A stretch of 64,000 nt of DNA from Corallococcus sp. EGB (GTDB lineage: Bacteria; Myxococcota; Myxococcia; Myxococcales; Myxococcaceae), in assembly GCF_019968905.1 (NCBI RefSeq), contig NZ_CP079946.1, positions 4,836,001 through 4,900,000 of the forward strand, read 5' to 3'. Within the stretch, counting starts at the first letter, position 1; the number at the start of each line of letters is the position of its first letter. Shown piece after piece: positions 1 through 64,000 of this stretch. The notes under the pieces are model-generated. The model did no database searches. It was not told where the DNA came from and saw only the letters and a list, made by a program, of their open reading frames with translations. Position numbers and translations under genes: made by a program.

Positions 1-1
1 C

Positions 2-94
2 GGCGGGGTGTTGTCCCGCCGGGCCTGGAGGCACTTCGCGGCGGCCGGGGCGCTGTCCCTGGCCGCCGTGCTCATGCTCGCCCGGGCCCTGTGA
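2..94 (+). CDS. C-terminal end of a membrane protein (5' truncated)
   Basis: An open frame enters from the left edge and stops with TGA at 92-94, giving 30 residues. They are basic at first (SRRAWRH) and then form one hydrophobic stretch ending AAVLMLARAL, as in the last membrane segment of an integral membrane protein. The family cannot be named from this fragment. It faces the next gene tail to tail, with a hairpin between them. Confidence 0.5.
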   Translation, partial: GGVLSRRAWRHFAAAGALSLAAVLMLARAL

Positions 95-107
95 GGTCCA
101 GGCGGGC

Positions 108-135
108 GGCTCCGGCCGGAGAGGGCGCCGGAGCC
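108..135. terminator. Bidirectional terminator-like hairpin
   Basis: Perfect 9-bp inverted repeat GGCTCCGGC / GCCGGAGCC with a 10-nt loop, between two convergent genes. There is no T tract on either side, so its role as a terminator is inferred from position. Confidence 0.5.
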
Positions 136-151
136 GAGGACGGCGCGACGA

Positions 152-1948
152 CTACCCCGGATCGATCTGGCAGTTGTTGGGGCAGCCGTCGGTGTTGTTG
201 GTGTTGCCGTCGTCGCACGTCTCGCCGTACTCGTACTGGGTGATGCCGTCACCGCAGCGGGGGTTCCAGATGCAGGTGAGGCTGCACTTGCCGTAGCCCG
301 GGCCGTTGGCGTTGCCGTTGTCGCACTGCTCGCCCGGGTCGACCTGGCCGTTGCCGCAGGTGGACTTGCACTCGGTGCGCTGGGTCTCGAAGTTGTTCAG
401 GGTCAGCTTGTACGAGGACGCGGACGTGTGGCGCTCCGCCTGGAACACGACGACCTCGTAGATCTTGCCCTTCACCAGGCCCAGGCCGGAGACGGTGGCC
501 GCGTCCGACAGGGCCACGGTGCCGGAGGTGGCGCCGTGCACGCCGCCCAGGTCCAGGGCGAGCTTGCCGTTGATGAACACCCAGACGTCGTCGTCACCCA
601 GGAACGTCAGGACCTCGTTGCCCTTGAACTCGAACCAGTAGCGGACCTCGCTGGTGAAGCTGAAGTTGCGCGGGGTGCCGCTGCCGTCGTTGAGGCGGTT
701 CTCCTTGCCCTGGCCGACCCAGCCGCTGTTGTCGAGCGGGAAGAAGGTCTGGTTGTTGAACACGTAGGAGCCGTCGCCCTGCTTGTTGAGCTTCAGCGTG
801 CTGACCTCCGTCACGTTGACGCCCGGCGTGTCGCGGTACCACTGGTCGAAGGCGGTCTGGCCGTGGGTGACGGCCGAGCCGGCGCCCTTGGCGTAGATGG
901 GCTTGCCGTCCGTGCCCAGCGGGCCGAACTTCGGACCGACGATGCCCTGCTCCGCGCCGTTGGCGTCCTCGAAGTCCGGGTGCGGGGTCGCGGGGGACTT
1001 GCAGCCGCCGTTGTTCTTGCCGCAGAAGTCGCGGTAGACGACGGGGATCTCCACGGCGCTCGGCGGGGACTCCGTGATGCGGACGCAGGCGAAGCCCTCC
1101 TCCAGCTTGCACGTGGAGGAGCAGCCGTCGTTGGAGCGGGTGTTGCCGTCGTCGCACTCCTCCGTGGTGTCACCCGGCAGGATGACGCCGTCGCCGCAGC
1201 GGGACTCGCACGTGCCGTTCTTGCACTTGGGCTCCAGCACGCACAGCGGCGAGCAGCCATCGCCCATGTCGTGGTTGCCGTCGTCGCACTGCTCGGTGCC
1301 TTCCCGCTTGCCGTCGCCGCAGACCGTCTTCGTGCACGGCTGGCCAATGGTGTCGCACTTGTAGCCCTGCTCCAGGCGGCAGGTGTCGCTGCAGCCGTCG
1401 CCCTTGGCGGTGTTGCCGTCCTCGCACTCCTCCTCGCCGGCGATGATGCCGTCACCGCACTGGGCCGCGCGGCAGCGCTGGCCCTGGAAGGGGCAGGTCC
1501 AGCCGGTCTCCACGGCGGAGCAGTCCGCCTTGCAGCCGTCGTTGGACTCCTTGTTGCGGTCGTCGCACGCCTCGCCATTCTCCACGATGCCGTTGCCGCA
1601 CGCCGCCGCCACGACGCAGGGCCGGCCCGAGACGGGACACTCGAAGCCGATCTCCACCTCCGTGCAGTCGTTCTTGCAGCCGTCACCGCTCACGGTGTTG
1701 GCGTCGTCACAGGCCTCGCCCTTCTGGACCTTGCCGTCGCCACAGACCTTGGGGCCCGGATCGTACGAGCCACCGTCGGGCTGGGTGTCGCCACCGTCGG
1801 GGCCGCCACCGTCGGTGTTGCCACCGTCCGTGACGTTCGTGCCGCCGTCGTCCGGGCCATCGTCGCCGGGACAGGCTGTCAGGGTGAGGAGCAGCGAAGC
1901 GAGCACAACGCTCGCGAATCGGGGGAGCCGGGGGGGAATTTTCAGCAT
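152..1948 (-). CDS. Surface lipoprotein with DUF4215 Cys-rich repeats and a fibro-slime domain
   Basis: 598 residues. The N-terminus is a lipoprotein signal peptide with lipobox LTAC, followed by a low-complexity D/G/P-rich linker. Residues about 68-290 hold five Cys-rich repeats of the form CGDG..EECDDGN..GDGC..C (DUF4215, myxococcus cysteine-rich repeat). Next comes a fibro-slime domain (DFEDANG, FTSEVRYWFEF, FLGDDDVWVFINGKLALDLG), a PA14-like beta fold that often binds sugars or forms surface matrix. Two further Cys-rich repeats close the protein. Expected location is the outer surface, held by a lipid anchor, with disulfides in the repeats. The role is probably adhesive or matrix related; the ligand is unknown. 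It is a single gene with 132 bp upstream. Confidence 0.85.
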   Translation of the reverse strand: MLKIPPRLPRFASVVLASLLLTLTACPGDDGPDDGGTNVTDGGNTDGGGPDGGDTQPDGGSYDPGPKVCGDGKVQKGEACDDANTVSGDGCKNDCTEVEIGFECPVSGRPCVVAAACGNGIVENGEACDDRNKESNDGCKADCSAVETGWTCPFQGQRCRAAQCGDGIIAGEEECEDGNTAKGDGCSDTCRLEQGYKCDTIGQPCTKTVCGDGKREGTEQCDDGNHDMGDGCSPLCVLEPKCKNGTCESRCGDGVILPGDTTEECDDGNTRSNDGCSSTCKLEEGFACVRITESPPSAVEIPVVYRDFCGKNNGGCKSPATPHPDFEDANGAEQGIVGPKFGPLGTDGKPIYAKGAGSAVTHGQTAFDQWYRDTPGVNVTEVSTLKLNKQGDGSYVFNNQTFFPLDNSGWVGQGKENRLNDGSGTPRNFSFTSEVRYWFEFKGNEVLTFLGDDDVWVFINGKLALDLGGVHGATSGTVALSDAATVSGLGLVKGKIYEVVVFQAERHTSASSYKLTLNNFETQRTECKSTCGNGQVDPGEQCDNGNANGPGYGKCSLTCIWNPRCGDGITQYEYGETCDDGNTNNTDGCPNNCQIDPG

Positions 1949-2017
1949 GAAGGAGATGCTGAAAGCCCGTAGCCCCAGGTGTCAAATGGATCAGGTGTTT
2001 TATCACCCAGCCGGTGC

Positions 2018-2058
2018 GTAAAAGTGCAGAAAGCCCGTACGGGTGTACGGACCTTCTG
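2018..2058 (-). terminator. Rho-independent-like terminator of the sugar MFS gene
   Basis: Just after the stop of the MFS gene (minus strand) two 14-nt arms, 2027-2040 and 2045-2058, pair around a 4-nt loop. The two non-Watson-Crick positions become G-U pairs in the minus-strand transcript. The hairpin is followed on that strand by CACTTTTACG, a short U-rich tail. Confidence 0.6.
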
Positions 2059-2080
2059 GCCGCGTCCCTGCCTCACGGGG

Positions 2081-3505
2081 CTACATCTGTTCCAGCTCGC
2101 GACCCTTCGTCTCGCGGATGAACTTCGCGGCGAAGAAGACGGAGAACACGGCGGCCGCGGCATACAGGCCGTAGGCCCAGCCCAACCCGAGGGCCTGCAG
2201 CGACGGGAACGTGGCGGACACGAGGAAGTTGGCCAGCCACTGCGCCATGGCCGCGATGGACAGCGCGAGCGCGCGGATGCGGTTGGGGAACATCTCGCCC
2301 AGGAGCACCCAGACGACGGGGCCCCACGAGAAGCCGAAGAAGACGACGTAGAGGTTGGCGGCGATGAGCGCGGTGGTGCCGGCCGCGCCCTGCAGCACGG
2401 GCTTGCCTGCGGCGTCCAGCGGCGCGCTGCCGAAGAGGTACGTGAGCAGGCCCAGCGTGAGCGCCATGCCCACGGAGCCGACGATGAGCAGGGGCTTTCT
2501 GCCCACCTTGTCCACGAACGCGATGGCCACGAGCGTGGTGAGGATGTTGGTGACGCTGGTGATGACGGTGATGGCCAGCGAGTTCTGTTCGGAGAAGCCC
2601 ACCGCCTGCCAGAGGGCGCTGGAGTAGTAGAAGATGACGTTGATGCCCACGAACTGCTGGAGCATCGCGAGCACGATGCCGATCCACACGATGGGCAGGA
2701 AGCCGAAGCGGCCGCCCTTCAGGTCCGACAGGTGCGGCGTGTAGTGGGTGCGCAGCGACTGGCGGATCTCCACGACCTTGGATGGCGCGGTGTCCCCCTC
2801 GGTGCCGCGCAGCACGTCCAGGGCCTCCTGTTCGCGCCCCCTCGCCACGAGGAAGCGCGGGGACTCCGGGATGAAGAGCGCGCCCATGCCGTAGAGGATG
2901 GCGGGCGGAAGGCCGCTGAAGAACATCCACCGCCACGCGGTGATGTCCAGCCAGCCGGGGTTGCTGGCCGAGCCCGCGGTGCGCGCGATGGCGAAGTCCC
3001 CCAACAGCGCCATGAAGATGCCGATCACGATGGCCAGCTGCTGCAGGGACGCCAGGCGGCCGCGCAGGTGAGCGGGAGCGATCTCCGCGATGTACGCGGG
3101 CGCCACGACGCTGGCGGAGCCTACGCCCAGGCCGCCCACCAGTCGCCAGAAGCTCAGGTCCCAGAGCGAGAACGCGAAGCCGGAGCCGATCGCGCTGATG
3201 GTGAACATGGCCGCCGCGACCATCATGGTGCGCCGCCGGCCATAGCGGTCCGCGATGTGGCCCGCGGCGAACGCGCCCGCGGCGGAGCCGATGAGCGCCG
3301 AGGACACCGAGAGGCCCAGGGCGAGCTGGCTCGCGGCGAACTCCGTCCTCAGCGCGCTCACGGTGCCGTTGATGACGGAGGTGTCGAAGCCGAAGAGGAA
3401 GCCGCCCAGCGCGGCCACCACGGAGATGACGACGATTCTTCCGGTGTGGGGCTCCGGTCGCACCGTGGGCTCCCTGCTCGCCGGAACATCCAGGACTTCC
3501 GCCAT
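2081..3505 (-). CDS. Sugar-porter family MFS transporter
   Basis: 474 residues, usual length for the sugar porter branch of the major facilitator superfamily, with about 12 membrane segments. Signatures: GFLFGFDTSVINGT in segment 1, DRYGRRRTM between segments 2 and 3, PESPRFLVARG before the central loop, QQFVGIN in segment 7, VDKVGRKPLL, and RETKGRELE at the C-terminus, all typical of proton:sugar symporters such as XylE/GalP. It should take up a hexose or pentose across the inner membrane; the substrate cannot be told. Start chosen at the ATG preceded by AAGGAG with 6-nt spacing. About 170 bp separate it from the upstream sigma-54 activator on the same strand. Confidence 0.9.
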   Translation of the reverse strand: MAEVLDVPASREPTVRPEPHTGRIVVISVVAALGGFLFGFDTSVINGTVSALRTEFAASQLALGLSVSSALIGSAAGAFAAGHIADRYGRRRTMMVAAAMFTISAIGSGFAFSLWDLSFWRLVGGLGVGSASVVAPAYIAEIAPAHLRGRLASLQQLAIVIGIFMALLGDFAIARTAGSASNPGWLDITAWRWMFFSGLPPAILYGMGALFIPESPRFLVARGREQEALDVLRGTEGDTAPSKVVEIRQSLRTHYTPHLSDLKGGRFGFLPIVWIGIVLAMLQQFVGINVIFYYSSALWQAVGFSEQNSLAITVITSVTNILTTLVAIAFVDKVGRKPLLIVGSVGMALTLGLLTYLFGSAPLDAAGKPVLQGAAGTTALIAANLYVVFFGFSWGPVVWVLLGEMFPNRIRALALSIAAMAQWLANFLVSATFPSLQALGLGWAYGLYAAAAVFSVFFAAKFIRETKGRELEQM

Positions 3506-3675
3506 GACGTGCTCCTTCCCCCTCCGAACGGGCACATGTCCGGCCCTCGCGGTACGCACAACGGCCCTGGTCAGAGGTGCCCCCCATGGCCGCCGAAGGG
3601 CACCCACGGGCAGGGCAGCTCCCGGGTGGCCGCCCGCTGGGGGACAGGGCTCGGAGCCGGAGGATGGGCCGGAGC

Positions 3676-5264
<1,589 letters not shown>

Positions 5265-5268
<4 letters not shown>

Positions 5269-6101
5269 GCGCCCGCCGCGCGGCCCAGGAGCATGCGCTG
5301 GCCTTCGCGCGCGGGCTCGGTGAAGGGGAACAGGCCGCGCGCCTCCTGTGCCATGTCCTCCAGCAGCTCGTCCGCATGGGACGGATCGTGGTGGAAGAGG
5401 AAGAGGCGGCCGGCGTGCAGGTCCTTGGCCACCTTGGCCGCGTCCATCATCGTCGAGTGGCCCCAGCCCTTCTTGGACATGCCCTTCCGGCCCTCGTACT
5501 CGTCGGGCGTGTACTGCGCGTCCAGGCACAGCGCGTCCGCGCCCTCGAAGTGACGGGCCACGTCGGAGGTGAGGCGCTCCGGCAGCTCCACGTCCGTGGC
5601 GTACACGAAGGAGTGGCCGTCCGCCTCGACCCGGTACGCCATACAGCCGTCCGGGTGTGGCACGTCGATGGGGGTCACCTTGAAGGGGCCCACCTCCACG
5701 GTGCGGCCGTGCAGCGCGGACCCGAAGCCCATCTTCGAGCGCATGGTGGACAGCGGCACCGGGAACTGCGGCGGGCGCATCTGCTGCGACAGCGTGGACT
5801 CCAGCGCCTGGGCACCATTCGCGCCGGGGCCGTACATCGTCAGCGACGTGGTAGGCAGGTACGCGGGCGTGAAGAAGGGGAAGCCCTGCACGTGGTCCCA
5901 GTGCAGGTGCGAGAAGAACAGGGTCGCCTTCTGCGGCGCGCCCTCGCGCATCATGACCTCGCCCAGCGTCCGGATGCCCGTGCCCGCGTCGAGGATCAGC
6001 CGCTCGCCCTGGCTCGTCACCTCCACGCACGCCGTGTTGCCGCCGATGCGCGACCCCGACACCGCGATGCTGCCCCGAACGCCAAAGAAGCGGATTTCCA
6101 T
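5265..6101 (-). CDS. Metallo-beta-lactamase-fold hydrolase
   Basis: 278 residues. The start MEIRFFGVRGSIAVSG is typical of the family containing cyclic-nucleotide phosphodiesterase-like and RNase Z-like MBL proteins. Metal ligands are visible in HLHWDH (HxHxDH), followed by DVELPE, LDAQYT and FHHDPSH. It is soluble, with no signal peptide, and probably hydrolyses a phosphodiester or related small molecule; the substrate is unknown. It forms a two-gene unit with the GAF/sigma-54 activator, so its product or substrate might be the GAF ligand (inference). Start at the ATG with a GGAG 8 nt upstream. Confidence 0.85.
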
Positions 6102-6240
6102 GGTGAGTCTCCGGATGCTCCGGCGCCCGCTGGGGGCGCCCTGACACGTGAGGGGGACAGAGCACGTCCGGTGCCAGCGCCAAGGTGCTGGAATCATTGG
6201 GCCAGCGGGGGAGGGGGCGGCAGGCCGCTCCATTCTGGCG

Positions 6241-6275
6241 CGCTCCGGATGGGGCGGGCGTTCCAATCCGGAGCG
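6241..6275. promoter_or_regulatory. 10-bp inverted repeat upstream of parA-like gene
   Basis: Perfect inverted repeat CGCTCCGGAT (6241-6250) and ATCCGGAGCG (6266-6275) with a 15-bp spacer, ending 37 bp before the ParA-like start, in the 211-bp divergent region shared with the MBL gene. It may be an operator or a 5'UTR hairpin; no promoter boxes are clear. Confidence 0.4.
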
Positions 6276-6312
6276 GCCCAGGGCGTGGGGGATTCCTGGT
6301 ACATCCGGGGCC

Positions 6313-7074
6313 ATGCCGGTCATCGCGTTCTGCACCATCAAGGGAGGCGTCGGGAAGACGACGCTGTGTTCGCATGTGGCGGCGGCGCTGGCGGACGCGG
6401 GCCGCCGGGTGCTGCTGTTGGACCTGGATCCGCAGGCGCACGCGTCGCTGGTGCTGGGGCTGGAGACGCGCGACGGGCCGTGCGTGGCGGACGCCTTCGG
6501 GCCCCGGCCGAAGCACAAGCTGGATGAGATCATCGTGGCGTCCCCCAAGCGTCAGGGGTTGTTCATCGCGCCGGGGGCGCCGCGCATGGCGGCGCTGGAG
6601 CGCGAGCTGTTCGGCTGGGGGCACCGGCTCCAGGCGATTCCGCGCGCGCTGAAGACGCTGTCGTGGGCGCCGGACGTCATCGTCGTGGACACGCCGCCGA
6701 GCATCGGCGCGTTCACGGAGGCCGTGCTGGCGTGCGCGGACGTGGTGGTGGCGCCGGTGCCTACGGGCGCGTTCGCGCTGCAGGGCCTGGGCGAGATTGA
6801 AACCGCGTGGCGCGACGTGCGCGAGGAGGGCGGCCAGTTGGTGGCCGCGGTGAACCTGTGGGATCGGCGCACGCCCGCGACCAACGTGGCGATGGAGGAG
6901 GCGCTGAAGGACGTGACGGTGCCGGTGTTGAAGGCCCGCATCCCGCGCTCGGAGTCCATCAACCAGGCGGGGCTGGGCTACGAGGTGGTGTTCGACGTGA
7001 GCCCGAACGCGGCGGGCGCGGAGGAGCTGCGCGCCATGGCCCGCGAGCTGGCGAAGCTCGCGGGCCTGCGCTGA
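6313..7074 (+). CDS. Orphan ParA/MinD-type P-loop ATPase
   Basis: 253 residues. It starts MPVIAFCTIKGGVGKTTLCS, containing the deviant Walker A box (KGGVGKTT) of ParA/MinD/Soj ATPases. Further motifs are LLLDLDPQAHASL and VIVVDTPPS (switch regions) and VVAPVPTGAFALQG. No ParB or parS site is seen beside it, so a chromosome-segregation role is unlikely. Orphan ParA proteins commonly position cellular cargo such as chemotaxis clusters, but the cargo here is unknown. Start chosen at the ATG directly preceding the conserved strand. It is divergent from the MBL hydrolase. Confidence 0.85.
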   Translation: MPVIAFCTIKGGVGKTTLCSHVAAALADAGRRVLLLDLDPQAHASLVLGLETRDGPCVADAFGPRPKHKLDEIIVASPKRQGLFIAPGAPRMAALERELFGWGHRLQAIPRALKTLSWAPDVIVVDTPPSIGAFTEAVLACADVVVAPVPTGAFALQGLGEIETAWRDVREEGGQLVAAVNLWDRRTPATNVAMEEALKDVTVPVLKARIPRSESINQAGLGYEVVFDVSPNAAGAEELRAMARELAKLAGLR

Positions 7075-7093
7075 CGCTCGACTGCGAGATGCC

Positions 7094-7711
7094 TCACTCA
7101 GGCTGGCCGATGGTGCCGGTCCGCAGGGGCCCGCCGCGCCGGTAGGTGAGCAGCGCCACCCCCTTGGGGGTGATCCGCGACGCGGCGAGCTGGAGCGTGC
7201 GGGGCTGCGTTCCCGGTCCAAAGAGGCGCCGGCCGCTGCCCAGCGTCACGGGGATGACGTGCAGATGCAGCACGTCCACCAGGTCATGCCTCAGCAGGGT
7301 CTGCAGCAGGCCGCAGCTGCCATGCACCTGCAGCTCGCGGCCGGGCGAGGACTTGAGGCGGCGCACCGCCTCCACCGTGTCTCCCTCCAACAAGGTCGAG
7401 TTCGCCCAGTCCACACGGCGCAGCGTGGTGGACGCCACGTACTTGGGCAGCGTGTTGAGCGGCCGGGCGATGAGGTCGTCCGGTGCCGTCATGCGTGGCC
7501 AGTAGCCGGCGAAGATTTCGTACGTCCCGCGCCCGAGCAGGAACGCGTCCGCTCGGGAGAAGATGTCGACGACGTGCGCGCCCAGCTCCGGGCCGCCATG
7601 GGGTTGCACCCAGCCTCCATGGGTGAAGCCGCCGCTCGGGTCCTCCCCCGGGCCCCCTGGGGACTGCATCACTCCGTCCAGCGTCACGAACTCCGTCACA
7701 GTCAATTCCAT
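7094..7711 (-). CDS. DHFR-fold reductase (RibD C-terminal domain family)
   Basis: 205 residues. It has the layout of the dihydrofolate-reductase-like RibD_C family: TEFVTLDGVMQSPGG at the N-terminus, FLLGRGTYEIFAGYWP in the middle, and LQVHGSCGLLQTLLRHDLVD followed by HVIPVTLGSGRRLFG. These small cytoplasmic proteins probably bind NADPH; most stand-alone members lack a known substrate and are often misnamed dihydrofolate reductase. It is monocistronic and faces the ParA-like gene. The 126 bp after its start show nothing distinctive. Confidence 0.85.
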   Translation of the reverse strand: MELTVTEFVTLDGVMQSPGGPGEDPSGGFTHGGWVQPHGGPELGAHVVDIFSRADAFLLGRGTYEIFAGYWPRMTAPDDLIARPLNTLPKYVASTTLRRVDWANSTLLEGDTVEAVRRLKSSPGRELQVHGSCGLLQTLLRHDLVDVLHLHVIPVTLGSGRRLFGPGTQPRTLQLAASRITPKGVALLTYRRGGPLRTGTIGQPE

Positions 7712-7837
7712 GGTCGCATCCGTCCCTTTCAGTCAGTCCAATTGCCCTGTCTGAATCCGCGACGAATGGGCCGGGCGCGGATCGACACGCCGGCATTTTT
7801 CCCGGTGCGAGGGGGAGGCGGGCGGGCGGGCGCTGAC

Positions 7838-9232
7838 TCACGGCGTGGGCAGGCCGGGGCCAAGCGCCGAGCGCACGTTGGCGTCGGTGAAGGTCGTGCC
7901 CCAGACGGCGTTGATCTCCTGGGCGATGAAGGCGGCGCCCGGCTGAAGGGTCCCAAGAGATGCCTCCAGCATCACCACGCGCGGGTCGGTGATCTCCACC
8001 AGGCGGGGCGCGACGTCGCTGACGTCGCGGCCCTGCGCCTGTGCGGCGTGCACCCCTTGCAGCCACGCGCGGACGGTGCCCTGGGCGTGGGGGACATAGA
8101 GCGGTTGCGCCGCCGCGCCGAGCGACACGAGGAGATGCCCCAGGCTCAGCGTCAGGACGACGCTGCCGTGCTGGGTGAGCAGCGGTCCGTGGTCCGGCGG
8201 CAGGATGTTCCAGTCCACGGTGGCGAGGTTCTGGAGGTACATGGGCGTGAAGCGCTGCGGTGCCTGGGCGACGAGCGCGCGCGTGTGCTCCACGGGGATG
8301 AGCGTGTCCCAGTCGTCGTGGAGGATGAGGAACGGCGTCTGGACGGTGCTGGCCAGGTGCCCGGCGGTCCAGCGCGCATAGTCCGTGCCTGGCGTGACGG
8401 GGTCCCCGCCGGTGGTGGCGTAGATGCGGCGGAAGTAGGGCTCGAAGAACTGCTGGTAGCGCGAGCGCATCGCCGGGTCGCTCACGCGAGCGGGGACTTG
8501 GCGGCTCACATAGTCCACCTCCGCCGCGAAGTCGGACAGCGGGGACAGGGCGACGCCCACGGAGGGCACCACCGAGGCGGGGGCATCCGCGGCCGCGTAG
8601 AGCGCCTCATAGCCGCCCCAGGAGCCGCCGAAGATGCCAATGCGCTTCGTGTCCACGTTGCCGGCCTGGGCGAGGAAGCGCATGCCCGCGTTCATGTCCT
8701 CGCGGTCGTTCCGCAGGTCTCCGCCCGCGTAGAAGCGGCCGAAGACCGCGAGCACGCCGAAGTCATGGAACAGGTAGATGAAGGACTCGCCCGCGATGAG
8801 CTCCGGCGTGGTGGGCGTGAACGCGATGGGAGAGGAGCCCGGCCCGTAGTGCGGCTCGCTGTCATCCGGGTGGATGCCGGCGCCACGCGCGGCCCACTTC
8901 GCGTCCACGGCCTCTCCGGTCCAGGCGATGCCGTCATAGGGCCTGGTGAGCACCACCGTGGGCGACACGCCGGGCTTCCGGGGTGGGAACCACTGCGCGT
9001 AGGTGGCGGCGCGACCGGGCACCTCCAGCTTGAGCAGCTGGTAGGGCCAGGTCTGGCCTGCGGCGTTGAGCTCCCCGGAGCCGAGCTGGGTCACCTGGAC
9101 CGAGCCCGGGTCCGTCGGCGTTTCGTCCGGGATGTGACAGGCATTGGTGGACGAATTCGAGTTGGAGCAGCAGGCGGTGGGGAGGGTGCCCAGGAGGGCG
9201 AGGGCCACGAACGTGGTCGAAAACAGGCGCAT
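7838..9232 (-). CDS. Lipoprotein alpha/beta hydrolase (S9 peptidase/esterase-like)
   Basis: 464 residues. The lipoprotein signal MRLFSTTFVALALLG ends in a lipobox TAC with a second Cys next to it. The nucleophile elbow is GIFGGSWGGYEALYAA (GxSxG), of the prolyl-oligopeptidase/dienelactone-hydrolase type. A later ILHDDWDTLIPVEHT has the usual position and form of the catalytic Asp loop, and PPDHGPLL may supply the His. It is probably an envelope-anchored esterase or peptidase; the substrate is unknown. It diverges from glutaminase with 70 bp between the starts. The ATG chosen begins a proper signal peptide. Confidence 0.75.
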   Translation of the reverse strand: MRLFSTTFVALALLGTLPTACCSNSNSSTNACHIPDETPTDPGSVQVTQLGSGELNAAGQTWPYQLLKLEVPGRAATYAQWFPPRKPGVSPTVVLTRPYDGIAWTGEAVDAKWAARGAGIHPDDSEPHYGPGSSPIAFTPTTPELIAGESFIYLFHDFGVLAVFGRFYAGGDLRNDREDMNAGMRFLAQAGNVDTKRIGIFGGSWGGYEALYAAADAPASVVPSVGVALSPLSDFAAEVDYVSRQVPARVSDPAMRSRYQQFFEPYFRRIYATTGGDPVTPGTDYARWTAGHLASTVQTPFLILHDDWDTLIPVEHTRALVAQAPQRFTPMYLQNLATVDWNILPPDHGPLLTQHGSVVLTLSLGHLLVSLGAAAQPLYVPHAQGTVRAWLQGVHAAQAQGRDVSDVAPRLVEITDPRVVMLEASLGTLQPGAAFIAQEINAVWGTTFTDANVRSALGPGLPTP

Positions 9233-9302
9233 GCCCCAGCAGACACCATGGCACGGAGATTCTGAAAGCCTCCTCGACCATTCCAGACGAGGATGGCGGC
9301 GC

Positions 9303-10214
9303 ATGGACTACCAGGCGGTGTTGGCGGAGGTCTGGGACGCGGTGCGGCCGGTGGTGGGGCACGGCCGCGTGGCGTCGTACATCCCGGCGCTGGCGGCGGT
9401 GGACCCGCGCCGTTTCGGCATGGCGCTCGCGACGGTGGAGGGGGACGTGTACGGCGTGGGGGACTGGCGCGAGCCGTTCTCCATCCAGAGCATCTCCAAG
9501 GTGTTCACCTTGGCGCTCACGCTGGCGCGGGATGGGGACGCGCTGTGGCGGCGCGTGGGCAAGGAGCCCTCGGGCAACCCGTTCAACTCGCTGGTGCAGT
9601 TGGAGTACGAGCAGGGCATCCCACGCAATCCGTTCATCAACGCGGGCGCGCTGGTCATCACGGATCGCCTCCAGCGCCTCACCGGCGATGCGCGAGGCAC
9701 GCTGCGCGACTTCCTTCGGGCGGAGAGCGGCAATCCGTCGGTGGACTTCGATCCGGTCATCGCCGCATCGGAGGCGGAGCACGGCCACCGCAACCGCGCG
9801 CTGGCCCACTTCATGGCGAGCTACGGCAACATGGAGGGCGCTGTCCCGGAGGTGCTGGAGCACTACTTCTGGCAGTGCTCGCTCGCGATGAGCTGCGCGG
9901 ATCTGGCGCAGGCCTGTGGCTTCCTCGCCCGGCACGGTCAGCGCGCGGACGGGTCGCGGCTGCTCACGCGCAGTCAGGCGAAGCAGGTCAACGCGGTGAT
10001 GCTCACCTGCGGCACGTACGACGCGGCGGGAGAGTTCGCCTATCGCGTGGGCTTGCCAGGCAAGAGCGGCGTGGGTGGCGGCATCATCGCCGTCATCCCC
10101 AACCGCTGCGGCCTGTGCGTATGGAGCCCCGGGCTGGATGCGCGGGGCAACTCGGTTGCAGGCGTGGAGGCGCTGGACCGCTTCACCACGCTGACCGGCC
10201 TGTCCGTGTTCTGA
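9303..10214 (+). CDS. glsA: Glutaminase (GlsA family)
   Basis: 303 residues, the normal size for bacterial glutaminases of the serine-dependent beta-lactamase-like fold. They hydrolyse L-glutamine to glutamate and ammonia in the cytoplasm. The catalytic SxxK box is in FSIQSISKVF. Other family blocks are GNPFNSLVQLEYEQGIPRNP, NAGALVI, MASYGNMEG, AKQVNAVMLTCGTYDAAGEF and GLPGKSGVGGGI. It ends with the usual short tail and has no STAS domain. Start at the ATG giving MDYQAVLAEVWD. It stands alone, convergent with the next hydrolase. Confidence 0.93.
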   Translation: MDYQAVLAEVWDAVRPVVGHGRVASYIPALAAVDPRRFGMALATVEGDVYGVGDWREPFSIQSISKVFTLALTLARDGDALWRRVGKEPSGNPFNSLVQLEYEQGIPRNPFINAGALVITDRLQRLTGDARGTLRDFLRAESGNPSVDFDPVIAASEAEHGHRNRALAHFMASYGNMEGAVPEVLEHYFWQCSLAMSCADLAQACGFLARHGQRADGSRLLTRSQAKQVNAVMLTCGTYDAAGEFAYRVGLPGKSGVGGGIIAVIPNRCGLCVWSPGLDARGNSVAGVEALDRFTTLTGLSVF

Positions 10215-10227
10215 GGGAAGCGAGGCT

Positions 10228-11151
10228 TCAGCGCAATCCGTCCAGCAGCGCGGCGAGTTTCTGGGGCTGGGACGCGAAGGGCGAGTGCGACGCATCCAGC
10301 GTGTCCACGGTGAACACGTTGCCGGGCGTGAAGGCGTCCGCCTCGCGGATCATCAGGTCCTGGAGCGCGGGGACCAGGGCGCGGTCCTGGGTGCAGCGCA
10401 TGTAGCTGCGTGGGACGCGGCCCCAACGCTCCTTCGTGGCGCCGACCTTGTCCGTCCACAGCGACAGCGGGAGGTCGGGCGTGAGGGTGAGCGCGAAGGG
10501 CAGGAAGGCTGCTTCCTCCACGTCGTGGTAGAAGCCCGCGCGCAGGGCTTCTCGGTACGCCGCGTCTCGGCGAGGATTGATCCGCACCGCGCCGAGCTTC
10601 GCGGCGTCACCGACGAAGAATCCCTGTCCGTAGGGGCTTCGGGCCTCGGGCAGGGCGCCGTATGCGCTGGCGCTCTGGAGGCGCAGCGGGACGAAGGCGC
10701 TCAGGTACACCAGCCGCCCGATGAGGTGCGGGGCTTTCTCCGCCGCGCGGGTGATGACGGTGCCGCCCGCGCTGTGCCCCACGAGCACGGGCCTGTCGCC
10801 GCCCTGGAGCTTCTCCAGCGCCGCGACCACGGCGTCCGCGCACGCGTCCAACGTGATGTCCGCCTGGGGCGAGCGCTCCACCGTGAAGCGAGCCGCGTCG
10901 CCCGTGAGATAGGACGCGGGGAAGCGCGCGTTGAGGCCGTGGCCGGGCAGGTCGATGGCCACGACCTGATGTCCCTTCGACGAGAGCGCTTCCACGACGC
11001 GCGTCCAGTGCAGGGCGTTGTGCCAGGCACCATGGACCAGGAGGAACGTCCTGGACCTGCGTGGCGCCTTCGAGGGCATGGCCGCGAGGCCAGGTCCTGA
11101 CAGCACGGTTGTGCCCAGCAGGGCGGTCTTCATCGCATCACGACGGTTCAT
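10228..11151 (-). CDS. Tat-exported alpha/beta hydrolase (EstC/methylesterase-like)
   Basis: 307 residues. The N-terminus MNRRDAMKTALLG followed by a hydrophobic run looks like a twin-arginine signal. The core has HGAWHNALHWTRVVEAL (oxyanion region), DLPGHG, nucleophile elbow GHSAGGTVI, and a C-terminal His in DASHSPFASQP. This matches the plant methylesterase/hydroxynitrile-lyase-like branch of alpha/beta hydrolases, which act on small esters. Its start lies inside the end of the merR gene (14-bp overlap), so the regulator and enzyme are cotranscribed. Function beyond esterase is unknown. Confidence 0.8.
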   Translation of the reverse strand: MNRRDAMKTALLGTTVLSGPGLAAMPSKAPRRSRTFLLVHGAWHNALHWTRVVEALSSKGHQVVAIDLPGHGLNARFPASYLTGDAARFTVERSPQADITLDACADAVVAALEKLQGGDRPVLVGHSAGGTVITRAAEKAPHLIGRLVYLSAFVPLRLQSASAYGALPEARSPYGQGFFVGDAAKLGAVRINPRRDAAYREALRAGFYHDVEEAAFLPFALTLTPDLPLSLWTDKVGATKERWGRVPRSYMRCTQDRALVPALQDLMIREADAFTPGNVFTVDTLDASHSPFASQPQKLAALLDGLR

Positions 11152-11503
11152 GGGGGACTCGTTCGTTGGGGGGAATCACGGCGAGGAGCCGCTCACGCAC
11201 ACGGGCGAGGTCGAACAGCTGCCGCTCCACCTCCGCCAGGCGCTCCCGGTGGGCGGCGAGCGCGTCCGGGCAGATGGTATCCGTGACCTGCCGGAGCATG
11301 CAGGGCGGGAAGGTGGCGATCTCCTCCAGGGAGAAGCCCAGGCGGATCATCCGGGCCACCTGGAGGACCTGGGGGACGGCCACCTCGTCGAAGTCGCGGT
11401 AGCCGTTGTCGCGTCGGTACGAGGAGAGGAGCCCGGCCTTGTCGTAATGGCGGATGGAGCGCGCGCTGCTGCCCGTGCGCCGGGCAAGTTCACCGATGTT
11501 CAT
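11138..11503 (-). CDS. MerR-family transcriptional regulator
   Basis: 121 residues. An N-terminal winged helix (MNIGELARRTGSSARSIRHY, then YRDFDEVAVPQVLQVARMI) is followed by a coiled-coil dimerisation helix rich in R/E. There is no clear Cys-based metal site, so it is more like the small-molecule or redox branch. Start chosen at the ATG with AGGAG 7 nt upstream. It overlaps the hydrolase gene by 14 bp and diverges from the MFS gene across the palindrome array, making either gene a likely target. Confidence 0.88.
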   Translation of the reverse strand: MNIGELARRTGSSARSIRHYDKAGLLSSYRRDNGYRDFDEVAVPQVLQVARMIRLGFSLEEIATFPPCMLRQVTDTICPDALAAHRERLAEVERQLFDLARVRERLLAVIPPNERVPHEPS

Positions 11504-11574
11504 CCTGTTCTCCTGAATCGGGATGTCAGGTCCCCCAACATCCATGAGGCACGCCTCCGGCCCGGGGCGTTCAA

Positions 11575-11888
11575 AGCCTGTCCGACAGTCGGACAGGCTT
11601 CCCCTGCGCGGGTGGGGCGGGGGCGCCCCTGTCGTGGCGATTCAAAGCTGTCCGCTGGTCGGACAGGTCCGTGCGGTCTGGCCGAAGCGCGAGCTTCCCC
11701 ACCTGAGGCGCCGAAGCTGTCCGGCTGTCGGACAGGTTTTCGCGAACCTCGCGGACCCGACGGAGTGGGGCCTCCCAGCCATGCAGGTCCCAGCCTGTCC
11801 GACAGTCGGACAGGCTGCTGCGACTCGGCTGGAGGGGGCGCTGCCCTGCCACGCGGATTCCAACTTGTCCGACAGTCGGACAGGTTTT
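11575..11888. repeat. Tandem array of five ~70-bp units, each with a 19-25 bp palindrome
   Basis: The core CTGTCCGACAGTCGGACAG is an odd palindrome with 9-bp arms. Copies are centred near 11587, 11657, 11726, 11804 and 11874, so spacing is about 70, 69, 78 and 70 bp. Copies 1 and 4 extend to 13-bp arms. The intervening 45-60 bp are diverged but related between units (a G-rich run, then CCCTGCC, then a motif like GGCGATTC). Copies 2 and 3 have changed centres. It lies between merR and the divergent MFS gene, in 556 bp without a convincing gene. It could be an operator array, a string of RNA hairpins or a dispersed repeat family. Confidence 0.85.
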
Positions 11889-11960
11889 CACGGTGCGCCG
11901 CCGGAGGGGCGTCCCGGTCGGGTTCTTTCCTTCTCATCCTCGAAGACTTCATGGCCGAGA

Positions 11961-12001
11961 GCTTCGGGCCTGACACCAGTGTCAAGGTCAAGGCCCGAAA
12001 G
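11961..12001. promoter_or_regulatory. MerR-type dyad nested inside a larger inverted repeat
   Basis: TGACAC-CA-GTGTCA (11971-11984) is a perfect 6-bp-arm dyad. On the minus strand it follows TTGACC, the layout of MerR-family operators, although no good -10 box is found 19 bp on. It is enclosed by TTCGGGCC (11963-11970) and GGCCCGAA (11992-11999). It lies about 60 bp before the MFS start and is a candidate site for the adjacent MerR protein. Confidence 0.4.
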
Positions 12002-12059
12002 GGGGAGCGTGACCGTGTTGTCCCCACGGGATGCGTGGCCGCGATCTACGGTGCGCCGC

Positions 12060-13259
12060 GTGAGCCATTCTTCGCCCGTGCCCCGCCCGCGTCCCGCGCT
12101 TCTCACGCTTGCCTACCTGGCGTTCATCAGCCTGGGGCTGCCGGACGCGGTGCTGGGCGTCGCGTGGCCGTCGCTCCGCACCACGTTCGGCCTGTCGCAG
12201 GCGGCGATGGGCGCCATCCTCGGGACGGCGGCGGTCACGTATTTCATTTCGGGTTTGCTCGCGGGCCGGCTGATGCGGGCCATGAACCTGGGGCTGTTGC
12301 TGGCGCTGAGCACCGGTTCGGTGGCGCTGGGGCTCACGGGATACTCCACGGTGCCCCTGTTCGGGCTGTTCCTGGCCGCCGCGTGCTTCATCGGCTTCGG
12401 ATCGGGGGCCATCGACTCCGCGCTCAACAACTACGCGGCCCAGAACTTCGGGCCCAAGCACATGGCCTGGTTGCATGCGGCCTATAGCGTGGGTGCCGCG
12501 CTGGGACCGGTGCTCATGACCGCGCTGCTCACGCGGGGGGCGCAATGGCGCACCGGCTATGCCGTGCTCGCGGTGGTACTGGGGACGTTGGCCCTGATGT
12601 TCCTGGTGATGCGCCGGCTGTGGGACACGCCGACGGGCGCGCCGGGGGAGCAGCCGCGAGCGGAGGTAACCGCCGCGCCCGCGACGGAGGCCGTGCGCCG
12701 GCCCCGGGTGTGGCTGCAGATCTTCACGTTCTTCTTCTACACAGGCGTGGAGGTGACGGCCGGCCAGTGGAGCTTCACGGTGCTCACCGAAGGCCGCGGC
12801 CTGCACACCGCCGCGGCGGGCACCTGCGTGAGCCTCTACTGGGGCAGCCTGCTGGTGGGCCGCGTCCTCTCCGGCTTCGTCGTCGAGCACATCGGACCGG
12901 TCCGGATGCTGCGCGCAAGTACCGTGCTGGCCGTGGTGGGCACGAGCCTGTTCGCCATCCCCGCCGTGCCGCCCGCGCTGGGGCTCTCGCTGCTGGGGCT
13001 CGCGCTGGCGCCCATCTTCCCGGCCCTGATGTCGGAGACGCCGCGCCGCGTGGGGCTGGATGTCTCCGCGCATGCCGTGGGCTTCCAGGTCAGCGCTGCA
13101 ACTGCGGGCGTGGCGGCCCTGCCGAGCCTCGCGGGCATCATCGCGGAGCGGTGGGGGCTCCAGTTCGTCGCCCCCTACATGCTCGGTGTGGCCGTCGTGC
13201 TGGCAGTGCTGCACGGCGTGCTGTCCGCCGTGGCGGACCGTCCTCAGCCGGCCCGGTGA
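12060..13259 (+). CDS. MFS transporter (FucP/YbjJ-like)
   Basis: About 399 residues with 12 predicted membrane segments. Blocks AYLAFISLGLPDAVLGVAWP, SGLLAGRLM, GSGAIDSALNNYAAQNF, WLHAAYSVGAALGPVL, and in the second half GRVLSGFVVEHIGPVRML and LGLALAPIFPALMSETPRR resemble the sugar/peptidoglycan-fragment MFS branch (FucP, YbjJ). A short hydrophilic loop splits the halves. The start is uncertain: no ATG precedes the first membrane segment, so GTG at 12060 was taken (12051 and 12078 are alternatives). It diverges from merR and is probably controlled through the repeat-bearing region. Confidence 0.8.
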   Translation: MSHSSPVPRPRPALLTLAYLAFISLGLPDAVLGVAWPSLRTTFGLSQAAMGAILGTAAVTYFISGLLAGRLMRAMNLGLLLALSTGSVALGLTGYSTVPLFGLFLAAACFIGFGSGAIDSALNNYAAQNFGPKHMAWLHAAYSVGAALGPVLMTALLTRGAQWRTGYAVLAVVLGTLALMFLVMRRLWDTPTGAPGEQPRAEVTAAPATEAVRRPRVWLQIFTFFFYTGVEVTAGQWSFTVLTEGRGLHTAAAGTCVSLYWGSLLVGRVLSGFVVEHIGPVRMLRASTVLAVVGTSLFAIPAVPPALGLSLLGLALAPIFPALMSETPRRVGLDVSAHAVGFQVSAATAGVAALPSLAGIIAERWGLQFVAPYMLGVAVVLAVLHGVLSAVADRPQPAR

Positions 13260-13268
13260 GCGCGGACC

Positions 13269-14642
13269 TCAAATCCCGGCCGGCAGGTCCGCGCTGCGCA
13301 GTGTCTTCGGGCCCTGTGCCGTCCACTGCGCCAGCCGCAGGGTCGCGCCCTGCTTGGAGGCCCGCGGCTCCACCTCCACGAAGGTGAAGCGCTGCTCCAG
13401 CTTCACGTGATTCTGCTTCGCGGAGTCGAGCGACGGGTTGGCCTGGAGCTCCGCCAGGTATTCTCCCCACTCATGGTCGGAGGACTCCGGGGCGGGGAGC
13501 CGCAGGAGGTAGATCCACGTGCCCGTGTTGGCGTAGAGGGGACCATTGCCCTCGTGCCAGCGGGCCGCGTGCGTGTGGCCCATCACCACCGCGTGCGGGT
13601 TGTACTTCTTGCCCAGGCGCGCGGTCTCCGCGAGCTCGTCCTTGCCGGGCTCCAGCGCGAAGTAGTCCGTGCCGCTCCTGCCCGCGACCGCGCGGTGCAG
13701 GCGTGCGTAGACCGCGAAGCCCGCCTTGGCCAGCTTCAACCGAGCGCGGCCCAGGGCCTCCGGATTGTCGAAGGCGCTGAGCTTCTCCGGGTCGAGCACC
13801 GACAGCAGCGCGTCCACTTCGTCATCCTTCAGGTCCACCCGCGCCAGGCTGCGCGCCAGGTGCAAGTCCGCGTCCGAACCGCCCACCACGTCCATCGGTT
13901 CGAGCGCGAAGGCCGGCGCAAGGCCCCGGTTCTCCATCAGGCGCCGGATGAGCGTGAGCGTCCCGGTCGTGAACAGGACCTTGAGCGCATCCGGTTTCAC
14001 GCCGAGCGCCACCATCACCGCGCCCTCGAAGTCCGGCTTGAGCAGGTCCATGTACCGCATGCGGTGCTGGTGCTTGAGCGGGTTGAGCAGCGTCTTCACC
14101 AGCACCGAGCCCGGCGGATAGCGGAAGCGGTTCGCCCGCTCCGGAGACAGGAGCGCGTCGTAGTCGATGCGGTTCGCCACGTCGGTGTGCTCGCCGTGCG
14201 TGACGAGCACGCGCGACCCGCCGACGTCCAGGTGAAGGGGCGCGGTGCCGTCCCGGAACTCCAGCCGTGAGGCCACGTCCCGGGGCTGGTCCAGCGCGGA
14301 GCGGATCACCTCCTGGACATCCGGCAGCGCCAGCTCCAGGTCGTGGTTGCCCACCACCATCGTCGCTCGGCCCCCGGCGGCCAGCACCCGCCCGAGCGCC
14401 TTCAACGCGGGCGCGGTCGCCGCGGAGGTCACCAACGCGCGCGCCTGCGCCAGCGTCCGCTGGGGATCCATCGTCAGCGGGTCGTCGTTGAGCAGGAAGT
14501 CGAAGCTGTCCCCGTTGAGGACGACGTGGGTGGGCGTGCGGGTGAAGGAGTCGAAGAGGGCGGGCAGCTCCGCGGCGCCCGCGAAGATGTCGTAGGGGCC
14601 TCCGTTGCCCAGGTGGAGATCACTGAGAATGAGCGTTCGCAT
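13269..14642 (-). CDS. Calcineurin-like metallophosphoesterase
   Basis: 457 residues. The five phosphoesterase motifs are visible: SDLHLGNGG (DxH), LNGDSFDFL (GD), VGNHDLE (GNHD), VLVTHGEH (H) and MGHTHAARW (GHTH). These bind two metal ions. A long middle insertion (about residues 190-340) is not part of the catalytic core. It is similar in outline to UDP-2,3-diacylglucosamine hydrolase but longer; the substrate is unknown. It follows the caspase-fold peptidase gene by 15 bp on the same strand, so the two are cotranscribed. It is convergent with the MFS gene (9 bp apart). Confidence 0.85.
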   Translation of the reverse strand: MRTLILSDLHLGNGGPYDIFAGAAELPALFDSFTRTPTHVVLNGDSFDFLLNDDPLTMDPQRTLAQARALVTSAATAPALKALGRVLAAGGRATMVVGNHDLELALPDVQEVIRSALDQPRDVASRLEFRDGTAPLHLDVGGSRVLVTHGEHTDVANRIDYDALLSPERANRFRYPPGSVLVKTLLNPLKHQHRMRYMDLLKPDFEGAVMVALGVKPDALKVLFTTGTLTLIRRLMENRGLAPAFALEPMDVVGGSDADLHLARSLARVDLKDDEVDALLSVLDPEKLSAFDNPEALGRARLKLAKAGFAVYARLHRAVAGRSGTDYFALEPGKDELAETARLGKKYNPHAVVMGHTHAARWHEGNGPLYANTGTWIYLLRLPAPESSDHEWGEYLAELQANPSLDSAKQNHVKLEQRFTFVEVEPRASKQGATLRLAQWTAQGPKTLRSADLPAGI

Positions 14643-14657
14643 CGGTCGATGCTCCTT

Positions 14658-16115
14658 TCAGGGAAGCGCCTGCAGTTCGGTGTGACGGATGCTCACGGCG
14701 GGATCGCCGAGCACCACGTAGTTGCGCGCGTCGTTGCGTTCGATCCACCGGTGCAGCAGCTCGCGCGGCGCGAGCTTGCCGTTGGACGTGTTCGCATCCA
14801 GGTGCGTCAGCAGGATGTTGTTGGCGGCGGAGAACCGGTCGCGGAAGTCTCGCAGCGCGTGGCCCACCGGCATGCCCGCCATGATCTTCCAGAGCGTGTT
14901 CTTGAAGGGGTGGATGGTGGTCTGGGTCATCTGCAAGGGCTTGATGGAGAAGCCCCAGGCCCGCTCCACGTGGCCAATCACCGCCAGCGCGCCCCCATTG
15001 GGGTGGGCCAGCATCCGCCGCGGCAGGGCCGCGATGAACGGCGCGCTCGCGAGCGCGTTGCCGCTGCGATCGGCAATGAGTGGGAACTCGTCGCGCTCGG
15101 GCGTGCCCATGCCGAAGCAGGCGAAGAAGAAGGCCACCAGGCCGTGGAGCCGCGCGTCGTCCTGGATGTCCGACGCCGCCACGTAGTGCGCGGGCGCCAT
15201 CGCGCCAAAGCCAGCCCAGTCCTGACTCAGCAGGGCGCCCTGTTTCGCGAGCTGGAGCGGATCACCCGCCTTGAAGCCCACCCCATGGGACGCGGTGAAG
15301 AGCACGGCCGGACGCGCCTCGCGGCCATGGAGCGCGGCGAGCAGCCACTCCCGGGTCGCGTCGTCCTCGAGGGCGTCGCGGCTGGTGAAGCGGACCTTCG
15401 CGGCGACCGCCTTTCCCGGCTGGGGCGGCTGATCCAGCGGCGCGCCGCGGGCCAGCGGCGCGACGAGGTTGTCCGCGCTGAGCTCGGTGGAGCGGTCCCC
15501 CGGGTGCTTGGGTCCCCACCAGCTCACCTGCCGGTGGTTGGGCACGGACGCGCCGGTCTCATACGCCACCACGCTGTCCGCGTAGCGCGCGTACTCCTCG
15601 GGCGTGTCGAAGGAGAGCCGGCCCACGGCGTACGACAGCGAGAGCGAGTGCTGCACGTCGAAGGGGATGACGTCAGGCCCGCCCACGAGCAGGAGGTAGT
15701 AGGGCACCACGCCAGGCTCCACGTCGCCGATGGGCGCTCCGTGCCGCTCCAGGAACTGATGCGCCGTCTCACCGGCCTGGTAGGTGAGGACGTGGAACCG
15801 CTCGGCCTCTACACGCGCGCGCCGGTGGGCGATGAGCGGCTCCAGGCTCTTGCGAATGTCCTCGGACATGGACGCAGGGAACACCACGCCCCAGCCGCAT
15901 TGGGTGTAGTCCTCCGGCGGCGCGTCGAAAGGAAGGCCGAAGCGGACGCCGATGGCGTGGAACTCGAGCCACTTCCTCCACGCCTCGTAGTACGCGGCCT
16001 CGCCCCGGGGTTCCGCCACCTCCGCGGCCGCCGGCAACGCGACGGGCGGCACCAGGTACTGCCCGGTGACACCGTCCATCCCGTTGAAGACCAGCGGATC
16101 ATCCAGAAGGGGCAT
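14658..16115 (-). CDS. Caspase/gingipain-fold cysteine peptidase-like protein (C25/CHAT type)
   Basis: 485 residues from the ATG with GGAG 6 nt upstream; GTG at 16136 would add seven residues. The order of motifs suits a caspase-haemoglobinase fold. YYLLLVGGPDVIPFDVQHSL and VGRLSFDTPEEYARY are gingipain-like. A His motif FTASHGVGF and a Cys motif FFACFGMGTP lie about 70 residues apart, and GGALAVIGHVERAWG follows. Both catalytic residues are present. It has no signal peptide, so it acts in the cytoplasm. It is first gene of a unit with the metallophosphoesterase and is divergent from the lanthipeptide genes. The target protein is unknown. Confidence 0.65.
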   Translation of the reverse strand: MPLLDDPLVFNGMDGVTGQYLVPPVALPAAAEVAEPRGEAAYYEAWRKWLEFHAIGVRFGLPFDAPPEDYTQCGWGVVFPASMSEDIRKSLEPLIAHRRARVEAERFHVLTYQAGETAHQFLERHGAPIGDVEPGVVPYYLLLVGGPDVIPFDVQHSLSLSYAVGRLSFDTPEEYARYADSVVAYETGASVPNHRQVSWWGPKHPGDRSTELSADNLVAPLARGAPLDQPPQPGKAVAAKVRFTSRDALEDDATREWLLAALHGREARPAVLFTASHGVGFKAGDPLQLAKQGALLSQDWAGFGAMAPAHYVAASDIQDDARLHGLVAFFFACFGMGTPERDEFPLIADRSGNALASAPFIAALPRRMLAHPNGGALAVIGHVERAWGFSIKPLQMTQTTIHPFKNTLWKIMAGMPVGHALRDFRDRFSAANNILLTHLDANTSNGKLAPRELLHRWIERNDARNYVVLGDPAVSIRHTELQALP

Positions 16116-16480
16116 GGGTCGCTCCACGTTCACCACCTCCCGGACATCCTAGACGTCACCGCCGACGCGGAAAGAGCGGACAGGGGGCTGGCTGTCTGGC
16201 CCTCGGCGTTCAAGGGGGCACGGTGTCGCGTGGCGGGCTCACGCTCCGACTCCCGGGATGACATGTCGCCGGGTCCACGGTCTCCTCGCCCCCGAGGACA
16301 GGGACCCGCTGTTTCGTGGTGGCAATCCCTTATGTCCCGTTCGCGCCCCGGTGGACTTGTGGCGTATGGATACAAACCCTTGCGGGGTGTCTGGCGTTGA
16401 CCTGTTGCGTCTGGCATTGCAGGGCGTGTCTGTGTTCACGTCCGCTCTGCGTCCGGCGCGCATGGCACCCCTCGCCATGT

Positions 16481-16496
16481 CCGCGCGGCCGCGCGG
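16481..16496 (+). promoter_or_regulatory. GC palindrome next to the lanA ribosome-binding site
   Basis: CCGCGCGGCCGCGCGG is a perfect 16-bp palindrome. In RNA it forms a 6-bp stem with loop GGCC whose right arm runs into the GGGAG Shine-Dalgarno (16494-16498). It could restrict translation of the precursor peptide. The rest of the 390-bp gap from the peptidase start to lanA shows no gene and no clear promoter boxes. Confidence 0.35.
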
Positions 16497-16506
16497 GAGA
16501 ACACTC

Positions 16507-16704
16507 ATGACGAAGCAGGCCTCGGTCCAGGATGTGGTGCAGGGCTGGCTGTCCGGTGATGAGGAGTCCCATGGGATGACGAACCCGGCGGGCCCGGTGT
16601 TCGTCGGAGGTACGAGCACGGAGAAGGCGCTCACGGAGTCCAACCTGGTGGCGGACACAGGCTGCAGCAGCTGCACCGCGTCCACCACCGCGTTCTGCTG
16701 TTGA
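16507..16704 (+). CDS. lanA: Class II lanthipeptide precursor peptide
   Basis: 65 residues, with GGAG 7 nt before the ATG. The leader starts MTKQASVQDVVQGWLSGDEE, then NPAGPVFVGG. The C-terminus TGCSSCTASTTAFCC is rich in Cys, Ser and Thr, as needed for (methyl)lanthionine rings: four Cys at positions 53, 56, 64 and 65, with Thr/Ser at 51, 54, 55, 57 and 59-61. Cleavage after the GG at 34-35 or nearer position 50 would give a 30- or about 15-residue core; which applies cannot be told. The LanM gene follows immediately on the same strand, which supports the call. It is short and easily missed by gene finders. Confidence 0.85.
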   Translation: MTKQASVQDVVQGWLSGDEESHGMTNPAGPVFVGGTSTEKALTESNLVADTGCSSCTASTTAFCC

Positions 16705-16738
16705 GCCGTCCCGGACGTCTTCCGTCCGTCTGAAGCAC

Positions 16739-16768
16739 CCCTCCGGCGCCGTGCCCCGTGCCGGAGGG
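16739..16768 (+). terminator. Hairpin between lanA and lanM
   Basis: Perfect 9-bp stem CCCTCCGGC / GCCGGAGGG with a 12-nt loop, then TCTTCCCCC. Such a stem between precursor and enzyme genes typically acts as a partial terminator or 3' stabiliser, so that more precursor than enzyme is made (inference). Confidence 0.5.
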
Positions 16769-16813
16769 TCTTCCCCCGTTGCCCCGCTTCGGTCCCCCCC
16801 AGGGAGCCCCTCC

Positions 16814-19678
16814 ATGGTCCACGAGGAAGCGTCGATGGCCGCCGAAGTCCCTCCGGAGGGATGGCTCGCGCGCCCCGTGAACGTCCTGCTGACGCCGCAC
16901 CTGGACTCGCTGTCGGAACGGCTCAGGCGAATCCAGGGCCTCTCTTCCGCCGAGCGCGAGGTGGTGGCGGCCTCGGCCCGGGCAATGCTGGGCTTCAGCG
17001 CGCAGCTCAAGCTCAACCGCGTGCTCCTTCTGGAGTTGCATGCCGCGTCGTTGGAGGGACGGCTCGACGCCGAGGACGCGTCAGGGCGGTGGGGCCAGTT
17101 CCTCGAGCTCGCCTGTACGTCTGATTTCCATGCGCACCTGCGTGGACGCTATCCGCCGCTCCTGGATCGGCTGGCGACATTGGGGCGGCTCCAGACCCAG
17201 GCGGTGCTGCGGCTGGCGGAGCGGTTCGTCGCGGACCGCGAGTTCCTGTCCGAGCTGCCGGGGCGTCCTCGCGGCGAGCTGAAGCGCCTGCGGCTGGGCG
17301 AGGGGGATGCCCACCGGGGCGGTCAGACGGTGGCGCTCCTGGACCTGGAAGAGGGCACGGTGCTCTACAAGCCCCGGTGCATGCGCGTGGATCGCGCGCT
17401 GGAGGGGCTGCTCGCGCGGCTGCTCGCCCGGGAGGACGCGGGCACGCGCATCCGCGTGCCGGCGGTGCTGGTGCGCGCGGGCCATGGCTGGGCGGAGTTC
17501 GTGGAGCACCGCTTTTGCGAGGGCAGGGGCGAGCTCGCGCGCTTCTACCGGAACCTGGGCCACTGGCTCGCGGTGATGCGCCTGCTGGGCGGCACGGACC
17601 TGCACTCGGAGAACCTCATCGCGCATGGGCCGGTGCCCGTGGTGGTGGACGTGGAGAGCCTCTTCACTCCCGATCCTCCCGTGCCTCCGGCCGAGCGCGG
17701 TCTGGCGGTGGATCTGGCCGCGAAGGCCATCCGGGGCACCGTCCTGCGCACGGGCCTGCTCCCCGTGCGCAGCGGAGGCCCGGGCCTGGGCGGCCTGGAC
17801 ATCTCCGCCGCGGGATCGCTGCCGGGGCAGCAGCCGCGCATCCCGGCTCCGCTCATCGTCGACGGTGGGACGGACGGCGCGCGGCTGGGCATGACGCTGA
17901 TGGAGCGCCCGATGGCGAAGAACCACCCAAGCCCGGACCCCGTGCTCGCGCTGCATTGGGATCAGATCGTGGAGGGGTTCCACGAGCTCACCGCGCGGAT
18001 GCAGGCGCTGGACGCGCGCGGCGGATTGCGCCCGCTGCTGGAGCCGTTCACGGGCGCGGTGGTCCGGCGCATCCTGCGGCCCACGCAGACCTATGCGGAG
18101 CTGCTGCGCATGCTCTGGCATCCGGCCTCCCTGTACGACGCGCCCAGGGCCCACTCGAGGGCGCGGGAGGTGATGCGGAAGAACGCGGACGTCACCCCCG
18201 GCGCGCCCTCCGCGCCGCCCGTCATCGACGAGGAGCTCGCCGACCTGTGCGTGGGCGACATCCCCGTCTTCACCCAGCCCGTGACCCGGAGCGTGATCGA
18301 CGCCTCGGTGGAGGCGTGGCGCTCCGTGGACGTGCCCCTGGAGGAGATGACCATCCAGAGCACGCTGATCAGCGCCTACCTCAACGAGAAGACCGTGCCT
18401 CCGCGCGTCCTCGCGCCGGCCACCCCCGCGCGCCGGGGGCGCCTGGACTCGCGGCGCCGGGCACAGCTGTCCAAGCTGGTCCGCCGCGTGTGCGACGCGG
18501 CCGTGAAGGGTCCGGACGGGACGGTGACGTGGATCAGCCCGGTGCTCGCTGAACATGGCTGGGCGGTGCGGCCCCTCTCCGCCGAGCACTACAGCGGGCA
18601 GGGCGGCGTCGCGGTGGTGCTGGCCCAGTACCTGCGCGAGGTCCAGCAGGGCCGCGCGGACGAAGTCGAGGGGCTGCAGGCGCTGCTGGACGGCACGCTC
18701 GCGGTGCTGCGCGCCACGGAGGACCGCGTGCCGGTGAAGCAACCGGGAGGCTTCTCAGGGCTCGCGTCGCAGGTGTGGATCTGGTCCACGCTGCATGACC
18801 TGGACATCGTTCCGGGGGCGTTGGAGCGGGCCCGCGAGCGCGCGGCGGCGCTGACGCCCCAGGTGCTGGACGCGGATGGACTCCTCGAGGTGCTGGGCGG
18901 CGTGGCGGGCGTCATCGTCCCGCTGCTCAACCTGGTGGACCAGACGGGCGAGCCGAAGTGGCTGGACGTCGCGGTGCACGCGGGACGGCGGCTGGAGGAC
19001 ACGGCGCGCGGCGTGGCGGGGGACGCGCGCTGGTCCACGTCGATGTTCCCGGAGCCCATCGGCGGCTTCGCGCACGGCGTGGCGGGCATCGGCTGGGCGT
19101 TGGCGCGGCTGGGCCTGAGCGCGGCGGGGACGGCGGCCGACCGGCGACGGTGGCGCAGCCTGTCCGAGCGCGCCTTCGACTTCGTGGACGGGCTCTACCG
19201 GCAGGAGGCGGGCAACTGGACGGACCTCCGCCGCCCGGACGCCACGGATCAGCTGACGAGCTGGTGCCACGGGAGCACGGGCATTGGCCTCGCGGCCGCG
19301 GACCTCTTCGTGCGCTTCGGCGCGACGCGCTACGGGGAGATGCTCCAGCGAGCCCGCAACGCGGCCGTGCGCGAGGGCTTCGGCTGGACCCACACCCTGT
19401 GCCACGGCGACCTGGGGTTGTGGGAGCTGCTGGAGACGGCGCGGCGGTTGTCGTCGGAGCCGCTCGCGCCGGATCGGGAGACGCTGGACGCGGAGCTCAT
19501 CTCCGGCCTGGAGGTGCGCGGCCCGGTGGCGGGGCTGGCTCGCGACGCCTTCTCTCCCGGGTGGATGGCGGGGCTGGGCGGCGTCATCCACACGCTCCTG
19601 CGCATGCACCCGGAGAGCCGGCTCGCGTCGCCACTGCTGCTGGGACGCGCGCCAGACATGGACCCGGATGCGTTCTGA
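16814..19678 (+). CDS. lanM: Class II lanthipeptide synthetase LanM
   Basis: 954 residues. The N-terminal kinase-like dehydratase (DUF4135) phosphorylates and eliminates Ser/Thr. It has K186 in LYKPR, the motif DxHxxN in GGTDLHSENL (D262, H264, N267), and VVDVESLF. The C-terminal LanC-like cyclase adds Cys thiols to the dehydro residues and keeps its zinc ligands C818 (SWCHGSTG) and C863/H864 (LCHGDLG). All catalytic motifs seen are intact, so the enzyme should be active. Start at the ATG with AGGGAG 8 nt upstream; ATG at 16834 is an alternative. No LanT transporter, protease domain or immunity gene follows; the next gene is a convergent helicase 2 nt away. Confidence 0.95.
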   Translation: MVHEEASMAAEVPPEGWLARPVNVLLTPHLDSLSERLRRIQGLSSAEREVVAASARAMLGFSAQLKLNRVLLLELHAASLEGRLDAEDASGRWGQFLELACTSDFHAHLRGRYPPLLDRLATLGRLQTQAVLRLAERFVADREFLSELPGRPRGELKRLRLGEGDAHRGGQTVALLDLEEGTVLYKPRCMRVDRALEGLLARLLAREDAGTRIRVPAVLVRAGHGWAEFVEHRFCEGRGELARFYRNLGHWLAVMRLLGGTDLHSENLIAHGPVPVVVDVESLFTPDPPVPPAERGLAVDLAAKAIRGTVLRTGLLPVRSGGPGLGGLDISAAGSLPGQQPRIPAPLIVDGGTDGARLGMTLMERPMAKNHPSPDPVLALHWDQIVEGFHELTARMQALDARGGLRPLLEPFTGAVVRRILRPTQTYAELLRMLWHPASLYDAPRAHSRAREVMRKNADVTPGAPSAPPVIDEELADLCVGDIPVFTQPVTRSVIDASVEAWRSVDVPLEEMTIQSTLISAYLNEKTVPPRVLAPATPARRGRLDSRRRAQLSKLVRRVCDAAVKGPDGTVTWISPVLAEHGWAVRPLSAEHYSGQGGVAVVLAQYLREVQQGRADEVEGLQALLDGTLAVLRATEDRVPVKQPGGFSGLASQVWIWSTLHDLDIVPGALERARERAAALTPQVLDADGLLEVLGGVAGVIVPLLNLVDQTGEPKWLDVAVHAGRRLEDTARGVAGDARWSTSMFPEPIGGFAHGVAGIGWALARLGLSAAGTAADRRRWRSLSERAFDFVDGLYRQEAGNWTDLRRPDATDQLTSWCHGSTGIGLAAADLFVRFGATRYGEMLQRARNAAVREGFGWTHTLCHGDLGLWELLETARRLSSEPLAPDRETLDAELISGLEVRGPVAGLARDAFSPGWMAGLGGVIHTLLRMHPESRLASPLLLGRAPDMDPDAF

Positions 19679-19680
19679 AA

Positions 19681-21474
19681 TCAGTCGCGGGTATCGCGGC
19701 GCACGGTGACCTTGCGGCCGCGCAGCGTGGAGTTCTTCAGCGCGGAGATGATGCGCGCTGCATCCGGCTCCGGCACCTCCACGATGGAGTACATGTCCGC
19801 GATGTGGATCGCGCCGATGCGCGAGGACTCGAGGCCCGCCTCGCCCGCGATGGCGCCCACCAGGTCCGCCGGCCGCATGCCCGCGGTGCGGCCCGCACCG
19901 ATGAACAGCCGCGTGACGTTCCACTCGGGCGCGCGCTGGGGACGCGAGGGGGCCCGCTCGTTGCGCTCGCCACGTTCGGGGCGGGGGCCTCGCGCAGGGC
20001 GCTCACCACGGTCGCCGCGGTCACCCCGCTCACCGCGGTCGGCGAACCGGCCCGGAGGTCCGGAGCGCTCCCCGCGCGGGAACTTCCGCTCCTGCGGCGG
20101 GGACACCTGGGGGATCTCCTGCTCGTTGGACTCCTTGCCCTCGTCCTCCTTCTCTTGGAGGAGCTTGATGGCGGCGGCGGCCACGTCCATGACGCTGAAC
20201 TCGCTGGACAGGTCCTCCGCGATGCCGCGGAAGCCGTCCAGCTCACCGGCCACGAGCGCCTCGCGCAGCGACGAGCGGATCATCTCCAGCCGGCGCGCGC
20301 GCAGGTCCGACACGGTGGGGACGGCGGAGACCTCGATGCGCTGGCCGGTGAGCCGCTCGATGTTGCGCAGGAGCCGGTGCTCGCGGGGCTCCAGCAGGGT
20401 GATGGCCACGCCCTCGCGGCCGGCGCGGCCCGTGCGGCCGATGCGGTGCACGTAGGCCTCCGGCGCGTTGGGCACGTCGAAGTTCACCACGTGCGTCAGC
20501 CGCGGGATGTCCAGGCCGCGCGCCGCGACGTCCGTGGCGATGAGCAGGTCCGCCGCCTGCGACTTGAACTGCTTGATGACGCGGTCGCGCTGCTCCTGGC
20601 TCATGCCGCCGTGCAGCGCGTGCGCGCGCCAGCCCCGGCCGTTGAGGGACGTGGTGAGCTCATCCACCTCCGTGCGCGTGCGGCAGAACACGATGGCGGC
20701 GGTGGGGGACTCCAGGTCCAGCACGCGCCCCAGCGTGGCGATCTTGAACGCGCGCGGCACGATGTAGGCAGTCTGCCGGACGCGCGGCATCTCCCCGGCC
20801 TCCAGCTTCTCCTTCGCGATGCGCACGCGCACCGGCTCGTGCAGGTGGCGCTCCGCGATGCTGGCGATGCGCGGGGGCAGGGTGGCGGAGAACAGGGCCG
20901 TCTGCCGCTGCTCGGGCGTCTCGGAGAGGATGGCCTCCAGGTCGTCCGCGAAGCCCATGTCGAGCATCTCGTCCGCCTCGTCCAGGACCACGGTCTGCAC
21001 CTGGTCCAGCTTCAGCGTCTTGCGGCGCAGGTGATCCAACGCGCGGCCCGGCGTGGCCACGATGACGTCCACGCCGCGCTTGAGCACGCGCAGCTGCCGG
21101 CCAATCTCCTGGCCGCCGTAGAGCGGGAGCACGCTCACGCCCAGCTTCTGGCCGTAGCGGTGGATGGCCTCCGACACCTGCATGGCCAGCTCGCGCGTGG
21201 GCACCAGCACCAGCGCGGAGGTGCTGTGCGGCGCGGCGGCGCCGGGCTTCAGGTGCTGGAGGAGCGGGAGGGAGAAGGCGGCCGTCTTGCCGGTGCCCGT
21301 GGCGGCGATGCCCAGCAGGTCCTTCTCGGCCAACAGCGGCGGGAGCGCGGCGGCCTGGATGGGTGTGGGTTCTTCATAGCCGAGCGACGTCAACGCCTCG
21401 ACGAGCTCGGGCTTGAGCCCGAGGGCGTCGAAGGTGGGCGTTTCGGGGGCAGCGGGAGGCGGGGGAGCTTTCAC
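19681..21474 (-). CDS. DEAD-box RNA helicase with DbpA-type RNA-binding tail
   Basis: 597 residues. Helicase motifs in order: EEPTPIQAAALPPLL (Q motif), AATGTGKTA (I), PTRELAMQ (Ia), VATPGR, LDEADEMLD (II), FSATLPP (III), VFCRTRT (IV), LIATDVAARGLDIP (V) and HRIGRTGRAG (VI). A charged linker rich in RG/ER repeats (about residues 470-520) leads to a C-terminal DbpA/CsdA RNA-binding domain (TRLFIGAGRTAGMRPADLVG). It resembles CsdA/DeaD, which unwinds structured RNA in ribosome assembly and cold growth. The start is probably GTG at 21474, because no ATG lies near the Q motif; it lacks a clear Shine-Dalgarno. Confidence 0.9.
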   Translation of the reverse strand: MKAPPPPAAPETPTFDALGLKPELVEALTSLGYEEPTPIQAAALPPLLAEKDLLGIAATGTGKTAAFSLPLLQHLKPGAAAPHSTSALVLVPTRELAMQVSEAIHRYGQKLGVSVLPLYGGQEIGRQLRVLKRGVDVIVATPGRALDHLRRKTLKLDQVQTVVLDEADEMLDMGFADDLEAILSETPEQRQTALFSATLPPRIASIAERHLHEPVRVRIAKEKLEAGEMPRVRQTAYIVPRAFKIATLGRVLDLESPTAAIVFCRTRTEVDELTTSLNGRGWRAHALHGGMSQEQRDRVIKQFKSQAADLLIATDVAARGLDIPRLTHVVNFDVPNAPEAYVHRIGRTGRAGREGVAITLLEPREHRLLRNIERLTGQRIEVSAVPTVSDLRARRLEMIRSSLREALVAGELDGFRGIAEDLSSEFSVMDVAAAAIKLLQEKEDEGKESNEQEIPQVSPPQERKFPRGERSGPPGRFADRGERGDRGDRGERPARGPRPERGERNERAPSRPQRAPEWNVTRLFIGAGRTAGMRPADLVGAIAGEAGLESSRIGAIHIADMYSIVEVPEPDAARIISALKNSTLRGRKVTVRRDTRD

Positions 21475-21565
21475 ACGGCGGCTTGTACCACTTCCGCGCC
21501 CGGACGGAGGACATGGGACGTCAGGTGCGTTCGGGGCCGCACGAAGGGCGGGGGCTTCCGGGCTG

Positions 21566-22336
21566 TCACGTCCTGCCGCGAAGCCGGGACGCCAGCCGCT
21601 CCGCGACCGCCCCTGCCCCCGGGGACAGGTCCGAGGCGGACAGCACGAGCCGCTCCCGCCGGCCGCTGTCCAGCCCCGTGCCCTCCAGGAGAGACGTGAG
21701 GCCCCGGGGGCCGCGGTCCAGGTCGAGGACCAGCTCCAGCGCGTCCTCCCGAGGGAACGGCAAGACGGTGAGCGTGCGGGGCGGGCCCTGCCAGGCGGGG
21801 CCCGCGTGGAACTCCAGCTCCTGCACGAAGGGCTCGTCGCGTCCCAGGGGGGCGCCGGCCTCGCAGTAGGAGTTGCGCCACTGGAAGCCCAGGTGCTGAA
21901 CGGCGTCGAGCACGGTCTGGAGGAGCGGGTGGGGCAGGACGTGGATCCGGTCGCTGTCCTCGGGGTTGAGGGCGTTGTCGATGTCGAGCGCCGTCTTGAT
22001 CCACACGGGCGTGCCGCGCTCGGTGAGGGGCGTGTGGGCGGGCATGCGCAGGGAGAAGGGGATCTCACGCTCCTCGTGTGGCTGGAGGGTGAAGGGGGTG
22101 GAGACGCGCCAGGTGCGCACGACGGCGTTGAGCGCGCTGCGGCGGTCGTTGTCGCGCTGGAGGTACTGCGCCATCAGGTGCAGGTCGATGCGGTCGATCC
22201 GCTGGGCCGTGTGGCCGCCCTGGATGTGGACGAGGCCGCGCAGGTCACCGCCCGCGCGCACGGTGTCGTGCTCCAGGCGCGTGTCCACGCGAGCGCTGCC
22301 AATCCCGAGCCGGGCAAGCATCTTCATGAAGGGCAT
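21566..22336 (-). CDS. Spo0M-like sporulation-control protein
   Basis: 256 residues. It matches the arrestin-like SpoOM family: MPFMKMLARLGIGSARVDTR, DTVRAGGDLRGLVHIQGG, IDRIDLHLMAQY, FSLRMPAHTPLT, VWIKTALDIDNALNPEDSDR, then FVQELEFHAGP. In Bacillus, Spo0M affects entry into sporulation and cell division; many non-sporulating bacteria have it too. In a myxobacterium a developmental role is possible but unproven. ATG chosen with AGAGGA just upstream. It sits upstream of the helicase on the same strand with about 90 bp between. Confidence 0.85.
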   Translation of the reverse strand: MPFMKMLARLGIGSARVDTRLEHDTVRAGGDLRGLVHIQGGHTAQRIDRIDLHLMAQYLQRDNDRRSALNAVVRTWRVSTPFTLQPHEEREIPFSLRMPAHTPLTERGTPVWIKTALDIDNALNPEDSDRIHVLPHPLLQTVLDAVQHLGFQWRNSYCEAGAPLGRDEPFVQELEFHAGPAWQGPPRTLTVLPFPREDALELVLDLDRGPRGLTSLLEGTGLDSGRRERLVLSASDLSPGAGAVAERLASRLRGRT

Positions 22337-22455
22337 GGGGTCCTCTGGGGGATGGGTGTGTCTGGCTGGCTGCCCATCGTGCGGCTTCAGTGCGTGGCTT
22401 GCGGGCGGTCCCGACGCGTCACCAGCGTAAGGCTTCACCACGGGAGAGGTGCACG

Positions 22456-23571
22456 ATGGCACAGGGGACGACCAGGCGGGTGAGGTACGCGGTAGTGGGA
22501 GCAGGCAACCTCGCGCAGGTGGCCATCCTGCCGGCGTTCCAGCACGCGGAGGAGAACTCCGAGCTGGTGGCCATCGTCTCCTCCGACAAGGCGAAGCGGG
22601 ATGCGCTCCAGGAGAAGTACGGCGTGCAGCACGTGGGGGGCTACGAGAACTTCGAGCAGGTGCTGCGCGACTCGAAGGCGGATGCGGTCTACCTGGTGGT
22701 GCCCAACTCGATGCACCGGGCCTTCACGGAGCGCGCGGCGCGCGCCGGAGTCCACGTCCTCTGCGAGAAGCCGATGGCGACGACGGTGGAGGACTGCGAG
22801 GCGATGATCCGCGTCACGAACGAGAACGACGTGAAGCTGATGATCGCCTACCGGCTGCACTTCGAGGAGGCGAACCTCCGCGCCATCGAGCTGGCGCGCT
22901 CCGGGAAGCTGGGGGAGCCGCTGGTCTTCACGGCGACGCTGACGCAGCAGGTGCGCGAGGGCGACATCCGCACGCGCGTGGACATGGGGGGCGGGGCGCT
23001 GCTGGATGAGGGGCCATACCCCATCAACGCCGCGCGCTACCTGTTCCGCGACGAGCCGCGCGAGGTCTTCGCGTTCACGAGCGGCGGAAGGGACGGGCGC
23101 TTCCACGGCGTGGATGGGTCGGCGTTCGCGCTGATGCGGTTCCCGAACGGGAGGGTCGCGACGTTCGCCATCAGCCACGAAGCCTCCGCGGTGTCGAGCT
23201 ACCGGCTGGTGGGCACGGAAGGGGACCTGCTGGTGAAGCAGGGCTTCGGCTACGGCACGGACCTCCAGCACGAGCTCACGGTGGGGGGAGAGACGGAGAC
23301 GCGGACGTTCAAGGCCAGCGACCAGTTCGCGCCGGAGCTCGTCTACTTCTCCAAGTGCGTCCTGGAGGACCGGGAGCCGGAGCCCAGCGGCATCGAAGGT
23401 CTGGCGGACGTGCGCGTCATCGTCGCGCTGCAGGAGTCCGCACGCACGAACAAGCCGGTGAAGCTGGCCCCGTTCGAGAAGCCGAAGCGCCCCACGCTGG
23501 AGCAGCTCATCGTGAAGCCGCCGGTGGAGCCGCCCGAACCGGTGAACGCGCCGGCTCCGGCGGTGGGGTAG
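22456..23571 (+). CDS. Gfo/Idh/MocA family NAD(P)-dependent oxidoreductase
   Basis: 371 residues. The N-terminal Rossmann domain begins RYAVVGAGNLAQVAILPAF (GxGxxA). The conserved ADAVYLVVPNSMH and HVLCEKPMATTVEDCEAM (the EKP motif with the catalytic Lys) follow. The C-terminal alpha/beta domain has DMGGGALLDEGPYPIN. Members oxidise or reduce sugars, inositols and sugar nucleotides with NAD(P)H. A Pro-rich tail of about 25 residues extends past the usual end. Start with AGAGG 7 nt upstream. No pathway neighbours are present, so the substrate is unknown. Confidence 0.9.
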   Translation: MAQGTTRRVRYAVVGAGNLAQVAILPAFQHAEENSELVAIVSSDKAKRDALQEKYGVQHVGGYENFEQVLRDSKADAVYLVVPNSMHRAFTERAARAGVHVLCEKPMATTVEDCEAMIRVTNENDVKLMIAYRLHFEEANLRAIELARSGKLGEPLVFTATLTQQVREGDIRTRVDMGGGALLDEGPYPINAARYLFRDEPREVFAFTSGGRDGRFHGVDGSAFALMRFPNGRVATFAISHEASAVSSYRLVGTEGDLLVKQGFGYGTDLQHELTVGGETETRTFKASDQFAPELVYFSKCVLEDREPEPSGIEGLADVRVIVALQESARTNKPVKLAPFEKPKRPTLEQLIVKPPVEPPEPVNAPAPAVG

Positions 23572-23578
23572 CCAGCCC

Positions 23579-24070
23579 TCAAGGCTTGATGCTGTCGTCG
23601 GCGACGCCCTCGAGCGCGGCCAGGAGCTTCTTCGTGAGCCGGTCGAAGTCGTCCAGGTCGCGCTCGTCCAGCTCCGCGAACAGGCGCCGGATGATGCGCC
23701 TGCGCGCGTCCTCCACCCGCCTGCGCGCGCGCTGACCTTCCTCCGTCAGCTCGAGGACATACTGGCGGCGGTCCTCCTCGCTGCGCTCCCGGCGGATCCA
23801 GCCGCGCTCAATCAGCGATTCGAGCGCCCGGCCGGTGAGCGTCGGGTCCGTTCCGGTGGCGCGGGCCAGCTCCGCCTGCGAGCTGCGGCCATGCCGGCCG
23901 ATATGGCGCAGGAACTTCGCCTGGGCGCTCCCGATGTCGAACGTCCCGTACTCGCGCGCGGCGACCAGGCGCAGGCGCTGGGACAGGGCGCTGAAGCGCT
24001 CGAAGAACTCTTCCTCCGGTTCGCGGCGGGGCACGGTCGCAGACGTACCCGAAAGGTGCGACGGCGGCAA
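23579..24070 (-). CDS. MarR-family transcriptional regulator
   Basis: 163 residues. The winged helix-turn-helix is clear: GRSSQAELARATGTDPTLTG (recognition helix) and GWIRRERSEEDRRQYVLELT (wing), flanked by dimerisation helices. The start is uncertain: TTG at 24070 (used) or GTG at 24034. It diverges from a hotdog thioesterase gene across two matching 20-bp operators, the usual arrangement for autorepression together with control of the neighbour. MarR regulators commonly respond to aromatic acids or their CoA esters, which would fit a thioesterase target. Confidence 0.87.
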   Translation of the reverse strand: MPPSHLSGTSATVPRREPEEEFFERFSALSQRLRLVAAREYGTFDIGSAQAKFLRHIGRHGRSSQAELARATGTDPTLTGRALESLIERGWIRRERSEEDRRQYVLELTEEGQRARRRVEDARRRIIRRLFAELDERDLDDFDRLTKKLLAALEGVADDSIKP

Positions 24071-24090
24071 CCCGGGGCGCCTTGACCCGA

Positions 24091-24110
24091 TTCATGGACC
24101 CGTCTATGAA
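24091..24110. promoter_or_regulatory. Operator 1 of the marR/thioesterase region
   Basis: TTCATGGACCCGTCTATGAA is a near-perfect dyad (TTCATNGAC / GTCNATGAA). It shares 17 of 20 bases with operator 2, and its centre lies 32 bp away, about three helical turns, so both sites face the same side of the DNA. Binding by the adjacent MarR protein is inferred. Confidence 0.65.
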
Positions 24111-24122
24111 TCGCCCGTCGAA

Positions 24123-24142
24123 TTGATGGACGGGTCTATCAA
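24123..24142. promoter_or_regulatory. Operator 2 of the marR/thioesterase region
   Basis: TTGATGGACGGGTCTATCAA has the same dyad plan as operator 1. The outer base pair change is symmetrical (C..G to G..C at position 3), so each copy keeps its own symmetry. It ends 15 bp before the thioesterase ATG, where bound repressor would block transcription. Confidence 0.65.
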
Positions 24143-24157
24143 TCCCGGGAGACACGA

Positions 24158-24565
24158 ATGGATGACCTTCAGTCGTTCGCGCGGCAGGTGTTCGCGTCGC
24201 AGCCCTTCAGCCAGTTCATTGGCGCGCAGCTCGCCAGCTCCGGACCGGGGAGCGCGGAGCTGCGGCTGGACATCGTGGACCACCTGAAGCAGCAGCACGG
24301 CTTCGTCCACGGTGGCGTGCTCAGCTACCTCGCGGACAACGCCATCACGTTCGCGGGAGGACTGGCGTTGGGCGGCAACGCGCTGACCTCCGAGTACAAG
24401 ATCAACTACCTGAAGCCCGCCGTGGGCTCGCTGCTCATCGCGCGGGCCCAGGCGAAGGCGGCCGGCAAGCGGCAGGCGGTCTGTCAATGCGAGGTCTTCG
24501 CCGTGAAGGACGGCGTGGAGACGCTGTGTGCCCTGGCGCAGGGCACGGTCGTCTCCGCGGCCTGA
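24158..24565 (+). CDS. PaaI-type hotdog thioesterase
   Basis: 135 residues, the usual size. The hotdog signature HGGVLSYLADNAITFAGG carries the conserved HGG and the catalytic Asp. SEYKINYLKPAVGSLL is the second family block. Such enzymes hydrolyse acyl- or phenylacetyl-type CoA thioesters in the cytoplasm as tetramers, often to recover CoA in aromatic-compound catabolism. GGGAG sits 7 nt before the ATG. It is divergent from marR and probably repressed by it. Confidence 0.88.
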   Translation: MDDLQSFARQVFASQPFSQFIGAQLASSGPGSAELRLDIVDHLKQQHGFVHGGVLSYLADNAITFAGGLALGGNALTSEYKINYLKPAVGSLLIARAQAKAAGKRQAVCQCEVFAVKDGVETLCALAQGTVVSAA

Positions 24566-24584
24566 AGGTGGAGCCGACGTCGGG

Positions 24585-25094
24585 TCAGGCGGGCCGGGCC
24601 CACAGGTCGCGGATGTCCGTGGGCAGCTCCCCGCCGATGTCGTCGCTCTCGCCGTCGGAGATCTGCGCCTGGATGGCGCTGAAGACGGCGCGGATGATGG
24701 GCTCGGCGCTCTCGGGCTTCACGCCGATGTCGTCGGCCACCATCTCCAGCATCTCGCCCCGGCCGAACTTCCGGGGCGGCGGCCCGGACTCGTGGCGTTC
24801 GCAACGCACCAGGAGCTCGCGCAGCTTCTGCGGCAACTGGGCCTCCATGTCGTTGCTCTCCTCGCCGAGGATGCGTTGCTCGAGCGCGCAGAGCACGGAG
24901 ACGGCGGCGTCCTGGGCGGCCTGCTCGCTCTGGAACGGGCCGACGTCGCGCAGGTACTTGAGGAAGGCCTTGTACGTCTGCGACGTGCGGGACTCATGGC
25001 GCATGCGACGGCGCTCGTCGAGCGGGAGGTCCGCCGTGTGCCGGGTGGCGCGTTCTGCCTGCTGCTGGGAGCCGGGGATGTCTTGCGATGCCAT
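24585..25094 (-). CDS. DUF2267 domain protein
   Basis: 169 residues, soluble and acidic. After a charged N-terminus, residues about 45-169 match DUF2267: repeated blocks of the type AVSVLCALEQRILGEESNDM then AQLPQKLRELLVR, and AVFSAIQAQISDGESDDIGG then LPTDIRDLWARP. The function is unknown; in other bacteria such genes sit among general stress genes. ATG with GAGGA 8 nt upstream. A clear paralogue lies at 41424-41882. It is convergent with the thioesterase gene. Confidence 0.8.
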   Translation of the reverse strand: MASQDIPGSQQQAERATRHTADLPLDERRRMRHESRTSQTYKAFLKYLRDVGPFQSEQAAQDAAVSVLCALEQRILGEESNDMEAQLPQKLRELLVRCERHESGPPPRKFGRGEMLEMVADDIGVKPESAEPIIRAVFSAIQAQISDGESDDIGGELPTDIRDLWARPA

Positions 25095-25321
25095 GTCCGT
25101 TTCCTCGTTCCTGGGCGTGAGGTCCAACGCCAAAGCTGAAGTGCCCGGGAAGGTGGAGGAAGGCACGCGCCGCCCTGCGAGCCGCCCGCTTCCCGTGGGC
25201 GGGGGCTGACGGGGAGCGCCTGCTCCCCCTTTCGTTGCAGCCCTTGCCTTGGCGCAATCGCATCCGAAGTGTGGAGAGAAGGGCCGCAGGGTGCGGTCGC
25301 TCACTCCAGCGAGGTGCCGTG

Positions 25322-25522
25322 ATGGCCGAGGACTTTTCTCCCAGGGGCGAGGCCCTGCGCAGGGCCGCCCACGAGATTGCGATGCGGCGGGCCGAGGATC
25401 CGCGGACGCCCCTGGTCCAAATCATTGGGGAGGCCGCGCGGCACTTCGACCTGTCGCCCAGTGAGGAGCTGATGCTTCAGGCGGACCTGCTCCGTGAGGG
25501 GCAGGAGGCACCTCCGCGCTGA
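25322..25522 (+). CDS. Small hypothetical protein
   Basis: 66 residues starting MAEDFSPRGEALRRAAHEIA, soluble and charged, with GAGG 8 nt before the ATG. Codon use follows its neighbours, which supports a real gene. No family recognised. It lies alone between the DUF2267 gene (divergent) and the MCE operon (convergent). The following 163 bp to the mlaD stop hold no further feature that I can see. Confidence 0.55.
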   Translation: MAEDFSPRGEALRRAAHEIAMRRAEDPRTPLVQIIGEAARHFDLSPSEELMLQADLLREGQEAPPR

Positions 25523-25685
25523 TGGCTCACGGCCCCTGCTGGGGTCGCGTGCTGTGGAAAGCGCGCGACGTACCGGCTGAGCAATGGCCATTCGTGGATC
25601 CTGAACTCGCCCGTGGCCCAGGACGAGACGCCTGCTCCGGCGGGGCCGTGCGAATGCCCCGAGTCCCCATGCCCATCTCCTGCGC

Positions 25686-26696
25686 TCAATCCTTCCAGAG
25701 GATCTTCCACGGGTGCTTGCGCAGGTCCGTGACCAGGGTCTTCAGTTCATCATAGAGGGCAGGGTCCTTGAGCAGCGCGCCACCAGTGCCTTCCCCCGCG
25801 TCGAGCTGTCCCAGGAGCCTGTCCGCCTTGGTGGCGATCTGTTCCAGCTGACCCGCCGCCGCCGTGAAGCGCTGGAGCGCCAGCTTCACCTGCTGACCGT
25901 CCTCGGGCGTCAGCGGACCTGCCACCGCCGCCAGCCCGTCCAGGGTCGTTCCAGCGGACTTCGTCAGGCCGGGGAGGTCCTTTCGCATCAGGGCCGCTAC
26001 GGCGGAGGCGTCGTCCAGGAGCCGGGCTCCCTTGCCTCCGGGCTGCATGGATTCCTTCGCCAACTGCGCGAGCTGCCTCAAGTCCTTCGACGCCGCCGCC
26101 AGCTCCGTGGCCAGGACCTTCACGTCACCTTGGTTCTCCGTCAGGACCTGATCCAACGTCCTCGCCAACCGTGACACGTTGGCGGCCAGGCTCGTCACAG
26201 CCTCCGGGTCCTTCTCCAGCATGTCCGACAACAGCGTCACGAACCTGGACAGCTGCTCCGACAGCAAATCCAGACGCGGCGCATCCACGCCTCGCAGCGC
26301 TTCGGTCTCCGGCAGCGGCGCGTCCGAGTTGCCTGGGTTCAACTCCAGATAGGGCTCGCCCAGCAGGCCCACCGTCGCCACCGTCACCCGGGCATCCTTG
26401 CGCAACGCGCTCCTGGCCGTGGGCTCCACGGACAGGTCCATGCGGACGGGGAGGGGGAGGCCCTTCGCATCCCTTCGGTCCGCCAGCAGATGAATGCTGT
26501 CCACCTTGCCCACCTGGACGCCTCCCAGCTTCACCGGGGCGCCTTGCACCACGTTGCCCGTGTGCCCGAAGTCCACCTCCAGCGTGGCCCCCCGGCCCAG
26601 CGTCAGCTCCCCCATCAACCAGAGCAACACGAGCACGCCCACCAGCGTCGCGAGCACGAGCGCCCCGACCTTCAACTCCAGCCGTTGCTCATCCAT
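25686..26696 (-). CDS. mlaD: MlaD/MCE-domain substrate-binding protein
   Basis: 336 residues. One N-terminal membrane segment (VGALVLATLVGVLVLLWLMG) anchors it in the inner membrane. Residues about 38-120 are the MCE domain (DFGHTGNVVQGAPVKLGGVQ, then VGLLGEPYLELNPG). The remaining 200 residues are helical and end in a typical Mce tail. MCE proteins form hexameric rings that pass lipid between the permease and the outer membrane. It is last gene of the operon, overlapping the second ATPase gene by 8 bp. Confidence 0.9.
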   Translation of the reverse strand: MDEQRLELKVGALVLATLVGVLVLLWLMGELTLGRGATLEVDFGHTGNVVQGAPVKLGGVQVGKVDSIHLLADRRDAKGLPLPVRMDLSVEPTARSALRKDARVTVATVGLLGEPYLELNPGNSDAPLPETEALRGVDAPRLDLLSEQLSRFVTLLSDMLEKDPEAVTSLAANVSRLARTLDQVLTENQGDVKVLATELAAASKDLRQLAQLAKESMQPGGKGARLLDDASAVAALMRKDLPGLTKSAGTTLDGLAAVAGPLTPEDGQQVKLALQRFTAAAGQLEQIATKADRLLGQLDAGEGTGGALLKDPALYDELKTLVTDLRKHPWKILWKD

Positions 26697-27432
26697 CCGT
26701 CGCGCCCTCCATGAACGGCGCCGTCAACGTCCGCAGCTCCGGGGCAGGGGACTTCAGGAAGTCTTCCGGGCTCCCCAGGAACGCATTGCGCCCCTTCGCC
26801 ACCACCAACACCCGGTCCGCGATGTCCCTCAGCTGCCGATAGTCGTGCGACACCACCAGCGCCCCCAATCCCTGTTCCTTCAACGACGCCAACACCGCCT
26901 CCACCTGCATCGCCGCCCTCCGATCCAATCCCGTGGTCGGCTCGTCCAACAGCAGGTAGCGCGGCTTGAGCACCAGGGCCCTCGCGATGGCCGCGCGCTT
27001 CTTCGCTCCAGGCCCCAGCTCCGGCGGTAGCCGGTCCGCCCACTCCTTCAGGCCCACCTTCTCCAACGCCGTCTCCACGGCTTCCTCCGGGGCGCGCGGA
27101 TCCGCGAGGCGCACGTTCTCCCGCAGCGTCCTCCAGTCCAGCAGCGCGGGGCCCTGCACCAGATACGGCGCCTGACGGCGGAGGGACACCAGCGTCCGCT
27201 CCGGCTGCGTGTCCACGCGCACTCCGAACAGCGTCACCGTGCCGGCCTCGGGCTTGAGCAGGCCCACCGCCAGTCTGCACAGCACGCTCTTGCCCGAGCC
27301 GCTCGCTCCCGCGATGAACGTCAGCTCCCGGGTGGAGACCTGCGCGCTCAGGCCGTTCAATACGCGGCGGCCCTGTTCGAAGGCGATCGCCACGTCCTCG
27401 AAGACCAGCGTGTCCGGACCGGTGTCATTCAC
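26689..27432 (-). CDS. MCE-transporter ATPase, second subunit (degenerate signature motif)
   Basis: 247 residues. Walker A GASGSGKS (42-49), Walker B with catalytic Glu LLLDEP (160-165) and switch His SHD (195-197) are intact, but the ABC signature reads LGPGA (139-143) instead of LSGGQ/M. The Q-loop region LVQGPALLDWRTLRENV is of MlaF type. It overlaps the permease gene before it by 4 bp (ATGA) and mlaD after it by 8 bp. It is predicted to pair with the other ATPase of the operon (28971-29669). Confidence 0.88.
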   Translation of the reverse strand: MNDTGPDTLVFEDVAIAFEQGRRVLNGLSAQVSTRELTFIAGASGSGKSVLCRLAVGLLKPEAGTVTLFGVRVDTQPERTLVSLRRQAPYLVQGPALLDWRTLRENVRLADPRAPEEAVETALEKVGLKEWADRLPPELGPGAKKRAAIARALVLKPRYLLLDEPTTGLDRRAAMQVEAVLASLKEQGLGALVVSHDYRQLRDIADRVLVVAKGRNAFLGSPEDFLKSPAPELRTLTAPFMEGATDG

Positions 27433-28175
27433 AGGCGCACGAACTGGAACGCAAGCGACACCGTCAGGTCAATCAACAGACATCCCAGACTGGCCGCCAC
27501 CACGCCGTTCGTCGTCGCCTCGCCCACCGCCTCCGCGCCGCCCCGGGCGTTCAACCCCGCCACCGCCGCGGCGAGCGGGATGTAGAGCCCGCAGCCCACG
27601 ACCTTCAGTCCTCCCACCAGCAGGTCCCAGCCATCCACGTACCTCGCGTCCATGAACGCCCGGCCGTCGATCTTCAACCCCACGCTCGCCACCACCACCG
27701 CCGACGCCGTCGCCGCGATGGTCCCCAGCACGCTCAGCAGCGGCACTCCCACCATCCCCGCCACCACCCGGGGCGCCACGAGGTCCGCGTACGGATCCCC
27801 CGCGGACATCTCCAGCGCCTCCACCTGCTCGTTCACGCTCATCGTGGCCAGCTCCGCGGAGTGACTGGCGCCGGCCCTCGACGCCGTCAACAGCGCGGAC
27901 ACCGCCGGGCCCAGCTCCCGGATGAGCATCTCGAAGTAGGCCGGGCCCAGCACCGCCACGTTGCCGATCAGCTTCTTCGCCTGCGCGTTGGCGATCATCA
28001 CCAGCACCGCCCCGAAGAAGGCCATGCCCGACATCACCAGCCACACGCTGCGCCCGCCCAGCTCGTGCACCTGCGCCAGCGTCTCCCGCCACGGGATTCC
28101 CTCCCGCGCGCCCGCCCGCACCGTGCGCGCCAGCATCACCCCCGGCGCCCCGAAGAAGGTCAGCAGCCGCTTCAT
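27429..28175 (-). CDS. MlaE/YrbE-type permease, second subunit
   Basis: 248 residues with five or six membrane segments. The family core is ELGPAVSALLTASRAGASHS, then AELATMSVNEQVEALEMSAG, with DLVAPRVVAGMVGVPLL and ARGGAEAVGEATTNGVVAA. It starts at the ATG that overlaps the TGA of the preceding permease gene (ATGA), with GAGG 8 nt upstream. Together with the first permease it resembles the YrbEA/YrbEB pairs of actinobacterial Mce systems. Confidence 0.9.
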   Translation of the reverse strand: MKRLLTFFGAPGVMLARTVRAGAREGIPWRETLAQVHELGGRSVWLVMSGMAFFGAVLVMIANAQAKKLIGNVAVLGPAYFEMLIRELGPAVSALLTASRAGASHSAELATMSVNEQVEALEMSAGDPYADLVAPRVVAGMVGVPLLSVLGTIAATASAVVVASVGLKIDGRAFMDARYVDGWDLLVGGLKVVGCGLYIPLAAAVAGLNARGGAEAVGEATTNGVVAASLGCLLIDLTVSLAFQFVRL

Positions 28176-28951
28176 GCCAGCCACCTCGCCAGCAGCGTCG
28201 TGAGCAGGAAGTCCAAGAGGAAGATGGCCGCGCAGCCCAGCACCACCGCGCTCGCCGCGGCCTCTCCCACGGCGCGGGCGCCTCCCTTCGCTCGGAGGCC
28301 CGCCGCCGTGGACACCAGCGCGATGGCCAGGCCGAACGCCCCCGTCTTCACCACGCCTCCCAGGATGTCCGAGGGGCTCAGCATCTGCGCGAACGTCCCG
28401 AAGAACACCCGCACCGGCAGGTCCAACGTGAGCTTCGCCGCCACCGCTTCACACAGGATGGACACCAGGAACGTGAACGTGCTCAGCGCCAGCATGCTCA
28501 GCTCCATCGCCACCACCCGGGGCGCCACCAGCAGGGCGAACGGATCCAGCCCAATGCCTCTCAAGCCCTCGATCTGCCCTCCTACCTTCAGCGTGGCCAG
28601 CTCCGCCGCGTTCCTCGCGCCGATGCGCGCGGACATGATCAGCCCCAGGAGCAGCGGGCCGAACTCCCACAGCACGCCGTAGCCCGCCGCCCAGCCCAGG
28701 AAGGCCCTGGCCCCGAAGCGCTGGATGTAGAGCGCCGCCTGCACCACCACGATGACGCCCGCCAGCGCCGCCGTCGCCAGCGCCAGGGGCAGCGACCCAT
28801 AGCCGAACTGCACCAGCCCCCGCGCCAGCTCGCGCCGCTCCAGCCTGGGCAGCCCCCAGGCCGTGCGGCCCGCGACCAGGGCCAGCGCGCCCACGCCGCC
28901 CACCGCTCGCATCGCCGAGCGTCCCAGCCAGGACAGGGCGGCGGTGCTCAC
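28172..28951 (-). CDS. MlaE/YrbE-type permease, first subunit
   Basis: About 259 residues with the same fold as the next permease but clearly different in sequence: FGPLLLGLIMSARIGARNAA, ELATLKVGGQIEGLRGIGLD, PFALLVAPRVVAMELSML, and AKGGARAVGEAAASAVVLGC. The start is uncertain: GTG at 28951, 20 bp after the ATPase stop, gives family length; ATG at 28912 is the alternative. It should span the inner membrane and form the transport channel with its partner. Confidence 0.87.
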   Translation of the reverse strand: MSTAALSWLGRSAMRAVGGVGALALVAGRTAWGLPRLERRELARGLVQFGYGSLPLALATAALAGVIVVVQAALYIQRFGARAFLGWAAGYGVLWEFGPLLLGLIMSARIGARNAAELATLKVGGQIEGLRGIGLDPFALLVAPRVVAMELSMLALSTFTFLVSILCEAVAAKLTLDLPVRVFFGTFAQMLSPSDILGGVVKTGAFGLAIALVSTAAGLRAKGGARAVGEAAASAVVLGCAAIFLLDFLLTTLLARWLA

Positions 28952-28970
28952 GGATGAAGGAACCGCGAAG

Positions 28971-29669
28971 TCATGCGAGGGCCTCGTCCGGCGCGCGCTC
29001 GAGCTCCGGCGCCGGGGCCCCATCGTGCACCAGTCGGCCGCCTTGCAGGTACAACCAGCGGGGCAGGGGCAGGTCCACCGGCGCTTCCGGCGCCGCCACC
29101 AGCAGCGTTCCCTGGCCCGCGACCTCCAGGAGCACCCTCGCCACCTGCCTCGCGGTGCCTGGATCCAGGCCCGCGAACGGATCATCCGCGAGCAGCACCG
29201 CGGGTCTCGCCGCGATGGCCCTCGCGAGCCCCGCGCGCTTCTTCATGCCGCCGGACAGCCGCTCCGGCAGCGTGTCCGCCGCGTCCGACAGCCCCACCGA
29301 GTGCAGCACCGCGTCCGTGCGCTCGCGGGCCTCCGCTGCCGGCATGCGGCGGCGGATCAGCGGCTGCATCACGTTCTGCCGCACCGTCAGCGAGTCGAAG
29401 AGCGCGTCCGTCTGGAAGACGAAGCCAAAAGACGCCTGCTGCGCGCGCCGCTCCGGCGCCGTGAGGCGGGCGACGTCCTGCCCATCCCAGGTCACCCGGC
29501 CGGAGGAGGGGCGCAGGAGTCCCGCGAAGGCCTTCAGCAGCGTCGTCTTGCCCGACCCCGAGCGGCCCAGCACCAACGCCTGCGTGCCGGGCGGGACGTG
29601 GCAGTCCGTGGGCTCAAGCACCGTCCGGGCGCCGTAGCGGAGGCTCAAGGCTTCGGCGCGAAGATCCAT
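28971..29669 (-). CDS. MCE-transporter ATPase, first subunit (degenerate catalytic residues)
   Basis: 232 residues, MlaF-like. Walker A GRSGSGKT (35-42), Q-loop FVFQTDALFDSLTV and signature LSGGMKKRAGLARAI (138-142) are canonical. The Walker B reads LLADDP, with Asp163 where the catalytic Glu belongs, and the switch His is missing (LLVAAPEA around 189-196). It therefore has a good signature but a weakened hydrolysis site, the mirror image of its partner ATPase. Its ATG overlaps the TAA of the upstream lipoprotein gene by one base (TAATG). Confidence 0.9.
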   Translation of the reverse strand: MDLRAEALSLRYGARTVLEPTDCHVPPGTQALVLGRSGSGKTTLLKAFAGLLRPSSGRVTWDGQDVARLTAPERRAQQASFGFVFQTDALFDSLTVRQNVMQPLIRRRMPAAEARERTDAVLHSVGLSDAADTLPERLSGGMKKRAGLARAIAARPAVLLADDPFAGLDPGTARQVARVLLEVAGQGTLLVAAPEAPVDLPLPRWLYLQGGRLVHDGAPAPELERAPDEALA

Positions 29670-31549
29670 TACTTGGGCCAGCGGAAGAACTGGGAGGTCC
29701 CCTCAAGGCCTGCTGCACCGATCCGGGTGGGAGAAGCGCCATCAATGGCGCGCAGCGGCTTCGAGTTCGATGCCACGGATTCCCAGCGGTCCCCATTGAA
29801 GAACAGGACATCTCCCGCGACAGTCGTCGCGTAGATGGCGCTCTTCCCGAAGGCTTTTACGCCCGTGGCATTCACGTCAGCGGGAAGGAAGGGACGCCTT
29901 CGCCATTCCCCATGGTCGCGCTCGAGAAAGACGCCCTTGTCCCCTACGGCATAGGCGTAGTTTGGAGTCACCACGCTCACTCCGGTCAGATAACCGAACG
30001 GCAGGGCGGGTGGCAGCTTCTCCGGAAGCCAGGCTCCGGTCGCCGGGTTGTAGCCAAGGACGGTCAACTGATAGTTCGGGCCGGAGTTGTCCACGGCGCC
30101 CACCGCGAGGAGCGTATCGGGCCCCGTGGTTCCGTGGATCGCGCGCAGGTTGGTGCCTGTCTCGGCGATACGAACCGGGGCTGCGGGGAATGCCCACTTG
30201 AAGATGTAGCCATTGCTCGCCACGGCGTAGAGCATTGGCGGGCCGCCGTCCGCCGAATCGAATCCCACGATGCCGTTGAGCGTTGCATCGCTGTCCGGCT
30301 TGGTCGTCTCCACTGTGCAGGTGGGGTCCGTGGGGCTCTGGCTGGCCAGACTGCCGTTGTCGCCAGCCAGGAACACCTGCCCTGACTTGCTGACCCAGGC
30401 GGCTTGATACTGCCCGGGGCAGTTGGATTGGCTCGTGCCACCATCGCTTTGGAGCTTCAGCACGTTGCCCTTGGCGTCGGATCCGCCGATGCCCGCGAGC
30501 CACGCCAGCTCCTGCCCCACGGCGATGGCATTCCAACGGGCGCGATTCGCCGCCGCAGCAGTGCCCTCCCAGTTCAGGTCCTTGCTGCCGCAGATCCCCG
30601 CCTCATCCACCCCACCGACACAGTTGTTGTCCATCCGGTCGCAGACCTCGGGGAGCCCAGCCGCCACGTACACGGAGCTTTCGTCGCAGTCGGAGGACTC
30701 CGTGAACGTGCCGGGGGGTGGGGGGTCGCACGTCACGCCTCCGTCCGCGCCGGCCTTTCCGTCCCCGTCCTCATCCCGGAAGTAGACCGTGGGCGGAGGC
30801 GCGTTGACGCAGGCGACACCGCCATCGGTCTTATCGCAGGCATTCACTCCGGGACACGCGAAGGCGTCCTTGCAGGGCTCCCCCAGGCTGAAGGCTTCAT
30901 CCACGAGACCGTTGCAGTTGTCGTCCCGTTCGTCGCAGCGGAACTCCTCCTGTCCCGGGTGCACCAGGTTGTCGCTGTCGTTGCAGTCGCCCGCCTTGCT
31001 GGCGTTGCCGAACGCAGGCGCCTCGCAGGACACGGACAGCGGGGGCAGGCTGCTGCTGCCGTACTTGTCGCCGTCCTCGTCGACATACCAGGGCGTGGGG
31101 CCGCCCCGGTCCTTGTCGGCGTCATCGCAGTCCGTGCCGCCGGCGCTCGGCGCGACGAACCCGTCCCCGTCGTTGTCCAGGGCGCTCAGGGACAAGCCCA
31201 CCGGCGTGATGCCGTCCTTCGCGAGACTCGCGGTGGCCTCCGCGGTCACGACCTGCTTTCCGTCACAGTTCTGCTCCTTCGCGGCGGCCAGGAGCTTCAC
31301 GTCGTAGCTCCAGCCGGCCTGGCGGAACACCGCCACGGACAGGGTGCCCGGCGGCGGGCCTGTGGGGACATTCACGTTCGTCGTGACCTGCCGGGACACC
31401 TCGGCCTGATCCGTGACGGTCAGCGTCACGCACCCCGGCCGAAATCCTTCGTAATGAATCTCGACCTTCAAGGCGGCGGTCTTGAGCGAGTCCGGCTTGG
31501 AACAACCGGCGAGGACGCCCGTGAGCATGGCGAGCAGGAATAAACGCAT
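29669..31549 (-). CDS. Large lipoprotein with MopE-type metal-binding motifs and repeat domain
   Basis: 626 residues. Lipoprotein signal MRLFLLAMLTGVLAGC. Residues about 145-330 contain three MopE-like Ca/metal-binding segments: DNDGDGF with DCDD, DEDGDKY with DCNDSD and ERDDNCNGLVDE, and DEDGDGK with DCDES and RMDNNCVGGVDE. The C-terminal 270 residues contain repeated blades (GQELAWLAGIGG, AIHGTTGPDTLLAVGAV, YAYAVGDKGVFLERD, KSAIYATTVAGDVLF) suggesting a beta-propeller. It is probably outer-membrane or surface anchored. As first gene of the MCE operon, coupled by TAATG, it may work with that transporter (inference). No clear Shine-Dalgarno. Confidence 0.82.
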   Translation of the reverse strand: MRLFLLAMLTGVLAGCSKPDSLKTAALKVEIHYEGFRPGCVTLTVTDQAEVSRQVTTNVNVPTGPPPGTLSVAVFRQAGWSYDVKLLAAAKEQNCDGKQVVTAEATASLAKDGITPVGLSLSALDNDGDGFVAPSAGGTDCDDADKDRGGPTPWYVDEDGDKYGSSSLPPLSVSCEAPAFGNASKAGDCNDSDNLVHPGQEEFRCDERDDNCNGLVDEAFSLGEPCKDAFACPGVNACDKTDGGVACVNAPPPTVYFRDEDGDGKAGADGGVTCDPPPPGTFTESSDCDESSVYVAAGLPEVCDRMDNNCVGGVDEAGICGSKDLNWEGTAAAANRARWNAIAVGQELAWLAGIGGSDAKGNVLKLQSDGGTSQSNCPGQYQAAWVSKSGQVFLAGDNGSLASQSPTDPTCTVETTKPDSDATLNGIVGFDSADGGPPMLYAVASNGYIFKWAFPAAPVRIAETGTNLRAIHGTTGPDTLLAVGAVDNSGPNYQLTVLGYNPATGAWLPEKLPPALPFGYLTGVSVVTPNYAYAVGDKGVFLERDHGEWRRRPFLPADVNATGVKAFGKSAIYATTVAGDVLFFNGDRWESVASNSKPLRAIDGASPTRIGAAGLEGTSQFFRWPK

Positions 31550-31569
31550 GGGGCACGCATTCTGGGGCG

Positions 31570-31592
31570 CGCCCCACACCCGGAGTGGGGCG
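31570..31592. promoter_or_regulatory. 8-bp inverted repeat before the lipoprotein/MCE operon
   Basis: CGCCCCAC / GTGGGGCG with a 7-bp spacer, 21 bp upstream of the lipoprotein start, inside the 210-bp divergent region shared with the efflux operon. It may be an operator or a leader hairpin. No reliable promoter boxes were found in this region. Confidence 0.35.
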
Positions 31593-31759
31593 ATGTCGCC
31601 ACCCGTCGGCATCTCAACCCGAGAACCTTCAACCCCGACCCTTAGTCCGGTCCGCGAGGCATCGTCCAGACACGCACCGCTCATCACTCCCCGGATGACG
31701 GCTTCCGTGTATAGGGGCCGCTGACCTTTCAACACTGGCTCGTTCCTCAGTACGCCTTT

Positions 31760-33160
31760 ATGCCCACCGTCCGCCGTGCCCTCCTCGCCGCGCCCCTGGG
31801 TGCCTGCCTCTGCGCGCTGGCCCCGGACGCACTCGCCCAGACGCCACCCGCCGCGTCCCCGGCCTCGGCCGCCGAGGCCCCCGCGAGCGCCTTCCCCAAG
31901 CCTCCGAAGCCGGACACCCACGCCGCGCCGCTCACCCTGGAGCGCGCCGTGGAGCTCGCCTCGCGGCAGAACGAGGCCGTGCTCGCCGCGGGACAGAGTG
32001 CGGAGGCCGCCCAGGCCCGCGTCGCCCGCGCCCGCGCCTTCTTCCTGCCCACGCTGACGGCGACGGGCACCTACACACGCCGCCTGCGGGAGTCCACGCG
32101 CGAGGTGGGCGGACAGACCGTCGTGCTCCAGAAGTTCAACGCCCTGGGCGCCGTCTTCTCCGGCCGGGTCGCGCTCTTCGACGCGCGCGGCTTCCCGCTC
32201 TACAAGGCCGCGAAGCTGGAGAGCGAGGCCGTCAAGCTGGACGCGGTGGAGACGCGCCGTCAGGTGTCCTTCAGCGCCGCCAACGCGTTCCTCGTCACCC
32301 TGGCCCACCAGCAGGTGTACCAGGCCGCCGAGCAGCGCCTGGCCTACGCGAAGCAGAGCCTGGTGGACGCGCAGGCCCGCGCCAACGCGGGGCTCGCCAG
32401 CACCAACGACGTCACCCGCGCGGAGCTGGAGCTGGCCACCGCCGAGTCCAACCTGGCCGCGGCCCTGGGCAGCGCGGAGACGAGCCGCCTGGAGCTGGGC
32501 TACCTCCTCGTGGAGCCCGCGGTGGGGGAGCTGGCGCCGCCGGAGTCGCTGCTCACGGACGCCGCGCGGCCCACGCCGCCCCTGGACCTGCTCACGCAGG
32601 GGGCCACGGACCGGCGGCCGGACATCCTCTCCGCGCGCCTGCGCGTGCGCTCGCTGCGGGAGAGCGCGAAGGAGCCCCTGGCGCGCCTGCTGCCGTCGCT
32701 CGGAGCGAGCGCCCAGTACCGCCTCACCAACGAGTCCGGCCTCAACGGCAACGTGGGCGACGGCTTCCTCGCGTTGGATCTCACCTGGACGCTCTTCGAC
32801 GGCGGCGCCCGCTACGCGGACCGCGACGAGCGCGTGGCCAACGCCAACGTCGCGGAGCTGAACACCCAGGCCGCCACCCGCCGCGTGCCGGTGGATATCG
32901 AACAGGCGCGGGTGAACCTGGAGACGGCCCGGGCCGCGCTCGCGCAGAGCGAGCAGGCGGCGAAGGCGGCTCGGAAGAACGCCGCGGAAACGGGCATCCT
33001 CTACCGCCAGGGGCTGTCCACCGCGCTCACCGTGGCGGACGCGTCGCTCAGCCTCTTCGAGGCGGAGGTGGCGCTCGCGCAGAACCGCTACGGGCTGGGC
33101 GTGGCGCTGTTGGGGCTGAGGGCCGCTGTCGGACTGAATCCACTCGGGAAGGAACCGTGA
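31760..33160 (+). CDS. TolC-type outer-membrane efflux protein
   Basis: 466 residues. A signal peptide ends at ALA-QT, followed by a Pro/Ala-rich stretch. The two-fold repeated TolC helical hairpins follow: LTLERAVELASRQNEAVLAA and VSFSAANAFLVTLAHQQVYQ with KQSLVDAQARANAGLASTND, then in the second half ATDRRPDILSARLRVRSLRE and RQGLSTALTVADASLSLFEA. It forms the trimeric exit duct of the tripartite pump encoded with it. The next gene starts at a GTG overlapping its TGA. Confidence 0.92.
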   Translation: MPTVRRALLAAPLGACLCALAPDALAQTPPAASPASAAEAPASAFPKPPKPDTHAAPLTLERAVELASRQNEAVLAAGQSAEAAQARVARARAFFLPTLTATGTYTRRLRESTREVGGQTVVLQKFNALGAVFSGRVALFDARGFPLYKAAKLESEAVKLDAVETRRQVSFSAANAFLVTLAHQQVYQAAEQRLAYAKQSLVDAQARANAGLASTNDVTRAELELATAESNLAAALGSAETSRLELGYLLVEPAVGELAPPESLLTDAARPTPPLDLLTQGATDRRPDILSARLRVRSLRESAKEPLARLLPSLGASAQYRLTNESGLNGNVGDGFLALDLTWTLFDGGARYADRDERVANANVAELNTQAATRRVPVDIEQARVNLETARAALAQSEQAAKAARKNAAETGILYRQGLSTALTVADASLSLFEAEVALAQNRYGLGVALLGLRAAVGLNPLGKEP

Positions 33161-34341
33161 AGGCAATGCAACGCACTGGAGTGCTGGCCCTGTCGCTGGC
33201 CGTGCTGTCCCTGGCCTCTGGCTGCAAGAAGGACGCGCCCGCCCAGGGTGGCAAGGGCGCGGGGCGTGGCCCCATCCAGTTCCCCGTGGAGGTCGCGCCC
33301 GTGGAGGCGCGCGACGTGGAATACGCCGTCAGCGCCGTGGGCGCGGTGGAGGCCTTCGAGAGCGTGCAGATCACCGCGCGCGTCCCGGGCGCCCTGGAGC
33401 GCGTGTCCTTCGCGGAGGGGCAGCTGGTGAAGAAGGGCGAGACGCTCGCGGAGATCGAGCCCGCGCGCTACGCCATCGCCGTGCGCGCCGCGGAGGCCGC
33501 GCTGCAGAAGGCCCAGGCCGCGCTGGTGGAGGCGAAGGCCGGCGCCCAGCGCCGCGCGGAGGTCAACGCGCAGAGTCCGGGCCTCCTGCCCGCCGAACAA
33601 CTGGAGACGTACCAGGCCCGCTTCGCCACCGCCCAGGCGGACGTGGCGGCGGCGAAGGCGGCGTTGGATCAGGCGCAGCTCAACCAGCGCGATGCCTACG
33701 TGCGCGCCCCCATGGACGGCGTCCTCCAGACGCGCACCGTGCAGACGGGCCAGTACGTGCAGCCGGGCGTGGTGCTGGCCACGCTGCTGCGCCGGGAGCC
33801 GCTGCTCCTGCGCTTCAACGTGCCCGCGGCGGACGTCACCCGGATCCAGCCGGGGATGCCCGCGCGCTTCACGGTGCGCTCGGACGGCGGGGCGTACGAG
33901 GCGAAGATCACCTACGTGTCCGCGAGCGCGGACGCGCAGAGCCGCATGGTGACGGTGACCGCGGAGGTGACGGGCGAGGCCGCGCAGAAGCTGCGGCCCG
34001 GCGCCTTCGCCACGGTGACCGTGCCGGTGGAGTCCCGCGGCGGCAGCCCGGTGATTCCGCAGACGGCCATCCGGCCCAGCGAGCGCGGCTTCCTCGCGTT
34101 CGTGGTGGCGGACAACAAGGCGCGCGAGCGCATCCTGGAGCTGGGGCTGCGCACGCCGGACGGGCGGGTGGAGGTGAAGGAGGGCCTCAAGCCCGGTGAA
34201 ATCCTGGTGGTGCGCGGCGCGGAGGCCCTGCGTGACGGCGTGGCCGTGCGCGTGGAGCAGGAGCGCCCGAAGCCGAAGGTGGTGGGCGAGCAGCCGCCGA
34301 CGGAGGCTCGCGGCGGCGCGGGCACGGAGGGCCGGCCATGA
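33157..34341 (+). CDS. RND efflux membrane fusion protein (HlyD/AcrA family)
   Basis: 394 residues. Lipoprotein signal with lipobox ASGC. Domains in order: lipoyl half (QITARVPGALERVSFAEGQL), a long alpha-hairpin (YAIAVRAAEAALQKAQAALV onward), second lipoyl half (YVRAPMDGVLQTRTVQTGQY), beta-barrel and membrane-proximal domains (GSPVIPQTAIRPSERGFLAF). It bridges the inner-membrane pump and the TolC duct. GTG at 33157 overlaps the tolC-like stop (GTGA) with AAGGA upstream; ATG at 33166 is an alternative. Confidence 0.93.
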   Translation: MKAMQRTGVLALSLAVLSLASGCKKDAPAQGGKGAGRGPIQFPVEVAPVEARDVEYAVSAVGAVEAFESVQITARVPGALERVSFAEGQLVKKGETLAEIEPARYAIAVRAAEAALQKAQAALVEAKAGAQRRAEVNAQSPGLLPAEQLETYQARFATAQADVAAAKAALDQAQLNQRDAYVRAPMDGVLQTRTVQTGQYVQPGVVLATLLRREPLLLRFNVPAADVTRIQPGMPARFTVRSDGGAYEAKITYVSASADAQSRMVTVTAEVTGEAAQKLRPGAFATVTVPVESRGGSPVIPQTAIRPSERGFLAFVVADNKARERILELGLRTPDGRVEVKEGLKPGEILVVRGAEALRDGVAVRVEQERPKPKVVGEQPPTEARGGAGTEGRP

Positions 34342-37300
34342 GCATCACCGACGTCTGCATCAAGAAGCCCGTCTTCGCCTGGATGATCATGGCGGCGACC
34401 ATCATCTTCGGACTGGTGGCGGCCCAGCGCATCGGCATCAGCCAGTTCCCGGATGTGGACTTCCCCACCATCAACATCTCCGTGTCGTGGGAGGGCGCCA
34501 ACCCGGAGGCGGTGGAGTCGGACGTCGTCGAGTTCATCGAAGAGGCCGTCACGCAGGTGGAGGGCGTCAAGAGCATCACGTCCTCGGCGCGCCAGGGCAG
34601 CGCCAACATCACGGTGGAGCTGGACCTGTCGCGCAACGTGGACCTGGCGCTCCAGGACGTGCAGACCAAGGTGAGCCAGGCGCAGCGCCGGCTGCCGTTG
34701 GACATCGACCCGCCCGTCGTCTCCAAGTCCAACCCGGAGGACCAGCCCATCATGTGGCTGGGCGTGGCCGGGCCGTTCTCCCAGCAGGTGGTGAGCGACT
34801 TCGCCCGCTACCGCGTGAAGGAGCGCCTGCAGACGGTGCCGGGCGTGGGCGAGGTCATCCTCGGCGGCCTGCTGGAGCGCAACGTGCGCATCTGGGTGGA
34901 CGCGCAGAAGCTGGATGCGCACGCGCTCACCGTCACGGACGTCATCGCCGCGCTCCAGCGCGAGCACGTGGAGCTGCCCGCCGGCCGCATCGAGACGCAA
35001 GGCCGCGAGGTCAACGTGCGCTTCATGGGCGAGGCGCTGGACCTGGAGACGCTGCAGAACGTGGTGGTGCGCGAGGAGAGCGGCCGGCCGGTGTACCTGC
35101 GCGACGTGGCCATCGTGGAGGACGGCTTCGAGGACGAGCGGCGCCTGGCACGCGTGAATGGCGAGCCCGCCCAGGCCATGGGCATCAAGAAGCAGCGCGG
35201 CGCCAACGCGGTGGCCGTGGCCCAGGCGGTGCGCGAGCAGCTCGCGGAGCTCCAGAAGGAGCTGCCGGAGGGCATGAGCGCGAGCATCAACTTCGACTCG
35301 ACGCAGTTCATCGAGGAGAGCGTGCACGAGATCGAGTTCGAGCTGCTGCTCGCGTGCATCCTCACCGCGTTCGTGTGCTGGGTGTTCCTGGGGTCGCTGT
35401 CCAGCACGCTCAACGTGGTGCTCGCCATTCCCATGTCGCTGTTGGGGACGGTGGCGGTCATCTACTTCCTGGGCTTCACGCTCAACACCTTCACGCTGCT
35501 GGGGTTGGCCCTGGCCGTGGGCATCGTGGTGGATGACGCCATCATGGTGCTGGAGAACATCTTCCGGCACGCGGAGGAGGGGAAGGACCGGGTGCGCGCG
35601 GCGCGCGAGGGCACCGCGGAGATCACCTTCGCGGCCCTGGCGGCGACGCTGGCGGTGGTGGCCATCTTCCTGCCCGTCGTGTTCATGAAGGGCATCATCG
35701 GCCGGTTCTTCCTCCAGTTCGGCGTCACGCTGTGCGTGGCGGTGCTGCTGTCCTACGTGGAGGCCATCACCCTGGCGCCCGCGCGGTGCGCGCAGTTGCT
35801 CAAGACGTCACGCGAGCACCGCAGCCGCATTGGCGTGGTGGTGGACAAGGCCTTCTCCAAGCTGGAGGCGCTGTACGCGCGGGCGCTGGGTTGGGGGCTG
35901 GTGCGGCCCTGGCGCGTGCTGCTGGTCGCGGTGGCCATGCTCATCTTGAGCGCGTTCGCGTTCAAGGCGCTGCCCGGTGAGTTCGTCCCGTCGCAGGATC
36001 AGGGGCGCATGTCCGTGCGCCTGCAGACGGCGGTGGGCAGCAGCCTGGAGGAGACCAACCGCCTCTTCAAGCGCGCGGAGGAGTTCGTCGCCAGCCGTCC
36101 GGAGGTGACGCGCGTTTTCGTGGTGGTGGGCGGCGGCGGAAGCGGATCCGCCGTGAACTCCGGCAACATGAACCTGACGCTGGTGCCGGCGGATCAGCGC
36201 ATGCCGCAGGCGGAGTTCGCGCAGGTGCTGCGCAAGGAGCTGAACAGCTACCCGGGCCTGCGCGCGGTGGTGCAGGACCTGTCGCAGGCGGGCTTCACCG
36301 CGCAGCGCGGCTTCCCGGTGGAGTTCAGCGTGCGCGGGTCGGACTGGAACAAGCTGGTGGAGGCGAGCCAGTCCCTGCGCGAGCAGCTCCAGGCGTCCGG
36401 CAAGGTGGTGGACCTGGACACGGACTACCAGCTGGGCCAGCCGGAGCTGCGGATCACCCCGGACCGCGCTCGCGCGGCGGACCTGGGCGTGCCCATCCAG
36501 TCGGTGGCGTCCACGGTGAACGCGCTGGTGGGTGGCGTGCGCGTCGGCAAATACAGCAGCGGCGGGCGCCGCATCGACGTGCGCATGCGCCTGCTGGCCA
36601 GCCAGCGCTCGCGTCCGGAGGACCTGTCGCTCTTGAAGGTCCGCACGGCGAACAACTCGCTGGTGCCGCTGTCGTCGCTGGTGACGCAGGAGGAGCTGCC
36701 CGCGCTGCAGGCCATCACCCGGCGCGACCGGGAGCGCGCCATCAGCCTCTACGCCAACGTGGCGCCGGGGTCGAACCAGGAGGAGGCGCTGGCCACGGTG
36801 GAGTCCCTGGGCAAGGACCTGCCGGGCGGCATCCGCGTGGTCGCGGGCGGCGCGAGCGTGGCGTTCCGCGAGTCCATGAGCAGCCTCCTCTTCGCGCTCT
36901 TCCTGGGCATCGCCGTCGCGTACATGGTGCTGGGCGCGCAGTTCAATTCGTTCCTGCACCCGGTGACGGTGCTCACGATCCTGCCGCTGTCGGTGGCGGG
37001 CGCGTCGTTCGCGCTGCTGATCACAGGCAACACGCTGAACATCTTCAGCATGATCGGCCTGCTGCTCCTGATGGGCATCGTGAAGAAGAACTCCATCATC
37101 CTGGTGGACTACGCGCTCCAGCAGCGCGAGCAGGGCGCGGACGCGATGCAGGCCATGCTGCGCGCGGGGCCGGTGCGCCTGCGCCCCATCCTGATGACGT
37201 CCACCGCGACGATGATGTCCGCGGTGCCGGCGGCGCTGGCGCTGGGCGCGGGCAGCGAGACGCGCGCCCCCATGTCCATCGCGGTGCTGGGGGGCCTGTC

Positions 37301-37454
37301 CGTGTCCACCGTGCTCAGCCTGCTCGTGGTGCCCGCGTTCTACGTGGTCGCGGACCGAATCAAGTCGCGGCTGGGCAACCGGCTGCGCAAGGGCAAGGGC
37401 GGGGACGACTCGCGCGTCGTCCCCGACGAGCCCCGGCCGCTGCCGCACGGGTAG
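34338..37454 (+). CDS. RND efflux pump, HAE1/AcrB family
   Basis: 1038 residues, full length with 12 membrane segments and two large periplasmic loops. It starts MSITDVCIKKPVFAWMIMAA. The proton-relay Asp pair is present in GIVVDDAIMVLENI and the Lys in GIVKKNSIILVDYA. The hydrophobe/amphiphile (multidrug) group is more likely than the metal group, because the metal-pump motif is absent. Its ATG overlaps the fusion-protein stop (ATGA). No regulator is adjacent. Confidence 0.95.
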   Translation: MSITDVCIKKPVFAWMIMAATIIFGLVAAQRIGISQFPDVDFPTINISVSWEGANPEAVESDVVEFIEEAVTQVEGVKSITSSARQGSANITVELDLSRNVDLALQDVQTKVSQAQRRLPLDIDPPVVSKSNPEDQPIMWLGVAGPFSQQVVSDFARYRVKERLQTVPGVGEVILGGLLERNVRIWVDAQKLDAHALTVTDVIAALQREHVELPAGRIETQGREVNVRFMGEALDLETLQNVVVREESGRPVYLRDVAIVEDGFEDERRLARVNGEPAQAMGIKKQRGANAVAVAQAVREQLAELQKELPEGMSASINFDSTQFIEESVHEIEFELLLACILTAFVCWVFLGSLSSTLNVVLAIPMSLLGTVAVIYFLGFTLNTFTLLGLALAVGIVVDDAIMVLENIFRHAEEGKDRVRAAREGTAEITFAALAATLAVVAIFLPVVFMKGIIGRFFLQFGVTLCVAVLLSYVEAITLAPARCAQLLKTSREHRSRIGVVVDKAFSKLEALYARALGWGLVRPWRVLLVAVAMLILSAFAFKALPGEFVPSQDQGRMSVRLQTAVGSSLEETNRLFKRAEEFVASRPEVTRVFVVVGGGGSGSAVNSGNMNLTLVPADQRMPQAEFAQVLRKELNSYPGLRAVVQDLSQAGFTAQRGFPVEFSVRGSDWNKLVEASQSLREQLQASGKVVDLDTDYQLGQPELRITPDRARAADLGVPIQSVASTVNALVGGVRVGKYSSGGRRIDVRMRLLASQRSRPEDLSLLKVRTANNSLVPLSSLVTQEELPALQAITRRDRERAISLYANVAPGSNQEEALATVESLGKDLPGGIRVVAGGASVAFRESMSSLLFALFLGIAVAYMVLGAQFNSFLHPVTVLTILPLSVAGASFALLITGNTLNIFSMIGLLLLMGIVKKNSIILVDYALQQREQGADAMQAMLRAGPVRLRPILMTSTATMMSAVPAALALGAGSETRAPMSIAVLGGLSVSTVLSLLVVPAFYVVADRIKSRLGNRLRKGKGGDDSRVVPDEPRPLPHG

Positions 37455-37467
37455 CCGGAGCGGGCGC

Positions 37468-37500
37468 GGCCCCCGTCCGGGCGCTTCACGGACGGGGGCC
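37468..37500. terminator. Terminator hairpin of the efflux operon
   Basis: Perfect 11-bp stem GGCCCCCGTCC / GGACGGGGGCC with an 11-nt loop, 14 bp after the pump stop codon and overlapping the end of the convergent AI-2E gene. It may serve both directions. No T tract. Confidence 0.6.
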
Positions 37501-38532
37501 CTGCTTGCCCAGCCTCCGCTCGATGTAGAGGTAACCCACGGCGATCTTCGCGCAGACGATGAGCGGCGTGGCCACCACCGCGCCCATCAGCCCGAACAGC
37601 GCCGCGAGCACGGCCTGTCCCAGCAACAGCATGGCCGGGCGCACCTCCACCGCGCGCTTCATGACCACCGGCTGGACCAGGTAGCCCTCCACCACGTGGA
37701 TGCCCAGGTAGACGGCGCCGGCCAGCAGGAAGTGCCGGGGCGACTGCGCCAGCCCCACCAGGAGCCCGGGGATGGCGCTGGCGATGGCGCCCACGTAGGG
37801 CACGAACGTCGCCAGGAAGGTGAGCGCCGCCAGCACCGGCCAGCCTTCGATGCCCGCGAGCCCCAACCCCAGCGCCGTGAGGCCGCCCATCACCAGCATG
37901 GACACGAGGATGCCGGCCACCCAGTGGCGCAGCCCCTGCCCCAGGCGCCTCGCGAGTTCATCGTAGACGGCCTCCTTCTCCCGGGGCACCAGCGTGCGCA
38001 GCGCTTCCCGGTAGCTGTCTGACTGGTGGACCAGGAAGGCCGCCAGTACCACCATCAGCAGCACCGCCGTGAGCGCGGACACCGTCGTCACCGCGGCGGG
38101 TACCAGCTTGCCCAACACGGACTGGACCTCCTGTCCCGACTGCGGTCCGGGCGCCAGCGGCGCGAGGGACGCCGAGCGCCGCGCGTGCTCGAACCACTCC
38201 CGGGCGCGCTCGAAGGCCTGTGCGGCCCGGGGCCCCAGCGCCTGCGCCTGCTGCACCGCGGCGGGCGCGGCGAAGACGACCGCGATCGTCAGCCCTCCCA
38301 GGAGCACCACGAGGACCACGAGCACCGCCAGCCCCCGGGGGATGATCCGCGAGAGCCAGTCCACCGGGAAGCTGAACACCACCGCCACCAGCACCGCGAG
38401 GAAGCCCAGCAGCAGCACGTCCCGCGCGCGCCAGAGCGCGGCGAGCATGCAGAGGGCCCCGACGAGTTGGAGCCCCACCGCGACGGGATGTCCGAGCAGC
38501 GGCCAGCGGGGACGAGAGGAGTCGGTGCGCAT
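37486..38532 (-). CDS. AI-2E family (TqsA/PerM-like) permease
   Basis: 348 residues with about eight membrane segments. Family marks include VFSFPVDWLSRIIPRGLAVL near the N-terminus, SYREALRTLVPREKEAVYDE in the loop, GIEGWPVLAALTFLATFVPY (conserved FVPY-G), and HVVEGYLVQPVVMKRAVEVR near the C-terminus. The family includes the AI-2 exporter TqsA and Na+/H+ antiporters, so substrate cannot be assigned. Monocistronic. Confidence 0.88.
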   Translation of the reverse strand: MRTDSSRPRWPLLGHPVAVGLQLVGALCMLAALWRARDVLLLGFLAVLVAVVFSFPVDWLSRIIPRGLAVLVVLVVLLGGLTIAVVFAAPAAVQQAQALGPRAAQAFERAREWFEHARRSASLAPLAPGPQSGQEVQSVLGKLVPAAVTTVSALTAVLLMVVLAAFLVHQSDSYREALRTLVPREKEAVYDELARRLGQGLRHWVAGILVSMLVMGGLTALGLGLAGIEGWPVLAALTFLATFVPYVGAIASAIPGLLVGLAQSPRHFLLAGAVYLGIHVVEGYLVQPVVMKRAVEVRPAMLLLGQAVLAALFGLMGAVVATPLIVCAKIAVGYLYIERRLGKQGPRP

Positions 38533-38852
38533 GGGCGTCAGGCCCCAGGCATCTCACCCGGCGACTTCCGGCGTCGAGCCTCCTCCCGGTAACCGCGCGG
38601 CCGGCGCCCGCGAGGCGACACTGCCCGGCCCGGGGCGTGCGGCGCACGACATCCACCCCGCGAAAAGGCGGGAACGTGGGGGGACCCAGCGCGTGGTGGA
38701 GGCGGGCGGGACGCGGGGCGGCCCGCCGGACGGGCGCTCATCACACCACGGGGCGTGGGGAGGCTGAAGCCTTTGCGGCAGGTGACCATCGTCCGGAGAT
38801 GGGCCCCGTAACGCGCGGCCCCCTTCCACGTAGCGCTCGGAGGGTGACGCTC

Positions 38853-40679
38853 ATGGCCCTGCGCATCGAGGACTATGCACTGATTGGGGACACCCAGACC
38901 GTGGGCCTGGTGGGGCGGGATGGGTCGCTGGACTGGCTGTGTCTTCCCCGGTTCGACTCGGGGGCGTGCTTCGCGGCGCTCCTCGGGACGCCGGAGCATG
39001 GGCGCTGGCTGATCGCGCCCAGGGCCGACGGGAGGACCGTCCAGACGCGCCGCCGCTACCGCGAGGGGACGCTCGTCCTGGAGACGACCTTCACCACACC
39101 CGAAGGCACCGTGCGCCTCGTCGACTGCATGCCGCCGCGCGGGCGCACGCCGGACGTGGTCCGCCTGGTGGAGGGCGTGGAGGGGCGGGTGCCCATGCGG
39201 ATGGAGCTCATCCTCCGCTTCGACTCCGGCTCCGTGGTGCCCTGGGTGCGCAAGCGGCCGGGAGGAGGCCTGACGGCCATCGCGGGTCCGGACGCGGTGA
39301 CGCTCGACACGCCCGTGAAGACGCACGGCGAGGGGCTCACCACCGTGGCGGACTTCACCGTCGCGAAGGGGGAGCGCGTCCCCTTCGTCCTGACGTGGTT
39401 CCCGTCGCACGAGGCGCCCCCGGCGAGGCTGGACGCCTCCGCCGAAGTGGAGAAGACCGCCGCGGGGTGGCGTGCGTGGTCGGGCCGCTGCACCTATCAA
39501 GGAGAATGGCGGGAGGCGGTGCTGACGTCGCTGACGGTGCTCAAGGCGCTGACGTACGCGCCCACGGGCGGCATCGTCGCGGCGGCGACGACGTCGCTGC
39601 CCGAGTGGCCCGGCGGCGTGCGCAACTGGGACTACCGCTACTGCTGGCTGCGCGACGCGACGTTCACGCTCCAGGCGCTCCTGCACGCCGGCTACCGGGA
39701 GGAGGCCGCGGCGTGGCGGGACTGGCTGCTGCGCTCGGTGGCGGGCGATCCGGCGAAGCTGCAGATCATGTACGGCGTCGCGGGGGAGCGGCGGCTGACG
39801 GAGTCCGAGGCGCACTGGCTGCCGGGCTACGAGGATTCATCCCCCGTGCGCCTGGGCAACGCCGCCGTCCATCAGTTGCAGCTCGACGTCCACGGCGAGG
39901 TGATGGACGTCCTCCACCAGACGCGCCGGGGCGGGCTGGCGCCGGAGGATGCCGCGTGGGCGATGCAGCGGGCGCTGCTGGGGTTCCTGGAGGGAAACTG
40001 GAAGCGCCCCGACAAGGGGCTCTGGGAGATGCGCGGGCCCCCGCAGCACTTCACGTTCTCCAAGGTCATGGCGTGGGTGGCCTTCGACCGGGCGCTCAAG
40101 GGACTTGCGTTCTTCGGCATGGAGGGACCGGTGGCGCGGTGGCGTCAGGTACGCGATCACATCCACGCGGAGGTGTGCGCCCAGGCGTGGGACGGCCACC
40201 GGCACACCTTCACCCAGGCCTACGGTTCGTCGAAGCTGGACGCGAGCCTGCTGCTGATGCCTCAGGTGGGCTTCCTGCCGGTGACGGATGCCCGCGTGCG
40301 AGGCACCGTGGCGGCCATCGAGCGTCACCTGATGCGCGACGGCTTCATGATGCGCTACGCGACGGACTCCGGGAGCGGGGATGGGCTGCCCGGGGGAGAG
40401 GGCGCTTTCCTGGCGTGCTCCTTCTGGCTGGCGGACTGCTACGTGTTGATGGGCCGCGACGCCGACGCGCGCGCCCTCTTCGAGCGGCTGCTCGCGGTGC
40501 GCAACGACGTGGGGCTGTTGTCCGAGGAGTATGATCCGGTGGGCAGGCGGCTGCTGGGCAACGTCCCCCAGGCCTTCTCCCACGTGGGGCTCATCAACAC
40601 GGCCCTGAACCTCACGCCCGGTCAGCCCACGCCCGCGCGCGAGCGTCCCAGCGACTCCGCCGGCCCGTCCCACCCATGA
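38853..40679 (+). CDS. Glycoside hydrolase family 15 (glucoamylase/trehalase-like)
   Basis: 608 residues. It starts ALRIEDYALIGDTQTVGLVG, typical of bacterial GH15 enzymes. The (alpha/alpha)6 barrel carries general acid Glu392 in GLWEMRG and the general base in LSEEYDP (Glu558/559). Other blocks are VRNWDYRYCWLRDATFTLQA and EGAFLACSFWLADCYVLMGR. It has no signal peptide, so it acts in the cytoplasm on alpha-glucans, maltodextrin or trehalose by inverting hydrolysis. ATG with GGAGG 9 nt upstream. The trehalase/glucoamylase distinction cannot be made here. Confidence 0.92.
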   Translation: MALRIEDYALIGDTQTVGLVGRDGSLDWLCLPRFDSGACFAALLGTPEHGRWLIAPRADGRTVQTRRRYREGTLVLETTFTTPEGTVRLVDCMPPRGRTPDVVRLVEGVEGRVPMRMELILRFDSGSVVPWVRKRPGGGLTAIAGPDAVTLDTPVKTHGEGLTTVADFTVAKGERVPFVLTWFPSHEAPPARLDASAEVEKTAAGWRAWSGRCTYQGEWREAVLTSLTVLKALTYAPTGGIVAAATTSLPEWPGGVRNWDYRYCWLRDATFTLQALLHAGYREEAAAWRDWLLRSVAGDPAKLQIMYGVAGERRLTESEAHWLPGYEDSSPVRLGNAAVHQLQLDVHGEVMDVLHQTRRGGLAPEDAAWAMQRALLGFLEGNWKRPDKGLWEMRGPPQHFTFSKVMAWVAFDRALKGLAFFGMEGPVARWRQVRDHIHAEVCAQAWDGHRHTFTQAYGSSKLDASLLLMPQVGFLPVTDARVRGTVAAIERHLMRDGFMMRYATDSGSGDGLPGGEGAFLACSFWLADCYVLMGRDADARALFERLLAVRNDVGLLSEEYDPVGRRLLGNVPQAFSHVGLINTALNLTPGQPTPARERPSDSAGPSHP

Positions 40680-40690
40680 TGGGACGGGCC
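40662..40690 (+). terminator. Terminator hairpin of the GH15 gene
   Basis: Perfect 11-bp stem GGCCCGTCCCA / TGGGACGGGCC; the 7-nt loop contains the GH15 stop codon. No T run follows. Confidence 0.55.
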
Positions 40691-40755
40691 TGCATCGAGG
40701 CGCGGGTCAGGTTCCCGGAGGCACCGCGTCCTTGCGCGCCACTCGGGAGGACGCC

Positions 40756-41274
40756 ATGGGAGACCCACGCAATCCACAGCGGGCGGACGAGCCCTGGAAC
40801 GCGGAACGCATGCGCATCGCGGAGGCGGAGCTGAGGGCCCTGGCCCCGCTCGTCACACTCTCCGGCGGTTGGGCCTGGCACTTCATGGCCCCGCCGCACG
40901 AAGAGCTGAAGATCGACCACGACCACAAGGACGTGGACCTCTTCGTCGCGCCGGAGCGCTTCGCGGAGCTGATCCCGCTGCTGAACTCCCGGGGCTACGC
41001 GCGCATCTGGACGCGCTTCGACGCGACGTCCACGAACTTCTACCGGTACGCGAAGTACCCGGAAGGGGCGAAGGTCATCCTGGATGTGTTCGTCCGGAAC
41101 GTGCCGTCCGTCCAGGTGGGGGACATGCGCGTGGTGGAGCCGGCCACGCTGCTGACGTTCTATGGCGACATCCACAGCACGGATGACTGCGTGTCCGTGC
41201 TCGCGGCGAGGAAGTTGCTGGCGCGGGGCATCAGTCCCATCGGACGCAAGGAGCTCGTCACCCGGCCCCGGTGA
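40756..41274 (+). CDS. Nucleotidyltransferase-fold protein (ANT(2'')/LinB-like outline)
   Basis: 172 residues. VTLSGGWAWHFMAPPHEELK followed by DHDHKDVDLFV resembles the GGWA..H..R.HxDIDL layout of small nucleotidyltransferases that modify aminoglycosides or lincosamides; DVDLFV would carry the metal-binding Asp pair. The following DATSTNFYRYAKYPEGAKVI and LDVFVRNVP fit the third Asp strand. Several members are not resistance enzymes, so activity is uncertain. GGGAGG lies 5 nt before the ATG. Monocistronic, after the GH15 terminator. Confidence 0.65.
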   Translation: MGDPRNPQRADEPWNAERMRIAEAELRALAPLVTLSGGWAWHFMAPPHEELKIDHDHKDVDLFVAPERFAELIPLLNSRGYARIWTRFDATSTNFYRYAKYPEGAKVILDVFVRNVPSVQVGDMRVVEPATLLTFYGDIHSTDDCVSVLAARKLLARGISPIGRKELVTRPR

Positions 41275-41423
41275 CGGACACCTGGCGTGCGCCGGGGAGT
41301 CGCAGCGGTGGGCCGGCCGGCCGCGCGCCTTCATGGCCCGCGGACGATGCAGGCGCCCTGGCGCGTGCGCAGCGTCTTTCCGGACACGGGCCCTTCGGGG
41401 CCCCGCACCTTCGGAGACACGCC

Positions 41424-41882
41424 ATGGCCTCACCTGTTCCTCCCGACACCCACGCCGTGCCCGTCAAGGAGCGCGACGAGTCACTCGAGCTCCAGCCGTT
41501 CCTGGACGAGATCCAGGGCGACGCTGTCATGCACAGCCAGGGCCTGGAGGCCCGAGAGGCCGCCAGCGCGGTGTTCTGCTCGCTCGCCCGGCGGCTGTCG
41601 GACGGCGAGGACGTGAAGCTCTTCCGCTCTTTGACCGGCGGCATCGGTGCCATCCTGGGCGCCTGCTCGGTGCACCGGGGCCCGTCGCGCGCGAAGCGCA
41701 TTGGCCGCGATGAGTTCATCACCGACGTGGCGGATCACCTGAACATCAAGCCGGATCAGGCGTTCCGCGTCATCACCGCGGTGTTCACCGCCGTGCGGGA
41801 CCGCATCCCCGAGGACGAAGTCGCGGCCGTGGCGTCGCAGCTGCCCGCCGACCTGGGCGACCTCTTCCGCAGACCTGTCTGA
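41424..41882 (+). CDS. DUF2267 domain protein (paralogue)
   Basis: 152 residues, soluble. The blocks AASAVFCSLARRLSDGEDVK and VITAVFTAVRDRIPEDEVAA with SQLPADLGDLFRRP align with the DUF2267 protein at 24585-25094, especially at the C-terminus. ATG with GGAG 7 nt upstream. Function unknown. The 150 bp upstream show no gene. It is convergent with the SDR gene, 14 bp apart. Confidence 0.8.
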   Translation: MASPVPPDTHAVPVKERDESLELQPFLDEIQGDAVMHSQGLEAREAASAVFCSLARRLSDGEDVKLFRSLTGGIGAILGACSVHRGPSRAKRIGRDEFITDVADHLNIKPDQAFRVITAVFTAVRDRIPEDEVAAVASQLPADLGDLFRRPV

Positions 41883-41896
41883 CCGCCGGACACGTT

Positions 41897-42721
41897 TCAC
41901 GCGCCGCGGAGGCGTGAGGCGAGCAGCTTCCAGTACGTCACGGGAAAGAGCCGGGCGAGCATCGCCAGCGCCACGGCGTCCTTGCCCACGAGGATGCGCG
42001 ACTCGCGGTTCTCCACGCCGCGCACGATGATCGCTCCCGCGGCCTCCGCGGGGAGCCGCAGCATCTTCTGGAACGACCTGCGGCGGCGGGAGACCTCCTC
42101 CGCGGTCGCGCCGGTGGGGACCCGGGCGCTCGCGGCGATGGACGTCGCGACGCCGCCCGGGTGCACCACGGTGACGCCCACGTTGGTGCCCTCCAGCTCA
42201 TGGCGCAGCCCCTCGGAGAAGCCGCGGACGGCGAACTTGCTGGCCGCGTAGGCCACCTGTCCCGGAGGCGCCACCAGCCCGAAGACGCTGGAGAGGTTCA
42301 CCAGCCGCGCGTCATCGCTCTTGCGCAGCAGGGGAAGGAAGGCGCGGCTCAGGCGCACCACGCCCCAGAAGTTGATGTTGAACAGCCACTCGAAGTCCTC
42401 GGCGCTCACCTGTTCGAAGGTGCCACCGAGCGCGACGCCGGCATTGTTGAAGAGCAGGTCGACCCCGGGATGCTCCGCCATCACCTGCGCGGGAAAGTCC
42501 TCCACCGCCGCCTTGTCGGACACGTCGAGCCGGTGCTGGCTGATGCGCACCTCCGGCGTGCGCGCCAGGTCCGCCGTCTCAGCGAGCCCGGCCTCGTTCA
42601 CGTCCGCCAGCGCGACGTGACAGCCCTTGCGCGCCAGGCAGACCGCGATGGCGCGGCCGATGCCGCTCGCCGCGCCCGTGACGACCGCGGTCCTGCCCTG
42701 AAGCCGCATGCGCTCAGCCAC
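41897..42721 (-). CDS. Short-chain dehydrogenase/reductase
   Basis: 274 residues. Cofactor motif TGAASGIGRA, LFNNAGVALGG (NNAG), catalytic Ser in VNLSSVFGLV and YxxxK in YAASKFA. The C-terminal part (FSEGLRHELEGTNVGVTVVH, PGGVATSI) is of the classical SDR type that often acts on ketones and alcohols. It starts at GTG with GGAGG 6 nt upstream and overlaps the end of the upstream flavin monooxygenase by 8 bp, so they form an operon and probably act on the same ketone/alcohol/ester route. Confidence 0.9.
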   Translation of the reverse strand: MAERMRLQGRTAVVTGAASGIGRAIAVCLARKGCHVALADVNEAGLAETADLARTPEVRISQHRLDVSDKAAVEDFPAQVMAEHPGVDLLFNNAGVALGGTFEQVSAEDFEWLFNINFWGVVRLSRAFLPLLRKSDDARLVNLSSVFGLVAPPGQVAYAASKFAVRGFSEGLRHELEGTNVGVTVVHPGGVATSIAASARVPTGATAEEVSRRRRSFQKMLRLPAEAAGAIIVRGVENRESRILVGKDAVALAMLARLFPVTYWKLLASRLRGA

Positions 42722-44261
42722 GGGCCACCTCCGTGTCGGGGCCGTTGCCCACGGCCGGCAGGAGCGCCTGCGTCGAAGCGGCAGCCCCGGCGCGCCGGAA
42801 CTCCATGGCGTCGTCGTCCACGCGGCCGTAGCGCATCATCACCAGGTCGCGCACGTAGTTCTGGTACAGGCGCCACGGGGCGCGAGAGCCCTGACGGGGC
42901 AGGGTGGCCAGCGCGCGCTGCACGTACCCGGAGCTGAAGTCGAGCACGGGCTCCGGCGTCATGGCCGGACCGCTCACGCGCGCGGTGCATTGCGTGTAGC
43001 CGTGCTGCTTCATGTGATTGAGCAGGCGGCAGGTGTACTCCGCCACCAGGTCGCACTTCAGCGTCCACGACGCGTTGGTGTACCCGAAGGCCGCGACGAG
43101 GTTGGGCACGTCGCTGAACATCATCCCCTTGTACGCCAGCGTCCGTGCCAGCTGGACGGGCGCGCCGTCCACGACCAGGGACAGGCCGCTCAGGATCTTC
43201 ACGTTCAGCCCGGTGGCGGTGACGATGACGTCCGCGTCCAGGTGCGCGCCCGAGCGCAGCTTCAGGCCGGTCTCGGTGAACGTCTCGATGTGGTCCGTCA
43301 CCACGGAGGCGTGTCCCTGGCGGATGGCATGGAACAGGTCGCCGTCGGGCGCGACGCACAGCCGTTCATCCCAGGGGTTGTAGCGGGGCGCGAAGTGCGT
43401 ATCGACGTCGTACTCCTTGCCGAGCGCCTTGCGCACGCCCAGGCGCAGGAGCCACTTGAACAGGCCCGGCCGGCTGCGCGCGAGCTTGTAGAGCAGCATG
43501 CCGCGCAGGACGTTCTTCCAGCGCGCGACCGCGTAGGCCGCCCTCTGGGGGAGGACGTGCCGCAGCGCGCGGGCGACGGCGTCCTCGGCCGGTTGATCCG
43601 CGATGTACGTGGGCGAGCGCTGGAGCATCGTGACGTGCGCGGCGCGCCCGGCCATCGCGGGGACCAGCGTCACCGCCGTCGCGCCACTGCCGATGACGAC
43701 CACGCGCTTGCCGCCGTAGTCCAGGTCGTCGGGCCAGTGCTGCGGGTGCACGATGCGCCCCTGGAAGCTCTCCGTGCCGGGCCAGGTGGGCGTGTAGCCG
43801 CTCGCGTAGTCGTAGTAACCGGTGCAGGTGTAGAGGAAGCCGCACGTCATGCGAAGTGGCGCGCGCTCCGGGCCCACCTCCACGTCCACCGTCCAGCGCG
43901 AGTGCTCGGACGACCACTCCGCCCGCGTCACCCGGTGGTGGTAGCGGATGTGCCGGTCGATGCCGTACTCGGCGGCGGTCTCCTCGATGTACGCCTTGAT
44001 GGAGGGCCCATCCGCGATGGCCTTTCCGCCCAGCCACGGCCGGAACCGGTAGCCCAGCGTGTACATGTCCGAGTCCGAGCGGACGCCCGGATAGCGGAAC
44101 AAGTCCCACGTGCCGCCCATGGCCCCGCGCCCCTCGAGGATGGCGTAGCTCCGGGTGGGGCAGAGCGTCTGGAGGTGGTACGCCGCGCCGATGCCCGACA
44201 GGCCCGCGCCGATGATCAACACATCCACGTGCGGGGGCTGCTCGGCGGAAGACAGGGGCAT
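42714..44261 (-). CDS. Flavin-containing Baeyer-Villiger-type monooxygenase
   Basis: 515 residues. The FAD-binding GAGLSGIGAA is near the N-terminus, the NADPH-binding GSGATAV near the middle, and between them the Baeyer-Villiger fingerprint FxGxxxHxxxWP (FQGRIVHPQHWP). MGGTWDLFRYPGVRSDSDMY is also typical. Such enzymes convert ketones to esters or lactones using O2 and NADPH. ATG chosen with AGGAG 8 nt upstream (a GTG precedes it). It is cotranscribed with an SDR that could supply the ketone, and divergent from a TetR regulator. Confidence 0.9.
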   Translation of the reverse strand: MPLSSAEQPPHVDVLIIGAGLSGIGAAYHLQTLCPTRSYAILEGRGAMGGTWDLFRYPGVRSDSDMYTLGYRFRPWLGGKAIADGPSIKAYIEETAAEYGIDRHIRYHHRVTRAEWSSEHSRWTVDVEVGPERAPLRMTCGFLYTCTGYYDYASGYTPTWPGTESFQGRIVHPQHWPDDLDYGGKRVVVIGSGATAVTLVPAMAGRAAHVTMLQRSPTYIADQPAEDAVARALRHVLPQRAAYAVARWKNVLRGMLLYKLARSRPGLFKWLLRLGVRKALGKEYDVDTHFAPRYNPWDERLCVAPDGDLFHAIRQGHASVVTDHIETFTETGLKLRSGAHLDADVIVTATGLNVKILSGLSLVVDGAPVQLARTLAYKGMMFSDVPNLVAAFGYTNASWTLKCDLVAEYTCRLLNHMKQHGYTQCTARVSGPAMTPEPVLDFSSGYVQRALATLPRQGSRAPWRLYQNYVRDLVMMRYGRVDDDAMEFRRAGAAASTQALLPAVGNGPDTEVARG

Positions 44262-44276
44262 CACGGGACTCCTCGT

Positions 44277-44348
44277 GGTACAGGAAGGTACCCAGCCTGT
44301 GCGTCTGTTGATGAGAGGTAGCAGTGGCGTTTGGTACCGTCAAGTACC
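44277..44348. promoter_or_regulatory. Paired GGTACC operator motifs between monooxygenase and tetR
   Basis: GGTAC-N5-GGTACC (44277-44292) and its mirror image GGTACC-N5-GTACC (44333-44348) flank the 102-bp divergent intergenic region. Each lies about 16 bp from the start codon of the gene it faces. The arrangement suggests two binding sites for the TetR protein, one per promoter. Binding is inferred. Confidence 0.55.
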
Positions 44349-44363
44349 GCCCCGAGGAGCCGC

Positions 44364-44960
44364 ATGACGTCCCCTTCCGAGCAAGCAGGTGAAGCCCCTC
44401 GGGACCGGCTCGTCGCGGGAATGGCGCAGGCCATCGTCGAGGTGGGCTATGCGCGGCTGACCATCGCGGACATCGTGCGGCACGCGCGCGTGTCGAAGCG
44501 CACGTTCTACGAGCACTTCGAGGACAAGGAGGCGTGCCTGCTGGCGCTCTACGCGGCGCAGAGCGCGCGGCTGTTGGAGGAGATCCAGGCCGCCATCCAG
44601 CACGCGCCTCCCGGTGAGCTGCGGGCCAGCATCGGCGCGGCCGTTTATCTCTCCAGCCTCCAGAGCCGGCCGGGGCTCGTGCGCACGCTCCTCGTGGAGA
44701 TATTGCACGTGGGCCCGAAGGGCTTCGAGCTGCGCCGCCAGGTCATGCGCAGCTTCGCGGAGCTGATGCGGCGGGAGTTCGACGCGGCGGGGACGGGGGC
44801 CACGCTGTCGCCGGCCATCGCCATGGCGCTGGTGGGCGGCATCAACGAGCTCATCCTGGAGGCGGTGGAGGAGGACCGCGTGGATCGGCTCTCGGAGCTG
44901 GCCGGCCCGGTCGCGGCGTTCGTGCGAGGGCTGTTGGAAGCGCGACCTCCGGCGAAATGA
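44364..44960 (+). CDS. TetR-family transcriptional regulator
   Basis: 198 residues. The N-terminal helix-turn-helix reads YARLTIADIVRHARVSKRTF then YEHFEDKEACLLALY. The C-terminal helices form the ligand-binding and dimer domain (FELRRQVMRSFAELMRREFD). AGGAG 5 nt before the ATG. It diverges from the monooxygenase/SDR operon and probably represses it and itself. The following 229 bp contain no convincing gene. Confidence 0.9.
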   Translation: MTSPSEQAGEAPRDRLVAGMAQAIVEVGYARLTIADIVRHARVSKRTFYEHFEDKEACLLALYAAQSARLLEEIQAAIQHAPPGELRASIGAAVYLSSLQSRPGLVRTLLVEILHVGPKGFELRRQVMRSFAELMRREFDAAGTGATLSPAIAMALVGGINELILEAVEEDRVDRLSELAGPVAAFVRGLLEARPPAK

Positions 44961-45189
44961 GCAGGGGCTCAGTCCATCCGAAGCTGACCGCAGCCGCTCG
45001 ACGCTGGGACACGGGAGTCCTCCTGGAAGGGGAGGGAGTCTGTCACCAGCGCCGCACCTTCCGCACCGCGTATTCGGCCCCATGAATTTTACAGAGTGCT
45101 CGAAAGGGTTTCAGAGCGCTGGAGACAACGCATCGCCGCACCCTCCGGCTGATAGGCTGCGGCGCGGCGCTCACGGCCCGGAGAACGCA

Positions 45190-45480
45190 ATGCCCTGGTG
45201 GAACCCCTTCCGGAGAACCGGCGCGAAGGCCGTGCGCGAGCCCCAGCCACTCGGGTCCGATACCACCGAGCTTCTCTACGCTCTGGGCGCGACGCCTGAG
45301 GCTGCCCCCGTCATCGAACGGATGCACCACACGTTCATCACGCGCCTGGCGCGCGCCACTGGTCGACCCGCGGAGCAGCTACGGCGGGATTGCGAGGCGG
45401 AGCGGACCCTGAGCGCCGAAGAGGCGGTGCGCTACGGGCTGGTGGATCAGCTCCTTGCCCCGGATGTCCTTACCTTCTGA
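45190..45480 (+). CDS. Short protein resembling only the C-terminal end of ClpP
   Basis: 96 residues starting MPWWNPFRRTG. Residues about 47-92 (FITRLARATGRPAEQLRRDC, then LSAEEAVRYGLVDQLLAP) match the last helix-strand region of ClpP (TG.p.E.I..D..rd..lsAeEA..YGLvD.vl). The parts carrying the catalytic Ser and His are absent, so no peptidase activity is expected. It could be a remnant of a clpP copy or a small regulator. The N-terminal half is unlike ClpP. An in-frame ATG at 45082 would add 36 residues but of poor coding quality. Confidence 0.55.
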   Translation: MPWWNPFRRTGAKAVREPQPLGSDTTELLYALGATPEAAPVIERMHHTFITRLARATGRPAEQLRRDCEAERTLSAEEAVRYGLVDQLLAPDVLTF

Positions 45481-45496
45481 GCACTCCGCGACGACC

Positions 45497-46363
45497 ATGG
45501 CCCGAACAACGCCGCACCCGATTCGTTGCGCGGATGGCTTCGAATTGCAGGCCACGCTGCACACCCCGGATGAGCCCGTCCAGGGCGTGGTGCTGATGCA
45601 TCCCGCCACGGCCATGCCAGAGCAAATGTATTTCGCGTTCGCGTCGCGGCTGACGGACGCCGGCTTCGCGGCGGTCACCTACAACTACCGCGGGGTGCAT
45701 CCCCCGGGAGCCGCGCGGAGGACGCGGGCCGGGTTCACCACCTGGGTCGACCAGGACGTGAGCGCGGTGACGGACTGGGCCGCGGAGCGCTACGCCGGGC
45801 TGCCGGTGATGGCCGTGGGACACAGCTTCGGGGGGCACGCCATCGGGCTGAGCAGGAGCAGCCAGCGCCTCAGCGGCGCGGTGATGGTGGCGTCCCAGGC
45901 CGGGAGCCTGCGCTTCATCCGGCACTGGCGGGAGCGGCTGCTGGTCGCGATGTTCCTGAAGGTCCTCGGGCCGCTCTGTGCGCGGGTCCTGGGCTACATG
46001 CCCTATGTGCGGCTGGGGCTCGGTGAGGACGTGCCCGCCCAGACCATCCTGGAGTGGAGCCGCTGGACGTCCATGCCCCGCTTCTACTTCGACGATCCCC
46101 GGCTGAACGCCGTGGACCGCTTCAGCCAGCTGCGCATGCCGGTGCTGGCCATCGGGCTGGAGGATGACCCCTGGGGGCCTCCCGAAGCCATCGACCTCGT
46201 CTGTCAGCACCTGACGAATTGCACCGTGGAGCGCCGGCAGTTCTCCCCGGCGGACAGCGCCGGCCAGGGCATCGCCCACCTGGGGTTCTTCCGTGAGCAC
46301 CATGCCACCACGCTCTGGCCCCAGGTGGTGGACTGGCTGCGCCGCCAGGCTCAGCGCTTCTGA
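45497..46363 (+). CDS. Alpha/beta hydrolase (UCP037442/YheT-like)
   Basis: 288 residues. MHPATAMPEQMYFAFASRLT then FAAVTYNYRGVHPP, nucleophile elbow VGHSFGGHAIGL (GxSxG), Asp in AIGLEDDPWGPPEA and His in GIAHLGFF complete the triad in order. Cytoplasmic, with no signal peptide. The family contains uncharacterised serine hydrolases. ATG follows 16 nt after the ClpP-tail gene and may be cotranscribed with it. Confidence 0.82.
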   Translation: MARTTPHPIRCADGFELQATLHTPDEPVQGVVLMHPATAMPEQMYFAFASRLTDAGFAAVTYNYRGVHPPGAARRTRAGFTTWVDQDVSAVTDWAAERYAGLPVMAVGHSFGGHAIGLSRSSQRLSGAVMVASQAGSLRFIRHWRERLLVAMFLKVLGPLCARVLGYMPYVRLGLGEDVPAQTILEWSRWTSMPRFYFDDPRLNAVDRFSQLRMPVLAIGLEDDPWGPPEAIDLVCQHLTNCTVERRQFSPADSAGQGIAHLGFFREHHATTLWPQVVDWLRRQAQRF

Positions 46364-46461
46364 AGCGCCGCGTCCGCGAGGGCGCGAGCGCGCGTGTTCG
46401 CGTCCTTCGTGGAGACTTCACCGTCTGCCGACTCGAAGCCCTTGGGTCCCTTCACGACCCA

Positions 46462-46486
46462 CCGGTCCGTGTCATGCACGGACCGG
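46462..46486. terminator. Bidirectional terminator-like hairpin
   Basis: Perfect 10-bp stem CCGGTCCGTG / CACGGACCGG with a 5-nt loop TCATG, in the 139-bp convergent gap between the hydrolase and the outer-membrane protein gene. Confidence 0.6.
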
Positions 46487-46502
46487 CGGTGTCACGCGAT
46501 TG

Positions 46503-47987
46503 CTAGTAGCGGAAGCCCAGCTGGAGCGACACGCCGGGATACTGATCCACGGCGCCACCGGCGACGTAGGGGTCGCCCGGCTCCGGGTTGAACTTGAAGA
46601 AGTACCGGCGCAGGTCCGCCTTCAGCCGCACGTCCACGATGCGGTTGAGCCGGTACGCCAGCATCGCGCTGCCCGTGACGGCGCCCGCGGACATGTTCGG
46701 GAACCACCCGTCCGAGGACAGCTCCCCGGAGTCCAGCGGGTGCTGGTAGCCGAGCCGGAAGTGGAAGTCGAACTTCTCCGACAGCGCCGCCCGCAGGCCC
46801 AGCGTCAGGCCCGCCGTCTTGTACTCCACGTTGGGCAGGTCCAACGGCCGCTCGCCGTCCACCGCGTCGACGCGGAACGTGTTCATCCCGTACGTGCCGG
46901 TGACCTCGAAGCCGTAGCGCTGCGCCTCGCCGAAGGGCATCACGTAGCGCAGGCCCGCAGTCCACTCGCGCGCCGTCGTGGGGTAGGAGACCTCCCCGGA
47001 GGCGCCCGTGGACTTCAGCCCGAAGGACTGATCAATGGAGCCCGTGATGCCCAGCCGCGCCAGCGCGCCGTGCTGGAAGGCCGCGAGCGGATAGACCGTC
47101 ACGTCGCCCGCCACCTGGGGCGCGCCCGGCAGCGCCACGCCGCCCACGTCCTTGCCCAGGGTGTACGGCCGCATCACGCCGAACACGTCGTCCTTGTAGC
47201 GCAGCGAACGGCCCAACAGCTTGACGCCCACCGCGGCCTCCACGATGGGCGCGGAGGTGGCGCTGGAGCGCGAGACAGCCGGCTCCTCCTCCGTCACCGG
47301 CGCCTTCGTCTCCTTGGGCGTCGGGGCCACCGGCTTGCGGACGGGCTCCGCGACCGGCGCCTTCGCCGGGGGCGGCGCCTCCGCGATGGGCTTCGCGGGC
47401 GTCACCGTCGGCTCCGGCTCCACCGGCTTCGCGGGCTGCACGGGGGCCGGCGCGGCGGCCTCCGGCGCGTTGGACTTCTGGAGGCCGCGCTCCAGCGCCG
47501 TCCACTGGCGCTTCACCGCCACGGGCACCAGCTTCGCCGTGGCGGGCCTGGCGGCGGCGGGCGAGGCCAGCGCCTTGCCATCCCGGCCGTTGCGCACGGT
47601 GAGGCGCACCTGCGGCTTCTTGCCCGCGGTGGACGTGTCCGCCACCAGCACCGCGCTCAGGCCCAGCTCGCTCGCCACGGCGGCGGCGCCGGCGGGCTGC
47701 GTGGGGTCCACGCCCAGGCGAGACGCGGCCGAGCGCACCGCGGACTCCGGGACGACTTCGTAGCGGGCCGGACGGCGTTCGAGCTCCGCCTCCAGCGTGT
47801 CGCGCGCGGCGTCCGCGTGCGGACCGGAGGCGAGCACCGCCACGCGGCGCGCCTCCGTCACCCTGGCGGCCTTGGACTTCTTCGTCGCGGACGTCGACGC
47901 CTTCTTCGGCGCGGCGTACGCGGAGGGGGCGAACAGCAGGGCCGCGCCCAGCAGGGCCGCGGCGGAGGCGTATCGGGTGCGCGTCAT
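46503..47987 (-). CDS. Outer-membrane beta-barrel protein with N-terminal TolB_N/CsgG-like domain
   Basis: 494 residues. Signal peptide ending AYAAPKK. Residues about 45-165 form a small alpha/beta domain (RRVAVLASGPHADAARDTLE, then VVPESAVRSAASRLGV and ASELGLSAVLVADTS) resembling the N-terminal fold of TolB or CsgG-like lipoproteins. A Pro/Ala/Lys linker follows (about 180-245). The last 240 residues alternate polar/hydrophobic with aromatic girdles and end LQLGFRY, a C-terminal aromatic signal for insertion by BAM. The start overlaps the stop of the CxxCH lipoprotein gene by one base (TGATG). Specific function unknown. Confidence 0.7.
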   Translation of the reverse strand: MTRTRYASAAALLGAALLFAPSAYAAPKKASTSATKKSKAARVTEARRVAVLASGPHADAARDTLEAELERRPARYEVVPESAVRSAASRLGVDPTQPAGAAAVASELGLSAVLVADTSTAGKKPQVRLTVRNGRDGKALASPAAARPATAKLVPVAVKRQWTALERGLQKSNAPEAAAPAPVQPAKPVEPEPTVTPAKPIAEAPPPAKAPVAEPVRKPVAPTPKETKAPVTEEEPAVSRSSATSAPIVEAAVGVKLLGRSLRYKDDVFGVMRPYTLGKDVGGVALPGAPQVAGDVTVYPLAAFQHGALARLGITGSIDQSFGLKSTGASGEVSYPTTAREWTAGLRYVMPFGEAQRYGFEVTGTYGMNTFRVDAVDGERPLDLPNVEYKTAGLTLGLRAALSEKFDFHFRLGYQHPLDSGELSSDGWFPNMSAGAVTGSAMLAYRLNRIVDVRLKADLRRYFFKFNPEPGDPYVAGGAVDQYPGVSLQLGFRY

Positions 47988-48454
47988 CACGGGGTGCCCG
48001 GCTTTCCGGCGACGAGCCACTCGGTGAGGCAGGCCGTGTCCGCGGCGCTCAGCGCCCCGCCCTGCGGCATCCGCACGCCGCACTCCGGGTTCGCCGTCAG
48101 CTTCTTCAGGAAGAACGACTGGGACGGGTTGGCGCTGTCCGCCAGCGGCTTCGTGTTGCACGTCGCGTTGGTGGTGTAGAGCCGCCCGGGGAGGCCGGAC
48201 GCCTGCAGGTCCAGGTTCGCGCCCGTGGCCTTGGTCTCCGTGGAGTGGCACGAATAGCACTGCGACTGGAGGATGCTGGACGCGGTGGTCCCCGGCGCGC
48301 AGGAGCTGGTGGTGCCCCCGGTGAAGCGTTCGGGGTCATCAAGTCCGCCAGCACAGCCGGCGGTGGTGGCGAGGAGCGCGGCCGCGACCAGCGTGGCCAG
48401 CGGGGCGCGGGACGGACGGCGGGCGTCGGATGGGTTCGCGAACAAGTCGAGCAC
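47987..48454 (-). CDS. Lipoprotein with a CxxCH haem-type motif
   Basis: About 155 residues. Lipoprotein signal ending in lipobox TAGC. A single CYSCHS (CxxCH) in ILQSQCYSCHSTETKATGAN fits a covalent c-type haem or a PSCyt1-like domain. Further Cys pairs (CNTKP, ECGVRMPQGGALSAADTAC, LTEWL) resemble the family of myxobacterial cytochrome-c-domain lipoproteins. GTG start chosen so that the signal peptide is of normal length; ATG at 48517 is possible. Translationally coupled to the outer-membrane protein gene. Confidence 0.65.
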   Translation of the reverse strand: MLDLFANPSDARRPSRAPLATLVAAALLATTAGCAGGLDDPERFTGGTTSSCAPGTTASSILQSQCYSCHSTETKATGANLDLQASGLPGRLYTTNATCNTKPLADSANPSQSFFLKKLTANPECGVRMPQGGALSAADTACLTEWLVAGKPGTP

Positions 48455-48626
48455 GGGGGCAAGAGGGGAACGACAAGCCCCGCAGAATACCCGGCCCGCG
48501 CGCGACTGTGCACCCATCAACGGATCCGTTCGCGCTCGCGTGACACGCGCCCCCCAGCCCGCCTGCCTTCCCCGGGTGGGCCGGTGTCACACCCACCTCG
48601 CTCCGGAGCACCGGCGGGGTCCCTGG

Positions 48627-50312
48627 CTACCTGCGCTTCTTGAGGAAGCGCGACACCCGGACCTTCCCGAAGCGGCCGCCGAACAGGTACCAGGTGAGCA
48701 CCGCGCCGAAGAGGGCCGCCGCCAGCGCGATGCCGACGATGCCCAGCACCGGCACGTTCCCGTACATGGGCGGCCGGGGCGCGAAGGCGATGAAGGCCCC
48801 CACGATGAAGCCGCACGCGCACAGGCCCAGGAACGCGATGACGGCCACGCTGCGCAGGTTCTCGTTGAGCTTGTCGAACTGCTCCGCGCGCACCGTGACG
48901 CTGAACTTGCCCGTCTCCAGGTCCATCAGGATCTGCGACAGCTGCGTGGGCAGGTCCTGCGCCATGGACTGGAAGCGCAAGAGCGTGCGCATCAGGCCGC
49001 CCTGCAGCTGCGTGGGGTCATACCGGCCCGCCATCAGCTCCTTCGCGTACGGCAGCGCGACCTCCAGGATGTTCAGCTCCGGGTAGAGCCCGCGCAGCAT
49101 GCCTTCGGTGGAGATGGAGGCGCGCGACAGGAGCGCGTACTCCTTGGGGATGCGGATGCGGTACTTCACCGCCAGGTCCAGCAGGTCGCGCAGGAGCGTG
49201 CGCGCGTCCACCTGGCCCAGCGTGGTGGGCAGGTGCTGGCCGAGGATGGACTCGATGTCGTTGCGGAAGCCCATCAGGTTGGCGCGCGAGTCCGGCACGC
49301 CCACGCGGTAGAGGATGCGCGCCACGGAGTCGCTGTCCTTCAGCGCCACCGCCAGGCACAGCATCACCAGCGTCTCCTGCATGGGGCGGGTGAGCCGGCC
49401 CACCACGCCGAAGTCCAGCAGCGCCAGCCGGTTGCCCTCCATGAGGAGCACGTTGCCGGGGTGCGGGTCGCCGTGGAACAGGCCGTCCTCGAAGAGCTGG
49501 CGGAAGCTGGCGTCCAGGATGTGCTGGGCCACCTGCTTGCGGTCCGCCTCCGCCATGGCCGCGGGGTTGATCTTCTCCCCGCGGATGAACTCCATGGTGA
49601 GCACCGTGCGGCTGGAGAGCGCCGCGTGCACGCGCGGGATCTTCAGGTACGGGCGGTCCTTGTGGTTCTCCAGGAACGCGCGGAGGTTGGTGGCCTCGTG
49701 GAGGAAGTCCAGCTCCTCGTGGATGGCCCGGTCGAACTCGTCCACGATGCCGGAGGGCGTGTAGATGCCCGTCTCCTCCACCACGGCCTCCAGCAGGCGC
49801 GCCAGCGAGCGCAGCACGCCCAGGTCCGCGTCGATGCGCTGGGCGATGCCGGGGCGCTGCACCTTGATGACGACCTCCTCGCCCTCCAGCGTCACCGCGC
49901 GGTGCACCTGCGCGATGGACGCGGCGGCGAGCGGCTCCGGATCCACGTGGGCGAACAGCTCCTGCACGTCCTTGCCCAGGGCCTCGCGGATCTGCGCGTG
50001 GACGTCCTCCAGGGGGATGGCCTCCACGTGGTCCTGGAGCGTGGCCAGCTCGTCCACGAACTCGGCGGGCAGGAGGTCCGCGCGGGTGGAGAGCACCTGC
50101 CCCAGCTTGATGAACGTGGGGCCCAGCTCCGACAGGAAGAGGCGGAAGCGGCGCGCGGTGGACTCGCGGCGCGCCTCCTCGGAGACCTCCACCTTCTCCT
50201 TGCGGCCGCCGAGCAGGCGCCAGACGCCCGCGCGGTCGGTCACCTCACCGAAGCCGTGACGGGCGGCGATGAGGGCAATCTGCCGGATGCGGTTGAGGTC
50301 CTGGAGGTTCAT
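48627..50312 (-). CDS. ubiB: UbiB/AarF/ABC1 family atypical kinase
   Basis: 561 residues. Family marks: LSELGPTFIKLGQVLSTRAD (KxGQ), PLAAASIAQVHRA (AAAS/QVH), FHGDPHPGNVLL and LLDFGVVGRLTR. Two C-terminal membrane segments (AVIAFLGLCACGFIVGAFIA and GIALAAALFGAVLTWYLFGG) fit UbiB. UbiB-type ATPases support quinone biosynthesis, probably by handling lipid intermediates. Its ATG overlaps the nhaA stop (ATGA). The 172 bp on its 3' side hold no visible gene. Confidence 0.9.
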   Translation of the reverse strand: MNLQDLNRIRQIALIAARHGFGEVTDRAGVWRLLGGRKEKVEVSEEARRESTARRFRLFLSELGPTFIKLGQVLSTRADLLPAEFVDELATLQDHVEAIPLEDVHAQIREALGKDVQELFAHVDPEPLAAASIAQVHRAVTLEGEEVVIKVQRPGIAQRIDADLGVLRSLARLLEAVVEETGIYTPSGIVDEFDRAIHEELDFLHEATNLRAFLENHKDRPYLKIPRVHAALSSRTVLTMEFIRGEKINPAAMAEADRKQVAQHILDASFRQLFEDGLFHGDPHPGNVLLMEGNRLALLDFGVVGRLTRPMQETLVMLCLAVALKDSDSVARILYRVGVPDSRANLMGFRNDIESILGQHLPTTLGQVDARTLLRDLLDLAVKYRIRIPKEYALLSRASISTEGMLRGLYPELNILEVALPYAKELMAGRYDPTQLQGGLMRTLLRFQSMAQDLPTQLSQILMDLETGKFSVTVRAEQFDKLNENLRSVAVIAFLGLCACGFIVGAFIAFAPRPPMYGNVPVLGIVGIALAAALFGAVLTWYLFGGRFGKVRVSRFLKKRR

Positions 50313-51664
50313 GGCGAGGCTTGGGCGGCAGCCTGTGGCGGACGGGCCACGTAGCGCAAGAGGACGTAGCCCACGACCGCGGACAACAGCGAGCCCGTCA
50401 GGATGCCCAGCTTGGCCTCCGCCAGCAGGGCCGGCTGGTGCGCGAAGGACAGCCCGGCCACGAAGAGGGCCACCGTGAAGCCGATGCCGGCCACCACCGC
50501 CACCCCGTGCAGCTGCGCGACGCTGCCGCCCGAGGGCAGCGGGGACACGCCCGCCTTCACCGCCACCCAGGTGAACAGGAAGATGCCCAGCTGCTTGCCC
50601 ACGAAGAGGCCCACGATGATGCCCAGGGGCAGGGGCTTGAGCAGATCCGAGAGCGAGATGCCGGACATGTCCACGCCGGAGTTGGCCAGCGCGAACAGCG
50701 GGACGATGCCGTAGGCCACGTAGCCGTGCCACAGGTGCACGAAGCGGTTGAGCGGCGGCTCGATGTCCTCCAGCGCCTCCTCGATGTGGAGCAGCTGCGC
50801 GCCGCGCGCGGCCTCGTCCTCTGGCTGGGACACCAGCCCCCGGATGTACTCCGCCAGCTCCTCCAGCACCTCGCGTCCCGGACGGGTGGGCAGCGCGGGG
50901 ATGCAGAGGCCCAGCACCACGCCGGACAGCGTGGCGTGGATGCCGCCGTGGTGCATGGCATACCAGAGCGCCGCGCCCACGACGGCGTAGGCCAGGCCAT
51001 TGCGCACGTAGAAGCGGTTGAGCCCCCAGAGTCCCACGACCAGGCCCGCGGCCACCACGAGCCACTCCACGTGCAGGCCCGTGCCGTAGAAGAGCGCGAT
51101 GACGAGGATTCCGCCGATGTCGTCGAAGATGGCGAGCGCGGTGAGGAACACCACCAGCCCCTGGCTCACGCGCGCCTTCACCAGCGTGAGGCAGCCGATG
51201 GCGAACGCGATGTCGGTGGCCATGGGGATGGCCCAGCCGCCCTCCGCCGGGGTGCCCCGGGTGAAGAAGTAGTAGAGCCCGGCGGGGACCACCATGCCGC
51301 CCAGCGCGGCGATGAGCGGCAGCATCGCGCGGGAGAGGGTGCGCAGCTCGCCCGCGGACAGCTCGCGCTTGATCTCCATCCCCACGAGGAAGAAGAAGAG
51401 CGTCATCAGCCCGTCGTTGATGAACTCTCGGAAGGTGAACGGGCCGCCGTGGCCCACCACCTCCAGGCGCAGGGGCGCCTCGAAGACCGCGGCGTAGGTG
51501 GCGCCCCAGGGGGAGTTGGCCCACGCGAGCGCGGCCAGCGCGCAGAGCGCCAGGAGGATGCCGCTGCTGGCCTCCAGCCGGAAGAATGCCTGCACGGGGG
51601 CCAGGGCCACCTTGAACAAGGCGGGGACTGCTGGGCGGGTCGTCGTGTGGGGTTCGGTCGCCAT
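50309..51664 (-). CDS. nhaA: Na+/H+ antiporter NhaA
   Basis: 451 residues with 12 membrane segments. Diagnostic stretches: NDGLMTLFFFLVGMEIKREL, MATDIAFAIGCLTLV, the essential Asp pair in LAIFDDIGGILVIALFY, and GLLLG-like C-terminal LFALANSGVDMSG with GKQLGIFLFTW. An acidic loop between the two bundles (SQPEDEAARG) is longer than in E. coli NhaA. It exports Na+ in exchange for protons. It is first gene of a coupled pair with ubiB and divergent from mutS (151 bp). Confidence 0.93.
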   Translation of the reverse strand: MATEPHTTTRPAVPALFKVALAPVQAFFRLEASSGILLALCALAALAWANSPWGATYAAVFEAPLRLEVVGHGGPFTFREFINDGLMTLFFFLVGMEIKRELSAGELRTLSRAMLPLIAALGGMVVPAGLYYFFTRGTPAEGGWAIPMATDIAFAIGCLTLVKARVSQGLVVFLTALAIFDDIGGILVIALFYGTGLHVEWLVVAAGLVVGLWGLNRFYVRNGLAYAVVGAALWYAMHHGGIHATLSGVVLGLCIPALPTRPGREVLEELAEYIRGLVSQPEDEAARGAQLLHIEEALEDIEPPLNRFVHLWHGYVAYGIVPLFALANSGVDMSGISLSDLLKPLPLGIIVGLFVGKQLGIFLFTWVAVKAGVSPLPSGGSVAQLHGVAVVAGIGFTVALFVAGLSFAHQPALLAEAKLGILTGSLLSAVVGYVLLRYVARPPQAAAQASP

Positions 51665-51815
51665 GTCGCCAGGCAGCCTGCCGGGGGCCATGGGACCTGC
51701 AAACCGTTTTCGGACAGGGGCCCGCCGAAATGTCGGACGCCGATGGTAGGCATACGCGCCAGGTAGGGGCGCGGGTTCGTTGATCCGGGGGTGAGGCCGT
51801 GAGAGAAGGTCGGGG

Positions 51816-54587
51816 ATGGCGGTGACGCAGCAGACGAAGACAGGCAAGGCGGCGGCCGTGGTGCTGCCCGAGGAAGAAGTGACTCCGGACGTCGGAACGG
51901 GTGAGGCCCCCGCGGGTGCGCGGGAGATCGCCTCCCTGACCCCGATGATGCGCCAGTACCTGGAGGTGAAGGCGCTCCATCCGGACACGGTGCTCTTCTT
52001 CCGGCTGGGTGACTTCTACGAGATGTTCTTCGAGGACGCGGTGAAGGCCTCGGAGCTGCTCCAGATCACCCTCACGGCGCGGGCCAAGGGCGCGGACAAG
52101 ATTCCCATGTGCGGGGTGCCGTACCACTCCTCGCGCCGGTACATCGCGAAGCTGGTGGAGCACGGCCTCAAGGTCGCCATCTGCGAGCAGGTGACGGAGC
52201 CGGGCGCGGGGCCGGGCATCGTCCAGCGGGAGGTCACCCGGGTCATCACCCCCGGCATGATGCTGGACGACGAGGTGCTGGAGCCGCAGGCCAGCAACTT
52301 CCTCGCGGCCGTGTGCTGGAGCGAGGCGGGGTTCGGCGCGGCGCTGCTGGAGGCCTCCACCGGCGAGTTCTACACCTTCGAGGCGCAGAGCGTGTCGGAG
52401 CTGGTGGAGGGCCTGTCGCGCGTGGATCCGCGCGAGCTGCTGGTGCCGCAGGGCCTGCGCGACGCGCCGGAGGTGGCGCAGGTGTGCCAGCGCCTGTCGC
52501 GCGTGCCGGCGGTGGCGGAAGCCGAAGGGGCGGCCTTCGAGCACACGCGCGCGGCCGCGTTCCTCCGCTCGCACTTCAACGTGCAGTCGCTGTCCGCGTT
52601 CGGGCTGGACGGCTCGCCGCTGGCCACCGGGGCGGCGGGGGCGGCGCTGCGCTACCTCAAGGACACGCAGAAGACGCCCGCGGCGCACGTGGACCGGCTG
52701 TCGCGCCAGGAGCGCGCGGGGTGCCTCGTCATGGACGAGTCCTCGCGGGGCAACCTGGAGGTGCTCAAGAGCCTGCGCGACGGCGGGCGCAAGGGGTCGC
52801 TCCTGGGCGTGCTGGACAGGACGGCCACGGGGCTGGGGGCGCGGAAGCTGGCGCGCTGGCTGTCCGCGCCGCTGTGCTCGCTGCCGGAGATCGAAGCGCG
52901 GCTGGATGCCGTGGAGGAGCTGGCCGGCAAGAGCGTCTGGCGCGAGGAGCTGGTGGCCACGCTCAGGGAAGTGGGGGACCTGGAGCGGCTGTGCGGCCGG
53001 CTGTCATTGGGGGCGGGCAACGCCAGGGATCTGCGCGCGCTGGGGCTGTCGCTGACGCAGCTGCCGAAGCTGGGCGCGGCGCTCGCGCGGTGTGAAGCGT
53101 CGCTGCTCAGGTCGCTGGCCGGGCCGCTGGGCGCGCTGCCGGAGCTGGCGGACCTGCTGATGCGCGCGGTGACGGACGAGCCGCCGGTGATCATCCGCGA
53201 GGGCGGCTTCATCCGGCCGGGCTACCACTCGGAGCTGGACGACCTGGTGGCGCTGTCCACGTCCGGCAAGGACTACCTGCTCAAGCTGGAGCAGCGGGAG
53301 AAGGACCGCACGGGCATCTCCTCGCTGAAGATCCGCTACAACAAGGTGTTCGGTTACTACCTGGAGGTGACGAAGGCGAACCTCCACGCGGTGCCCAAGG
53401 ACTACATCCGCAAGCAGACCACGGTGGGCGCGGAGCGCTTCGTCACCGAGGAGCTGAAGGAGTACGAGGAGAAGGTCCTCACGGCGGAGGAGCGCCGGGT
53501 GGTGCTGGAGCTCCAGCTGTTCGAGGAGCTGCGCACGAAGGTGATCGCGGCGGCGCCGGCCATCCGGTCGGCGGCGGAGGCGGTGGCCACGGCGGACGCG
53601 CTGGTGTCGTTCGCGCGGTGCGCGGCGGAGTACGGCTACACGCGGCCGCAGGTGGACGCGGGCGAGGGGCTGATCATCACCGGCGGGCGTCACCCGGTGG
53701 TGGAGCGGATGCTGGGCTCGGGCGAGTCCTTCGTCCCCAACGACGTGCGGTTGGATCCGGAGGACGCGCAGCTGTTGGTCATCACCGGCCCGAACATGGC
53801 GGGCAAGAGCACGGTGATGCGGCAGGTGGCGCTGACGGCGTTGATGGCGCAGGCGGGCTCGTTCGTGCCGGCGAAGGCGGCGCGCATCGGCCTGTGCGAC
53901 CGCATCTTCACGCGCGTGGGCGCGGCGGACAACCTGGCGCGCGGGCAGTCCACGTTCATGGTGGAGATGACGGAGACGAGCCACATCCTCCACCACGCCA
54001 CGAAGAAGAGCCTGGTCATCCTGGACGAGATTGGCCGGGGCACGTCCACGTTCGACGGGCTCTCCATCGCGTGGGCGGTGGCGGAGCACATCCACGACAA
54101 GGTGGGCGCGCGCGCGCTCTTCGCCACGCACTACCACGAGCTGGTGGACCTGGCGCGCGAGCGGCCCCGGGTGAAGAACCTGTGCATCGCGGTGAAGGAG
54201 CAGGGCGGGAAGGTCATCTTCCTGCGCAAGCTGATTCCTGGCGGGGCGAGCCGCTCCTATGGCATCGAGGTCGCGAAGCTTGCCGGGCTGCCGCCGGAGG
54301 TAGTGGCTCGCGCCCGCGAGCTGCTGCAGAACCTGGAGTCCGGCGAGTTGGACGACGCGGGGCGGCCTCGCGTGGCGGTGCGATCCACGAAGCGCGCGGC
54401 CCCGGTGAACGCCGGACAGTTGGGGTTGTTCGGAGGGGCGGCGCCGGCTCCGGCCGCGGTGGCGGCTCCGCCCGTGCCTCCCGCGCATGCGGAGGTGCTG
54501 GAAGCGCTCAGGGGCGCGTCCATCGACCGGATGACTCCGCTGGATGCGCTCAACCTGCTGGCGAAGTTGAAGCAGACGCTGGGGTGA
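51816..54587 (+). CDS. mutS: DNA mismatch repair protein MutS
   Basis: 923 residues, full length plus a 40-residue N-terminal extension. The mismatch-contacting Phe-x-Glu is in RLGDFYEMFFEDA. The core and clamp domains contain GYYLEVTKANLHAVPKDYIR. The ATPase has Walker A TGPNMAGKST, the signature region GQSTFMVEMTET, Walker B VILDEIGRGTSTFDG and the His switch FATHYHELVDL. A Pro/Ala linker leads to the C-terminal dimerisation helix (MTPLDALNLLAKLKQTL). It recognises mismatches and recruits MutL. AAGG is 8 nt before the ATG. Confidence 0.97.
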   Translation: MAVTQQTKTGKAAAVVLPEEEVTPDVGTGEAPAGAREIASLTPMMRQYLEVKALHPDTVLFFRLGDFYEMFFEDAVKASELLQITLTARAKGADKIPMCGVPYHSSRRYIAKLVEHGLKVAICEQVTEPGAGPGIVQREVTRVITPGMMLDDEVLEPQASNFLAAVCWSEAGFGAALLEASTGEFYTFEAQSVSELVEGLSRVDPRELLVPQGLRDAPEVAQVCQRLSRVPAVAEAEGAAFEHTRAAAFLRSHFNVQSLSAFGLDGSPLATGAAGAALRYLKDTQKTPAAHVDRLSRQERAGCLVMDESSRGNLEVLKSLRDGGRKGSLLGVLDRTATGLGARKLARWLSAPLCSLPEIEARLDAVEELAGKSVWREELVATLREVGDLERLCGRLSLGAGNARDLRALGLSLTQLPKLGAALARCEASLLRSLAGPLGALPELADLLMRAVTDEPPVIIREGGFIRPGYHSELDDLVALSTSGKDYLLKLEQREKDRTGISSLKIRYNKVFGYYLEVTKANLHAVPKDYIRKQTTVGAERFVTEELKEYEEKVLTAEERRVVLELQLFEELRTKVIAAAPAIRSAAEAVATADALVSFARCAAEYGYTRPQVDAGEGLIITGGRHPVVERMLGSGESFVPNDVRLDPEDAQLLVITGPNMAGKSTVMRQVALTALMAQAGSFVPAKAARIGLCDRIFTRVGAADNLARGQSTFMVEMTETSHILHHATKKSLVILDEIGRGTSTFDGLSIAWAVAEHIHDKVGARALFATHYHELVDLARERPRVKNLCIAVKEQGGKVIFLRKLIPGGASRSYGIEVAKLAGLPPEVVARARELLQNLESGELDDAGRPRVAVRSTKRAAPVNAGQLGLFGGAAPAPAAVAAPPVPPAHAEVLEALRGASIDRMTPLDALNLLAKLKQTLG

Positions 54588-54755
54588 GTCGGTGCGGCCT
54601 GGACTGGCGCTCCATTCGACGTCGCTCGCGACGGGTCGGGCGACGACCTCCTCATGACTCAGCGACCGGATCGTGGGTAGACAGACGCCTGGGGGCGGCT
54701 CCAGTTCAATGACAACTCCGTTGCCCTGGCCTCATGGAAGCATGAGGATGCCGCC

Positions 54756-55517
54756 ATGAATCGTCATGGGATGGTGTTGCTGGGTCTGCTGGGCCTGCTG
54801 GGTTGCGGTTCGCCGGTCTCCGAGCAGCGGGCCCTGCTCCAAGCGGGGTATGCCCAGAACCATCGCGGCGGCGAGGCCTTCCAGGGCACGCGCTGGGGAA
54901 TGACGCCCGACGAGGTGCGCGCGCTGCACCCGGAGGCCCAGCCCACGACACGGGGCGACCTCTTCATGCCCACCGAGCTGGCCGGACTGCAAGGCATGGT
55001 GCTCTTCGTCTTCACGGAGGGGCACCTGGGTAACGTGCTGGTGCGCTTCACGGAGACGTTCGACGTCCGCCAGGAGCACAAGGTGCTGGTGGACGCGATG
55101 GTGGCCAAGTACGGGCGGCCCCGCGGATACAGGACGCTGCTGAACGCGGACGCGAGCCACGCCAACCGGCGCAAGGTGGGGACGGACCTGTCCTGGCCAC
55201 TCGCCTTCTTCACGGACACCCTCCCCCAGTCGCGCCCCGGACCCGGTGAGCCCAGCCCCACCGACGTGGTCGCCGTTCCGCCGGACGCGGTCGCTCGCGC
55301 CGACGGCTTCGTCCGCCGCCTCCACGCGCTCGTGACGGCCACCTGGCGCACGGAGGAGACCTCCGTCTACTTGATGGGCGGCGAGGGCCTGAACGAGGGC
55401 CGCAGCGAGCGGATGCTGACCCTCCACTACGAGGGACGCGACTTCGCCCAGGTCATCCGCGCCGACGTCTTCGAGGACATCGCCGCGCGACGCCGCGCCC
55501 AGGCGGACGCTTTCTGA
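54756..55517 (+). CDS. Hypothetical lipoprotein
   Basis: 253 residues. Signal MNRHGMVLLGLLGLLGCG with lipobox LLGC. The mature part contains GTRWGMTPDEVRALHPEAQP and VLFVFTEGHLGNVLVRFTET, a pattern seen in small proteins that compare shape rather than catalyse; no active site recognised. The 168 bp between mutS and this gene hold only a short 6-bp inverted repeat near the start (CTCATG/CATGAG). The 212 bp after it contain no supported gene. Confidence 0.7.
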   Translation: MNRHGMVLLGLLGLLGCGSPVSEQRALLQAGYAQNHRGGEAFQGTRWGMTPDEVRALHPEAQPTTRGDLFMPTELAGLQGMVLFVFTEGHLGNVLVRFTETFDVRQEHKVLVDAMVAKYGRPRGYRTLLNADASHANRRKVGTDLSWPLAFFTDTLPQSRPGPGEPSPTDVVAVPPDAVARADGFVRRLHALVTATWRTEETSVYLMGGEGLNEGRSERMLTLHYEGRDFAQVIRADVFEDIAARRRAQADAF

Positions 55518-55729
55518 GGTGCGCGCGGGGAGCGCCCGCGACAGCACCCGCTGGGCGTGCAGGTCCTCCTCGAACAAGTTCGCCAGCAACGCCCGCGCCT
55601 GCGCTCAACAAGGCCCTCATGCTCGGGTGAGCGCTTACTCCGCGGCCAGCGCCAGTTCAGGCGCCCACCGGCCGCCTCGGGTGCGAATGCAGCGTGAGCA
55701 CCGGTCGTGAAGTAGGCTTCGCCCCCGCC

Positions 55730-56497
55730 ATGCAGCTCGCCATTCCCCATGCTCCGCGCCGCGTCCGACTTGCCCAGGTGCCCGGGGCGGTGATGCGCCT
55801 GGCGCGCGGCGTGGTGCTGGGCCTGGCACTCATCGCCGTGCTGGGCCTGGGCGCCAGCCATGTCGGCCGCTACTTCGTGGAGGAGCAGCGCTTCACCGCC
55901 AGCGCGGAGCTGGTGGACGCCGTGGTGGGCGCGAGCCACGCGCCTCCTCCCCATGAACGCGAGGACGCGGAGGGCACGCTGGACGTCCTCTACACGTTCG
56001 CGAACGAGGAACACTCCGTGTCGGGCGTGCGCACGGCCGCGGAGTTCGCGGCGGGGCTGGGCCATGGGGCCCGGGTGCAACTGCTGGTGGATCCGTCCCA
56101 GCCGGGGCGTCCCCGCGAGGCGACCTACGCTCGGGCCCGGGCGGCGCGGGTGGGGCTGCTGCCCTGGGGCCTGGGCCTGGGCGCGCTGGTGGCGCTGGGC
56201 GGCTTCGCGTGGGAGGTGCGGCGGCTGTGGCGCCGGGAGGTGGTGCCCCTTCGCCTGGGCGCGCTGGTGTGGCTCACCCCGGATGAGGGCTTCCTGCCGG
56301 AAGGGAAGGGCGAGGCCGTCTTCCCCGCACACTTCTTCCGCCAGGACGTGAAGCACTCCGTGCGGGCGCGCTGCCGCCCCCAGCGGGCCCCGGTCCGCAA
56401 CGGAGGCAAGGTGCTGGCGGCCGTGGTTCCCTCCGAGCCGGGGTGGTGCCGCGTCATCGACGAGGAGCTGGCGCGGACGCTGGGCTGGGTGCGCTGA
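55730..56497 (+). CDS. DUF3592-type membrane protein
   Basis: 255 residues with two membrane segments: VVLGLALIAVLGLGASHVG near the N-terminus and LLPWGLGLGALVALGGFAW near residue 145. Between them is an extracytoplasmic domain with TLDVLYTFANEEHSVSG and ARVQLLVDPSQPGRPREA, the DUF3592 pattern. The C-terminal cytoplasmic 100 residues are unassigned. GTG at 55694 could add 12 residues. Function unknown. Confidence 0.7.
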   Translation: MQLAIPHAPRRVRLAQVPGAVMRLARGVVLGLALIAVLGLGASHVGRYFVEEQRFTASAELVDAVVGASHAPPPHEREDAEGTLDVLYTFANEEHSVSGVRTAAEFAAGLGHGARVQLLVDPSQPGRPREATYARARAARVGLLPWGLGLGALVALGGFAWEVRRLWRREVVPLRLGALVWLTPDEGFLPEGKGEAVFPAHFFRQDVKHSVRARCRPQRAPVRNGGKVLAAVVPSEPGWCRVIDEELARTLGWVR

Positions 56498-56581
56498 CGG
56501 ACGGGCAGGTGGGGTTGAAAAGTTGCTGGCCCCCGGAGGCCGTGTGACACACGCCTGTAGCTGCAACGTCCGGAGGCTTCC

Positions 56582-58384
56582 ATGCGCGTTCGCTTCGCCC
56601 ACTTCGTGCTGCCCGTGCTGCTCCTCACGGCCCCGAGCGCCGTCGGGGCCGCCAAGCGCAACGAAGCGGAGGAGGCGTACCAGCAGGCCCGCCGCGCCTA
56701 CTACGCGCTGAAGGACGACGCGGCCCGCCGCAAGCTGCGCCACCACTGGCTCAACGTGGTGCACCGCTTCGAGTCCGTCGCCACGCGCTTCCCCAAGAGC
56801 GAGCGCGCCCCCGATGCCCTCTTCACCGCGGGCGACCTCCTCCAGGAGCTGAGCCGCATCTCCTTCGTGGACGAGGACCTCCAGGCCGCCATCGCGGACT
56901 ACTCGAAGCTCGTGGAGGCGCACCCGAAGCACCGGCTCGCGGATGACGCGGCGCTGGCGCTGGCGCGCATCCACGTCAACCGCCTGGACAAGCCGGAGGC
57001 GGCCCGGAAGATCCTCAACGACTCGTTGGCCACGAACCCCAAGGGGGACCAGGCCAAGGAGCTCAAGTCGCTGCTGGCGTCGCTGCCTCCGCCCAGCAAG
57101 ACCCCGCCCACGAAGCCCTCCGTGAAGCCGCTGCCTCCGGTGGTGAAGTCCACGCCGGACACCGCTGTCGCCGCGGCGCCCAGCTCGCCGCTCGTGGATG
57201 CGATCACCCGGCTCGCGCGCGAGCCGTCCCCCGTGCTGCCTCGCCTGGATCCGAACGTGCCGGTCTCCGGCGCTGACACCTCCGCGAAGAACGCGGCGGC
57301 CACCATCGTGGACGCGCCCACCGTTGCAGACCGGGCCGTGGACATGAAGGACTCCGCGAAGACCGACACGAAGGCCCCGGAGGCGGTGGCGTCCTCGCAT
57401 GGGACGTCGCAGCCCTCGAAGCCGGAGGCCCGCGTGGAGGTCCCGGCCGTGGCGTCGAAGGCCCCAGCGTCGCCGGTGGTGGACAGCGCCCCGGTGGCGC
57501 CGAAGCCGGAGATGAAGCCCGCTCAGCCCGAGGCCCTGGCGTCGAAGGCGCCTCGCGCGGTGCCGGTGTCACCTGCTCCGGAGGCGCCCCGCCCGGTGAC
57601 GGCGCCAGTGGACGCGCAGGTCGCGCAGGCCCGCCTCAAGGCGGTGGCGAAGCAGTCCCGCCACGCGGAGCTGACGCTGGCGGAGCAGCTGGGGCTGAAG
57701 GTGCGTCGCGTGGTCATCGACGCGGGCCACGGCGGCCATGACTCCGGCGCCATCGGCAAGGCGGGGACGAAGGAGAAGGACGTGGCGCTGGCCATCTCCA
57801 AGAAGGTCGCGGACGGCCTGCGGGAGAAGGGCCTGGAGGTGGTGCTCACCCGCGACGACGACACCTTCATCCGCCTGGAGGACCGCGCGAAGCTGGCCAA
57901 CGAGGCGCACGGCGACCTGTTCATCTCGGTGCACTGCAACTCGGCGGCGACGCACAAGCTGCGCGGCATCGAGACGTACACGCTCAACACGTCCGCGGAC
58001 CGCTACTCCATCCGCCTGGCGGCTCGCGAGAACGCGTCCTCCGAGAAGGGCATCAGCGACCTCCAGTTCATCCTCGCGGACCTGGCCACCAAGGCGAACA
58101 CCGAGGAGTCCTCGCGGCTGGCGAACGCCGTGCAGCACAGCCTGGTGACGGGCCTGTCCAGCCAGTACGACGGCATCAAGGACCTGGGCCACAAGGAGGC
58201 GCTGTTCTACGTGCTCCTGGGCGCGAAGATGCCCGCCATCCTGGTGGAGACGTCCTTCCTGTCCCACGCGGAGGACGAGAAGCGCCTGGCGTCCGAGCGC
58301 TACCAGGACGAGGTGGCGAAGAACATCGTGCTCGGAGTGGAAGAGTTCCTCGGTGATCGCCGCCGCGTGGCCAAGGTAGACTGA
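56582..58384 (+). CDS. N-acetylmuramoyl-L-alanine amidase (Amidase_3) with N-terminal TPR region
   Basis: 600 residues. A signal peptide ends at VGA-AK. Residues about 25-165 hold TPR-like helices (YQQARRAYYALKDDAARRKL, DALFTAGDLLQELSR, HPKHRLADDAALALARIHVN). A long Pro/Ala/Lys linker (about 170-360) leads to the Zn amidase: VVIDAGHGGHDSGAIG (first His), TRDDDTFIRLEDR, DLFISVHCNSA (second His) and ILVETSFLSHAED (catalytic Glu). It cleaves the amide between MurNAc and the stem peptide in the periplasm. No AMIN domain is seen; the TPR part may recruit it instead (inference). Confidence 0.92.
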   Translation: MRVRFAHFVLPVLLLTAPSAVGAAKRNEAEEAYQQARRAYYALKDDAARRKLRHHWLNVVHRFESVATRFPKSERAPDALFTAGDLLQELSRISFVDEDLQAAIADYSKLVEAHPKHRLADDAALALARIHVNRLDKPEAARKILNDSLATNPKGDQAKELKSLLASLPPPSKTPPTKPSVKPLPPVVKSTPDTAVAAAPSSPLVDAITRLAREPSPVLPRLDPNVPVSGADTSAKNAAATIVDAPTVADRAVDMKDSAKTDTKAPEAVASSHGTSQPSKPEARVEVPAVASKAPASPVVDSAPVAPKPEMKPAQPEALASKAPRAVPVSPAPEAPRPVTAPVDAQVAQARLKAVAKQSRHAELTLAEQLGLKVRRVVIDAGHGGHDSGAIGKAGTKEKDVALAISKKVADGLREKGLEVVLTRDDDTFIRLEDRAKLANEAHGDLFISVHCNSAATHKLRGIETYTLNTSADRYSIRLAARENASSEKGISDLQFILADLATKANTEESSRLANAVQHSLVTGLSSQYDGIKDLGHKEALFYVLLGAKMPAILVETSFLSHAEDEKRLASERYQDEVAKNIVLGVEEFLGDRRRVAKVD

Positions 58385-58407
58385 CGCTTCCGTCGTCAGT
58401 CGTCCCC

Positions 58408-61400
58408 ATGGCCGAGCAGTCTCCCCCGTCCAGCCCCAAGCCCGCGCAGGACCCTCACGCGCCCCCGTTCCAGACGGAGGCGGACCTGCGCGCGTGGCTC
58501 AGGGCGGAAGGCCTGGAGCACCTGTCGCGCCTGAGCCTGGCGCTGCTCACGCCGCGTGTGGAGGCCGCGTACCTGCCGCAGGTGCGCGCGGTGATCTCCC
58601 GCCGCCGGCTGGTGGAGCTGCTCGCCCAGGACACGCTCGACCGCTGGACCGCGGAGATGCTGCCCACGCCGCGCATGCGCGACCTGCTGCCCAGGCTCGC
58701 CTGGCGCCACGTGGAGGATGAGCGGCAGGGCGCCATCGAGGCCCGCGCCTCCGTCGCGGAAAGGCTCGCGCCCCCGGCAGACAAGCGCACGCACGCGGTC
58801 CACGGGATGTTGATGGCGTGGCGAACCCGGGTGCCCCCGAGCATCGCGCCGCGTCCGGCGCGCGCGCTGTCGCTGGAGGCGCTGGTGGAGGAGTCCGACC
58901 TGCCGGGCTTCCGCCTCAAGGAGACGCGCATCTCCGAGCTGCCGGTGTCGCCGCCGGGTTCCGGCTTCATCCTCCCGGAGGCGCGGCTGACGTTCAGTCC
59001 GTCCGAGGTGACGGTGGACTGCTCGTGCGGCGCCACGTTCTGCGTGCACCAGCTGGCGGCGGTGGACACGACGCTGCTCTGGCTGCGGCAGCGCTGGACG
59101 GAAGCCTTCGGGGAGACGCTGGAGGAGCTGGTGCGGCCCGCGTGGGCCCGGACGCTGCGCGCGCTGGAGCGGGCGGTGGAGGAGAGCCCGGGCGGCGGCG
59201 GAGGCGTGGAGCTCGCCTGGCGGCTGGACGTCATCGACGGGTACGGCGTGGAGGTCACGCCCTACGTGCACCGGCGCACGAAGAAGGGCCAACGCACGAC
59301 GGGCGCGAAGGTCGGCCGGCGCAAGCTGCTCCAGGAGTACGGCTCGCAGCTCAGCCCCTCGGACTCGCGCATCGCCGCGCTGCTCACGGATCATCCGGCC
59401 CCCGCGTCGCGCGCGCTGCTGTTCGAGCTGATCAACCACCCGCGCCTGTCGCTGGAAGGCACGCAGGACCTCCCCGTCCGCATCGAGCGCGCCAAGGTGG
59501 GCATCGTCGCCGAGGACCGGGGCGGCACCGTGCTCGTGAATGCGGGCGTGGATGGCACCGTGCTGCCCACGCCGTTGCTGGAGCGCGTGCGCAAGGCCAG
59601 GCCGGAGGACGCGGTGTTCCTCTGGGACGAAGGCGCGCACGTGCTCACGGTGCTGGACGTGAGCCCGGAGGTGCGCGCGATGGCCACCGTGCTCCAGCGG
59701 CACGGCAACGCGTTCCCTCCAGAGAGTCACGGGGCGCTGCTGGAGCACCTGTCGAAGCTCTCCGTGCGGCTGCCGGTGGCCATGCCTCGCAGCGTGATGG
59801 GCGAATCCATCTCGCCGCAGCAGTTGCCCGTCCTCCGGCTGGAGGGACAACCCGGCGGCGCGGTGCGGCTGGAGCTGCGGCTGCGTGCGCTGCCGGACGG
59901 CCCGGCGTACCTGCCCGGAGAGGGGCCTCGCGACGTGCACGTGCGGCGCGACACGCGGTCCTTCCACGCGGTGCGCGACTTCGGGCGCGAGCTGACGGCG
60001 GCCACGGCGCTCCAGGCCCGCTTGCCGTTGCAGACGGCGGAGCCGCAGGAGCTGCCGTTCTGCTTCCTCTTCCACAGCGCACAGGGCGGGCTGGCGGTGC
60101 TGGCCGCGTGCGCGGAGATGGAGCCCCGGCCGGAGCTGGAGTGGGTGGGCGCGTCCATGCGGCTCGTGCCGAAGCGGGGCGCGGGGGACCTGAAGGTCGT
60201 GCTGGAGCGCAAGCGCGAGTGGTTCGGCGTGCTCGGCGGACTGTCCGTGGAGGGCGAGCGGGTGGAGCTGGCGCGCCTGCTGGACGCGGCCCGGCGCAAG
60301 GAGCGCTTCGTCCAGGTGGACGCGCGCACCTGGGTGGAGATTGAAACAGCGCTGCGCGAGCACCTGGAGCGGCTCGCGGATCACGCGTACCTGTCGCGCC
60401 ACGGACTGGAGGTGGGCCCCTCCGCGGCGGAGGCCCTGGCGGGACTGGGCACCGCGGGCGCGATCATCGACGCGGACGCATCCTGGAAGTCGCTGGTCGA
60501 GCGCATCTTCGCGGCGAAGGAGCTGAAGCCCCGGGTGCCCGCGACGCTCAAGACGGAGCTGCGCGACTACCAGCTGGAGGGCTTCCGCTGGCTCACACGG
60601 CTGGCATCGTGGAACGCGGGTGGGGTGCTCGCGGACGACATGGGCCTGGGCAAGACGGTGCAGGCCCTGGCCGTGCTGCTGGAGCGCGCGAAGCACGGGC
60701 CCGCGCTGGTGCTGGCGCCCACGTCGGTGGCCTTCAACTGGCGGGATGAAGCCAGGCGCTTCGCGCCGTCGCTCAAGGTGACGATCTTCTCCGACGCGGA
60801 GGACCGGGGCAGCACGCTGGAGCGGCTGGGGCCTCGCGACGTGCTGGTGCTCAGCTACGGCCTGCTCGTGCGCGACATCGAACGGCTGGCCGCGTTGCGC
60901 TTCTCCACCATCGTCTTCGACGAGGCCCAGTCGCTGAAGAACGCGGCCACGCAGCGCTTCCGCGCGGCGAGGGCGCTCCAAGGCGACTTCAAGTTCGCGC
61001 TGTCCGGCACGCCGCTGGAGAACCACCTGGGCGAGCTGTGGGCGCTCTTCGCCGTCGTCTTCCCGGGCCTGCTGGGCAGCCTGGAGGCGTTCCGTAACCG
61101 CTTCGCCGCGCCCATTGAGAAGCAGGTGGACCCGACGGCCGCTCCCGCGCTGGCCCGGGTCCTCCAGCCGTTCCTCCTGCGCCGCACCAAGGCGCAGGTG
61201 GAGGCGCAGCTGCCGCCCCGCACGGACGTGCACGTGCCGGTCGTCCTGTCCCCGCCGGAGTGGACGCTCTACGAAGACGCGCGCCTGGCGGCCCTGTCCG
61301 ACCTGGAGACGCGCAAGTCGAAGATGAAGGACCAGGAGCGCCGCATCGAGGTGCTCGCGGCGCTCACGCGGCTGCGGCTGCTCGCGTCGCACCCCCGGCT

Positions 61401-61980
61401 GTACGACGAGTCCTCCAAGCTGGAGTCCTCCAAGCTGGAGCGCTTCCTGGAGCTCATCCAGGAGCTGCGCGAGGAGGGCCACCGTGCACTGGTGTTCAGC
61501 CAGTTCACGTCGCACCTGGCGCTGGTCCGCGAAGTCCTGGACGCGCAGGGCATCGCCTACGAGTACCTGGACGGCTCGACCCCCGCCGGAGCCCGCGCGG
61601 ACCGCGTGCGCGCCTTCCAGGAGGGCGACGCGCCCCTGTTCCTGATCTCCCTCAAGGCGGGCGGCTTCGGTCTCAACCTCACGGCCGCCACCACCGTCAT
61701 CCACCTGGACCCGTGGTGGAACCCCGCCGTGGAGGATCAGGCCTCCGATCGCGCCCACCGCATCGGCCAGCAGCGCCCCGTCACGGTCTACCGGCTGGTG
61801 GCGCGCGGGACGATCGAGGAGCAGATGCTGTCGCTCCACGAGCAGAAGCGGGCCCTGGTGGCGGGCGTCCTGGAGGGCAAGGACGCCGCCGCCCGCCTGT
61901 CCACCCAGGAGCTGCTGGGATTGCTCGCACAGCGCCTGCCGGGCATCGATGGCCTGGGCTCAGACGCCACCAGGCACTGA
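58408..61980 (+). CDS. SWIM zinc-finger SNF2/Rad54-type ATPase
   Basis: 1190 residues. A SWIM zinc finger, CSCGATFCVHQLAA (CxC..CxH), is near residue 210. The helicase half begins about residue 715: YQLEGFRWLTRLASWNAGGV, Walker A DDMGLGKT, LAPTSVAFNWRDE, DEAQ box VFDEAQSLKN, LSGTPLENHLGELW, then the second lobe with VFSQFTSHLALV, YLDGSTPAGARADRV, SLKAGGFGLNLTAA and QASDRAHRIGQQRPV. Such bacterial proteins translocate on DNA and may displace RNA polymerase (RapA-like) or other proteins. It starts 23 nt after the amidase stop. Confidence 0.93.
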   Translation: MAEQSPPSSPKPAQDPHAPPFQTEADLRAWLRAEGLEHLSRLSLALLTPRVEAAYLPQVRAVISRRRLVELLAQDTLDRWTAEMLPTPRMRDLLPRLAWRHVEDERQGAIEARASVAERLAPPADKRTHAVHGMLMAWRTRVPPSIAPRPARALSLEALVEESDLPGFRLKETRISELPVSPPGSGFILPEARLTFSPSEVTVDCSCGATFCVHQLAAVDTTLLWLRQRWTEAFGETLEELVRPAWARTLRALERAVEESPGGGGGVELAWRLDVIDGYGVEVTPYVHRRTKKGQRTTGAKVGRRKLLQEYGSQLSPSDSRIAALLTDHPAPASRALLFELINHPRLSLEGTQDLPVRIERAKVGIVAEDRGGTVLVNAGVDGTVLPTPLLERVRKARPEDAVFLWDEGAHVLTVLDVSPEVRAMATVLQRHGNAFPPESHGALLEHLSKLSVRLPVAMPRSVMGESISPQQLPVLRLEGQPGGAVRLELRLRALPDGPAYLPGEGPRDVHVRRDTRSFHAVRDFGRELTAATALQARLPLQTAEPQELPFCFLFHSAQGGLAVLAACAEMEPRPELEWVGASMRLVPKRGAGDLKVVLERKREWFGVLGGLSVEGERVELARLLDAARRKERFVQVDARTWVEIETALREHLERLADHAYLSRHGLEVGPSAAEALAGLGTAGAIIDADASWKSLVERIFAAKELKPRVPATLKTELRDYQLEGFRWLTRLASWNAGGVLADDMGLGKTVQALAVLLERAKHGPALVLAPTSVAFNWRDEARRFAPSLKVTIFSDAEDRGSTLERLGPRDVLVLSYGLLVRDIERLAALRFSTIVFDEAQSLKNAATQRFRAARALQGDFKFALSGTPLENHLGELWALFAVVFPGLLGSLEAFRNRFAAPIEKQVDPTAAPALARVLQPFLLRRTKAQVEAQLPPRTDVHVPVVLSPPEWTLYEDARLAALSDLETRKSKMKDQERRIEVLAALTRLRLLASHPRLYDESSKLESSKLERFLELIQELREEGHRALVFSQFTSHLALVREVLDAQGIAYEYLDGSTPAGARADRVRAFQEGDAPLFLISLKAGGFGLNLTAATTVIHLDPWWNPAVEDQASDRAHRIGQQRPVTVYRLVARGTIEEQMLSLHEQKRALVAGVLEGKDAAARLSTQELLGLLAQRLPGIDGLGSDATRH

Positions 61981-62037
61981 ACAGTCCTTCCGTGGTTTTT
62001 TCGGGACCTTTCGTGCGCCTGGACAGGCACTGAACAG
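61971..62037 (+). repeat. 14-bp direct repeat around the SNF2 stop codon
   Basis: CAGGCACTGAACAG occurs at 61971-61984, where it contains the stop codon, and again at 62024-62037. Each copy is followed by a T-rich stretch (TTTTTT at 61996, then ACTTTTAGCCATTTTT). It looks like a small tandem duplication of the 3' end; the T runs could help termination. Confidence 0.6.
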
Positions 62038-62199
62038 ACTTTTAGCCATTTTTCAGTGGCTTGCAGCCTGAACGGTCGAGCAGTCCTGGGGTTCTGATCG
62101 GCCATGCCTACATGAAATAATGATCAGGTGGGGAAGGCGCGCCGTTGGCCCGACGACACCTGATGCTGACGCCTACATCCACACATCCGCGTGGACAAA

Positions 62200-62335
62200 C
62201 CATGCCCACATGCACTTGTTTTCAGCGAGTGGAAACAGACCCAATGAAACATGTATCAAATAAATACATGTTTCAGTCCTTAATCGAAATGCAAATGATT
62301 GCAGAAGGCAGAATTCGTGTCTGTGTTTTAATTGT
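62200..62335. other. AT-rich intergenic patch with a 12-bp hairpin
   Basis: This stretch is far richer in A+T than all surrounding DNA. It contains a perfect inverted repeat TGAAACATGTAT / ATACATGTTTCA separated by 7 nt. It lies just downstream of thiD (minus strand) and might act as its terminator, but there is no GC stem. No gene was found in the 347-bp gap between the SNF2 and thiD genes. Confidence 0.6.
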
Positions 62336-63137
62336 GCGTCAGCGGGAAGAAGTGTCCGATCGGGCCGTTCCCATGGCCCACGGCGAGCGGGTAGCGCAGG
62401 GCGGACGTCACGTACTCCTTCGCCAGCCGCGCGGCCTCCAGCGGCGGAGTGCCCAGCGCGAGCCGCGCGGCGATGGCCGCGGACAGCGTGCAGCCGGTGC
62501 CGTGCGTGTTCGGCGTGTCCACGGGCGCCACGGAGAGCGTCTCCATCCGCGTCCCGTCGAACCACACGTCCGTGCCTCGCAGCGCGCCCGGCATGCCTCC
62601 GCCCTTCACGAGCACCACGCGGGCGCCCAGGGCGTGGATGCGCCGGGCCGCCTCGCGCATGTCCTCCAGCGTCTCGATGTCCATGCTCGCGAGCAGCTTC
62701 GCCTCGTGACGGTTGGGCGTGAGGAGCGCGGCCAGGGGCAGCATGCGCGCTCGCAGCGCCTCCACCGCCGCGTCGTCGATGAGCCTGGAGCCCGCGCGGG
62801 ACACCATGACCGGGTCCACCACGATGGGCCCCAGCGACACGCGGGAGAGCTGATCCGCCACGGCCTCGATGAGCTCGCGCTGGGCCAGCATGCCCACCTT
62901 GACCGCGTCCACGCGCATGTCCGACGCCACGGCGTCCACCTGCGCGACAACGGACTCGGGGGGCAGCAGGTCCACGCGGGTGACGCCTCGCGTGTTCTGC
63001 GCGGTGATGGCCGTCACGGCGCTGGTGCCGTGTACGCGGTGAAAGGAGAAGGTGCGGAGGTCGGCCTGGATGCCCGCGCCACCGCCGCTGTCCGAGCCGG
63101 CGATGGTGAGGGCGGTTGCGACAGGGAAGGGCTTCAT
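62328..63137 (-). CDS. thiD: Hydroxymethylpyrimidine/phosphomethylpyrimidine kinase ThiD
   Basis: 269 residues, usual length. [20 protein letters not shown] at the N-terminus, [39 protein letters not shown] and the C-terminal [20 protein letters not shown] (anion hole and catalytic Asp/Cys region) identify it. It phosphorylates HMP and HMP-P for thiamine pyrophosphate synthesis in the cytoplasm. No other thiamine genes and no TPP riboswitch are seen next to it, since the start lies only 44 bp from the next gene's stop. Confidence 0.95.
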
Positions 63138-63181
63138 GGGCGCGGCATCCTAGCCGCGCCCCGGCGCATGCGACCCTGGAA

Positions 63182-64000
63182 CTAGAACTGGTTCTTCCGG
63201 GCCTGGTCGAAGTCCACGCGGTGCTTCAGGTAGAGCGTGTCCAGCATGTGGTTGCTGATGGGGTTCAGGTTGCCGTCGGTGAAGCGGTGCACCACCGCGC
63301 CCTTGCCCGCGTCCTTCAGGAAGGCCAGCGGATCCACGTCGCCGCCCAGGCCCGTGAGCGTGGGCACCGGGTCCGCGTTGTTGACGTAGTGCACGTACTG
63401 CGGGCCGTCCGGGTACTTCGTGGACGCCGCGCCGAAGGTCTCCACCTGCAGGTGGCTCAGCTTCGCCTCCACCTGCGCCGGGGACAGCCCGTCCTCCACC
63501 CGCAGCCGCTTCGCCACGTCATTCAGCGCTCTCGCGGTGATGAGCCCGCCCTGGCTGTAGCCCACCAGGTGCACGTCGCGGCCGGCCTTCAGCTCCGAGT
63601 AGAGCGTGTCCGCCAGCGTGTCCACGGCCGGGTTCCGGCCCTTGTCCAGCTTGTCCGTCACGCACTGGGCCAGGTCCTTCACCAGGCCCTCGGTGGCGTT
63701 GTGGATGCCCACCACCTTCGCGCCGGAGCTGTTCGCCAGCGCCTGCATCTCGTTCAGCTGGCCCTCCGTCGGCGTCATGATGCCGTTGACGTAGAGGATC
63801 GTCTTGTCCGGGTTCGGGTTGTTCTTCGGCGTCACGCCCGGCACGTCCCCCAGCTTCGTCGTGGACGGCAGCACCTTGCCGCCCGCGCCCACGAACATGC
63901 CGTCCTGCGCGCGGTCCGGCTTCGCGCCGCCAAAGAGGCTGGTGATCTCCCTCACCGTGGTGGCATTGAAGACGTCCGCGCCCATCTCCAGGAAGCGCGG
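63182..64000 (-). CDS. Lipase-like alpha/beta hydrolase (5' end outside window)
   Basis: The frame is open to the right edge, giving 272 residues plus stop; an internal ATG lies at 63985 but the frame continues beyond it. Nucleophile elbow HLVGYSQGGLITARALNDVA (GxSxG) with a preceding ILYVNGIMTP and later NADPVPTL fit a lipase/PGAP1-like alpha/beta hydrolase. A His near the end in GAVVHRFTDG may complete the triad. No signal can be judged because the start is missing. Substrate unknown. Confidence 0.7.
   Translation of the reverse strand, partial: PRFLEMGADVFNATTVREITSLFGGAKPDRAQDGMFVGAGGKVLPSTTKLGDVPGVTPKNNPNPDKTILYVNGIMTPTEGQLNEMQALANSSGAKVVGIHNATEGLVKDLAQCVTDKLDKGRNPAVDTLADTLYSELKAGRDVHLVGYSQGGLITARALNDVAKRLRVEDGLSPAQVEAKLSHLQVETFGAASTKYPDGPQYVHYVNNADPVPTLTGLGGDVDPLAFLKDAGKGAVVHRFTDGNLNPISNHMLDTLYLKHRVDFDQARKNQF

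Follow-up and report, generated by a model that had tools for sequence, protein, structure and literature searches.

A two-gene locus in Corallococcus

The window, which is the whole 64-kb stretch of DNA analysed here, comes from a 9.43-Mb single-contig genome of Corallococcus, a predatory soil bacterium. It holds two adjacent genes, lanA (16507..16704) and lanM (16814..19678; all features are on the forward strand unless stated), confirming the original prediction of a 65-residue precursor directly before a LanM. The lanA translation has 65 residues and the C-terminus TGCSSCTASTTAFCC, and the lanM product, a class II lanthipeptide synthetase, has 954 residues when read from the ATG at 16814, its open frame already beginning at a GTG at 16751. 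The divergent neighbour on the reverse strand (14658..16136) is peptidase C25-like (PF01364, 37.1 bits vs a cut-off of 23), with His284/Cys340. Two blocks are conserved upstream of lanA in Corallococcus, and alignment of 15 upstream regions from this genus gave the conserved box tggcaatcccttatgtc (16320..16336), a possible promoter element; an interpretation of these boxes as sigma-54 sites was dropped, the spacing being off by eye against the consensus.

The lanA product belongs to the DUF6229 family (PF19740, 85.9 bits, cut-off 25), residues 6-65 aligning with positions 3-62 of the 62-position profile; the name that Pfam gives this family is uninformative. Because of this score, and of a core pattern common to 32 distinct precursors, we do not regard the precursor as a chance open frame. 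No NCBIfam lantibiotic precursor model matched lanA, the only hit being a chance one to metK (E 0.055), and filing as a mersacidin/lichenicidin-type precursor was dropped for want of such a match. Three weak DUF6229 matches (L004, L020 and L021) fell below the cut-off, lacked such a core, and were set aside. The leader probably spans residues ~1-50, leaving T51-C65 as the minimal predicted core. Within the leader, a GG pair (residues 34-35, 16606..16611; motif NPAGPxFVGG) is a candidate cleavage site; it is present in 32/32 precursors and invariant in the 10 that were aligned. Checked for a C39 double-glycine context, the pair was found to stand 18 residues ahead of the first core Cys. All five named relatives retrieved for the precursor are from Corallococcus.

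The LanM reaches 484.8 bits with TIGR03897, whose cut-off is 304, and carries both a dehydratase domain (PF13575, 318.3 bits) and a LanC-like domain (PF05147, 124.4 bits). Numbered from the ATG, K186, D262, H264, N267, C818, C863 and H864 are in place exactly as the original prediction had them, as are D279, R422 and T424; all of these we take to be kinase/lyase residues and zinc ligands of LanM. Twelve catalytic, zinc or motif residues are identical in all 27 DUF6229-linked LanMs compared, a set that comes from 32 loci after excluding four LanMs on other contigs and a fragment in genome G146, with three sequences slightly trimmed. Homologues with solved structures are LicM2 (PDB 6st5) and CylM (5dzt). 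Both are part of other lantibiotic systems. By analogy, the LanM of the window would dehydrate and cyclise the adjoining precursor.

Distribution and synteny

A search of the phylum found DUF6229 in 29/195 genomes and 3/90 genera. LanMs close to that of the window (E<=1e-150) occur in 28/96 genomes of the family, and 28/28 of these genomes also have a DUF6229 precursor, so the absence of precursor alongside a retained lanM, named in the original prediction as evidence against it, is not seen. In the 29th DUF6229 genome, G146, the LanM is broken off by a contig end. A plasmid search gave two Embleya records only, and a search of viral contigs found nothing. The resulting 32 loci, 30 myxobacterial (the window locus counted) and two on Embleya plasmids, encode 32 distinct precursors. 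Synteny is kept across these relatives: in 28/32 loci (one shortened by a contig end), lanA and a downstream LanM share a contig; at the other four, the contig ends just past lanA and a close LanM is found on a different contig of the genome. The contig ends in G007 and G004 are palindrome-like, of these genomes' own lanA.

The lanAM pair is dispensable, being present in 15 of the 16 Corallococcus genomes searched and absent from one. This one, draft G009, keeps both flanks, and no lanAM was found in the ~8.9 kb between them, which hold a gene with a CHAT domain (PF12770) and a large one whose AAA/NACHT matches stay under the Pfam cut-offs. The same two genes separate the C25-like gene from lanA in G013 and G007, for which reason we interpret G009 as having lost the pair, the site being variable.

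Two core types and a fast-changing loop

The core end C-[ST]-[AG]-[S/C]-x4-C-C occurs in 32/32 precursors; in the window peptide its terminal pair is C64-C65 (16696..16701). New in the present analysis, along with the ring prediction, the Ser-to-Cys change, the fast-changing loop and the hairpin described below, is the division of these precursors into two core types: type A (20/32), with T-x-C-S-x-C before the core end, and type B (12/32), with C-G-T-x-C there, whose Cys at -4 breaks the spacing of rhodanocin. In the LanM tree, the 16 type-A LanMs included form one group (98/99), as do the nine myxobacterial type-B LanMs (100/100); the placement of the Embleya sequences is unsure because of long branches.

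The window peptide is of type A, and its predicted ring scaffold, T51-x-C53-S54-x-C56-T57-x-S59 (16657..16683), is spaced as in rhodanocin in the available part of PMC9576775. Taking the second Cys, C56, as position 0, all 20 type-A precursors have T-5, C-3, S-2, C0, [ST]+1, C+8 and C+9. S+3 is found in 17/20, and the same 17 give the motif T-x-C-x-x-C-[ST]-x-S. By chance this motif appears in 2.1% of shuffles of the 15-residue core and 0.12% of whole-precursor shuffles; the match carries more weight than these figures, both peptides being members of one family, though the rhodanocin sequence was compared unaligned.

In three Corallococcus precursors (G005, G015 and G002), position +3 is instead Cys. 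From T-5 on, these cores have five Cys and three Ser/Thr, and therefore at most three thioethers. If the topology proposed below is right, the Ser-to-Cys change at +3 would turn a C-3/S+3 lanthionine into a C-3/C+3 disulfide, with every Cys used. The change was probably a single event, since the G005 and G015 LanMs share one clade (100/99) in the tree, from which G002 was left out.

Mean pairwise counts over 15 related Corallococcus lanA sequences, to be taken as indicative only, gave dN/dS of 0.44 for lanA as a whole, 0.22 for T51-S59 and 1.7 for residues 60-63 (16684..16695; pN 0.459, pS 0.318), which have the highest pN among the 60 four-codon windows. The next most variable part of lanA is N-terminal, at residues 3-9. 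The counts are indicative of a diversifying loop at residues 60-63.

A candidate attenuator between lanA and lanM

An intergenic hairpin with an 11-bp stem (16739..16768) is predicted in the window. A 91-nt stretch between lanA and lanM folds at z -4.42, and 0/200 shuffles fold as well. Folding covered ten of the 20 type-A intergenic stretches, with hand-chosen ends; nine of them had a visible stem and one (G005) had none. The nine ranged from z -1.66 (G008, weakly better than chance, 12/200 shuffles as good) to -4.59. The short gap of G005 gave z 0.34, no better than chance, and the hairpin is accordingly not universal. Stem sequences vary from genus to genus, and in myxobacterial type-B loci the gap is almost nil. 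The likeliest use of the hairpin is as an attenuator that would lower lanM relative to lanA, so that more lanA than lanM is transcribed.

Export and leader removal

The original prediction had no transporter, leader protease or immunity gene beside the pair. For C39 proteases and exporters like that of type B this is supported: neither a C39 peptidase match nor a match to the type-B ABC exporter (E<=1e-20) occurs within the 64-kb window. Around lanAM in the window, family scans covered the nearest neighbours. At the other loci, the neighbouring ORFs of non-Corallococcus type A, the ABC genes of Embleya and the majority of type-B genes were assigned by eye on their translations. In the myxobacterial type-B loci examined (five of ten), LanM is followed by a ~600-aa ORF (5/5) and then by an ORF of 480-500 aa (4/5). 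Pfam identifies these in G145 as an ABC exporter with no C39 match and an FAD/BBE oxidase; homologues of both are carried by G134 and G131, the G131 oxidase being divided between two reading frames. Next to LanM, on the opposite strand, an ABC-transporter-like ORF is present at both Embleya loci. At G135, one of the five type-A loci of other genera, two ABC matches lie 3.5-6.2 kb upstream of lanA. Orthologues of the type-B exporter and oxidase were sought elsewhere in the Corallococcus genome of the window, and the best candidates were rejected at 33% and 32-35% identity, as in the other genomes searched. Because neither a C39 protease nor a type-B-like exporter lies near, we suppose that export and leader removal would fall to genes elsewhere.

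One such gene might be the LanT of a second class II lanthipeptide cluster in the same genome, which would mature and export the peptide in trans. It holds the only C39 peptidase match genome-wide (E<=0.001), its cluster is equipped with a precursor and a LanM, and the GG pair is kept in all 32 DUF6229 leaders. However, the precursor of that cluster shows a typical GG (ELLDVVGG) before its core, a context unlike that of the distant lanA pair. Moreover, Pfam gives no C39 match in the type-B exporter that was scanned, and rhodanocin was left uncut by the C39 protease LahT150 even though it has a possible double-Gly motif in its leader (PMC9576775, available part). We consider LanT unlikely to serve lanA.

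The other candidate is the C25-like neighbour, cutting after D50 or N50. Sixteen orthologues were found, and in the 13 checked (that of the window included) the His/Cys pair is intact; residue 50 is D/N in 15/15 Corallococcus precursors and in 0/5 other type-A members, a pattern that is confounded with ancestry. Yet the gene is retained in G009, where lanA was not found, and for this it was dropped as a dedicated protease. It also lies ~9 kb from lanA in G013 and G007, is represented in other genera only by paralogues 29-36% identical, and has no counterpart at E<=1e-20 in several lanAM genomes, such as G131. Its involvement is thus very unlikely.

A proposed minimal pathway

In our main proposal, to which we give a probability of about three in four, lanA and lanM constitute a minimal pathway for a class II lanthipeptide. 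A DUF6229 precursor and an intact LanM are adjacent and co-inherited, and the original assignment as a class II lanthipeptide pair is borne out by the family matches and the intact LanM residues as well as by co-occurrence and synteny. Judged by sequence, the pair is real, in a family that is known and on a branch that looks uncharacterised. By analogy, it would work like rhodanocin biosynthesis. From what is typical of the LanM family, the conserved leader would be bound by LanM, core Ser/Thr would be phosphorylated and eliminated, and the zinc domain would add Cys thiols. Rhodanocin spacing suggests the rings T51-C56, C53-S59 (reversed), and T57 to C64 or C65. With four conserved Ser/Thr and four Cys, S54 possibly serves the last Cys. 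Residues 60-63 would form a variable loop, perhaps facing the target. The weakest steps are export with leader removal and the nature of the product; most probably it is a peptide that is secreted and serves as an antagonist or a signal.

Alternatively, the cysteines could form disulfides or bind metal, with LanM modifying little or nothing. This reading has in its favour the CxxC and CC motifs and the three relatives whose Cys outnumber core Ser/Thr, but it fits poorly with Ser/Thr conserved nearly as well as Cys and with a co-inherited LanM whose residues are intact, and is most improbable. That lanAM is a functionless, decaying remnant, as a bare two-gene locus missing from G009 might suggest, is scarcely credible given the lanA dN/dS of 0.44 overall and 0.22 on the scaffold and the invariant catalytic residues of 27/27 LanMs.

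Beyond the minimal pathway, we tentatively suggest a more specific reading of type A, with a small chance of holding in full: an interlocked thioether scaffold bearing a diversifying loop and open to a lanthionine-to-disulfide swap, in a peptide with no dedicated exporter that acts in recognition or antagonism between related myxobacteria. The family would provide loop variants as a naturally occurring series on one scaffold, along with a possible exchange of a thioether for a disulfide.

Comparison with known systems

The original prediction had matched the core to no lantibiotic known by sequence. That the core lacks described kin is not supported, as the precursor is a DUF6229 member with T51, C53, C56, T57 and S59 at rhodanocin spacing. 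According to the available part of PMC9576775, DUF6229 proteins have been argued to be precursors of lanthipeptides, showing two or more patterns of rings; a Dyella member made in Escherichia coli received four dehydrations and three rings, and the name rhodanocins was proposed. Rhodanocin inhibits Klebsiella pneumoniae, though the form tested was not the native one and acted weakly (126 uM; PMC9576775). Our results add a myxobacterial branch to this family, support a new label for DUF6229, that of lanthipeptide precursor (in two core types among the genomes analysed), and yield a concrete, testable prediction of ring topology for the type-A core.

Corallococcus itself has been mined before. 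Lanthipeptide clusters were found in C. coralloides with antiSMASH (PMC10609524, listed in its Table S1), and the window locus may be among them; the literature searched, parts of which were available, otherwise gave neither a Corallococcus DUF6229 peptide nor the exact core. The C. coralloides cluster of LanT with LanB and LanC described in the accessible part of PMC3951391 is of a different type.

Rhodanocin (LanII of Dyella sp. 333MFSha) has the links Thr6-Cys11, Cys8-Ser14 and Thr12-Cys23 (PMC9576775, available part), or -5/0, -3/+3 and +1/+12 when counted from its second Cys. By published residue numbers, unaligned, five of these six ring positions coincide with T51, C53, C56, T57 and S59. 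The two systems also share the DUF6229 family, a class II LanM and a possible double-Gly leader motif. They differ in the tail, where rhodanocin carries a Thr-derived Dhb at +7 and only one Cys, at +12, whereas the window core has F63 at +7 and C64/C65 at +8/+9, behind a variable four-residue loop. Since the tail does not agree, although the DUF6229 and LanM tests do, we do not file the window peptide as a rhodanocin. Lysobacter precursors are likewise DUF6229 members of class II clusters (21 of 27 unique class II precursors, in six similarity families, in the available part of PMC11451712) and are likened to ours by family only. The type-B loci of another myxobacterial genus (g41) and of the Embleya plasmids share DUF6229, a core end C[ST]GSxxxxCC and a LanM about 44-49% identical, but have C-x3-C instead of C-x2-C and an ABC-exporter gene adjoining LanM, joined in the g41 loci by the FAD/BBE oxidase.

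Genomic context of the lanAM site

Next to the site of the precursor-synthetase pair (lanAM), three Corallococcus genomes have a CHAT-domain gene and a 1700-aa STAND-like gene, at 7697-15984 of L104 (G009, a draft that lacks the pair) and likewise in L049 and L056; AAA/NACHT matches of the STAND-like protein lie below the cut-off. In the window the divergent neighbour is peptidase C25-like (14658-16136, minus strand), and this site thus gathers caspase-fold-like genes. Two upstream blocks, at 16320-16336 and 16407-16419 of the window, show strong conservation across 15 Corallococcus genomes. Four draft assemblies (L049, L053, L056 and L060) end within about 130 bases 3' of lanA, and two of these breaks (L053 and L056) are apparently palindromes; a strong hairpin might be the cause.

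Related lanthipeptide loci

A second class II cluster of the same genome (L071 7932-16961, C1 about 7102931-7111960) encodes a 76-aa precursor with a GG leader, a 34% identical LanM2, a C39-type LanT and, as called by eye, a membrane-fusion-like protein. Among type-B loci, which have C-G-T-x-C cores, a FAD_binding_4/BBE oxidase gene adjoins the DUF6229-LanM-ABC genes (L061 about 13035-14478 in G145, with homologues in G134 and G131); our literature search found no paper joining lanthipeptide and LanM to 'berberine bridge'. In genus g8 (L042, L047 and L052) the core ends in S-x-x-S-Y-C-C, a pattern reminiscent of the C-terminal end of epidermin-type class I lantibiotics.
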